NCBI GenBank assembly: GCA_903847525.1
Contig: CAINEA010000867.1
Span: 1-41,071, forward strand
Source: an uncultured Acetobacteraceae bacterium
Lineage (GTDB): Bacteria; Pseudomonadota; Alphaproteobacteria; Acetobacterales; Acetobacteraceae
Length of the DNA stretch: 41,071 nt
Direction: 5' to 3'
Shown here: piece after piece, positions 1-41,071 of the stretch
Layout: every line of letters starts with the position of its first letter
Numbering within the stretch: the stretch's first letter is position 1
Notes under the pieces: model-generated
The model's input: the letters and a program-made list of their open reading frames with translations, nothing else
Database searches by the model: none
Told to the model about the DNA's origin: nothing
Made by a program: the position numbers and the translations under genes

Positions 1-1
1 C

Positions 2-121
2 AGCCTGCGCGTGGCCGACGCCTCCATTATGCCGTCTGTTGTTGCAGGCAATACCAATGCGCCGTCCATCATGATCGGCGAGAAGGCCGCCGCGATGATC
101 CTGGAAGACGCGATAGCTTGA
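2..121 (+). CDS. GMC-family oxidoreductase, C-terminal fragment (5' end outside window)
   Basis: Frame from base 2 reads [39 protein letters not shown], the typical GMC oxidoreductase C-terminal signature. Confidence 0.85.
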
Positions 122-173
122 TATCGCCGGCAAGCGTCCTGAAAAGCCAGCCAATCGGGCAAAGGAGATATCA

Positions 174-1067
174 ATGACCCCGCGTGTGCAAACCGTTCAC
201 CCTGGCTTCGTGGCCGAGATCAGCGAACTGGATATATCCCGTCCCTTGACGCCCGACGACATGGATGCGCTATGGGACGCCAGCGATGACCATGCGGTCC
301 TGATCTTTCGCGGGCAAACGGTGACGGATGCCGAGCAAATCTCCTTCGCCGAGAATTTCGGCCGTCCGGAGCGCTACGTCCTGTCCTATCGCAACGACAT
401 CAAGCTTCGGCTCGATAAGCCGGAGATGGTCGATGTCTCCAACCTCGACGCCGCCACGGGCGCACCGCTGAGCGGGGCGGCCAGGCACCGGATGGTCAAT
501 CTGGGCAACCGGCTTTGGCAGACCGACAGCTCCTTCAAGCTGCCGCGCGGAGGCTTTTCCCTGCTTTACGCGCACGCCGTGCCCCCTGCCGGCCCGCTCG
601 GCGCCGGCGAGACAGAATTCGCCGACACCAGCGCCGCATACGAGGCCCTGAATCCAGAAAAGCAGGCGATGCTGGAGGGGATGCAGGCCGAGCACTACCT
701 GATGCATTCCAGAGCCACACTGGGCTTCACCGATTTCGCGCCGGAGGAACGCGCCGCGCTGCCGCCGGTGCAGCAGCCCCTGGTCATCACCCATCAGCGT
801 ACCGGCAGGCGGTCCATCTATGTCGCGTCCCATGCCTCCCACATCCTGGGCATGGGCATCGCAGAAGGCCGGTTATTGCTGATAGAACTTCTGGAAACGG
901 CGACCCGGCCCGGAACTACCTACCGCCATGAGTGGCAGGTTGGCGACCTCGTGATGTGGGACAACCGGAGGACCCTGCATCGCGGCCTGGCGTTCGACGA
1001 ACGGTTCCCGCGCGATCTGCGCCGGGTCACGACCTCGGACGGCACCGAACCGAAACGGGCGGCCTGA
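174..1067 (+). CDS. TauD/TfdA-family Fe(II)/2-oxoglutarate-dependent dioxygenase
   Basis: 297 aa; WQTDSSF motif (HxD/E-like position), distal 'DNRRTLHRG' His/Arg motif; AAAGGAG Shine-Dalgarno upstream of ATG. Confidence 0.88.
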   Translation: MTPRVQTVHPGFVAEISELDISRPLTPDDMDALWDASDDHAVLIFRGQTVTDAEQISFAENFGRPERYVLSYRNDIKLRLDKPEMVDVSNLDAATGAPLSGAARHRMVNLGNRLWQTDSSFKLPRGGFSLLYAHAVPPAGPLGAGETEFADTSAAYEALNPEKQAMLEGMQAEHYLMHSRATLGFTDFAPEERAALPPVQQPLVITHQRTGRRSIYVASHASHILGMGIAEGRLLLIELLETATRPGTTYRHEWQVGDLVMWDNRRTLHRGLAFDERFPRDLRRVTTSDGTEPKRAA

Positions 1068-1078
1068 TTGGGTAAAGC

Positions 1079-1792
1079 CTACGCGCCACCAAGATAGGCG
1101 CTGTGCAAGATGTCGCTGCCCGCCAGATCCTTGGCGGCACCTTCATGCACGATCCGTCCCGTGGCCATCAGATAGCAGCGGTCGGCATGCGCCAAAGCCT
1201 TTTCCACCAACTGCTCCACCAGCAGGATCGCCACGCCGTCACGCGACAGATTCTTGGCCACGTCCAGGATACGGTCGATCACCATCGGCGCCAGGCCGCC
1301 GGAAGGTTCATCCAGGATCAACAGCCTCGGTTCGGCGATGATGCCCTGTGCCACGGCCAGGATCTGCTGCTGCCCGCCAGACAGGCGGGAAGCCGGCTGT
1401 TGGCGCCGTTCCGCGAGTTCGGGGAACAGCCCATACATCGCATCCAACTTGGAACGGTCGCCGCGCGGCGCACGGGCATAGGTGCCGATCAGCAGATTGT
1501 CTTCCACGGTCAGCGGATGAAACACCCGGTGTCCCTCCAGAACCTGCACCAAGCCGGCCCGGACGATGTCGCGCGGCGTGGCCCCGGTGATGTCCTGGCC
1601 ACCAAATCGGATCGTGCCGCCGCGCTTGCCGATCAGGCCGGAGATCGCATGCAGCGTAGTGCTCTTTCCCGCGCCGTTGCGGCCGAGCAGGGTCACGAAC
1701 TCCCCTTCCGCTACCGCCAGGCTGGTGCCGTGCACCACCTCCGCCTTGCCGTAGGCAACGTGCAGGTCATTGACTTCCAGAAGCGGGCTCAT
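1079..1792 (-). CDS. Branched-chain amino acid-type (HAAT) ABC transporter ATP-binding protein, LivF-like
   Basis: Walker A GRNGAGKST, signature LSGGQQQ, Walker B LLILDEPSGGLAP; overlaps the next ORF by 4 nt. Confidence 0.93.
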   Translation of the reverse strand: MSPLLEVNDLHVAYGKAEVVHGTSLAVAEGEFVTLLGRNGAGKSTTLHAISGLIGKRGGTIRFGGQDITGATPRDIVRAGLVQVLEGHRVFHPLTVEDNLLIGTYARAPRGDRSKLDAMYGLFPELAERRQQPASRLSGGQQQILAVAQGIIAEPRLLILDEPSGGLAPMVIDRILDVAKNLSRDGVAILLVEQLVEKALAHADRCYLMATGRIVHEGAAKDLAGSDILHSAYLGGA

Positions 1793-2547
1793 GCGCCGAG
1801 ATACACGCGAATGACATCGGGGTCGTTACGGACCTCGGTGGCGCTGCCATGGGCGATCATGCCGCCAAGATTAAGCGCGGTGACACGGTCGCAGACGCGG
1901 AAGACGAAATCGGTGTGATGCTCCACCAGCAACACGCCGATCCCGCTGTCACGGATCACGCCGATGATGGCGCCCAGCCTATCGATCTCGGCCCCGGTCA
2001 GGCCTCCGGCAGGTTCATCCAGCAGGATGAATTTGGGATGCATCGTCAGCGACCGGGCAATTTCCAGGAAGCGCTGTGCGGTGTGCTCCAAAAGATCCGC
2101 GCGCCGCTCCATCACCGCGCCGAGACCCACTCCCTGCAGCATGGTCGCGGCACGATCGCGGATACGGGCTTCCTCGCGCCGTGGCCGCGGCGCGGCGAAA
2201 GCCGTTTCCAGAAAGCCGGATCGCACTTCCGGCCAACCACCCAGCATGGCGTTGTCCAGCACGGACAGCGACAGCACCAACTTCGGCGTCTGGAATGTGC
2301 GTGCCACACCCGATCGCGCGCGATCCTGCACCGATTGGTTGGTCACATCTGCGCCACCCAACTGAATGGCGCCTTCGTCGATCCGGTAGTAGCCCGAGAT
2401 CAGGTTCAGCATCGTAGTCTTGCCGCTGCCGTTCGGGCCGATCAGGCCATGCACCTCACCGGGGCGAAGCTGCAACGACACATTGTCCACAGCCGTCAGC
2501 CCGCCGAAGCGCTTGGTCACCGCCCGGGCTTCCAGAAGGTCGCTCAT
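1789..2547 (-). CDS. HAAT ABC transporter ATP-binding protein, LivG-like
   Basis: Walker A GPNGSGKTT, LLDEPAGGLTGAEID, LivG-style C-terminus; 4-nt overlaps on both sides. Confidence 0.93.
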   Translation of the reverse strand: MSDLLEARAVTKRFGGLTAVDNVSLQLRPGEVHGLIGPNGSGKTTMLNLISGYYRIDEGAIQLGGADVTNQSVQDRARSGVARTFQTPKLVLSLSVLDNAMLGGWPEVRSGFLETAFAAPRPRREEARIRDRAATMLQGVGLGAVMERRADLLEHTAQRFLEIARSLTMHPKFILLDEPAGGLTGAEIDRLGAIIGVIRDSGIGVLLVEHHTDFVFRVCDRVTALNLGGMIAHGSATEVRNDPDVIRVYLGA

Positions 2548-3545
2548 CGCTTGCCCCGGATCGCCGCCTGCAGGGCGCCGAGATCAGGTTCGATGCTGGT
2601 AGAGGCCTGGTCCTGCCGGCGCAGCTTCAGCGCCAAATTGCTGATTAGCTCCCCGAAACCGCCGGGCAGCAGCAGCACGACCATTAATAGGATAAAGCCA
2701 TAGAAGAATGTGCCGTATTTCGCCAACGGCCCCACCAACTCGGGAATGGCGGCCAGCACGGCAGCACCGATGAACGGACCGATGATCACCCCTCGTCCGC
2801 CGATGATGATGGCGACGAAGAAGTAGATACCGAGATTGACGATGAAGGCATCCGGCGTGATGTAGGTCTGCGAGGTAGCATACAATCCACCAGCGATTCC
2901 CGCCGTAAAGCCGGAAAACACGAACACCATCAGCTTGGTGAAATAGATCGGCACCGCGACCGAGGATGCCGCCACCGTGCTGTCGCGCAACGCCACCATC
3001 GCCCGGCCCCACATGAAACGGGCCAGATTGGCGGTCATCCAAGTGACGAAAATCGCGATCCCGAGAACCAGCCAGTAAAATCCCCAGGGCGTGTCGAACG
3101 GCGCCGGGAAGCTCGGCGCCGGCATCCCGACACTGCCATTGGTCAGCCATTGTTCGGCCAACGCCAATTCGCTGACGATCAACCCAAAGGCCAGTGTGGC
3201 CATGGCGAAATAGAACCCGGGCAGCCGCAACGATGGCAGACCGAGCAACAGGCCGATAACGGCGCAGATCGCCCCGCCGGTCAACAGCGCCAGAAAGGGG
3301 TTCCATCCCTGCCCCCCCGCCAGCAAACAGAACGCATAGGCGCCAATGGCCAGCAAGCCGACATGGCCGACCGAAAGCTGCCCGGTGAAACCGACCAACA
3401 GATTCAGCGTTGCGATCAACACCCAGTAGACGCCGATGATGGTCGCGACGTGCAGGTAATAGAGATTACCGGTGATGAACGGCAGCACGGCCGCGAACAG
3501 CACGAACAGCCCCACCAGCAGCGGACGGATATGATCGTGCTTCAT
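2544..3545 (-). CDS. HAAT ABC transporter permease, LivM-like
   Basis: Multi-TM protein with 'LLVGFTGQLSVGHVGLLAIGAYA' and 'IIIGGRGVIIGPFIGAAVL' LivM motifs. Confidence 0.92.
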   Translation of the reverse strand: MKHDHIRPLLVGLFVLFAAVLPFITGNLYYLHVATIIGVYWVLIATLNLLVGFTGQLSVGHVGLLAIGAYAFCLLAGGQGWNPFLALLTGGAICAVIGLLLGLPSLRLPGFYFAMATLAFGLIVSELALAEQWLTNGSVGMPAPSFPAPFDTPWGFYWLVLGIAIFVTWMTANLARFMWGRAMVALRDSTVAASSVAVPIYFTKLMVFVFSGFTAGIAGGLYATSQTYITPDAFIVNLGIYFFVAIIIGGRGVIIGPFIGAAVLAAIPELVGPLAKYGTFFYGFILLMVVLLLPGGFGELISNLALKLRRQDQASTSIEPDLGALQAAIRGKR

Positions 3546-4399
3546 ACCTGGCGCACCCGCGTCGTTCCGAACAATCCTTGCGGACGCACCACCAGCAGCA
3601 GGATCAGCAGGCCGATGGCGATGGTCTTCTGGTATTCGGCGCCAAAATAATGTGTCGTCAGCGCCGTAAGCATGCCCAGGACCGCCCCGCCCACCAGCGC
3701 ACCGAGCGAGCTGCCGATACCGCCCACCGCCAGCGCGATAAATCCGGACAGGCCCAACGCGGTTCCGAGTGCAAAGTCAGCGAACGTGAGCTGCCCACCC
3801 GCGAAACCCGACAGCGCGCCCAGCATTCCCGCCAGCACATAGCTCAGCGACCGCATCCGGTCCGTCGCCACGCCGCGGGCACGCGCCGCAAAGCTATCCT
3901 CGGACATAGCGATGAACAGCTTGCCGATCATCGAGCGGCGATAAAACTGCTCCAGCCCGACGGCCATCAACACTGCCAGGATCAACGGAAACCAGAATTT
4001 CTGGTCGAAGGCCCCCGCGAACTCCTGCGGAAATACGCGGGGGAACGGCGTAGGATCGGTGCCCCACCAGATTGCCATCGCCTCCTGCACCATGGTGGAC
4101 AGCGCCAGCGTGCTGAGCACCCAAAGATGCTCGTCCGACACCGCGACGATACGGCGCACCGCAATCACCTCGGCTAGCCAACCGAACGCCGCACCCGAGA
4201 CAAGACAGGCGAGAAACCCGAGCCAGGTCGGCAGATGAAAATCGAGCACCAGCCAGGCAGTGACGATGCCGCCGACCATGGCGAACTGTCCGGTGCCGAA
4301 ACTCAGCACCTTCGAGGTCGAGTACATCACGTTGTAGACCAGCGCCGTCATACCATACAGGCCGCCCAGCGCCAGCCCGCTGACGATTACCAGCAGCAA
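3542..4399 (-). CDS. HAAT ABC transporter permease, LivH-like
   Basis: Multi-TM; 'GLALGGLYGMTALVYNVMYSTSKVLSFGTGQFAMVGG' and C-terminal 'VVRPQGLFG'. Confidence 0.92.
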   Translation of the reverse strand: MLLVIVSGLALGGLYGMTALVYNVMYSTSKVLSFGTGQFAMVGGIVTAWLVLDFHLPTWLGFLACLVSGAAFGWLAEVIAVRRIVAVSDEHLWVLSTLALSTMVQEAMAIWWGTDPTPFPRVFPQEFAGAFDQKFWFPLILAVLMAVGLEQFYRRSMIGKLFIAMSEDSFAARARGVATDRMRSLSYVLAGMLGALSGFAGGQLTFADFALGTALGLSGFIALAVGGIGSSLGALVGGAVLGMLTALTTHYFGAEYQKTIAIGLLILLLVVRPQGLFGTTRVRQV

Positions 4400-4424
4400 A
4401 TCGGTATTCCTTCGGCCGGTTGCG

Positions 4425-5639
4425 TCAGGCGATCTTCACCGGCGGATAGCCGCGGTTGGGCAACTGCGCGTTGGCATTGACCAGTACGATGCCGGCATCC
4501 TGGAAGCCGTTGTGATCGGTCGGCGTATAGCTGAAAGGACCATACGGGGCGTTAATGACCGGGATGGATTCCAGCGCCGCCTTCACCTTCATCGGGTCGG
4601 GATCGCCCGCCTTGGTCAGCCCGGCGGCATAGATCGTGACCGCCGCATGCCCCTGAAGAAAGGCCGGCAGCCCAGCGGCCAGGAACGGCCCAATGGTATC
4701 CTTGTGCTTGTCCATAAAAGCCTGGACATTGGTCGGCAGATTGCCCTGCGCATCGACGATCTGGTGCTGGTAACCAAGTCCGTAGACATTGTCCCAGTAC
4801 GAGCGCTTGGTCAGTAGCTTGGCGATCTGTTCCTGCAGGATGGTCGGATGCCCGACAATCGGCACATTCCAGTTCTGCTCGCCGCGCGCATTCACCAGAC
4901 GGGCAACGAAGCCGGTGGCGTTGGACCACTCCGTGATGACGTCCGCCCCGGCTTCCTTCGCCTTAAGCAACTCATCGGTAACATCCGGCTTATTCGGATC
5001 GACCGTCGCGGTATAGACCGGCTTCAGATTATAGGCCGCCAGATATTTCGTGACTGCCTCGCGCGACAACACGCCATAGCCAGTGTTGTCGTTGATGATA
5101 GCGACCTTAGTCTTTTTCAGGTCCTCGACCATGAACTTCACGCCGACCTTGATCCACTGGCCGTTGGCGTTGAGGTTGCGGAACCCCAGAGGATACTTCA
5201 CCGGGTCGATCAGTTCCTCAACCGACCCGCCAATCAGATGCAGCTTCTTGGCGCCGGAGACAATGCCGAGCGTGGGAAGTGCCTCACCGCTGTTGATCGG
5301 GCCGCACAGCACGTCGATGCTTTCGTTATAGACAAGCTCCTTGGCAAAACTGACCGCCTTGGATGGATCGGCCGCGCTGTCGCGCATGACGATCTCGATC
5401 GGCCGGCCGAGCAACCCGCCCTTCTCGTTCAGGTCGGCAACTGCCATGTGAAAACCCCAGTCCTGCGCCTGGGCGTTGGACGCAAACATGCCGGATACGG
5501 CGGCGATCCACCCCATGCGGATGGGCTTGCTCTGCGCATAGGCAGGCAAGGCGAGACCCGATGTGAGGCTGGCGGCACCCACACCTTGCATCAGGCGGCG
5601 GCGAGACACCCCAACAATTCCGGGTTGTTTCTTGGTCAT
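4425..5639 (-). CDS. ABC transporter substrate-binding protein (type 1 periplasmic-binding/LivK-like)
   Basis: Start chosen at MTKKQPGIVGVSRRRLMQG (twin-Arg-like signal) inside the longer ORF 4425..5678; 'LNEKGGLLGRPIEIV' is typical of HAAT SBPs. Confidence 0.88.
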   Translation of the reverse strand: MTKKQPGIVGVSRRRLMQGVGAASLTSGLALPAYAQSKPIRMGWIAAVSGMFASNAQAQDWGFHMAVADLNEKGGLLGRPIEIVMRDSAADPSKAVSFAKELVYNESIDVLCGPINSGEALPTLGIVSGAKKLHLIGGSVEELIDPVKYPLGFRNLNANGQWIKVGVKFMVEDLKKTKVAIINDNTGYGVLSREAVTKYLAAYNLKPVYTATVDPNKPDVTDELLKAKEAGADVITEWSNATGFVARLVNARGEQNWNVPIVGHPTILQEQIAKLLTKRSYWDNVYGLGYQHQIVDAQGNLPTNVQAFMDKHKDTIGPFLAAGLPAFLQGHAAVTIYAAGLTKAGDPDPMKVKAALESIPVINAPYGPFSYTPTDHNGFQDAGIVLVNANAQLPNRGYPPVKIA

Positions 5640-5835
5640 TGTTTCCTCCAGCGGTGCTTCTTTTCGGCAATCCGTCATGAGCTTAAGCGGATCGTGCAGG
5701 GAAGATTACCGGCTGACAATACCCCATCCGATTTTCAACCTATCGGCGTCCGAACGACCCATCGATGCGCGCCGCTGCTCCGTCAGGTCGATCAACCCTT
5801 CCACACCATTTCGAGCGCTCTGGCGCGCGATCCGC

Positions 5836-7074
5836 TCAGCTATGCACCAGCTTGCAGCCACCCTCGCTAATCGGACGAAAAGCTTGGTCTGCTGGCGTCG
5901 TTGCCAACAAGGTATACACGTCGCCCGCATAATGGCTTTCCTCGGGCTTCTTGACCCGGAACAGATAGGCCGGATGGATCTTGCGTCCGTCCTCACGGAT
6001 CAAGCCGGGTCCGAAGCAATCGTCATCCGTCGGCATCCGCTTCATCGCCGCGATGGTATCGCGTCCCGATTGCTTGGCCTGGGCCACACCCATCGCCTGC
6101 ACCGTCTTGAGATAGTGCAGGGTCGCGGCATAGCTCCCCGCCTGGTCCATGTTCGGGAAAACGCCCGCCGGCAGGGATGGTTTGATCCGTTGCATGAAGG
6201 CGCGCGATCGATCATTCAGGTCCCAGTAGAAATTCTCCGTCAGGATCAGTCCCTGAGCCACCGGCAATCCCATCGCCTGAACATCGGTAATGAAACAGGC
6301 GATCGCCGCCAGTTGCATTGTCTTATCGAGGCCGAATTCCCGGGCCTGTTTCACCAAATTGATGAAATTCGCGCCGGACGCCGCGAACCCCGCCACCTTC
6401 GCCCCGCTGGCCTGGGCCTGCAGCAGATAGGCGGAAAAGTCCGTCGTCTCCGGGAACGGAAACTTTGCCGAGCCGACCACCTTGCCACCCGCAGCCTGGA
6501 TGAACTCGGTTGTGTCACGCTGAAAGATATGACCGAACGTATAGTCCGCGGTAATAAAGAACCAACTGTCACCACCACTTTTCACGACTGCCGTCGCCGT
6601 GGAATGTGGCAAGTTCCAGGTATCGAGCGTCCAATGCACGGTGTTGGCGTTGCAGTTCGCACCGGTAAGCGCGGACGTGCCTGCGCCGGTGTTCAGATGC
6701 GCCTTGTCCTTGTCGGCACAGACGGTCGTGCAGGCGAGCGCCACCGCGGAACTGTCCACGCCGACGATGGCATCGACCCCGCCACGATCGAACCATTCGC
6801 GCACGGTGCCCACGGCGATATCCGGCTTGTTCTGATGGTCGGCCACAACCAGTTCCACCTTGGTCTCCGGATGCGCCGCAGTGAACTCGGCGATCGCCTG
6901 CCGGGCGCAGGCCACACCGGTTGGCCCGGTAACATCGCGGTATGGCCCGGACATATCCGTCAACATACCCAGCCGTATGGTCTTGTCCACGGCCGGTTGG
7001 GCGCGAACACGATGGGTGGGCACAAGAGCCGCGGCAGACGAGGCCCCGAGCAGCAGGCGGCGCGTGATTGGCAT
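5836..7074 (-). CDS. Second ABC transporter substrate-binding protein (LivK-like, different from 4425-5639)
   Basis: Start chosen at MPITRRLLLGAS (signal peptide); 'IRLGMLTDMSGPYRDVTG' and SBP-type fold motifs. Confidence 0.87.
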   Translation of the reverse strand: MPITRRLLLGASSAAALVPTHRVRAQPAVDKTIRLGMLTDMSGPYRDVTGPTGVACARQAIAEFTAAHPETKVELVVADHQNKPDIAVGTVREWFDRGGVDAIVGVDSSAVALACTTVCADKDKAHLNTGAGTSALTGANCNANTVHWTLDTWNLPHSTATAVVKSGGDSWFFITADYTFGHIFQRDTTEFIQAAGGKVVGSAKFPFPETTDFSAYLLQAQASGAKVAGFAASGANFINLVKQAREFGLDKTMQLAAIACFITDVQAMGLPVAQGLILTENFYWDLNDRSRAFMQRIKPSLPAGVFPNMDQAGSYAATLHYLKTVQAMGVAQAKQSGRDTIAAMKRMPTDDDCFGPGLIREDGRKIHPAYLFRVKKPEESHYAGDVYTLLATTPADQAFRPISEGGCKLVHS

Positions 7075-7224
7075 GATGTTCCCCGACTTTATTGGATTTA
7101 TTGTCGGCAAGCTTAGCAGCCGAACCTTCCGGCACAAGCCTGGGCCGTGTCACGCTTGCACGCCGTCCGCTGTTACCAATCGGGGCCGCGTCGCAAGCGA
7201 ACAGCCAGGCCCGTTCCGCGAAAC

Positions 7225-8427
7225 CTACACGACACCGCCAGCCCGAAGCGCTGTGATCTCCGTGGCGGTATAACCAAGCTCCCCCAGCACCGCGTCGGAA
7301 TCACGTCCCAGCGTAGGTGGCGGCGTGTCGACACGCGCACTGCCATGCGCCAACTTGAAAGCCGCGACCGGCACGGTGAAACCACTGCCGACACCTGGGG
7401 CCGTTTCATGGCGGTGCAGCACCGCGCGATGCTCCAGATGCGGGTCGGCCAGCGCCTCTTCCATGCGCCGCACACGGCCGGCTGGGATATGGCGGGTCTG
7501 AAAGAAAACCTCCCACTTGGCGGCCGAACGCGTCAGCAGGGTGTCGGCGACGATCTGCCTCTCCCGCGCTTCATCCGCCTTACGTTCGGCATGGCTGGCC
7601 TTGGCCAGTTCCTCCTGCCCCAGCGCGGCCCAGAAACGGCGCTGCTGGGCGATGCTCATGGCGCCCAGCATCAGCAAGCCGTCCGCGGTCGGCCAGCACG
7701 ATCCGGTGGCGAATCCCTGCCAATGGCCGTGCGGTTCCGGGTGATGGCCGGAACGGGTGAAATCGGTCACGTGGCTCGCCATCATCACCAGCGCGACGTC
7801 CATCATCGCCATGTCGATATGCTGTCCCCGGCCGGTCCGTTCCCGTTGAAACAGTGCGGTAGCCAGTGCGAAGGCACCGGTTGTACCAGTGGCATAGTCG
7901 ATCACCGGAGAACCGAACTTGATCGGCTGGCCGCCGATTTCCCCCGTGGTCGCCATGATGCCGGAACTGGCCTGGATCACATGGTCGAACGCGGTATAGT
8001 TGCTGCGCGGCCCCTCCTGGCCGAAAGCGGAAAAGCTTGCATAAATCAGGCGTGGATTGACGGCGGCGAGATCCTTGTAGCCAAGCCCAAGATCAGCGAG
8101 CGCGCCGGGGCGAAAATTCTCCACCAGCACATCGGCCGTGGCGGCGAGGCGCTTCAATACCGCCTGCCCTTCCGGCCGCTTCAGATCGAGCGTGATGGCG
8201 CGCTTGTTGGAGGCCTGGGTCAGGAAAGCGCTGCCCATCTGCCGGTCATTGTCGCCGGCGTCCGAACCGAGGATGCGGACCATGTCCGGGTCGTGGGGGT
8301 TTTCCACCTTGATCACGTCCGCCCCATGCACGGCGAGCTGATAGGTCGAAAACGGGCCGGCCAGTACATGAGTGATATCGATCACCTTGATACCGTCGAA
8401 CGGGCGCGGCGAAGTTTGGTCTGTCAT
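7225..8427 (-). CDS. CaiB/BaiF CoA-transferase family protein
   Basis: 'PFDGIKVIDITHVLAGPFSTYQLAVHGADVIKVENP', 'SNKRAITLDLKRPEG', 'DVLVENFRPG': class III CoA-transferase motifs. Confidence 0.92.
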   Translation of the reverse strand: MTDQTSPRPFDGIKVIDITHVLAGPFSTYQLAVHGADVIKVENPHDPDMVRILGSDAGDNDRQMGSAFLTQASNKRAITLDLKRPEGQAVLKRLAATADVLVENFRPGALADLGLGYKDLAAVNPRLIYASFSAFGQEGPRSNYTAFDHVIQASSGIMATTGEIGGQPIKFGSPVIDYATGTTGAFALATALFQRERTGRGQHIDMAMMDVALVMMASHVTDFTRSGHHPEPHGHWQGFATGSCWPTADGLLMLGAMSIAQQRRFWAALGQEELAKASHAERKADEARERQIVADTLLTRSAAKWEVFFQTRHIPAGRVRRMEEALADPHLEHRAVLHRHETAPGVGSGFTVPVAAFKLAHGSARVDTPPPTLGRDSDAVLGELGYTATEITALRAGGVV

Positions 8428-8552
8428 GGAGCGTCTCCAGCCTTTCGGTTTTGCCGAAACCTTGCCCACGGCCCGGGTCCGCGCGCAAGTTGGCGTGTCA
8501 GCCGTCTACCCGACCACAGTCCGGACCTAACGTTCAGGAAGGAACCCAACCC

Positions 8553-9284
8553 ATGCCCAAGAAGCCGACAGCCGACCTTTGCGCTGAGCTACGCAAGATC
8601 GACACCCCCACCATCACCAACGTGGTCGCCACCTATCCGAAGAACCCGCTTTGCCTCGGCCTCTACAATCCCTGGACCGAGAACTGGTACACCGATACCT
8701 CCATCCGCTGCATCTTTCCCGAAATGGGCGCCGTGATCGGCCACGCTGTCACCTGCGTCTTCGGGCTACCAGACCCGAACTACAGCGGCCGGCTCAGCTT
8801 CATGGACGTGATCGACGCGCTGGATGCGATGAAGAAGCCGACCATCCTGATCATCCAACAGAAATGGCCATCGGAACTAATGGCCAAGGCCGGTCTGGCC
8901 GGAGAGATCATGGTCACCTCGATGAAGGCGGTCGGCTGCGTCGGCATGCTGTCCAATGGCCCGTCGCGCGACGTGGATGCAATCCGCCGGCTGGACTTTC
9001 AGATGCTGCTCGGCGGCGTCACCGCCGGGCATGGCGAGATGGCCGTGCAGGCGGTCAACGTACCGGTCTCGGTCGGCGGCATGGACGTCGCGCCCGGCGA
9101 CCTGGTCCACATGGACGAAAACGGCGCGGTGAAGTTCCCCGCCGACAAGGCCGAGCAGGTGCTGGAGAACGCCAAGAAGATGCTCGACGGCGAAGCCGAG
9201 CACCTGGCCCGCCTGCGGGCCGCCACGAACGCCGCCGAGGTGCGCGCCGCTGGCGGCTCCTACGCAGCGAAAAAGGAGAAGTAG
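8553..9284 (+). CDS. RraA-like / demethylmenaquinone methyltransferase-like (HMG aldolase/oxaloacetate decarboxylase superfamily) protein
   Basis: 'RKIDTPTITNVV' N-terminus and 'GCVGMLSNGPSRDVDAIRRL' (RraA-family SRD region); ATG at 8553 preceded by GGAAGGAACC. Confidence 0.8.
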   Translation: MPKKPTADLCAELRKIDTPTITNVVATYPKNPLCLGLYNPWTENWYTDTSIRCIFPEMGAVIGHAVTCVFGLPDPNYSGRLSFMDVIDALDAMKKPTILIIQQKWPSELMAKAGLAGEIMVTSMKAVGCVGMLSNGPSRDVDAIRRLDFQMLLGGVTAGHGEMAVQAVNVPVSVGGMDVAPGDLVHMDENGAVKFPADKAEQVLENAKKMLDGEAEHLARLRAATNAAEVRAAGGSYAAKKEK

Positions 9285-12200
9285 TTACCAGCCGTCCACG
9301 CAGGGCCTGCGCTTGCCTTCCCGCACCGGCGATGGCGGGACCGAGCGCAGGCCGGCGATGAGCCAGCGCCGCGTCTCGGCGGGGTCGATCACCTCGTCCA
9401 CCTCGAACAGGCTGCCGGCGTTCAGCGCCTTGCCGCGCTCGTACAGCTCCGCGACCATGGTTTCGTATGCAGCGAGGCGTTCCGCCGGGTCCTCGATCGC
9501 CGCCAGCTCCCTTCTCCGGCCGAGCTTCACCTGGCCCTCCAGCCCCATGCCGCCAAACTCTCCGGTCGGCCAGGCGACCGCGAACATCCCGACCCGCATG
9601 CCGCCGCCGGTCATCGCGAGCTTGCCCAGTCCGTACGATTTGCGCGTCATCACGAAAAACGTCGGGATCGTCAGATTGGCGCCGATCAGGTAGGCGCGGC
9701 AGCAATGGCGCACCAGCGCGGTCTTTTCCGCCTCCGGCCCCACCATATTGCCGGGATTGTCGTTCAGCGACAGCAGCGGCACGTCATGCGCGTCACATAG
9801 CTGCATGAACCGCGCCGCCTTGTCCGCCGCGTCGCTGTCGATCGCACCGCCTAAATGCATCGGGTTGTTGGCGATCACGCCGAGCGGCCGCCCCTCCACA
9901 CGGATGAACGCGGTGATCATGCCGTGGCCAAAGCCTCGGCGGATTTCCAGCATCGAGCCGTCGTCAGCCAGTGTGTCGATCACCGAGCGCATGTCGTAGC
10001 CGCGCAGCCGGTTCTCCGGCACGATGTGGCGGAGCTTGCGCTGGTCAGGACACGACCAATTCTCCGTGCGGCCCTGGAAATAGGACATATACCGGCGCGC
10101 GGTCTTCACCGCCTCGGCTTCGTCCTTAACCAAGATATCCACCACGCCGTTCGGCACCTGTACCGACATCGGGCCGACTTCCTCCGGGCGATAGACGCCT
10201 AGGCCACCGCCCTCGATCATCGCCGGACCGGCCATGCCGATCGTAGTGCCCTCGGTGGCGATGATCACGTCGCAGCAGCCCAGCAGCACCGCATTACCGG
10301 CGAAACAGCGCCCGGACGCGATACCGACCAACGGCACCAGCCCCGATAGCCGCGGCAGGCGATGAAAGGTGTCGCTGAACGATACCAGATTGTCGGTATC
10401 GCTGCCGCGCCCGCCACCGCCCTCGCAGAAGATGACCACCGGCAGGCGCCACTTCTCCGCCATCTCGAAGATGCGATCCTGCTTGTGGTGGCCCATATGG
10501 CCCTGCGTGCCGGCCATTACGGTATAATCATAAGAAACCACCACAGCGCGGCTCTTGTCTTCGGGGAAGCGATCGCCGTTGATCTGCGCCAGTCCCATGA
10601 TCAACCCATCGGCAGGCGATTCCTCGATCAGTTGCTCCATCGGCACCGTGCGTCGCCGGGCAGACAGCACGAGGGAGCCATATTCGACGAAGCTATCCGG
10701 ATCGCAGATATCCTCGACATTTTCCCGCGCCGTGCGCTGCCCGGTCGCCCGGCGCCGTGCCACGGCCTTCGGCCGGGCGGCGTCATAGGCGCGCGCACGG
10801 CGGTCCAACACCTCCTTCAGATCGGGGCGGATGTAGGCGGGATCGATCGCCTCCTGCTTGTGGATCTCCGCACCGAGGTCCGCGCGTTCCTCGATAAAGG
10901 CCAAGGGATGGCCCTCGAAGACCGTATCCCCCACGGCCACCGAGAATACGCGCACGATACCGGCCGAAGCGGCAGTAAGGGCGTGCTGCATCTTCATCGC
11001 CTCCAGGATCAGCACCTCCTGGCCCGCGTGTACCGTTGCCCCCTCGGCAACACTCAGGGCGACCACCGTGCCCTGCATAGGCGCGCGGAGCGGGATCGTG
11101 CCCTCCGGCCCCGTCACATCCTCTGTCGCAACCTGCTCGGCCTGGGCCGGACCGCCGGATTTTCCGTACAGCACCACACCCAGCGGATCGGCGGTATCCA
11201 GCTTCACACCCGGCCGACGCGGGGTGGCCGCCTCGGTTTCGAAATACCGTGCGGGCTCCGCCTCTGCCGCAACCAAGGCGGCAACATGCTCGTCGATAAA
11301 GCGCGTGTGCATCTCCCCGCCCAACACGCCGGTATGCTTCAGCAACGCGCGCAAGAACGGGATGTTCGTCGGCACGCCAGCGATGCGAAACTCCATCAGT
11401 GCGCGGGCCGACTTGGCGCAAGCCGCGGCAAAACCACCGGTGTCCGCGTGCACGATCACTTTGGCCAGCAGTGAGTCGAACCGCGGATTGGTGCGATAGC
11501 CGGCATAGCCGTAGCCATCGACACGCACGCCCCTGCCGGATGGGGTTTCATACGCGCTCAGCACACCACCGGACGACCGTACCGAACCATCCGCCTGCAT
11601 CGTCTCCAGGTTCACCCGCGCCTGGATCGCCATGCCGCGCGGCGCCGGAATGTCCGCCTGCGTCAGGCCCAACTCGGCCAGCGTTTCGCCGGACGCGATC
11701 CGCAGCTGCGCCTGGACAAGATCGATGCCCGTGATTTCCTCAGTAACGGTATGCTCGACCTGAAGCCGCACATTGGCTTCGATAAATGCGATCTCACCGC
11801 TTTCGGTGTCCACCAGAAACTCGAACGTACCGGCATTGAGATACCGAGCCGCTGTGGCAAGTGTCGTAGCAGCGGTCAACAGCCGATAGCGGATGCGGCC
11901 ATCGAGGAATGGCGCTGGGGCGATTTCCAGCACCTTCTGCCGTTCGCGCTGCAGGCTGCATTCGCGCTCCCATAGATGCGATACCGCGCCGGTGCCATCG
12001 CCGAGGATCTGCACCTCGATATGCCTCGCACGGGGGAACAGCCGCTCGACATACACATCGCCATTGCCGAAGGCCTGCAATGCCTCGGACCTGCATCGCT
12101 CCATCGTGGCGGCAAGCTCGTCGGGATTGGTCACCGGGCGCATACCGCGCCCACCACCACCAGCGATCGCCTTCACCATCACGGGGGTACCGGCGCCCAG

Positions 12201-12653
12201 GCTGTCCATGAATGCGTGCGCTTCATCGACATTCGTTGGCTCCGAGGTGCCCGCGATGATCGGCACAGCGCATTGCGACGCAAAATGCCGCGCCTGGCCC
12301 TTGTCACCGAACAGCGTCAGCGTCTCCGGTCGCGGTCCGACGAAAAGGATGCCCGCCTGCCGGCACAGCGTCGCGAAATGTGCGTTCTCGCTTAGGAAGC
12401 CATAGCCGGGATGAATGGCATCGCACCCAGCTTCTCGCGCGGCGGAAACGATCGCTCCGGCATCCAGATAAGCGGCGGCCCCGGTGCCGCCTAGCGCCAC
12501 CGCCGCATCGGCCATGCGCATATGCAGCGACTGGGCATCGTCGGACGAATAGGCCGCGACCGTCGCGATGCCCATGTCGGCGGCGGTGCGGGCGACGCGG
12601 ATGGCGATCTCGCCGCGATTGGCGATAAACAGTTTACGGATGGCGTGTCCCAC
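9285..12653 (-). CDS. Single-chain biotin-dependent acyl-CoA carboxylase (biotin carboxylase + BCCP + carboxyltransferase)
   Basis: N-terminal BC domain (KLFIANRGEIAIRV, GGGGRGMR, EANVRLQVEHTVTEE), BCCP motif EAMKM (biotinyl-Lys codon at 10992-10994), C-terminal CT domain (DPDSFVEYGSL, NNPMHLGGAIDSDAADKAARFMQLCDAHDVPLLSLNDNPGNMVG). GTG start at 12653 inferred; ORF open to 12719. Confidence 0.9.
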   Translation of the reverse strand: MGHAIRKLFIANRGEIAIRVARTAADMGIATVAAYSSDDAQSLHMRMADAAVALGGTGAAAYLDAGAIVSAAREAGCDAIHPGYGFLSENAHFATLCRQAGILFVGPRPETLTLFGDKGQARHFASQCAVPIIAGTSEPTNVDEAHAFMDSLGAGTPVMVKAIAGGGGRGMRPVTNPDELAATMERCRSEALQAFGNGDVYVERLFPRARHIEVQILGDGTGAVSHLWERECSLQRERQKVLEIAPAPFLDGRIRYRLLTAATTLATAARYLNAGTFEFLVDTESGEIAFIEANVRLQVEHTVTEEITGIDLVQAQLRIASGETLAELGLTQADIPAPRGMAIQARVNLETMQADGSVRSSGGVLSAYETPSGRGVRVDGYGYAGYRTNPRFDSLLAKVIVHADTGGFAAACAKSARALMEFRIAGVPTNIPFLRALLKHTGVLGGEMHTRFIDEHVAALVAAEAEPARYFETEAATPRRPGVKLDTADPLGVVLYGKSGGPAQAEQVATEDVTGPEGTIPLRAPMQGTVVALSVAEGATVHAGQEVLILEAMKMQHALTAASAGIVRVFSVAVGDTVFEGHPLAFIEERADLGAEIHKQEAIDPAYIRPDLKEVLDRRARAYDAARPKAVARRRATGQRTARENVEDICDPDSFVEYGSLVLSARRRTVPMEQLIEESPADGLIMGLAQINGDRFPEDKSRAVVVSYDYTVMAGTQGHMGHHKQDRIFEMAEKWRLPVVIFCEGGGGRGSDTDNLVSFSDTFHRLPRLSGLVPLVGIASGRCFAGNAVLLGCCDVIIATEGTTIGMAGPAMIEGGGLGVYRPEEVGPMSVQVPNGVVDILVKDEAEAVKTARRYMSYFQGRTENWSCPDQRKLRHIVPENRLRGYDMRSVIDTLADDGSMLEIRRGFGHGMITAFIRVEGRPLGVIANNPMHLGGAIDSDAADKAARFMQLCDAHDVPLLSLNDNPGNMVGPEAEKTALVRHCCRAYLIGANLTIPTFFVMTRKSYGLGKLAMTGGGMRVGMFAVAWPTGEFGGMGLEGQVKLGRRRELAAIEDPAERLAAYETMVAELYERGKALNAGSLFEVDEVIDPAETRRWLIAGLRSVPPSPVREGKRRPCVDGW

Positions 12654-12815
12654 GATTTTTCCTGTCTGTGCAGATTTATGCGCGGAGTTTGGTCGGGACA
12701 CCCCGGCAAGGCAACGCACCCCCGCTCTGGCCGTCTGCTCCTACCGGCGTCATGATGCCAGGGACGGATCAGGAAGCCCGGACCAAACCGGGCACAAAGC
12801 CAGAGGAGCGGAGCA

Positions 12816-14141
12816 ATGCGACAAATGGTCATGGTGGGCTTTCTACAGGCCCAGAACTGCACGACCTTGGCCAGCGCCTGGCGCCATCCGGATGCACGAT
12901 CGGATTTCACCAGCCCGGCCTATTACCAGCGCATCGGCCAGGTGCTGGAAGAGGGTAAGTTTCAGTTGGCCTTCTTCGACGACCGCCTGGCCATGCCGGA
13001 CATCTACGGCGGCAACCCAGCGGAAGTGGTCGCCAACGGGGTGCGGGTGGTCAAGATCGACCCCGTCGCCACGATGATGGCCATGGGCTTCGGCACCTCC
13101 CGCCTCGGCATCGGCTCCACCGCCTCCACCACCTATTACGAGCCGTTCGATGTCGCCCGCCGGTTCCAGACCGTCGACCACATGCTGGGCGGGCGGGCAG
13201 CCTGGAACGTGGTGACCTCGGTCAACGACGGGGAGGCGCACAATATGGGCCGCGAGGTGCATATGGAGCACGACGCCCGCTACGACCGCGCCGATGAATT
13301 CATGGAAATCGTGCTGAGTTGCTGGAATTCCTGGGAGGATGACGCGCTGGTCGTGGACAAGCAGTCCGGCCTGTTCGCCCACCCCGAGAAGGTGCATCAG
13401 CGCAAATTCGAAGGGAAATATTTGCGATCAAGCGGCACTTTCACCGTGCCCCGCTCGCCGCAGGGCCACCCGGTGGTGATCCAGGCTGGCGCCTCGGCGC
13501 GCGGCAAGGTGTTCTCCGCCCGCTGGGCGGAGACCGTGTTCGTCGCCTACCCGGATTTGGAAGAAGGCAAGCGGGAATACCGCGCGTTCAAGGAAGCCAT
13601 CGCCGCGCACGGACGCGACCCCGGCAAGGTTCCGGTCAATACTATCGCCTATCCGGTGGTGGCGGAAACCCGCGCCGAGGCCGAGGACAAGATGGCCGTG
13701 ATCGACAGCCTCTACAAGGAAGTGGACGGCCTGTCCCTATTATCCGAAGCGCTGAACTTCGACTTCAAGACCAAAGGCATGGACGAGGCCTTCACAAGCG
13801 AGGAGCTGGAAGGCATGTCCGGGATGCAGGCCATGCGCAACCGCGTGATGCAAAAAACCGGCCGCAACCCCACGGTTCGGGACTTTCTGGAAGTCACCCG
13901 CCGCGGCCGACCGCGGGAGGCGATCGTCGGCAGCGGCAAGGACGTGGCGGACCGGCTGGAAAAATGGTTCGTCGAAGGCGCCTGCGATGGCTTCGTGATC
14001 GCGGGCACGCATATGCCAGGATCATTCGAGGATTTCGTGAGATTCGTGGTGCCGGAACTGCAACGGCGCGGCCTATACTGGAAAGACTACAAGGGAGCGA
14101 CCTTGCGCGAAAACCTAGGCCTATCCAAACCAGGAGCCTAG
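12816..14141 (+). CDS. NtaA/SnaA/DszA-type LLM-class flavin-dependent monooxygenase
   Basis: 'FTSPAYYQRIGQVLEEGKFQLAFFDDRLAMPD', 'STTYYEPFDVARRFQTVDHMLGGRAAWNVVTSVNDGEAHNMG'; GGAG SD upstream. Confidence 0.9.
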   Translation: MRQMVMVGFLQAQNCTTLASAWRHPDARSDFTSPAYYQRIGQVLEEGKFQLAFFDDRLAMPDIYGGNPAEVVANGVRVVKIDPVATMMAMGFGTSRLGIGSTASTTYYEPFDVARRFQTVDHMLGGRAAWNVVTSVNDGEAHNMGREVHMEHDARYDRADEFMEIVLSCWNSWEDDALVVDKQSGLFAHPEKVHQRKFEGKYLRSSGTFTVPRSPQGHPVVIQAGASARGKVFSARWAETVFVAYPDLEEGKREYRAFKEAIAAHGRDPGKVPVNTIAYPVVAETRAEAEDKMAVIDSLYKEVDGLSLLSEALNFDFKTKGMDEAFTSEELEGMSGMQAMRNRVMQKTGRNPTVRDFLEVTRRGRPREAIVGSGKDVADRLEKWFVEGACDGFVIAGTHMPGSFEDFVRFVVPELQRRGLYWKDYKGATLRENLGLSKPGA

Positions 14142-14176
14142 CTTCCGTCGTCCCTGTCGGCCCCGAGGATCCTCTG

Positions 14177-14788
14177 ATGCCGCCACCGTCTCTCGTGCTG
14201 TTCGATATGGACGATGTGCTGTGCTCCTACAGCATAGAACGCCGCGCGGCCTATCTGGCTCGGCTGGCCGGCAGCACGACGGAAGCGGTCCTGGCGGCGA
14301 TCTGGGGTTCGGGCTTCGAAACGCTCGCTGATAACGGCACGATCGATGCAGAGGCCTATCTACGCGGCTGCGGCGAACGCATCGGACACAGGCTCACACT
14401 CCAAGAATGGATCGATGCACGCCGCGCCGCCACGGCACCACAGACCGAGGTTCTGGAACTCGTGCAGCGGGTCCGCCAGAAAGCCAAGGTGGCAGTACTG
14501 ACCAACAACCCGACATTGGTCGAAGACCATATCCAGCTTCTGTTTCCGGAGCTGCCCCCACTGTTCGGCAGCTCCATCTACGCCTCCGCCGGCTTCAAGA
14601 CCGCCAAGCCGGCCGCCGAATGCTACCAGCGTTGCCTGTCGGTGCTGGGCATAGCACCCGCCGACGCATTGTTCATCGACGACCTCCCGGAGAATGTAGC
14701 AGGCGCGCAAGCTGCGGGCCTGGCCGCGTACAATTTCACGTCGGCGCACGCACTCGCCGAATTTCTGCGCGGACGCAGCCTGCTGTGA
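14177..14788 (+). CDS. HAD-superfamily hydrolase
   Basis: ATG at 14177; LFDMDDV motif I, VLTNN motif II, 'FIDDLPENVAGAQAAGL' motif IV; 203 aa. Confidence 0.85.
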   Translation: MPPPSLVLFDMDDVLCSYSIERRAAYLARLAGSTTEAVLAAIWGSGFETLADNGTIDAEAYLRGCGERIGHRLTLQEWIDARRAATAPQTEVLELVQRVRQKAKVAVLTNNPTLVEDHIQLLFPELPPLFGSSIYASAGFKTAKPAAECYQRCLSVLGIAPADALFIDDLPENVAGAQAAGLAAYNFTSAHALAEFLRGRSLL

Positions 14789-14803
14789 AGCGGACAGCTC
14801 CTC

Positions 14804-15439
14804 TCAAGCTTTGAGGCCACCCTGGGTCTCGATAAAGCGGGCGATCTCCTCCACCCCTACCCCGGCACGGATATTGGCAAAGATGAAAGGCCGCTCCCCG
14901 CGCATCTTGTTCGAATCCCGGTCCATCACTTCCAGGCTGGCCCCCACGAACGGGGCCAGGTCGATCTTGTTAATCACCAGCAGGTCGCTGCGGGTGATGC
15001 CCGGGCCGCCCTTGCGCGGGATCTTGTCGCCTGCGGACACGTCGATCACGTAGATCGTCAGGTCGGCCAGTTCCGGGCTGAAGGTCGCGGAAAGATTGTC
15101 GCCACCGCTTTCGATCAGGATCACGTCCAGGGCCGGAAACCGACGGTTCATCTCCGCCACGCCCGCCAGATTGATGGAGGCGTCCTCGCGGATGGCGGTA
15201 TGCGGGCAGCCGCCGGTTTCGATGCCGAGGATGCGTTCCGGCGCCAGCGAGCCGGCACGGGTGAGGAACTGCGCGTCTTCCTTGGTGTAGATATCGTTGG
15301 TGATGGCGGCGATGTCGTAGAGGGGGGCCAAGCGCTTGCACAGAGCATCCATCAGCGCTGTCTTGCCGGTACCGACCGGACCGCCGATGCCTACCCTCAG
15401 GGGACCATTGCCGGATTTACGCATGCCAGACTCGCTCAT
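14804..15439 (-). CDS. ureG: Urease accessory GTPase UreG
   Basis: [12 protein letters not shown]-loop, '[13 protein letters not shown]', '[17 protein letters not shown]', '[39 protein letters not shown]'. Confidence 0.98.
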
Positions 15440-16113
15440 GAACGAAACAACCTCGTGTACTGGGTTTCATGCCGCATGGCGGCGATGTCGGAACGAAAGG
15501 AGCAGCCGCCAAGGTCTTCCAACGTGGCGGCGCGGGTTTCGATGGCGACCTGAAGGATCACCGGCTCCAGGGTCGCCAGCACGCGCAGGCCGGCGGTCTG
15601 GCCGAGCGGGACCAGGCGCACGGCCGCAGAGATCAGGTTGGCCATGAAGGTTTCCAGATAGCCGGCGGCCACGGCGTCTTCGGGAATGTCGTGCGCGCCG
15701 GCCAGAGCACCGACGGCAACGGGATAGGCAATTTGCTCGCGGTCAATCCGCGCGGCCAGTGCAACCAGCGCCGGGCTGTGCCAGGGGGTGGCAGCCGCGA
15801 CGAAGGCGCTACCCTGGCCGAGCGTTTCGCCCTGGCGTTCGCGGGTCGGCGAAGTTGCTGCGGCGAGTTCGGCAATGACGCAAAGCGCGTCGGCGTCGCG
15901 CCCGGCGCGGTGGGCATGCCGTAGCAGGATCGTGTCGGACCGGCCCGCGCCGTTGGTCAGCACATCCTCCAGCCAGACCCGCAGCGTTTCGCCGTCTTTG
16001 ATGTCACCGGTTTCCACCGCCCATTCCAGCCCGTGCGAATAGGCGTAGGCGCCGGTGGGGAAGGACGGCGAAAGCCAGGCCAACAACCGCAGGGTCGCGG
16101 CCGCGTTAATCAT
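15436..16113 (-). CDS. ureF: Urease accessory protein UreF
   Basis: '[28 protein letters not shown]'; start chosen at MINAAATL (16113); 4-nt overlap with ureG. Confidence 0.95.
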
Positions 16114-16614
16114 GGGAATGATGGGCGTGCACATGGCCGTCGTCATCGTCATCACCATGGTGGTGATGCCCTCCGGCATAGGCCCCCGCCTCCGGATCGA
16201 ACGGCGCCTCGATCTCCTCCACATGTCCGCCCAGCAACTCCACCATCTCCCCGATCACATGGTCCACGCGGATGCGGATGCGATCGCGGATCAACTGAAC
16301 CGGCAGATGGCGGTTACCGAGATGCCAGGCAATACGGACCAGTTCGGCATCGCTGTGGGCGTGGATTTCCAACAGCTTTTCCGGGCGCGCGAGCACGCGC
16401 ACCACACCACCGTCTTCCAGTTTCAACCCGTCACCGTGCCGTAGCCGCACCGCTTGGGGTAGGTCCAACAACACATTCCGGCCGCCATCCGTGACGAACA
16501 GGATACGGCGACGGAAGCGGCGGTCGAAATCGATCGATACCTGATCGACCGCCACCGCCTCGTCCCAGCTTCCGGCCGGAAGAATTTCCCCCGACCTCAT
16601 GGATGCACCTGACA

Positions 16615-16615
<1 letters not shown>
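16106..16615 (-). CDS. ureE: Urease accessory protein UreE with histidine/aspartate-rich C-terminal tail
   Basis: UreE-like body ([33 protein letters not shown]) and tail [22 protein letters not shown]; start taken at MSGASMRSG. Confidence 0.94.
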
Positions 16616-18323
<1,708 letters not shown>

Positions 18324-18324
<1 letters not shown>

Positions 18325-18659
18325 CAGCCGAGGCCTCCCCCAAGTTCACCCATTATGTCGCCTCGAAAACCGAAGATCTTGCGAGCGCCGCGATAGGGGA
18401 TCAGCACCACGTTGCGGGTCTGGCCCGGCTCGAAGCGCACGGCGGTGCCGGCGGCGATATCGAGGCGCTTGCCGCGGGCCAGGGCGCGATCGAATGACAA
18501 GGCCGGATTGGTTTCAAAGAAATGGTAATGGCTGCCGACCTGGATCGGCCGGTCGCCGGTATTCGCGACCGTCAGTTCGGTGCGGTCCAGACCGGCATTC
18601 AATTCGATGTCGGCATCGGAGGTCATGATTTCGCCGGGTATCATGGTTCCGTCCTTCAT
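18324..18659 (-). CDS. ureB: Urease subunit beta
   Basis: '[18 protein letters not shown]', '[17 protein letters not shown]', '[21 protein letters not shown]'; start at [11 protein letters not shown] overlaps the ureA stop by 4 nt. Confidence 0.97.
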
Positions 18660-18958
18660 CGAATGGGTTCGTGAACGGTCACCAGCTTGGTGCCGTCGGG
18701 AAAGGTCGCTTCCACCTGCACGTCGTGGATCATCTCGGCGATACCGTCCATCACCTGGGCGCGGGTGATCACATTGGCGCCGGTTTCCATCAGGTCCGCG
18801 ACGCTGCGTCCATCGCGCGCGCCCTCGATGACGAAATCGCAAATCAGCGCCACCGCCTCCGGATGGTTCAGCTTCACGCCGCGTTCAAGGCGGCGGCGAG
18901 CCACCATCGCGGCCATGCTGATCAGCAGCTTGTCTTTCTCTCTCGGCGTCAAATTCAT
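18656..18958 (-). CDS. ureA: Urease subunit gamma
   Basis: [39 protein letters not shown], '[18 protein letters not shown]'. Confidence 0.98.
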
Positions 18959-18970
18959 TCGCGTTCCCCT

Positions 18971-19816
18971 TCAGCATAACCAGACGCGCGGCAGCGGGCG
19001 TTCCCCGCGCAGCGCCTGTAGACCCGTCACCACCGCCCGGCGCAAGGAAGCGCCGTCAGCGGCCAGAAACCGTGCGACAAGCATGCCGTCCCAGGCGCTC
19101 GCCCCCCATTCGCCCGGCGCATCCGCCAGGGCCTCCCGCAAGCCGTCCAGCGCCGCTTCTGCGTCGGGCGCGACATGCAGCAAAGTCGCCATGGCACAGG
19201 CGCCGCCACCGATCGCCGGGCGGGCAAGTCTGGCCGCCACCTCGCCCTCCATCCGCACGGCGTCGTGCAGCAGCAGGCGACCGTCACGACGGATGCGGAT
19301 AGTGTCGCGGAAATTGGCGTGGCCGACCTGTTCGCCCATCGCAGCTCGGCCAAACACGATTGCCTCCACACCGAGAAACCAGGCATCCGACGCGAGCTCA
19401 ATCTCCAGCCGGCGATCGAGTGCGCAGCGATCGAACAGGATGGTTTCCTGCGGCAGCCATTCCATCGACGCGCCCGGCGCCACCCGAATTTCCGTGCGCA
19501 CCGTGGCGGGCGCCGCACCTTGCAATGCGCGGTAGCAGCGTTCCGCCGCCTGTCCCGCGATGGTCGCCCGCGCCCCCTCCCCGATGGCAATGGCGCTGGT
19601 CAGCCGGTCTCCAGCCGCGATGCCGCCGGCGGTGTTCAGACTGACGGCGTTGGTCCAGGCGCCGCGTTCCGGGCGCGGAAACCGCGCCTTCAGGCAACCC
19701 ATCTGCCGCAGTCCATCGAGCACCGTCTCTGTCCCGCGCAGCCGCATGGACAGGCGCAGTTCACCGACGGCACGTTGATGGGTATCGGCTTCAGACAGAG
19801 AGGCGGCGTCGTACAT
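18971..19816 (-). CDS. ureD: Urease accessory protein UreD
   Basis: 'QRAVGELRLSMR', 'NTAGGIAAGDRLTSAIAIGEGARATIAGQAAERCYR', 'WLPQETILFDRCALDRRLEIEL'; start inferred at MYDAASLSEADTHQRA inside ORF 18971..19864. Confidence 0.95.
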   Translation of the reverse strand: MYDAASLSEADTHQRAVGELRLSMRLRGTETVLDGLRQMGCLKARFPRPERGAWTNAVSLNTAGGIAAGDRLTSAIAIGEGARATIAGQAAERCYRALQGAAPATVRTEIRVAPGASMEWLPQETILFDRCALDRRLEIELASDAWFLGVEAIVFGRAAMGEQVGHANFRDTIRIRRDGRLLLHDAVRMEGEVAARLARPAIGGGACAMATLLHVAPDAEAALDGLREALADAPGEWGASAWDGMLVARFLAADGASLRRAVVTGLQALRGERPLPRVWLC

Positions 19817-20486
19817 CCTGCTCGTCGAGCTCCTCGCGTTTGCCGGACAGCACGACATCGCCACGATCCATCACAACGATGGTTTGTGCCAGTTCACGGG
19901 CGAAATCGAAATACTGCTCGACCAGCAGGATGGCCATGTCTCCGCGTTGACGCAACAAGGCGATCACGCGGCCGATATCCTTGATGATGCTGGGCTGGAT
20001 GCCCTCGGTCGGCTCGTCCAGCACGAGCAAGCGCGGTTTCATGATCAGCGCGCGCGCGATCGCCAATTGCTGTTGCTGTCCGCCGGACAGATCGCCGCCG
20101 CGCCGGCCCAGCATGGTCTTCAAGACCGGGAAAAGCTCATACGTTTCGTCGGGAATTCGCCTTTCGCGTCGGGGAAGCACAGCAAAGCCGGTCTCCAAAT
20201 TCTCCTGCACCGTCAGTAGCGGAAAAATATCGCGTCCCTGCGGCACCCAGGAAATCCCACGCTTGGCCCGCTCATAGATCGGCAGACGGGAAATATCCTC
20301 GCCCTCCCACCGGATCGTCCCGGCGGATATGGGATGCGCACCCGTGACCGCACGCAGCAGGCTGGTCTTACCTACGCCGTTGCGACCCATGATGCAGGTA
20401 ACGGCACCGACTTCCGCGGTCAGCGAAACCTTCCGCAGTGCGATGGCGGCGCCATAATACAGATCGACGTTTTCTACGCTCAGCAT
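19791..20486 (-). CDS. urtE: Urea ABC transporter ATP-binding protein UrtE
   Basis: 'GRNGVGKTSLLRAVTG', LSGGQQQQLAIARAL, 'LLVLDEPTEGIQPSIIKDIGRVI' (UrtE hallmark); start at MLSVENVDLYYG. Confidence 0.96.
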   Translation of the reverse strand: MLSVENVDLYYGAAIALRKVSLTAEVGAVTCIMGRNGVGKTSLLRAVTGAHPISAGTIRWEGEDISRLPIYERAKRGISWVPQGRDIFPLLTVQENLETGFAVLPRRERRIPDETYELFPVLKTMLGRRGGDLSGGQQQQLAIARALIMKPRLLVLDEPTEGIQPSIIKDIGRVIALLRQRGDMAILLVEQYFDFARELAQTIVVMDRGDVVLSGKREELDEQDVRRRLSV

Positions 20487-20501
20487 TTTAACGGCCCCCA
20501 C

Positions 20502-21263
20502 TCATCGGCCGAGATACACTTCGACGACCCTGGGGTCCTCGCTGACAAAATCGATCGAGCCTTCCGACAGCACCGATCCCTCGTGCAGCACGGTCACCTT
20601 CACGCCCAGCGCACGGACGAAATCCATATCGTGCTCCACCACCACAACGCTGCGTGTCTTGTTGATCTCACGCAGCAGATCGGCCGTCTGCGCCGTCTCG
20701 GAATCGGTCATGCCGGCAACGGGTTCATCGACCAGTAGCAATTGTGGCTCCTGCGCCAGCAGCATGCCGATCTCCAGCCATTGCTTCTGGCCATGCGACA
20801 GGCCGGCGGATTGGCGCGCGCGAACATCGGTCAGGCGGATGGTTTCCAGAATGCTCTCGACCTTCTCGCGCTCGTCCGTGGTCTCGCGCGCCCACAGCGT
20901 GAAGCGCGGGCGCCGATCGCCGGCGAGCGACAACAGCAGATTGTCCCAGACCGTCAGCGGTTCGAACACGGTCGGCTTTTGGAACTTCCGGCCGATGCCC
21001 AGGTCGGCGATCGCGGGCTCGTCCAGCCGGGTCAGGTCGGTGTCCTTGCCGAACATCACCGTGCCGGTGTCCGGTCGGGTCTTGCCGGTGATGACGTCCA
21101 TCATCGTGGTTTTGCCGGCGCCGTTCGGGCCGATCACGGCGCGCATTTCGCCGGCTTCCAGATACAACGACAGGGCGTTCAGCGCACGAAAGCCATCGAA
21201 CGTCACGGTTACGCCATCCAGATACAGCAGGGTATCGCCGGGAGGCGTTTGCAAATCGCTCAT
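20502..21263 (-). CDS. urtD: Urea ABC transporter ATP-binding protein UrtD
   Basis: 'LYLDGVTVTFDGFRALNALSL', 'GPNGAGKTTMMDVITGKTRPDTG', 'LSHGQKQWLEIGMLLAQEPQLLLVDEPVAGMTDSE'. Confidence 0.96.
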   Translation of the reverse strand: MSDLQTPPGDTLLYLDGVTVTFDGFRALNALSLYLEAGEMRAVIGPNGAGKTTMMDVITGKTRPDTGTVMFGKDTDLTRLDEPAIADLGIGRKFQKPTVFEPLTVWDNLLLSLAGDRRPRFTLWARETTDEREKVESILETIRLTDVRARQSAGLSHGQKQWLEIGMLLAQEPQLLLVDEPVAGMTDSETAQTADLLREINKTRSVVVVEHDMDFVRALGVKVTVLHEGSVLSEGSIDFVSEDPRVVEVYLGR

Positions 21264-22375
21264 CCCGTCACCTCGCTGATTTTCTCTGGCGGCACCTCAT
21301 CCACCGGCCGGATGTGGCGGAAGCGGTCCAGTGCCCCGATCACGCCCTTGGGCAGGAACAGGGTCACGAAGATGAACAGCGCACCCAGCGCATACAACCA
21401 CAGTTCCGGCAGGGCGCCGGTGAAATAGGTCTTGCCGAGATTGACCAGGATGGCCCCCAGGATCGCGCCTGTCAGCGTGCCGCGGCCGCCGACCGCGACC
21501 CAGATCACCGCCTCGATCGAGTTGGCCGGCGAGAACTCGCCGGGGTTGATGATGCCGACCTGCGGCACGTACAGAGCCCCGCCGATGCCGGCCATCACGG
21601 CGGAGGCGACGAACACCACCAGCTTGTAGGATTCCGGGCGGTATCCCAGGAACCGCGTACGGCTTTCCGTATCGCGCACAGCCACCAGCACCTTGCCGAA
21701 GCGCGAGCCCACGACGAACCGGGCGGCCAAAAACATCAGGCACAGCATAACCGCCGTCGCCAGCAACAGGCCGACGCGCGTCGTGTCCGCCTGCAGCGGC
21801 ATGCCCAGAAGATCCTTGAAGTCGGTCATGCCATTATTGCCGCCAAACCCCATATCGTTGCGGAAAAAGGCCAGCAGCAACGCGTAGGTCAGTGCCTGGG
21901 TGATGATGGACAGATACACGCCGGTGACGCGCGAGCGGAACGCCAGCCAGCCGAACACCAGGGCGATCAGCGCGGGCACCAGAACCGCCATCAGCATGGC
22001 GAACGGGAACTGGTCGAAGCCATGCCAATACCAGGGCAGTTCCTTGTAGTTCAGGAACACCATGAAATCCGGCAGCACCGCGTTGCCATACACCCCGCGC
22101 GGGCCGATCTGGCGCATCAGATACATGCCCATGGCGTAGCCGCCCAAGGCGAAGAAGGCGGCATGGCCCAGGCTCAGGATGCCGGCGAACCCCCATACCA
22201 GGTCCAGCGCCAGTGCCAGCATGGCGAAGCTCAGATACTTGCCGGCCAGCGACACCGCGTAGGTTGGCACGTGCAGCGCGGAGCTTTCCGCCGTGCCCAG
22301 ATTGAGCACGGCCATTAGTATCGCGCCGCCCAGCACCAGAACGAGCGTCAGGATCGTGGAGCGAAGCGGGATCAT
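21260..22375 (-). CDS. urtC: Urea ABC transporter permease UrtC
   Basis: Multi-TM; 'GFAGILSLGHAAFFALGGYAMGMYLMRQIG', 'FNNEMGFGGNNG'-like region (FRNDMGFGGNNGMTDFKD), typical UrtC. Confidence 0.96.
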   Translation of the reverse strand: MIPLRSTILTLVLVLGGAILMAVLNLGTAESSALHVPTYAVSLAGKYLSFAMLALALDLVWGFAGILSLGHAAFFALGGYAMGMYLMRQIGPRGVYGNAVLPDFMVFLNYKELPWYWHGFDQFPFAMLMAVLVPALIALVFGWLAFRSRVTGVYLSIITQALTYALLLAFFRNDMGFGGNNGMTDFKDLLGMPLQADTTRVGLLLATAVMLCLMFLAARFVVGSRFGKVLVAVRDTESRTRFLGYRPESYKLVVFVASAVMAGIGGALYVPQVGIINPGEFSPANSIEAVIWVAVGGRGTLTGAILGAILVNLGKTYFTGALPELWLYALGALFIFVTLFLPKGVIGALDRFRHIRPVDEVPPEKISEVTG

Positions 22376-23964
22376 GCCTCCACCGCCCGTCCCTTAAGCG
22401 GGAACATACCGCGCGGCTTGCGCTGGATAAACAGGATCAGCGCGACCAGAACCACAATCTTCGCCAACACGGCACCGGCAACCGGCTCGAGGAACTTGTT
22501 GAGAATGCCCAGTGTCAGCGCGCCCACCGCCGTGCCCCAAAGATTGCCGACCCCGCCAAACACCACGACCATGAAACTGTCGATGATGTAGCCCTGGCCA
22601 AGATTGGGGGAGACGTTGTCGATCTGGCTCAGCGCCACGCCCGCCATGCCCGCCACGCCCGAACCGAGGCCGAAGGTCAGCGCGTCGATCCAGGGCGTGC
22701 GAATGCCCATCGCCGCGGCCATGCGCCGGTTCTGCGTCACCGCACGCATCCGCAGGCCGAGCGAGGTATAGCGCAGCACCGCCATCAGCGTCGCCAGAAC
22801 CAGCACTGCAAACACGATGATGGTCAGGCGATTATAGGTCAGCGACAGGCCACCGAGTTGCATCGCCCCACTCATCCAGGCGGGCGTGCCGACCTCCTGG
22901 TTGGTCGGTCCGAAGATCGAGCGTATCGCCTGCTGCAGCAGAAGCGACAGACCCCAAGTGGCCAACAGCGTTTCCAGCGGCCTTCCATACAGCCAGCGGA
23001 TCAGGCTGCGTTCGATCGCGACACCGATCGCGCCGGCGACCAGGAAGGCCAGCGGCACGGCGAAGAACAGGCTGGCGCCGAACAGTCCGGGCGCATGGTT
23101 GCGGATGATCGTCTGGACAACGAAGGTGACATAGGCGCCGATCATCACCATCTCGCCGTGCGCCATGTTGATCACGCCCATCACGCCGAAGGTGATGGCA
23201 AGCCCGGTCGCGGCCAGCAGCAAAACCGAACCCAGGCTGAGGCCGTAATACACACTCTGCAGCAGGCTCCAGAGTTGCAGAGAAAAATCGATCGACTTCA
23301 CGGCCGCGGCCGCCGCTTCGACCACGGAAGGGGGCTGGTTGGTCAGGGTTGAGAGCAAGGCGCGCGCGTCGATATCGCCACGGTCGCGAAGCGTCGCAAC
23401 CGCCGCCAGACGATCGGCCTCGGAAGCGTCTCCAGCGGCGAACAAGGCGGCGGCACGCGCCTGCTCCATCGTCCGCTTCACGCCGGAATCTTTCTCCGCG
23501 GCGATCGCGCGTGTCAGTGCCGGAATGCCGGCGGGATCGCGGGACTTGAAGACCGCCTCTGCGGCGGAGGCACGTGTAGCCGCGCTGGCGTCGAACAGGC
23601 GCAGCGCGCCAAGCGCCGCGTCGACCGAACGTCGGATGGAATTGTTGACACGAACCGGGCGCACACTTCCGGGATCAGCGGCGGGCTCGCCGGTCAGCGC
23701 GGCTTGATAGCCGCCTTCAGGCAATTTGATGAACAACTGCTTGTCGGCACCCAGCACCAGACGACCATCCTGCAAGGCGCCCAGGATGGCAGCGGCCCGT
23801 GGACTGCCAGAGACGCCAAGCGCCTCTACCCCCCGCCGGATATCGTCGAAATTCTGTCCGGCCAGTGCCACGACGGCCTCGTTGGCCGCATCGTCGGCCC
23901 GGGCGCTGCTTGGGGCGCAAATTGGCGCGAGCATCAGCAGACAGAGCAAGAGGATACGCAACAT
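22372..23964 (-). CDS. urtB: Urea ABC transporter permease UrtB (long form with N-terminal extension)
   Basis: Signal-peptide-like MLRILLLCLLMLAPICAP, periplasmic-type N-terminal region, then LivH-type permease 'GVMGVINMAHGEMVMIGAYVTFVVQ', as in long UrtB proteins. Confidence 0.95.
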   Translation of the reverse strand: MLRILLLCLLMLAPICAPSSARADDAANEAVVALAGQNFDDIRRGVEALGVSGSPRAAAILGALQDGRLVLGADKQLFIKLPEGGYQAALTGEPAADPGSVRPVRVNNSIRRSVDAALGALRLFDASAATRASAAEAVFKSRDPAGIPALTRAIAAEKDSGVKRTMEQARAAALFAAGDASEADRLAAVATLRDRGDIDARALLSTLTNQPPSVVEAAAAAVKSIDFSLQLWSLLQSVYYGLSLGSVLLLAATGLAITFGVMGVINMAHGEMVMIGAYVTFVVQTIIRNHAPGLFGASLFFAVPLAFLVAGAIGVAIERSLIRWLYGRPLETLLATWGLSLLLQQAIRSIFGPTNQEVGTPAWMSGAMQLGGLSLTYNRLTIIVFAVLVLATLMAVLRYTSLGLRMRAVTQNRRMAAAMGIRTPWIDALTFGLGSGVAGMAGVALSQIDNVSPNLGQGYIIDSFMVVVFGGVGNLWGTAVGALTLGILNKFLEPVAGAVLAKIVVLVALILFIQRKPRGMFPLKGRAVEA

Positions 23965-23989
23965 AACGCTTACCTTCCGCGGCTTGGAT

Positions 23990-24021
23990 GCCGGGCAAGG
24001 GGGGATGCCCCCAGGCCCGGC
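23990..24021 (-). promoter_or_regulatory. Strong intercistronic stem-loop between urtA and urtB
   Basis: GCCGGGC-AA-GGGGGG-ATG-CCCCC-AG-GCCCGGC: 7 bp outer stem plus 5 bp inner stem, in the 74-nt urtA-urtB gap; no U-tract follows on the minus strand. Confidence 0.7.
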
Positions 24022-24038
24022 TCCTCGCATTCAGCTTG

Positions 24039-25355
24039 TTATTTCGCGGAACCGCCGCACTTGCCGGTCTTGACGTTGAAGTTGCCGCAAGACATCGGCG
24101 AGCGCCAGTCGGCGATCAGGTCACGCGAACCCTCGAGGTACGGCGACCATTCGTTTGCGACGATCAGGCCCGGGGTCTGGGACACGATGTTGAACTGCCC
24201 GTTGCCCTGGATTTCCCCGATCAGCACCGGCTTGGTGATGTGATGGTTCGGCATCATCGCCGAGAAGCCACCCGACAGGTTCGGAACAGCCACGCCGATC
24301 ATGGCGTCGATCACCTTGGTTGGGTCGGTCGTTCCGGCCTTCTCTACAGCCTTCACCCACATGGCAAAGCCGATCACATGCGCTTCCATCGGGTCGTTGG
24401 TGACGCGCTTGGGGTTCTTGGTGAACGCCTGCCACTTGGCGATGAACGCCTTGTTGTCGGCGTTGTCCACGCTCATGAAGTAGTTCCATGCAGCGAGATG
24501 GCCGAGCAGCGGCTTTGTGTCGATGCCGGCCAGTTCTTCCTCGCCGACCGAGAACGCCACGACCGGAATATCGGTCGCCTTGATGCCCTGGTTGCCGAGT
24601 TCCTTGTAGAACGGCACGTTGGCGTCGCCGTTGATCGTGGAAACGACGGCGGTCTTCTTGCCGGCGGAGCCGAACTTCTTGATCGAGGCCACGATGTTCT
24701 GCCAATCCGAATGGCCGAACGGCGTGTAGTTGATCATGATGTCCTCGTCTTTGACGCCCTTCGACTTCAGGTAGGCTTCAAGGATCTTGTTGGTCGTGCG
24801 CGGATACACATAGTCGGTGCCGGCGAGCACCCAGCGCTGCACCTTCTCGTTTTCGGCCAGGTAATCAACTGCCGGGATCGCCTGCTGGTTCGGCGCCGCA
24901 CCGGTGTAGAAGACGTTCTTGCTGCTCTCCTCGCCCTCATACTGGACGGGGTAGAACAGGATGTTGTTCAGTTCCTCGAACACCGGTAGCACGGATTTGC
25001 GCGAAACCGATGTCCAGCAACCGAATACCGCGGCGACCTTCTGCACGCTGATCAGTTCGCGTGCCTTTTCGGCGAACAGCGGCCAGTTGGAAGCGGGATC
25101 GACCACCACGGCTTCCAGCTTCTTGCCGAGCAGGCCGCCTTTCTTGTTCTGCTCCTCGATCAGCATCAGCATGACGTCCTTCAGCGTGGTCTCGCTGATG
25201 GCCATGGTGCCTGAGAGTGAATGCAGGATGCCGACCTTGATCGTTCCCGTTCCCTGGGCCTGCGCCGGTGTGGAGCCGATGGCAGCGGCGGCCATGGCGG
25301 CCAAACCGAGTGCCCCCATCGCCCGCCGCGTGAGCCAATTCTTAGCGATTGTCAT
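24039..25355 (-). CDS. urtA: Urea ABC transporter substrate-binding protein UrtA
   Basis: 'IKVGILHSLSGTMAISETTLKDVMLMLIEEQNKKGGLLGKKLEAVVVDPASNWPLFAEKA', 'FYPVQYEGEESSKNVFYTGAAPNQQ'; ATG at 25355 with GGGGAA SD at 25361-25366. Confidence 0.97.
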   Translation of the reverse strand: MTIAKNWLTRRAMGALGLAAMAAAAIGSTPAQAQGTGTIKVGILHSLSGTMAISETTLKDVMLMLIEEQNKKGGLLGKKLEAVVVDPASNWPLFAEKARELISVQKVAAVFGCWTSVSRKSVLPVFEELNNILFYPVQYEGEESSKNVFYTGAAPNQQAIPAVDYLAENEKVQRWVLAGTDYVYPRTTNKILEAYLKSKGVKDEDIMINYTPFGHSDWQNIVASIKKFGSAGKKTAVVSTINGDANVPFYKELGNQGIKATDIPVVAFSVGEEELAGIDTKPLLGHLAAWNYFMSVDNADNKAFIAKWQAFTKNPKRVTNDPMEAHVIGFAMWVKAVEKAGTTDPTKVIDAMIGVAVPNLSGGFSAMMPNHHITKPVLIGEIQGNGQFNIVSQTPGLIVANEWSPYLEGSRDLIADWRSPMSCGNFNVKTGKCGGSAK

Positions 25356-25445
25356 TAGACTTCCCCGTGTTGTTCGTAGTGACATGAAGCCAAGGTGCCT
25401 GACGCCCACACACTGCGCGCGAACGACCCCACCTGAGCGCAACAA

Positions 25446-25462
25446 CGCAAGGTCCGTGCCAT
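25446..25462 (-). promoter_or_regulatory. Sigma-54 (RpoN) -24/-12 promoter of the urt-ure array
   Basis: Minus strand reads TGGCAC-GGACC-TTGCG (plus: CGCAAGGTCCGTGCCA), matching TGGCAC-N5-TTGC exactly, about 100 nt upstream of the urtA start. Confidence 0.75.
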
Positions 25463-25717
25463 CAAAGGTAATGGTCGTTATTTCAAAGTGTTATGCGGAA
25501 AGTGCCGGCCCGTTTCAGAGGCCGCGCCGGCCGATGCCAGCCGTCGCATAAACTTTGTGCAATTTTTGCGCCCTCCTGAGGCAGGCGGCATCACATGTCA
25601 CCCGTCCGCGAGAACAATCCAAATTTCGCGAGCCGTCGTCGCGCAGAAACGTGCCTGGATGGCGGTGCGGGACGGTTTGTCTATAGTCCTTCCTCCTGAT
25701 CCCAGCCGGAGCGCCCC

Positions 25718-26683
25718 ATGACGCACACGCGTTTCAATCCCGAATTGTTTGCCGACGATGTCATCGACGCCGAAACTAGGGCATTGAACGCCGCGATCGT
25801 GGCAGCCATGGATGGCATGCCGGAATGGTGGGACGTGGGCGCCGAAACGGTGCGTGAAGCACGTCGGCAGGGCCGCGGACCGTTCCCGCCCACTCCGCAA
25901 TCACCGCGCGCGGTGATGCGGATGATCGAAGGTCCGGACGGCAACCGGATCCCGGTGCGCATCGTTGCCCCAGCGCACCCGCGCGGCATTTATATCCTTC
26001 TGCATGGTGGCGGTTGGGTGCTGGGCGCGTGCGACCAGCAGGACCCGATGCTGGAGCGCATTGCCGACAATGCCGGCCTTGTCTGTATCAGCGTCGAATA
26101 CCGGCTGGCGCCGGAACACCCCTACCCCGCCGGGGCGGACGATTGTGAGGCCGTGGCACTGTGGCTGGCGAAATCGGCCAAGGCAGAATTTGGTACCGAC
26201 GTGCTGACCATCGGCGGCGAGAGCGCCGGGGGCCATCTGGCAGCGGTGACGCTGCTGCGCATGCGCGACAAGCATGACTTTCGCAACTTTCGCGGCGCCA
26301 ACCTGGTGTTCGGGGCCTTCGACCTGACCATGACACCGAGCCAGCGCCAGTTCGGCAACATCCGCCTGGTCCTGCGCACGATCGATATCGAGAAATTCTG
26401 CGACGCCTTCCTGCCAGCCCAATATGACCGCCGCGCCCCCGATATCTCCCCGCTCTATGCCGATCTCAGCGGCCTATGCCCTGCCCTGTTCTCGGTCGGC
26501 ACGTCGGACGCGCTACTCGACGATACTCTATTCATGCATGGCCGGTGGATCGCCGCCGGCAACCCGGCGGAACTGGAGATCTATCCGGGCGGAGCGCATG
26601 GCTTCACGATGTTCCCTGGTGCGCTGGCGGATCGGGCACGGGCGCGGATGGACGAGTTCCTGCGCGCATCGGTGGCGGACTGA
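25718..26683 (+). CDS. Alpha/beta hydrolase (hormone-sensitive-lipase-like family)
   Basis: '[12 protein letters not shown]' oxyanion motif, '[11 protein letters not shown]' nucleophile elbow, '[12 protein letters not shown]' catalytic His region. Confidence 0.92.
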
Positions 26684-26782
26684 TCCGCGCTGGCGAAAGC
26701 CCGCATCGAAAACGGATCGTTAATCCTCCAAGCGCAAGCTCTGCCGGAGTGCAAAAAACTTGCGCGAAATGGATGCTCCGGC

Positions 26783-27511
26783 GTGCAGAAAAATGTCTTC
26801 CACTTTCTCGGCCGAAGGATCGAACTCTGGACCCATCCGGAGCCTGACCCCCTGGCAACGCTGATCCGCAGCACCGGGCGGTTCTACGAGCCGGACGTGC
26901 TGGCGAAGGCTCAGGAAATCTATTTGCCTGGCACGACCATCGTGGATGTCGGTGCGAATATCGGCAATCACACAGTCTTCTTTGCCACGATCCTGGGTGC
27001 GCAGGTCATCGCGATGGAACCCTACCGCCCCAATCACGACCTGCTGGAAGTGAACGTCGCCGCGAATGGGATCGGGGACCGGGTTCGCACCCATTGCCTG
27101 GCCCTCGGGGAACGAGACGGCAGCGGATCCGTGCGGATCGGCGATCCCGGCAATCTTGGGACGGTCGGGATTCAAGCAAATGGCGGCATTCAGCCAGGTG
27201 GCGGCGATATCCCCATTCGCAGCCTGGACGGCATGGCACTCGATGCACCGATCGGGTTGATCAAGATCGATGTGGAAGGCAACGAAGCCGCCGTACTGGC
27301 CGGAGCAGAGCAGACGATCCGCCGGTGGCGCCCCGACATCATCGTAGAGGCAGACGGTACGGACCGCTTTCTGGCAACCGCGCGGCAATTGCACGAATTC
27401 GGCTACGCCCGGCAAGGCCGCTATGCCTGGACGCCCACTTATCTGTTTTCCGCCATAGACCAGGGAGCCCGCATGCACAGTCTCCTCGACCTGCTCGGCA
27501 AAGCTGCCTGA
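26783..27511 (+). CDS. FkbM-family methyltransferase
   Basis: 'TIVDVGANIGNHTVFFATILGAQVIAMEPYRPNHDLLEVNVAANG' and 'IGLIKIDVEGNEAAVLAGAEQTI'; GTG start at 26783 is uncertain. Confidence 0.87.
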   Translation: MQKNVFHFLGRRIELWTHPEPDPLATLIRSTGRFYEPDVLAKAQEIYLPGTTIVDVGANIGNHTVFFATILGAQVIAMEPYRPNHDLLEVNVAANGIGDRVRTHCLALGERDGSGSVRIGDPGNLGTVGIQANGGIQPGGGDIPIRSLDGMALDAPIGLIKIDVEGNEAAVLAGAEQTIRRWRPDIIVEADGTDRFLATARQLHEFGYARQGRYAWTPTYLFSAIDQGARMHSLLDLLGKAA

Positions 27512-27522
27512 CGGCAGGCGGC

Positions 27523-28938
27523 CTATCCACGCTTCTCGAACTGATACGGGCTGGCGCCGGTAATCAGCGGGTCCAGCGACAGCCGGTGCTCCAGCGGCGG
27601 GAAGGCTCGGGACCGGCAATCCTGCCGGTCGCACAGGCGGCAGGACAAGCCGATGCCCACCCGCGAACGGACGAGGTCCAGCCCATCGGCATAGACCACC
27701 TCGGCGGCGTGCTCGATCGCGCAGCCCATGGCCACCACATGCACCGGCGCCGGGTCGCCCCAATGCGCGCCGGGGTGGGACACGGTGCGGGCAAAACAGA
27801 GAAAGGCCGCGCCGTCCGGCAGTTCGGCCACCTGGACCTGCACGCTGCCCGGCGTGGCGAAAGCGGAATGGACCACCCAGCGCGGGCAGGAGCCGCCGTA
27901 GCGGGCAAACGGAAAGCCGGCGGCGGAGAAGCGCTTGGAGACGTTCCCGGCAGGGTCCACAACCAAAAAAAAGAACGGCACGCCGCGGTTGCCGGTCTTT
28001 CCCGACGCATTGGGCCGCTGCAGCGTGGAGAGCCGATGGCACGCTTGCTCGAACGACACACCAAAACGCGCGGCCAGCGCTTCCATGTCATGGCGCAAGG
28101 ATGCGGCCGCGCGCTGGAACGGCTGGTACGGCATCAGCAACGCGCCGGCGACGTAATTGAGCAGCCCGATCCGGATCAGCGATTCCGCCTCGGGCGAGGA
28201 CGGCGCGGCGCGTTTCAGTTCCGCCTCCACGGCGTCGCGCGCCTCCAGCAGTCCCAATTGAAAGGCCATGTGGAAGCCGCGGCTTTCGCGCGGCAGCGCT
28301 TCCGACAGCATCAGGCTGCGCGCGGCAGGATCATAGCGGCGCAAGGCCCCATCGAGCGAGCCGACGGTCACGCTCAGCCCATGCTCCCGGCGAAGACGCT
28401 CGGCGATGGCGTGGTTGGTCTCGGCCGGCAGCACCGGGCCGAGCGACGCAGCGATGGCCTCGGCGGCGCTTTCCAGTTCGGCGAAATAGTTGAACCGGTC
28501 GGTGAACAAGTCCCGCGCCTCCTCGGTCGGCAGCAGAATGCGCCTTCCTGACGGCAGGGCGATGCCGCCGCTGTCCTCGCGCGCCACGCGCCAGGCACGA
28601 TACAGCGACAGCACGGCCCGGGCGGCGTTCGGCGCACTTCCGGCCAGCGCCGCGATTTCGTCTTCCGGCACGTCTTCTGCGCCGAGCAGGGCGTCGGCGA
28701 ATACCTCCCGCAAGCCCAACTCGATCTGGCGCTCCTCGCTGCCGGACAAGGTGGCGAGATCGACCTGCAAGGTTTCGCCCAACTTGATCAGCAGCGAGGC
28801 GGTGACGGCGCGCTGGTCGTGCTCGATCAGGTTCAGATAGCTCGCGGAAATGCCGAGCCGGGCCGCCAGGGCCTGCTGCGACAGTTCCCGCTCGGTGCGC
28901 AGGCGGCGGACCGTCCGGCCGATCAAGGCACGGGCCAT
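27523..28938 (-). CDS. XRE-family HTH regulator of the ScfR (short-chain fatty acyl-CoA regulator) type
   Basis: N-terminal HTH 'GRTVRRLRTERELSQQALAARLGISASYLNLIEHDQRAVTASLLIKLGETLQVDL', central IrrE/ImmA-like region and Cys-rich C-terminus 'GIGLSCRLCDRQDCRSRAFPP', as in ScfR proteins. Confidence 0.88.
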   Translation of the reverse strand: MARALIGRTVRRLRTERELSQQALAARLGISASYLNLIEHDQRAVTASLLIKLGETLQVDLATLSGSEERQIELGLREVFADALLGAEDVPEDEIAALAGSAPNAARAVLSLYRAWRVAREDSGGIALPSGRRILLPTEEARDLFTDRFNYFAELESAAEAIAASLGPVLPAETNHAIAERLRREHGLSVTVGSLDGALRRYDPAARSLMLSEALPRESRGFHMAFQLGLLEARDAVEAELKRAAPSSPEAESLIRIGLLNYVAGALLMPYQPFQRAAASLRHDMEALAARFGVSFEQACHRLSTLQRPNASGKTGNRGVPFFFLVVDPAGNVSKRFSAAGFPFARYGGSCPRWVVHSAFATPGSVQVQVAELPDGAAFLCFARTVSHPGAHWGDPAPVHVVAMGCAIEHAAEVVYADGLDLVRSRVGIGLSCRLCDRQDCRSRAFPPLEHRLSLDPLITGASPYQFEKRG

Positions 28939-28956
28939 GCCTTGTCTCCTCTGGAA

Positions 28957-28990
28957 TTTACACGGTTTACAGATTTACGAACTTATTCGT
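28957..28990. promoter_or_regulatory. Candidate operator in the ScfR-type gene promoter
   Basis: Three repeats TTTACA-CGG-TTTACA-GA-TTTACG (28957-28979) running into the inverted repeat ACGAA-CTTA-TTCGT (28977-28990), just upstream of the 28938 start. Confidence 0.4.
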
Positions 28991-29096
28991 CAAAACACCA
29001 ACGGTATTGCGACATTAAACGCAAAAAACCACGTGCATCTCGCGGCCGCAAGGTAAATTATTCACCCACGCCCAACGCAGCAACGGAGATCTCCTC

Positions 29097-29312
29097 ATGC
29101 GCCCATCCACCGCCCCGACCCGCTCTCCCGAAGGCATGTCCGCTCCCGCAAGCCAGGATACAAGGCGTTTCGCCGGCAATCACCCGATGACCGGAACCAC
29201 GGAGACAGGCCATCGCCAGGAAAGTGCTCCGCACCCCGACAACTACGATGACGGCCTGGTGCACAACCATAATTGGGCAACCGCGACCGCCCGACACACC
29301 GCCAGACAGTAA
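29097..29312 (+). CDS. Candidate small protein of unknown function (71 aa)
   Basis: ATG with GGAG SD 8 nt upstream; stand-alone between a divergent gene and a strong intrinsic terminator; MRPSTAPTRSPEGMSAPASQDTRRFAGNHPMTGTTETGHRQESAPHPDNYDDGLVHNHNWATATARHTARQ. Confidence 0.5.
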   Translation: MRPSTAPTRSPEGMSAPASQDTRRFAGNHPMTGTTETGHRQESAPHPDNYDDGLVHNHNWATATARHTARQ

Positions 29313-29336
29313 GACGCCTCCGACCCCGCACCTTGC

Positions 29337-29376
29337 ACGCCCGCGACGGCCTGGCCTTCGCGGGCGTTTTCTCGTT
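29337..29376 (+). terminator. Rho-independent terminator
   Basis: ACGCCCGCGA-(CGGCCTGGCCT)-TCGCGGGCGT followed by TTTCTCGTTT; perfect 9-10 bp stem 25 nt after the 71-aa ORF stop. Confidence 0.8.
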
Positions 29377-29504
29377 TGGATACCAAACCTGGGTCTCGCC
29401 GGGCTGCCAGGCGTCGAATGCTAGAAGCGGAGATACGATTTCGCTCCCCTGGTCCCATCCCCACCGCACCGCTACCATCGGGAGGACCAACAGGGAGAGT
29501 CAGC

Positions 29505-29642
29505 GTGCGCGAAATCAAGGTCGACGACGTCACCATTATCGAGCACGATCGCCTCTGGACGAAGCCGATGGATGTCTTCACTCCTGCCATCAGGCTGATC
29601 GAAGCGAATAGCGAGCAGTTTCATTTTCGGTTCGTTCGGTAA
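29505..29642 (+). CDS. Candidate 45-aa small protein / leader ORF upstream of pepN
   Basis: GTG with GGGAG SD 7 nt upstream; VREIKVDDVTIIEHDRLWTKPMDVFTPAIRLIEANSEQFHFRFVR*; stops 9 nt before the pepN ATG. Confidence 0.4.
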   Translation: MREIKVDDVTIIEHDRLWTKPMDVFTPAIRLIEANSEQFHFRFVR

Positions 29643-29651
29643 GGCCGGGCC

Positions 29652-32315
29652 ATGATGGACAGCCATCACGACGCGGCCGCGGTGCAGCCCCGGACGACGC
29701 GGCTCGCCGAGTACCGCCCGCCCTCCTTCCTGGTAGAGCAGGTGGACCTGACTTTCGACCTGGATGAAGCCGCCACCCGGGTCACCTCCCGCCTGGCGTT
29801 GCGGCGCAATCCCGCGGCAGACCCCACCGCGCCGCTGCATTTGAACGGCGACGGCCTGACATTGGTCCGTGTGGTGTTGAACGGCGAGGCACTCGGTGCC
29901 AACCAGTATCAACTCCTGGACGGCAACCTGATCATCGCCGGCCTGCCGGATGCGTGCACGCTGGAGGTCGAAACCCGCATCGACCCGGCGGCGAATACCG
30001 AGCTCAGCGGTCTTTATGTGTCCAAGGGCAGCTTCTTCACCCAGTGCGAGGCAGAGGGGTTCCGCCGCATTACGTTCTTCCCCGACCGGCCGGACGTGAT
30101 GTCGCGCTACAGCACGACGATCCACGCCAACAAGGCGCGCGTCCCGGTGCTGCTGTCGAACGGCAATCTGGTGGCGGCCGGCGATCTGCCGGACGGGCGG
30201 CATTTCGTCCGCTGGGAGGACCCGCACCCGAAGCCGGCCTATCTGTTCGCGCTGGTCGCTGGCGATCTGGTGGCGCTGAAGGATCGTTTCACCACGCGCT
30301 CCGGCCGAGAGGTGGCGCTCGGGATCTGGGTGCGCCTGGGGGACGAGCATGCCTGCGGCCACGCGATGACGTCGTTGAAAAAGTCCATGACCTGGGACGA
30401 GGAGGTGTTCGGCCTGGAATACGATTTGGACATATTTAACATCGCCGCCGTGTCGGACTTCAACATGGGGGCGATGGAGAACAAGGGGCTGAATGTCTTC
30501 AACACCAAATACGTGCTGGCACAGCCGGCGACGGCCACCGACGGCGACTATCAGGCGATCGAGGCGATCATCGCGCACGAGTATTTTCACAACTGGACCG
30601 GCAACCGCGTCACCTGCCGCGACTGGTTTCAATTGTCGTTGAAAGAAGGCCTGACGGTTTTCCGCGATCAGGAGTTCTCCGCCGACCAGGGATCGCGGGC
30701 GGTGAAGCGGATCGGCGACGTGCGCGGGCTGCGCGCGGCGCAGTTCCGCGAGGATGCCGGACCGCTGGCCCATCCGGTGCAGCCCGACCAGTATATCGAG
30801 ATCAACAATTTCTATACCGCGACGATCTACCAGAAGGGCGCGGAGGTCATCCGCATGATGCATACGCTGATCGGCAAGGCAGCGTTCCGCCGCGGCATGG
30901 ATCTGTATTTCGCCCGCCACGACAACCAGGCGGTAACGATCGACGATTTCGCCCAGGCGATGCAGGACGCTTCCGGCGTTGATCTGTCCGGATTCAAGCG
31001 TTGGTATCACCAAGCCGGCACTCCGGAGGTAACGGTCGCCGATGCGTATGACCCCGCATCCCGCCGATATACGCTGACGGTGCGCCAGCACACGCCGCCT
31101 ACGCCCGGCCAGCCGGACAAGCAGCCACTGGTCATTCCGCTGGCGATGGGGCTGCTGGCGCCGGACGGAACAGCGATGCCGGCGCGACTGGATCAGGAGG
31201 CCGCGGCTTCGAGCGGTACCCGGGTGTTGCTGGTAACCGAGGCAGAGCAGAGCTTCCATTTCATCGATGTGCCGGCGCCGCCGGTGCCATCGTTGCTGCG
31301 TGGCTTCTCTGCACCCGTGAAACTATCGGGGGTGTCGCGTGAGCGTCTGCGCTTCCTCGCGGCGCATGACAGCGATCCGTTCGTGCGTTGGGAATCTGGC
31401 CAGCAATATGCCGCCGGATTGCTGTTGGAGATGGCCGGGGGATCCGAGCGGTCGGTCGAGCCCGGGCTGATCGAGGCGATGGCCGCATGTTTGGCGCGGG
31501 GGGACGCGGACCCTGCCTTCGCGGCAGAGGCACTCGGTCTGCCGGGCGAGGCGTTCCTCGCCGATCAGATGGCAGTCGCGGATTTCGATGCCATTCACGA
31601 TGCGCGCGACAGGACCCGCGCCGCGATCGGAAAGGCGTTGGCGGGGGAATTGCGCGCGACCTATGACCGGCTGACAGAAGCCGGGGAGTACCGGATCGAC
31701 GGCGCCGCCATCGGCCGGCGGGCCCTGCGCAACACCTGCCTGTCCTATCTGGTGGCCGGCGGTGTGCCGGACGCGGTGGCGCTGGCGAAGGCGCAGTTCG
31801 ATGCCGGACGAAACATGACCGACGTGCTGGCCGCGCTCTCCGTGCTGAACGGGGTAGATTGCCCGGAACGGGCCGAGGCGCTGGCCGACTTCCACGCGGC
31901 GTGGCGCAAGGACGAACTCGTGCTGGACAAATGGTTCGCCATCCAGGCGATGTCTCCGCTGCCCGGCACGATCGCCGCGGTGCGGGCGCTCACCGGGCAT
32001 GCGGATTTCGACTGGAAGACGCCGAACCGGGTGCGTTCGGTGATCGCCGGCTTCGCTTCCGGCAACCAGGTGCGGTTTCACGATGCCTCCGGCACCGGCT
32101 ACCGCTTCCTCGCCGAGGCGGTGAAACGGCTCGACCCAATCAACGGGCAGATCGCCGCACGGCTGGTGCAGCCCCTGGGCCAGTGGCGGCGCACCGACCC
32201 GGGACGGCAGGCCGCGATGCGCGCGGCGCTGGCCGACGTGTTGGCGCTGCCCGGCCTGAGCAAGGGCACCTATGAAATGGTTTCCAAAAGCCTGGAGAAT
32301 TCCGATGCAGGTTGA
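29652..32315 (+). CDS. pepN: Aminopeptidase N (M1 family)
   Basis: 'GAMENKGLNVFNTKYVLA', 'HEYFHNWTGNRVTCRDWFQLSLKEGLTVFRDQEFS', i.e. GAMEN and HEXXH-(X18)-E zinc motifs; 887 aa. Confidence 0.97.
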   Translation: MMDSHHDAAAVQPRTTRLAEYRPPSFLVEQVDLTFDLDEAATRVTSRLALRRNPAADPTAPLHLNGDGLTLVRVVLNGEALGANQYQLLDGNLIIAGLPDACTLEVETRIDPAANTELSGLYVSKGSFFTQCEAEGFRRITFFPDRPDVMSRYSTTIHANKARVPVLLSNGNLVAAGDLPDGRHFVRWEDPHPKPAYLFALVAGDLVALKDRFTTRSGREVALGIWVRLGDEHACGHAMTSLKKSMTWDEEVFGLEYDLDIFNIAAVSDFNMGAMENKGLNVFNTKYVLAQPATATDGDYQAIEAIIAHEYFHNWTGNRVTCRDWFQLSLKEGLTVFRDQEFSADQGSRAVKRIGDVRGLRAAQFREDAGPLAHPVQPDQYIEINNFYTATIYQKGAEVIRMMHTLIGKAAFRRGMDLYFARHDNQAVTIDDFAQAMQDASGVDLSGFKRWYHQAGTPEVTVADAYDPASRRYTLTVRQHTPPTPGQPDKQPLVIPLAMGLLAPDGTAMPARLDQEAAASSGTRVLLVTEAEQSFHFIDVPAPPVPSLLRGFSAPVKLSGVSRERLRFLAAHDSDPFVRWESGQQYAAGLLLEMAGGSERSVEPGLIEAMAACLARGDADPAFAAEALGLPGEAFLADQMAVADFDAIHDARDRTRAAIGKALAGELRATYDRLTEAGEYRIDGAAIGRRALRNTCLSYLVAGGVPDAVALAKAQFDAGRNMTDVLAALSVLNGVDCPERAEALADFHAAWRKDELVLDKWFAIQAMSPLPGTIAAVRALTGHADFDWKTPNRVRSVIAGFASGNQVRFHDASGTGYRFLAEAVKRLDPINGQIAARLVQPLGQWRRTDPGRQAAMRAALADVLALPGLSKGTYEMVSKSLENSDAG

Positions 32316-33372
32316 AACGCTGCTGCCGCTGGGCAAGGTGGATCCCGGGTTGCGCGCGCCGGACGTGCCGATGAACATCAATGCCGTCTATGACGATGCC
32401 CGCGAGTTGGAACGGCTCGGCTACGACGCGCTGGCGATCGAGGAATGCAAGGAGGATCCTTATATCGTGGCCGCCTTGGCGGCGCAGGCGACCACCCGGC
32501 TGAAGCTGGTGACCGCCGTGGCGATCGCGTTTCCGCGCAGCCCGACGTCCACCGCCATGACCGCCTGGACGCTGCAGCGCCTGTCGCGCGGGCGATTCAC
32601 GCTCGGGCTGGGCACGCAGGTGCGCGCGCATATCGAGCGGCGCTACGGCATGGCCTCTCATCCGGCCGGCCCCTGGATCCGCGACTACATCCACGCAGTG
32701 CGCGCGGTCTGGGATTGCTGGCAGACCAGGAAAAAGCTAAATTTCGACAGCGCGCACTACAAGCTGAGCCTGATGGTGCCGCTGTTCGATCCCGGCCCGA
32801 TCGAGCATCCCGACATTCCCATCCATATCGCCACGGTCAACCCGATCATGTGCCGCATCTCCGGCGAATGCGCCGACGGCATGCGGCCGCATCCGGTGTG
32901 TACGCCGGAATATATCGAGAAGGTGATGCTGCCCGCGGCGCGGGAGGGCGCGGCAAAAACCGGGCGCGATCCTGCCAAATTCGCCGTTGCGATCAAGCCG
33001 CTGATCGCCACCGCGCGCACGGACGAGGAGTTGGAAAAGCGCATCCGCGACATACGCGCCCGCGTGGCATTCTATTGCTCCACCCCCGGCTATCGCGCGG
33101 CGTTCGAGTTCCACGGCCTTGGTGACCTGGCCAAGCGCATGAGCGTGCTCTCACGCGAGCAGCGCTGGGAGGAAATGCCGGGGATGATCGACGACGAGGT
33201 GCTGAACCTGTACGCCACGGTAGGCAGTTTCGCCGAAATCGGCCGCAAGCTGCACGACCGCTACGCGCACATCGTGACTAACGCAGAGGTCAGCATTCCG
33301 ATCGCCTCGGAAGCCGACAAGGCGACCCTGACCGGCCTGATCCGCAGCCTGCAAACCGGCTATCAGGCATAG
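32305..33372 (+). CDS. LLM-class (F420/flavin-dependent) oxidoreductase
   Basis: Start at ATGCAGGTTGA overlapping the pepN stop; 'YDALAIEECKEDPYIVAALAAQATTRLKLVTAVAIAFPRSP', 'LSRGRFTLGLGTQVRAHIERRYG'. Confidence 0.88.
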   Translation: MQVETLLPLGKVDPGLRAPDVPMNINAVYDDARELERLGYDALAIEECKEDPYIVAALAAQATTRLKLVTAVAIAFPRSPTSTAMTAWTLQRLSRGRFTLGLGTQVRAHIERRYGMASHPAGPWIRDYIHAVRAVWDCWQTRKKLNFDSAHYKLSLMVPLFDPGPIEHPDIPIHIATVNPIMCRISGECADGMRPHPVCTPEYIEKVMLPAAREGAAKTGRDPAKFAVAIKPLIATARTDEELEKRIRDIRARVAFYCSTPGYRAAFEFHGLGDLAKRMSVLSREQRWEEMPGMIDDEVLNLYATVGSFAEIGRKLHDRYAHIVTNAEVSIPIASEADKATLTGLIRSLQTGYQA

Positions 33373-34604
33373 GCCATCCGCCGGCTACGGCGGCGCAGCA
33401 GGGTGAAGGCGATCGCGCCGTTGATCAGGTTGAAGCCGATGCCGTTGGCGAAGGCGGCGCGATACGAACCGGTCAGGTCGAAGATCGCGCCGGACATCCA
33501 GCCGCCGAGCGCCATGCCCAGCAGCGTCGCCATCAGCACGAGGCCGACACGGGTGCCAACCTCCCTGGCCGGGAAATACTCCCGCACGATCATCGCGTAA
33601 CTCGGGATGATGCCACCCTGGAACAGACCGAACAGGGCGGAGATGACGTAGAGCGACGTGAGCCCGTTAAACATCAAGTACAGCACCAGCGCCGAGCCCT
33701 GCAGCACCGAGCCCAGCATCAGCGTCCGCAGCCCGCCGATCCTGTCGGCGATCAGGCCGGAGGCGAGGCGGCTGATGATGCCGAAGCCGAGCATCAGCGA
33801 CAGCATTTCGGCACCGCGGGCCACGCCGTAGCCCAGGTCGCCGCAATAGGCGACGATATGGACCTGTGGCATGGACATCGCCACGCAGCAGCAGACACCG
33901 GCGATCACCAGCAGAGTCATCAGGATATTCGGCGCCATGCCGAGCCCGCCTTCGCCGTTGCGCAGGATGTGCGTGCCGGCACCGGCCGCGAACGCAGGGG
34001 TTCTTCGCCGAAGCATCAGCGCCAGCGGCAGCATCGTCGCGATGCAAAATAGACCGATGCCGACATGGGTCTGCCGCCAGCCAAAATCCTCGATGGCGTG
34101 CTGAATAATCGGCGGCCAAACCGTGCCGGCGATATAGTTGCCCGACGCGCAGATCGACACCGCGATGCCGCGACGGCGAGTGAACCACATCGACGTGTCC
34201 GCCATCAGAGGCCCGAACGTCGCAGAGCAGCCGAACAGCGCGATCAGCACCCCCTGGGCCAGGGCATATTGCCACAGGCTGGCGGCGTACCCGGCGGCAA
34301 CATAGCCAATGCCAAGCATCACCGCGCCGACCACTACGGGCGCGATCACGCCAAACCGGTCGGCAAACCGGCCCATCAGCACACCGCCAGCGGCAAATCC
34401 AAACATCGTCAGGGTGAACGGCAGGGAAGCGGCACCGCGGTCGACGGCGAATTGCACCTGCGCGGCCGGCAGCGTGACCACGACCGACCACATGCCGACG
34501 CCACCCAGCGTACTCAGCAACACGGCAGCGGCCAGGCGCAGCCAGGCATACGTCGAGTCGACGCCGCCATCCCCGCCAAAGGTGGCATTCCCAGTCATCG
34601 TCAC
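33363..34604 (-). CDS. MFS transporter
   Basis: About 12 TM; 'GVLMGRFADRFGVIAPVVVGAVMLGIGYVAAGYA' and 'SRLASGLIADRIGGLRTLMLG' MFS motifs; convergent 10-bp overlap with the upstream CDS. Confidence 0.93.
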   Translation of the reverse strand: MTMTGNATFGGDGGVDSTYAWLRLAAAVLLSTLGGVGMWSVVVTLPAAQVQFAVDRGAASLPFTLTMFGFAAGGVLMGRFADRFGVIAPVVVGAVMLGIGYVAAGYAASLWQYALAQGVLIALFGCSATFGPLMADTSMWFTRRRGIAVSICASGNYIAGTVWPPIIQHAIEDFGWRQTHVGIGLFCIATMLPLALMLRRRTPAFAAGAGTHILRNGEGGLGMAPNILMTLLVIAGVCCCVAMSMPQVHIVAYCGDLGYGVARGAEMLSLMLGFGIISRLASGLIADRIGGLRTLMLGSVLQGSALVLYLMFNGLTSLYVISALFGLFQGGIIPSYAMIVREYFPAREVGTRVGLVLMATLLGMALGGWMSGAIFDLTGSYRAAFANGIGFNLINGAIAFTLLRRRSRRMAYA

Positions 34605-34744
34605 GATGATGTCCTCGCGCTTCCCGGCGCGATATTGCCGCGCTTCCCGAATGTCAGGCTAGCACAGGAGTATGGCCTGTCACGTCAATCGGAGCACAGA
34701 CCTGCCGTGCGGCACGCGAACCGGAGCAAGATCAACCGTGGGTA

Positions 34745-35725
34745 TCAGGGGGTAATATCCACCCGCGCCCAGGTGATGTCGGGATCGTACAGCGAAATTC
34801 CCGCGGCGATTTTCGACGTATCGGGTCCAAGATCCTTCTGGAACACGATGCCATCCTTATTGACCATGAAGCTGGTGATCCCGGACGAGCCATAGACTGC
34901 GGGCCAGGCGAGCAACGCATAGCCGCCTGCCATCTGCGTCCCGGAAATGTAGGTTTTCCGCCCACCCGGTGCCGACGGTCCCTGGCCTTTCAGGATGCGG
35001 AAATAGTAGCCCTGATAGGGCAGCGCCTTGCCGGCCGCGCTGGCGCCGGGATAGCCCTCGTCGACCGCCTGGGCGACCAGCGGGCCGAGCGGGCTTTCGG
35101 GCTCGCCGGGGCCGGGTTCCCAATACAGGCCGTCATATTTGTCGGGGCTGCTGAACAGGCGCATCGCGTAGGAGCCGAAGCGCTCGTGATAAGCCTCCTC
35201 GCCATCAACGAAGGCGAGTGAGGTGCGGATGGCGGCGATTTCGTTGCGTCCGATCCGGCGGTTGATGATCTCCTGCGCGCCGGCCGTGGCATCGAAATGC
35301 CAGTTTCCGTTGGCTTGAACAATCGGGATCGGCAACGGCCAGTCGTTGGCGCCGATCGTCAGGATGGCGCGGCCGTCGCTCTGGGTGGTGATCTTATGGC
35401 TGGCCGCATATTCGGCGAGGAAACGCTGACGCGAATTCTCGTCGGCGACCTTGTCCCCGGATTCCAGCAGTTTTTCGCCGCCGGGACCCATAAGGGCGCG
35501 GAATCCGGAATTGTCGTGCCGGCCGAGGGCAGCGACCAGCGCGTCCACGGCCGCCTCGGCGGTCGGAAAGACAGTTTGCGCGACCGGGGCCGAGACGGCC
35601 GCCGCGGGGGCCGCGTTCGCGATCCCGTGGGCCGCGGGAGTGCCGACCAACAGGAGAGTCGCCAGCAGCGAACTGGAAAGGCGGCGGGGAAGCCTATTTG
35701 TGTTAAACATGAGATTTTTCCTCAA
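34745..35725 (-). CDS. DUF2950-family exported protein
   Basis: Signal peptide, 'FPTAEAAVDALVAALGRHDNSGFRALMGPGGEKLLESGD', 'GYYFRILKGQGPSAPGGRKTYISGTQMAGGYALLAWPAVYGSSGITSFMVNKDGIVFQKDLGPDT', the DUF2950 pattern. Confidence 0.87.
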   Translation of the reverse strand: MRKNLMFNTNRLPRRLSSSLLATLLLVGTPAAHGIANAAPAAAVSAPVAQTVFPTAEAAVDALVAALGRHDNSGFRALMGPGGEKLLESGDKVADENSRQRFLAEYAASHKITTQSDGRAILTIGANDWPLPIPIVQANGNWHFDATAGAQEIINRRIGRNEIAAIRTSLAFVDGEEAYHERFGSYAMRLFSSPDKYDGLYWEPGPGEPESPLGPLVAQAVDEGYPGASAAGKALPYQGYYFRILKGQGPSAPGGRKTYISGTQMAGGYALLAWPAVYGSSGITSFMVNKDGIVFQKDLGPDTSKIAAGISLYDPDITWARVDITP

Positions 35726-37266
35726 TGCCGCCTACCGCCGCCACCACCTCGGCCGCCGCCGCCGCCAGCATGCGCCGCGCGGGCTCCACCGCCACCGCCA
35801 CCGCCGCCACCGCCGACATTCCGGCTTTGAGCGCCGCGATTGGCAAAGGCTGGCGCCTGGCGACCTTCCTTCATACCACCGAGGGCCGCCGGCGAGGGTG
35901 TCGGCCGTTGGACGGCCGTCGGACGTTGTGCTGCTGCAGGACGTTGTGCCGCCGCCGGACGCTGGGCCGCCGCCGGACGCTGGATATTACCGCCACCATT
36001 CGGACGGGAGATGTTGGTGCCGCCATTCGGCAAGGACGGACGCCCTGCCCCACCGCCCTGCGCATTCGGGCGATTGATCCCCGCACCGTCTCCGGGACCG
36101 CCGCCGGGCCTGTTGGCACCGCCAGCCGGCAGGTTCGGACGGTTGCCGGCATTAGCGCCGCCGCCTGGAATGCCCGGCGGCTTCTGCGGACGGTTCACGG
36201 CTCCGCCGGGCACCGACACGCTCGGCCGGCCGATGGCGTTGGGAGGCAGGCCACCGCCACCCCGGCCGGGCATGCCGACGGGTCCGGCCGGCGGGCGCAT
36301 GGCGGCGCGGCTGGTGCCAGGCGGCCCGCCTGGACGGTTATAGCCGCCTCCAGGACGATTAACGGCCCCTCCGTTAGCGGGCGGGCGCCAGTTCGCGTTG
36401 TTGATCTGCGTCCGATTCGTATTGATATTGTTGTAGCGGTTGACGTTCACGTTCACGCCACCGTAGCCGCCGTAGCCGCCGTTCCAGCCCCAGTTGGGCC
36501 GGCCGACGTTCCACAGCGAACCAACCACGGCGGCGCCGGCCGCGAAGGCCATGCCGGTGACCAGGGCGGTGCCGATCCCGTAGCCGGGAGGCGGCGGCAA
36601 ATAGACCGGCGGTGTGGCCGGATACGGCCAATCGCCGTAAACCTGGGTGGGGTTGTAGCTCGGCACATAGACGATCTGCGGGTTAGTCGGTTCAATGACC
36701 ACCGCCTGCGGCGCACCAGGCTGGGAAGACGCGGTCATGGTCACGGTCTGTTGCGGCGTGTTGGTCAGCGATCCCGCCGCCTGCGCCTGACGGCGCAGCC
36801 GCTGCACGCTGTCGAGCACGTCGGCCTGCTGGACCTGCACGGCGTAGCCGAGTTGCTGCATCCAGTCCGCCTTATCGGCCATCATCACGACGACCTGCGG
36901 GAACGGCATCAGCGATTTCACGCTGGGATCCCAGCTCTGCGCTTCCAGCGCCTTGGCCAGCGCGTCGCCCTTCAGATCCTTGTTGGTGCCCTGATCCAGC
37001 CACATGCGCGCCTGCATCACCTCCACCGGGAAAGTCGAGGCCATCATGATCTGGGCCAGCAGCGTGTCGGGATACAGCGCGATCGGCGCCATCAGCGCGT
37101 CCAACTGCTCCTTCGTGTAAACCTCCGGCGCGGCATCGGCTGGGGGGGGGGCCACCTGGGCGGACAGGTCCGTGGCGGGCGACGCGGTCTGCGCCATGCC
37201 AGGCAGCGGCAAAGCGAGCGTCGCCGAGATCAGAAAAGCCAAGCCGCGAAATGGGTATCCGGACAT
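35722..37266 (-). CDS. DUF3300-family exported protein with Gly/Pro/Asn-rich C-terminal tail
   Basis: 'YTKEQLDALMAPIALYPDTLLAQIMMASTFPVEVMQARMWLDQ' and 'IVYVPSYNPTQVYGDWPYP' are DUF3300 hallmarks; signal peptide; low-complexity tail; overlaps the DUF2950 gene by 4 nt. Confidence 0.9.
   Translation of the reverse strand: MSGYPFRGLAFLISATLALPLPGMAQTASPATDLSAQVAPPPADAAPEVYTKEQLDALMAPIALYPDTLLAQIMMASTFPVEVMQARMWLDQGTNKDLKGDALAKALEAQSWDPSVKSLMPFPQVVVMMADKADWMQQLGYAVQVQQADVLDSVQRLRRQAQAAGSLTNTPQQTVTMTASSQPGAPQAVVIEPTNPQIVYVPSYNPTQVYGDWPYPATPPVYLPPPPGYGIGTALVTGMAFAAGAAVVGSLWNVGRPNWGWNGGYGGYGGVNVNVNRYNNINTNRTQINNANWRPPANGGAVNRPGGGYNRPGGPPGTSRAAMRPPAGPVGMPGRGGGGLPPNAIGRPSVSVPGGAVNRPQKPPGIPGGGANAGNRPNLPAGGANRPGGGPGDGAGINRPNAQGGGAGRPSLPNGGTNISRPNGGGNIQRPAAAQRPAAAQRPAAAQRPTAVQRPTPSPAALGGMKEGRQAPAFANRGAQSRNVGGGGGGGGGGARAAHAGGGGGRGGGGGRRH
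35903..35983 (-). repeat. 18-bp coding tandem repeat (RPAAAQ units, about 4 copies)
   Basis: GGACGTTGTGCTGCTGCA / GGACGTTGTGCCGCCGCC / GGACGCTGGGCCGCCGCC plus flanking partial/diverged copies; protein RPAAAQRPAAAQRPAAAQRPTAVQRP. Confidence 0.85.
37142..37151. repeat. G10 homopolymer (C10 on the coding strand) in the 5' part of the DUF3300 gene
   Basis: Plus strand ...GGCTGGGGGGGGGGCCACC...; encodes VAPPPA just after the signal peptide. Confidence 0.9.
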
Positions 37267-37476
37267 AAGACGCTTCTCCAGACCATCGCGACCTCGGTCG
37301 CTTTGCTTTATTGCGGGCTTTCAACACCCGATCGCGTACTGTGGCAACCCCTGTCGCGTAACAAATTGCACCCCGCGCTGGCAAGCGGGGCCACCCATGG
37401 ACAGGCTCGCATACCCAGCCATAGACACCAGCCAGCCGCATCTGCTCCGCAGAATTCACCCAAGGAGACCTCGCCC

Positions 37477-38247
37477 GTGCTCAACCGTATCCTGATCACC
37501 AATGACGACGGCATCGACGCGCCGGGCCTGGAAGTGCTGGAAGCCATCGCCGCCGAACTTGCCCGCGAGGTATGGGTGATCGCGCCCGAGCACGATCAGT
37601 CCGGGGTTTCGCACGCCGTCAGCCTGCACCACCCGCTGCGCACCTCCAACCAGGGACCTCGGCGATACGGCGTGGACGGCACCCCTGGCGACTGCGCCGT
37701 GCTCGGCGTCTGCCATTTGATGACGGAACCGCCGGACCTGATCCTGTCCGGCGTCAATCGTGGCGGCAATCTGGGGATGGAGACGGTGTTCTCCGGCACT
37801 GTCGGCGGGGCGATGACCGGTATGCTCCTCGGGATCCCCTCCATCGCGCTCAGCCAGTGCTGGTCCGACCGCGCCAATGTTCCCTGGAACACCGCACGCC
37901 AACTCGGCGCTCCCGCGGTGCGCCAGTTGCTGGAGATCGGCTGGAGTCCGGATACCTGCCTGAACGTGAACTTCCCCGATTGCCCGCCGGAAGCAGCCGG
38001 GCCGCTGACCCTGGCCCGCCAGGGCGTCGGGCTTGTGCAAGGCATGATCGTGGAAACCCGCACCGACCCTCGCGGCATGGAATATCACTGGATCAATTTC
38101 CGCCGCGGTCCGCGCCCGCAGGGGCCGGAAAGCGATTCCGATGCAACACGCGCCGGCCGTGTCGCCGTAACCCCGGTCCGTTTCGACCGCACGGACGAGG
38201 CTGCCTACGCGACACTGGCCAGCCGATTGCCCCGGCTGGCCAGCTAG
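37477..38247 (+). CDS. surE: 5'/3'-nucleotidase SurE
   Basis: GTG start at 37477; 'RILITNDDGIDAPGLEVLE', 'APEHDQSGVSHAVSLHHPLR', 'DLILSGVNRGGNLGMETVFSGTVGGAMTGMLLGIPSIALSQ'; 256 aa. Confidence 0.97.
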   Translation: MLNRILITNDDGIDAPGLEVLEAIAAELAREVWVIAPEHDQSGVSHAVSLHHPLRTSNQGPRRYGVDGTPGDCAVLGVCHLMTEPPDLILSGVNRGGNLGMETVFSGTVGGAMTGMLLGIPSIALSQCWSDRANVPWNTARQLGAPAVRQLLEIGWSPDTCLNVNFPDCPPEAAGPLTLARQGVGLVQGMIVETRTDPRGMEYHWINFRRGPRPQGPESDSDATRAGRVAVTPVRFDRTDEAAYATLASRLPRLAS

Positions 38248-38255
38248 GCGGCCTG

Positions 38256-40964
38256 TCAGCCGAACAGGTGCGTCGTGTCGGTAACGCCGGCCAGTTGCAG
38301 CCGCGTTCCGTCCGTCAGCAGCAGATTGGCCGAGCCGCCGCTGACGCTCTGCGATTGAACCGCGACACCGCCGACCAGCGCCAGCTTGTCGATGCCGACC
38401 CGGAAGCCATTGACCACATCGGCTGCGCCGCCTTTGCCAGCGACGAAGTCGAACAACACGCCGACACCCAAACTCGCCTCGTGCACCGTTGTGCTGCCGG
38501 GGCCGAATGTCACGACGCCGCCAGCGGGATTCAAGGTCAGGTCCGTGGTGCCGCTACCGGCCGTGAAACTGGTGGCGCCGATGCCACCCGACGCGGTCAG
38601 GCTGCCCGAGCCGCCGGTCAGATGCAGTTGGCTCCCCACCCCGACGATGACCGCCGCACCGGATCCACCGATAAAATTCAGCACGCCGGCGCCCGCCGTG
38701 ATTTGCACCACCCCAACGGTCGCGTTGCCGCCATAGAGCGTATCCGTCCCCTCGCTATCCACCTGGTCCGAGCCCTGGATGTGCAATGTATTGACCGAGC
38801 CGGCACGGGTCGTGATCTGATTGGCCGTGGCGGAGCCGGTTTCGGTATAGTCCATGCCGCCAGCACCGCCGGTCGCCGTGACATGGCTGGCAGCGGCGGT
38901 GACCGTCAGATGGCCAGCGCCGCCTTGCACGGCCTGGACCGCGCCGTTCAGCGTGACTGCGTGAGTCAGCGTATCGGTGAAGATCAACGTATTGCCGGTC
39001 TCGGCAGCAGGCCCGGTGGCGATGTTCGCAGCGCTTATTTGGGTAAACTGATTGCCGGTTACGGTGGCGCTGATCGTGGTCTGGTTGAACACACCTACGG
39101 TGGCGCTGGTCCGGTCATTGAAGAAACTATTGCCGGTCACGGTCAGCGATGACCCTGCATAGGGCGTTCCCTCCCCGCCGAAATGGATCATGTTGCCCTG
39201 CTGCGCGTTCGGGCCCTTCTCGATGATATTGTTCTTGATGAGGTCAACGCCGCCGTTCGGCAGATCGATGTCGTAGCTGGCCGTACCGGTCGAGCCGTCG
39301 CGGAAGACGTTGTTTTCAAGGTCGTTGACCAGTGCACGGCTTTTCAGATCATGGCCAACCACGGCCTTTTCAAAGATGCTGTTGGTGGCCTTTAAACTGG
39401 CGACCGCACCGATATACAGGTTGTGCGTATTGCCGCTTCCCGATCCATTCGCCGAAAACAGGCTGTGGTCTATGGTGACCGTATTGGTCAGTCCGGTGAT
39501 CACCGGATTTCCCATGACGCCGTTCTGATTGCCGATAAACGCATCGTTAATCAGCACCATCTGCCCGCCCTCATAGCGGATGCCAGCGCCGTTGCCACCG
39601 TTTGCCGCGGAAATGGCCGCCCCAGAAAACGAAAGGTTCTTGATCGTCACGTCGTTGTCTACGACGAATATACCCTTGCTGTTCGGCGGTGGGATCGTCG
39701 CCACCATTTTGACCATCCCACCCATGCCTTCGATGGTGATCTTGTGGGTGATCGTCGCAAAATCATTCGTGTAGGTGCCCGTATCGACGCGGATAACATC
39801 GCCGTCATGCGAAGCGTTGACCGCTGCCGCGACGGTTGCATAGGTCTTGCCAATTCCAACGGTCAGGACATGTGTTCCTGCGGGCAGCGCCGTATTGACA
39901 ACCGTGGTCAGGCCATACGCCGATGTATCGGGTCCGGAACCATTTGGTGGCAAGACGGTGGTCGTTGCCGACAGAATGGTGGCATTGGGCAGCAGGGCTC
40001 CTGTGCCCGTGGTGTTGTTTTGTTCGATCGCCGGCCCAGATGCAATATGCGCCGCGGTGATCGCGGTGAACTGGTTGGAGGAGATGGCCACGGGGATAGA
40101 AGTCTGGTTGAACACCGCGACTGTCCCGCTGGTCCGGTCATTGACAAAACTATTGCCGGCAACGGTCAGCGATGACCCGGCATAGGGTGTCCCCTCCCCG
40201 CCGAAATGGATCATGTTGACTTGCTGTGAAAGCGGTCCCTTCTCGATCAGATTGTTTTGGACCAGGTCCACGCCGCCATTCGGAAGATCGATACTGTAGC
40301 TGGCCGTGCCGGTCGGCCCATCGCGAAAGATATTGTTCTCGATGTCGTTGACCAGCGCCCGGCTCTTGAACTCGTGACCCACCACCGCTTTTTCAAATAT
40401 GCTGTTGATGGCTGTTAGTTTGGAAACTGCCCCGATATACAGATTGTGGGTATATCCGGTTCCCGACCCGTTGCCGGAAAACAGGCTGTGGTCGATCGTG
40501 ACGGAATTGGTCAGGCCGGCGATCACTGGGTTGCCCATCACGCCGTTTTGGTTGCCGATGAACGCATCGTTGATCAGAACCATCTGCCCGCCCTCGTAGC
40601 GGATGCCGGCAGCGTTACCGCCATTGGCCGCAGAGATCGCCGCACCGGAGAACGAGAGGTTTTTGATCGTCACGTCGTTGTCGACGACGAATATGCCCTT
40701 GTTGTTGGGTGGCGGGATCGTGGCCACCATTCTGACCATCCCACCCATGCCTTCGATGGTGATCTTGTGGGTAATTGTCGCGAAATCGTTGGTATACGCG
40801 CCGGCATCCACGCGGATCACGTCTCCATCGCGCGACGCATTGATCGCGGCGGCAACCGTCGCATATTGTTTGCCGACCCCTACCGTGAGGACATGCGTGC
40901 CTACCGGCAACAAAGCATTAACGACAGCTACCAATCCCGCAGAGCCTGTGGCCGTACTTGTCAT
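38256..40964 (-). CDS. Large secreted-type protein with two tandem right-handed beta-helix-like modules and a Gly-rich C-terminal region (possible type I secretion substrate)
   Basis: 902 aa; repeated 'GTHVLTVGxGKxYATVAAAxNASxDGDVIRVDxGxYTNDFATITHKITIEGMGGMVxMVATIPPPN' modules; C-terminal 'VNGFRVGIDKLALVGGV...LLLTDGTRLQLAGVTDTTHLFG*'; no obvious N-terminal signal peptide. Confidence 0.82.
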   Translation of the reverse strand: MTSTATGSAGLVAVVNALLPVGTHVLTVGVGKQYATVAAAINASRDGDVIRVDAGAYTNDFATITHKITIEGMGGMVRMVATIPPPNNKGIFVVDNDVTIKNLSFSGAAISAANGGNAAGIRYEGGQMVLINDAFIGNQNGVMGNPVIAGLTNSVTIDHSLFSGNGSGTGYTHNLYIGAVSKLTAINSIFEKAVVGHEFKSRALVNDIENNIFRDGPTGTASYSIDLPNGGVDLVQNNLIEKGPLSQQVNMIHFGGEGTPYAGSSLTVAGNSFVNDRTSGTVAVFNQTSIPVAISSNQFTAITAAHIASGPAIEQNNTTGTGALLPNATILSATTTVLPPNGSGPDTSAYGLTTVVNTALPAGTHVLTVGIGKTYATVAAAVNASHDGDVIRVDTGTYTNDFATITHKITIEGMGGMVKMVATIPPPNSKGIFVVDNDVTIKNLSFSGAAISAANGGNGAGIRYEGGQMVLINDAFIGNQNGVMGNPVITGLTNTVTIDHSLFSANGSGSGNTHNLYIGAVASLKATNSIFEKAVVGHDLKSRALVNDLENNVFRDGSTGTASYDIDLPNGGVDLIKNNIIEKGPNAQQGNMIHFGGEGTPYAGSSLTVTGNSFFNDRTSATVGVFNQTTISATVTGNQFTQISAANIATGPAAETGNTLIFTDTLTHAVTLNGAVQAVQGGAGHLTVTAAASHVTATGGAGGMDYTETGSATANQITTRAGSVNTLHIQGSDQVDSEGTDTLYGGNATVGVVQITAGAGVLNFIGGSGAAVIVGVGSQLHLTGGSGSLTASGGIGATSFTAGSGTTDLTLNPAGGVVTFGPGSTTVHEASLGVGVLFDFVAGKGGAADVVNGFRVGIDKLALVGGVAVQSQSVSGGSANLLLTDGTRLQLAGVTDTTHLFG
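39003..39884 (-). repeat. Internal duplication copy 2 (aa ~361-654 of the beta-helix protein)
   Basis: e.g. CCCATGCCTTCGATGGTGATCTTGTGGGT at 39721 and again at 40744 (1023 bp apart). Confidence 0.9.
40026..40907 (-). repeat. Internal duplication copy 1 (aa ~20-313 of the beta-helix protein)
   Basis: Aligned by eye with copy 2 at a constant offset of 341 aa (1023 bp). Confidence 0.9.
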
Positions 40965-41026
40965 TTTCGTTCACCTAGATAATTACATTAAGTTATTCCG
41001 TTACAGCCCAGGTAGCCAGCGACACC

Positions 41027-41071
41027 TCACGCCAGCCGGAGTTCCGCGATCAGCGTCTTCGGGTCGGCGCA
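41027..41071 (-). CDS. Possible C-terminal end of a CDS entering from beyond the right edge
   Basis: Minus frame reads CADPKTLIAELRLA* up to the window edge; too short to identify. Confidence 0.3.
   Translation of the reverse strand, partial: CADPKTLIAELRLA

Follow-up and report, generated by a model that had tools for sequence, protein, structure and literature searches.

The window, that is, the whole 41,071-nt stretch of DNA analysed here from an Acetobacteraceae bacterium, carries genes for urea uptake and urea hydrolysis in one array, urtABCDE-ureDABCEFG. All of these genes lie on the minus strand, from 25355 down to 14804, and neighbouring frames either overlap or stand no more than about 12 nt apart. 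An intergenic stretch of 362 bp lies between urtA and a divergently oriented hydrolase gene, and contains a sigma-54-type promoter element and, farther upstream, a candidate NtrC box. The features are as follows.

25718 to 26683, plus strand: alpha/beta hydrolase (PF07859), divergent neighbour of urtA
25545 to 25561, minus strand: candidate NtrC box TGCACAAAGTTTATGCG (TGC-N11-GCG), centred at about -118, score 15.5 with a glnK-trained matrix
25447 to 25461, minus strand: sigma-54 (-24/-12) promoter element TGGCACGGACCTTGC, 10/10 consensus positions, predicted +1 at about 25435
25356 to 25435, minus strand: predicted 80-nt 5′ leader of urtA, deduced from the sequence by way of the -12 position
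24039 to 25355, minus strand: urtA (TIGR03407, 554.8 bits; cut-off 492.75)
22372 to 24030, minus strand: urtB, permease of 552 aa, residues 258-548 of which match the UrtB model (TIGR03409)
21260 to 22375, minus strand: urtC, permease (TIGR03408)
20502 to 21263, minus strand: urtD, ATP-binding protein (TIGR03411)
19791 to 20501, minus strand: urtE, ATP-binding protein (TIGR03410)
18971 to 19864, minus strand: ureD (PF01774), open frame that overlaps urtE, the true start probably lying later
18656 to 18958, minus strand: ureA, urease gamma (PF00547)
18324 to 18842, minus strand: ureB, urease beta (PF00699, PRK13203), open frame; the true start is probably at about 18644, the domain starting near residue 67 of the open frame
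16615 to 18324, minus strand: ureC, urease alpha (TIGR01792, 978.7 bits)
16106 to 16666, minus strand: ureE (PF05194, PF02814), open frame
15436 to 16224, minus strand: ureF (PF01730), open frame
14804 to 15439, minus strand: ureG (TIGR00101, 336.7 bits)

The ATG of urtA at 25355 is preceded by GGGGAA. A single transcript covering urtABCDE-ureDABCEFG is plausible, and the urease genes would be co-transcribed with the transporter genes because all of them share one strand, their frames are contiguous or overlapping and no sigma-70-like site was found in 14500-25900 by a scan that is weak for GC-rich genomes. Terminator-like matches within the array are fewer than in shuffled sequence. It is unlikely, though of all the alternatives considered here it fares best, that RpoN drives only urtABCDE and that a separate promoter serves the urease genes: the array is long and from its sequence could hold internal promoters, and urease is listed separately among the sigma-54-regulated functions of alpha- and betaproteobacteria (PMC12316311), but the tight packing on one strand, the lack of a sigma-70-like match and the scarcity of terminator-like matches all speak against such a division.

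The DNA around urtA is shared with another genome of the comparison, G022. Positions 24039-30631 of the window are 97.3% identical to its contig C39 (L229:3-6595), and this identity stops at the urtA stop codon; past it, from urtB onwards, G022 is about 73% identical to the window, and a second, partial urtA of the same genome (C63) is 84% identical. Either a recent transfer of the promoter together with urtA or a chimeric assembly could account for the break, and the near-identical G022 was left out as independent evidence.

The element TGGCACGGACCTTGC at 25447-25461 on the minus strand agrees with TGGCAC-N5-TTGC at all ten specified positions, with GG at -24, GC at -12 and the fixed spacing between them. 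An earlier note on this DNA had proposed exactly this site with every consensus position matched, and in this it was right, except that its limits, 25446-25462, were one base too wide on each side. When the C of GC is taken as -12, the +1 is predicted at about 25435 and thus 80 nt ahead of the ATG, the distance that the note had also given. In the long consensus the element is flanked by Y and W; here A precedes TGG and G follows TTGC, and neither fits. No other exact match occurs in the window, for which shuffles give a mean of 0.15; because one or more exact matches turn up in 13 of 100 window shuffles, the element taken alone within 41 kb is suggestive and not significant. The whole host assembly (6.28 Mb in 1081 contigs, 88.6% complete) holds 20 exact matches versus 6 for a reversed-pattern control, and several of the others are located before or close to genes that encode solute-binding proteins (NMT1-type, SBP_bac_5) and an amidase.

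Comparison with other genomes gives strong support. In a set of 80 named loci plus the family of the host, a site was counted when GG and GC were present and at least 9 of 10 positions matched on the sense strand. By this criterion a site is present in 49 of the 68 non-redundant regions upstream of urtA (24 of these sites being exact), while random or coding slices of the same loci gave 0.4 at the 9/10 level and 0 exact, and the antisense strand gave 1. Position 7, which lies outside the selection, follows the accepted consensus, with G in 76 and A in 27 of 107 sites. A class-wide sample of urtA genes, drawn regardless of the presence of a sigma-54 site, contains the site in 42 of 59 cases, 36 of which also have an NtrC box. 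The motif is retained in close relatives, its absence from which the earlier note had named as a ground against its own proposal: the same-genus genome G001 has the sigma-54 site TGGCATGGCGCTTGC and a box, TGCCCAAAATCTAGGCG, at -96. The urtA gene of Acidisphaera sp. L21 has TGGCACGATCATTGC upstream. rpoN is present in 24 of 25 genomes examined, and the only genome lacking it (G057) has a urtA without the site, a single consistent case; as a natural experiment, the absence of rpoN is almost uninformative with 24 of the 25 genomes possessing the gene.

Where the earlier note had seen no clear NtrC dyad upstream of the promoter, an imperfect but statistically supported one is found at 25545-25561. 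Inverted dyads enriched in the 200 bases upstream of sigma-54 sites were searched for with no assumption about NtrC, and the top-ranked ones include GCCT-N7-AGGC, TGCC-N9-GGCA and TGC-N11-GCA. This last dyad recurs in 23 of the 49 regions that have a sigma-54 site (2.4 expected) versus 2 of the 19 that lack one. TGC-N11-GCA is the rhizobial NtrC box, demonstrated at nfeR1 of S. meliloti by EMSA and DNase I footprinting (PMC10746234), and the NtrC boxes of P. stutzeri have the form GC-N11-GC (PMC8443478). For an independent test, a matrix was trained exclusively on glnK promoters from the host's family and then applied to urtA. Among these 18 glnK promoters, 17 have a sigma-54 element, mostly ending in TTGA or TTGG, and 12 have the TGC-N11-GCA box (2.5 expected). 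With the glnK matrix, 36 of 56 urtA regions score above the 1% coding-slice threshold (0.6 expected) and 26 of 56 above the stricter 1% shuffle threshold, with reversed regions giving 0; the median of the box centres, -146, is a usual enhancer distance.

In the window, TGCACAAAGTTTATGCG is of the TGC-N11-GCA type and lies at enhancer distance, with one mismatch in the six core positions (GCG for GCA); its p-value against coding slices is 0.0002, and 10 of 2000 shuffled versions of the region in which it lies score at least as high. A second dyad in tandem, TGCCTCAGGAGGGCGCA at 25567-25583 (about -140, 22 bp from the first), scores 2.1 with p = 0.30 and is not claimed. A strong box is missing from several Acetobacteraceae urtA regions that have a sigma-54 site (G009, G016, G019), and in the host's own glnK promoter TGGCACGGTTCTTGA is present and a clear box was not found. 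Most glnK promoters of the family (L141-L159) have TGGCACGGTTCTTGA or TTGG, a -12 element that lacks the last C seen at urtA.

The host genome encodes RpoN (TIGR02395, 409.5 bits, on contig C1006) and five clear sigma-54 activator ATPases. One of these is NtrC (TIGR01818, 709.3 bits), in whose sequence an intact GAFTGA loop can be read. NtrX lacks the GAFTGA loop and so drops out as a classical sigma-54 activator. The others are a FlbD-like protein (L103) and two similar orphan NtrC-like proteins (L104 and L105). The orphan pair, on host contigs C271 and C437, is very similar, one member being cut at a contig end, and could represent paralogues or a strain mixture in the assembly. The FlbD-like and the orphan kind both carry a GAFTGA or GAFSGA loop, so that an RpoN-dependent promoter served by one of them rather than by NtrC can be conceived; it is improbable, since the conserved dyad fits both the NtrC box of the same-family glnK promoters and the footprinted rhizobial NtrC box. 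Hardly any credit is due to the idea that the 15-mer fits the consensus by chance and that a sigma-70 promoter drives urtA: shuffles do occasionally produce an exact site, but site, strand and position are conserved in distant relatives where 0.4 would be expected by chance, and the same scan of 14500-25900, weak as it is for GC-rich genomes, offers no sigma-70-like candidate.

The reading preferred here, with a probability of about 0.87, is that 25447-25461 is the -24/-12 promoter of the urtABCDE-ureDABCEFG unit and is driven by NtrC and RpoN in this Acetobacteraceae bacterium. The direct RpoN control of urea uptake and hydrolysis genes that had been proposed from the window alone is strongly supported by comparison, namely by a site that keeps its type, position and strand across Alphaproteobacteria, by the host rpoN and by the phenotype of Bradyrhizobium rpoN mutants. 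The activator, which had been left open, is now most probably NtrC, to which both the dyad at 25545-25561 and the host NtrC with its GAFTGA loop point. The DNA ahead of the genes for urea uptake and urease very probably acts as a true switch for nitrogen starvation. RNA polymerase with RpoN would sit on 25447-25461 as a closed complex. Upon nitrogen limitation, phosphorylated NtrC would bind the box at 25545-25561, an action at about -118 that is proposed because of the established NtrC/RpoN mechanism; it would then loop to the polymerase and open the promoter by means of its GAFTGA loop and ATP hydrolysis. As predicted from the sequence, urea would be imported and hydrolysed when ammonium is short.

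One of the closest known cases is Bradyrhizobium sp. DOA9, in whose rpoN mutants urtA-D and ureA-D are strongly down and whose urtABC genes have a predicted sigma-54 site, TGGCATGGTTCTTGC, upstream (PMC13207237). It resembles the window in having a sigma-54 site before the urt genes and RpoN-linked urt and ure genes, but belongs to another bacterial order; NtrC was not examined there, and the fragments that the study names as tested by EMSA do not include the urt promoter (PMC13207237). Predicted NtrC regulons include urea ABC transporters and urease in Alteromonadales, Oceanospirillales, Rhizobiales and Rhodobacterales, the order of the host not being listed in the passage of that study concerned (PMC5343134). 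Within the family, the glnK-amtB promoters of the same genomes likewise combine a sigma-54 element with a TGC-N11-GCA box, although their elements mostly end in TTGA or TTGG and the window urtA element ends in TTGC. The NtrC sites of S. meliloti NfeR1 and glnII share the TGC-N11-GCA spacing with the window box, but the one at nfeR1 serves to repress a sigma-70 promoter (PMC10746234). The window promoter therefore appears, on well-supported grounds, to be a known mechanism newly seen in Acetobacteraceae. NtrC/RpoN control of urea scavenging would thereby be extended to this family, with the probable activator settled computationally.

Where urtA has no sigma-54 site upstream, a hybrid histidine kinase is usually encoded divergently from it, together with a response regulator of the LuxR type. 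The kinase is about 1125 aa long, its first 650 residues giving no Pfam match above cut-off, and behind it comes a response regulator whose DNA-binding domain is of the GerE/LuxR type. In Acetobacteraceae, a homologue of one such kinase stands beside urtA in 6 of 6 regions without the sigma-54 element and 0 of 14 with it, and the linkage is also found in Rhizobiaceae, Roseibium, Pleomorphomonas and a Vibrio. Many of the site-less regions contain, about 80-110 nt before the ATG, the palindrome TACGTCA-NN-TGACGTA (7-2-7). Two heptamers in inverted orientation with 2 bases between them are the layout known for NarL. The palindrome loci are as follows.

Upstream of urtA: palindrome TACGTCA-NN-TGACGTA in L012, L013, L017, L019, L027, L028, L033, L043, L045, L052
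Upstream of urtA (rest): the same palindrome in L057, L059, L060, L063, L064, L075, L079, L126, L129

The palindrome was first spotted by eye, and the regions with a sigma-54 site serve as its control. Among 127 non-redundant regions, none of the 91 that have the sigma-54 element shows palindrome or kinase, versus 21 of the 36 that lack it, an exclusion of the two designs with a Fisher p of 1e-14 that ignores relatedness. L180, which was dropped from this count as redundant, is a weak exception, with a 9/10 element, TGGGACTGCAATTGC, and the kinase. Kinase and palindrome also occur separately: Azospirillum has the palindrome with no adjacent kinase, and L178, L180, L192 and L227 are kinase-linked regions without palindrome, as are those of G004, G020 and G028, which share a different element. 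A stretch containing TGTCAATAC is common to three kinase-linked Acetobacteraceae loci without palindrome (L116, L119, L120).

At the window urtA, no kinase match was found in the flank, where the divergent neighbour is the hydrolase, and the palindrome is not present upstream, the best match reaching 8 of 14 positions. The host possesses a second urtA at C598:24297-25421 on the minus strand (539 bits, above the UrtA cut-off). Divergent to it at 25819-28026 on the plus strand of C598 (L228) lies the kinase gene, cut by the contig end, and TACGTCAAACTGCGTA is located between the two. As read from its sequence, the host carries both regulatory designs, one on each of two urtA loci. That the kinase-linked operons form one separate UrtA lineage is rejected, as the label needs about 11 changes on the tree; in the UrtA tree of 96 rows, at least 5 changes of the kinase/palindrome label are forced by well-supported branches. 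A kinase/LuxR pair beside a second urtABCDE is annotated in Ectopseudomonas guguanensis (PMC13296017), and among the papers searched no regulatory study of such a pair was found.

It is thus fairly probable, though less so than the promoter assignment itself, that proteobacterial urt operons follow two nearly exclusive designs, NtrC/RpoN or a divergent kinase with a LuxR-type regulator and often a NarL-like palindrome, which have been swapped repeatedly and are both kept in the host. The functional meaning of this exchange is hypothetical. For specialists this may be the more interesting part, as it would be a clean instance of rewiring at promoters: ahead of one and the same transporter, a global control by nitrogen and a local control by a two-component system would have replaced one another, even among genera within a single family.
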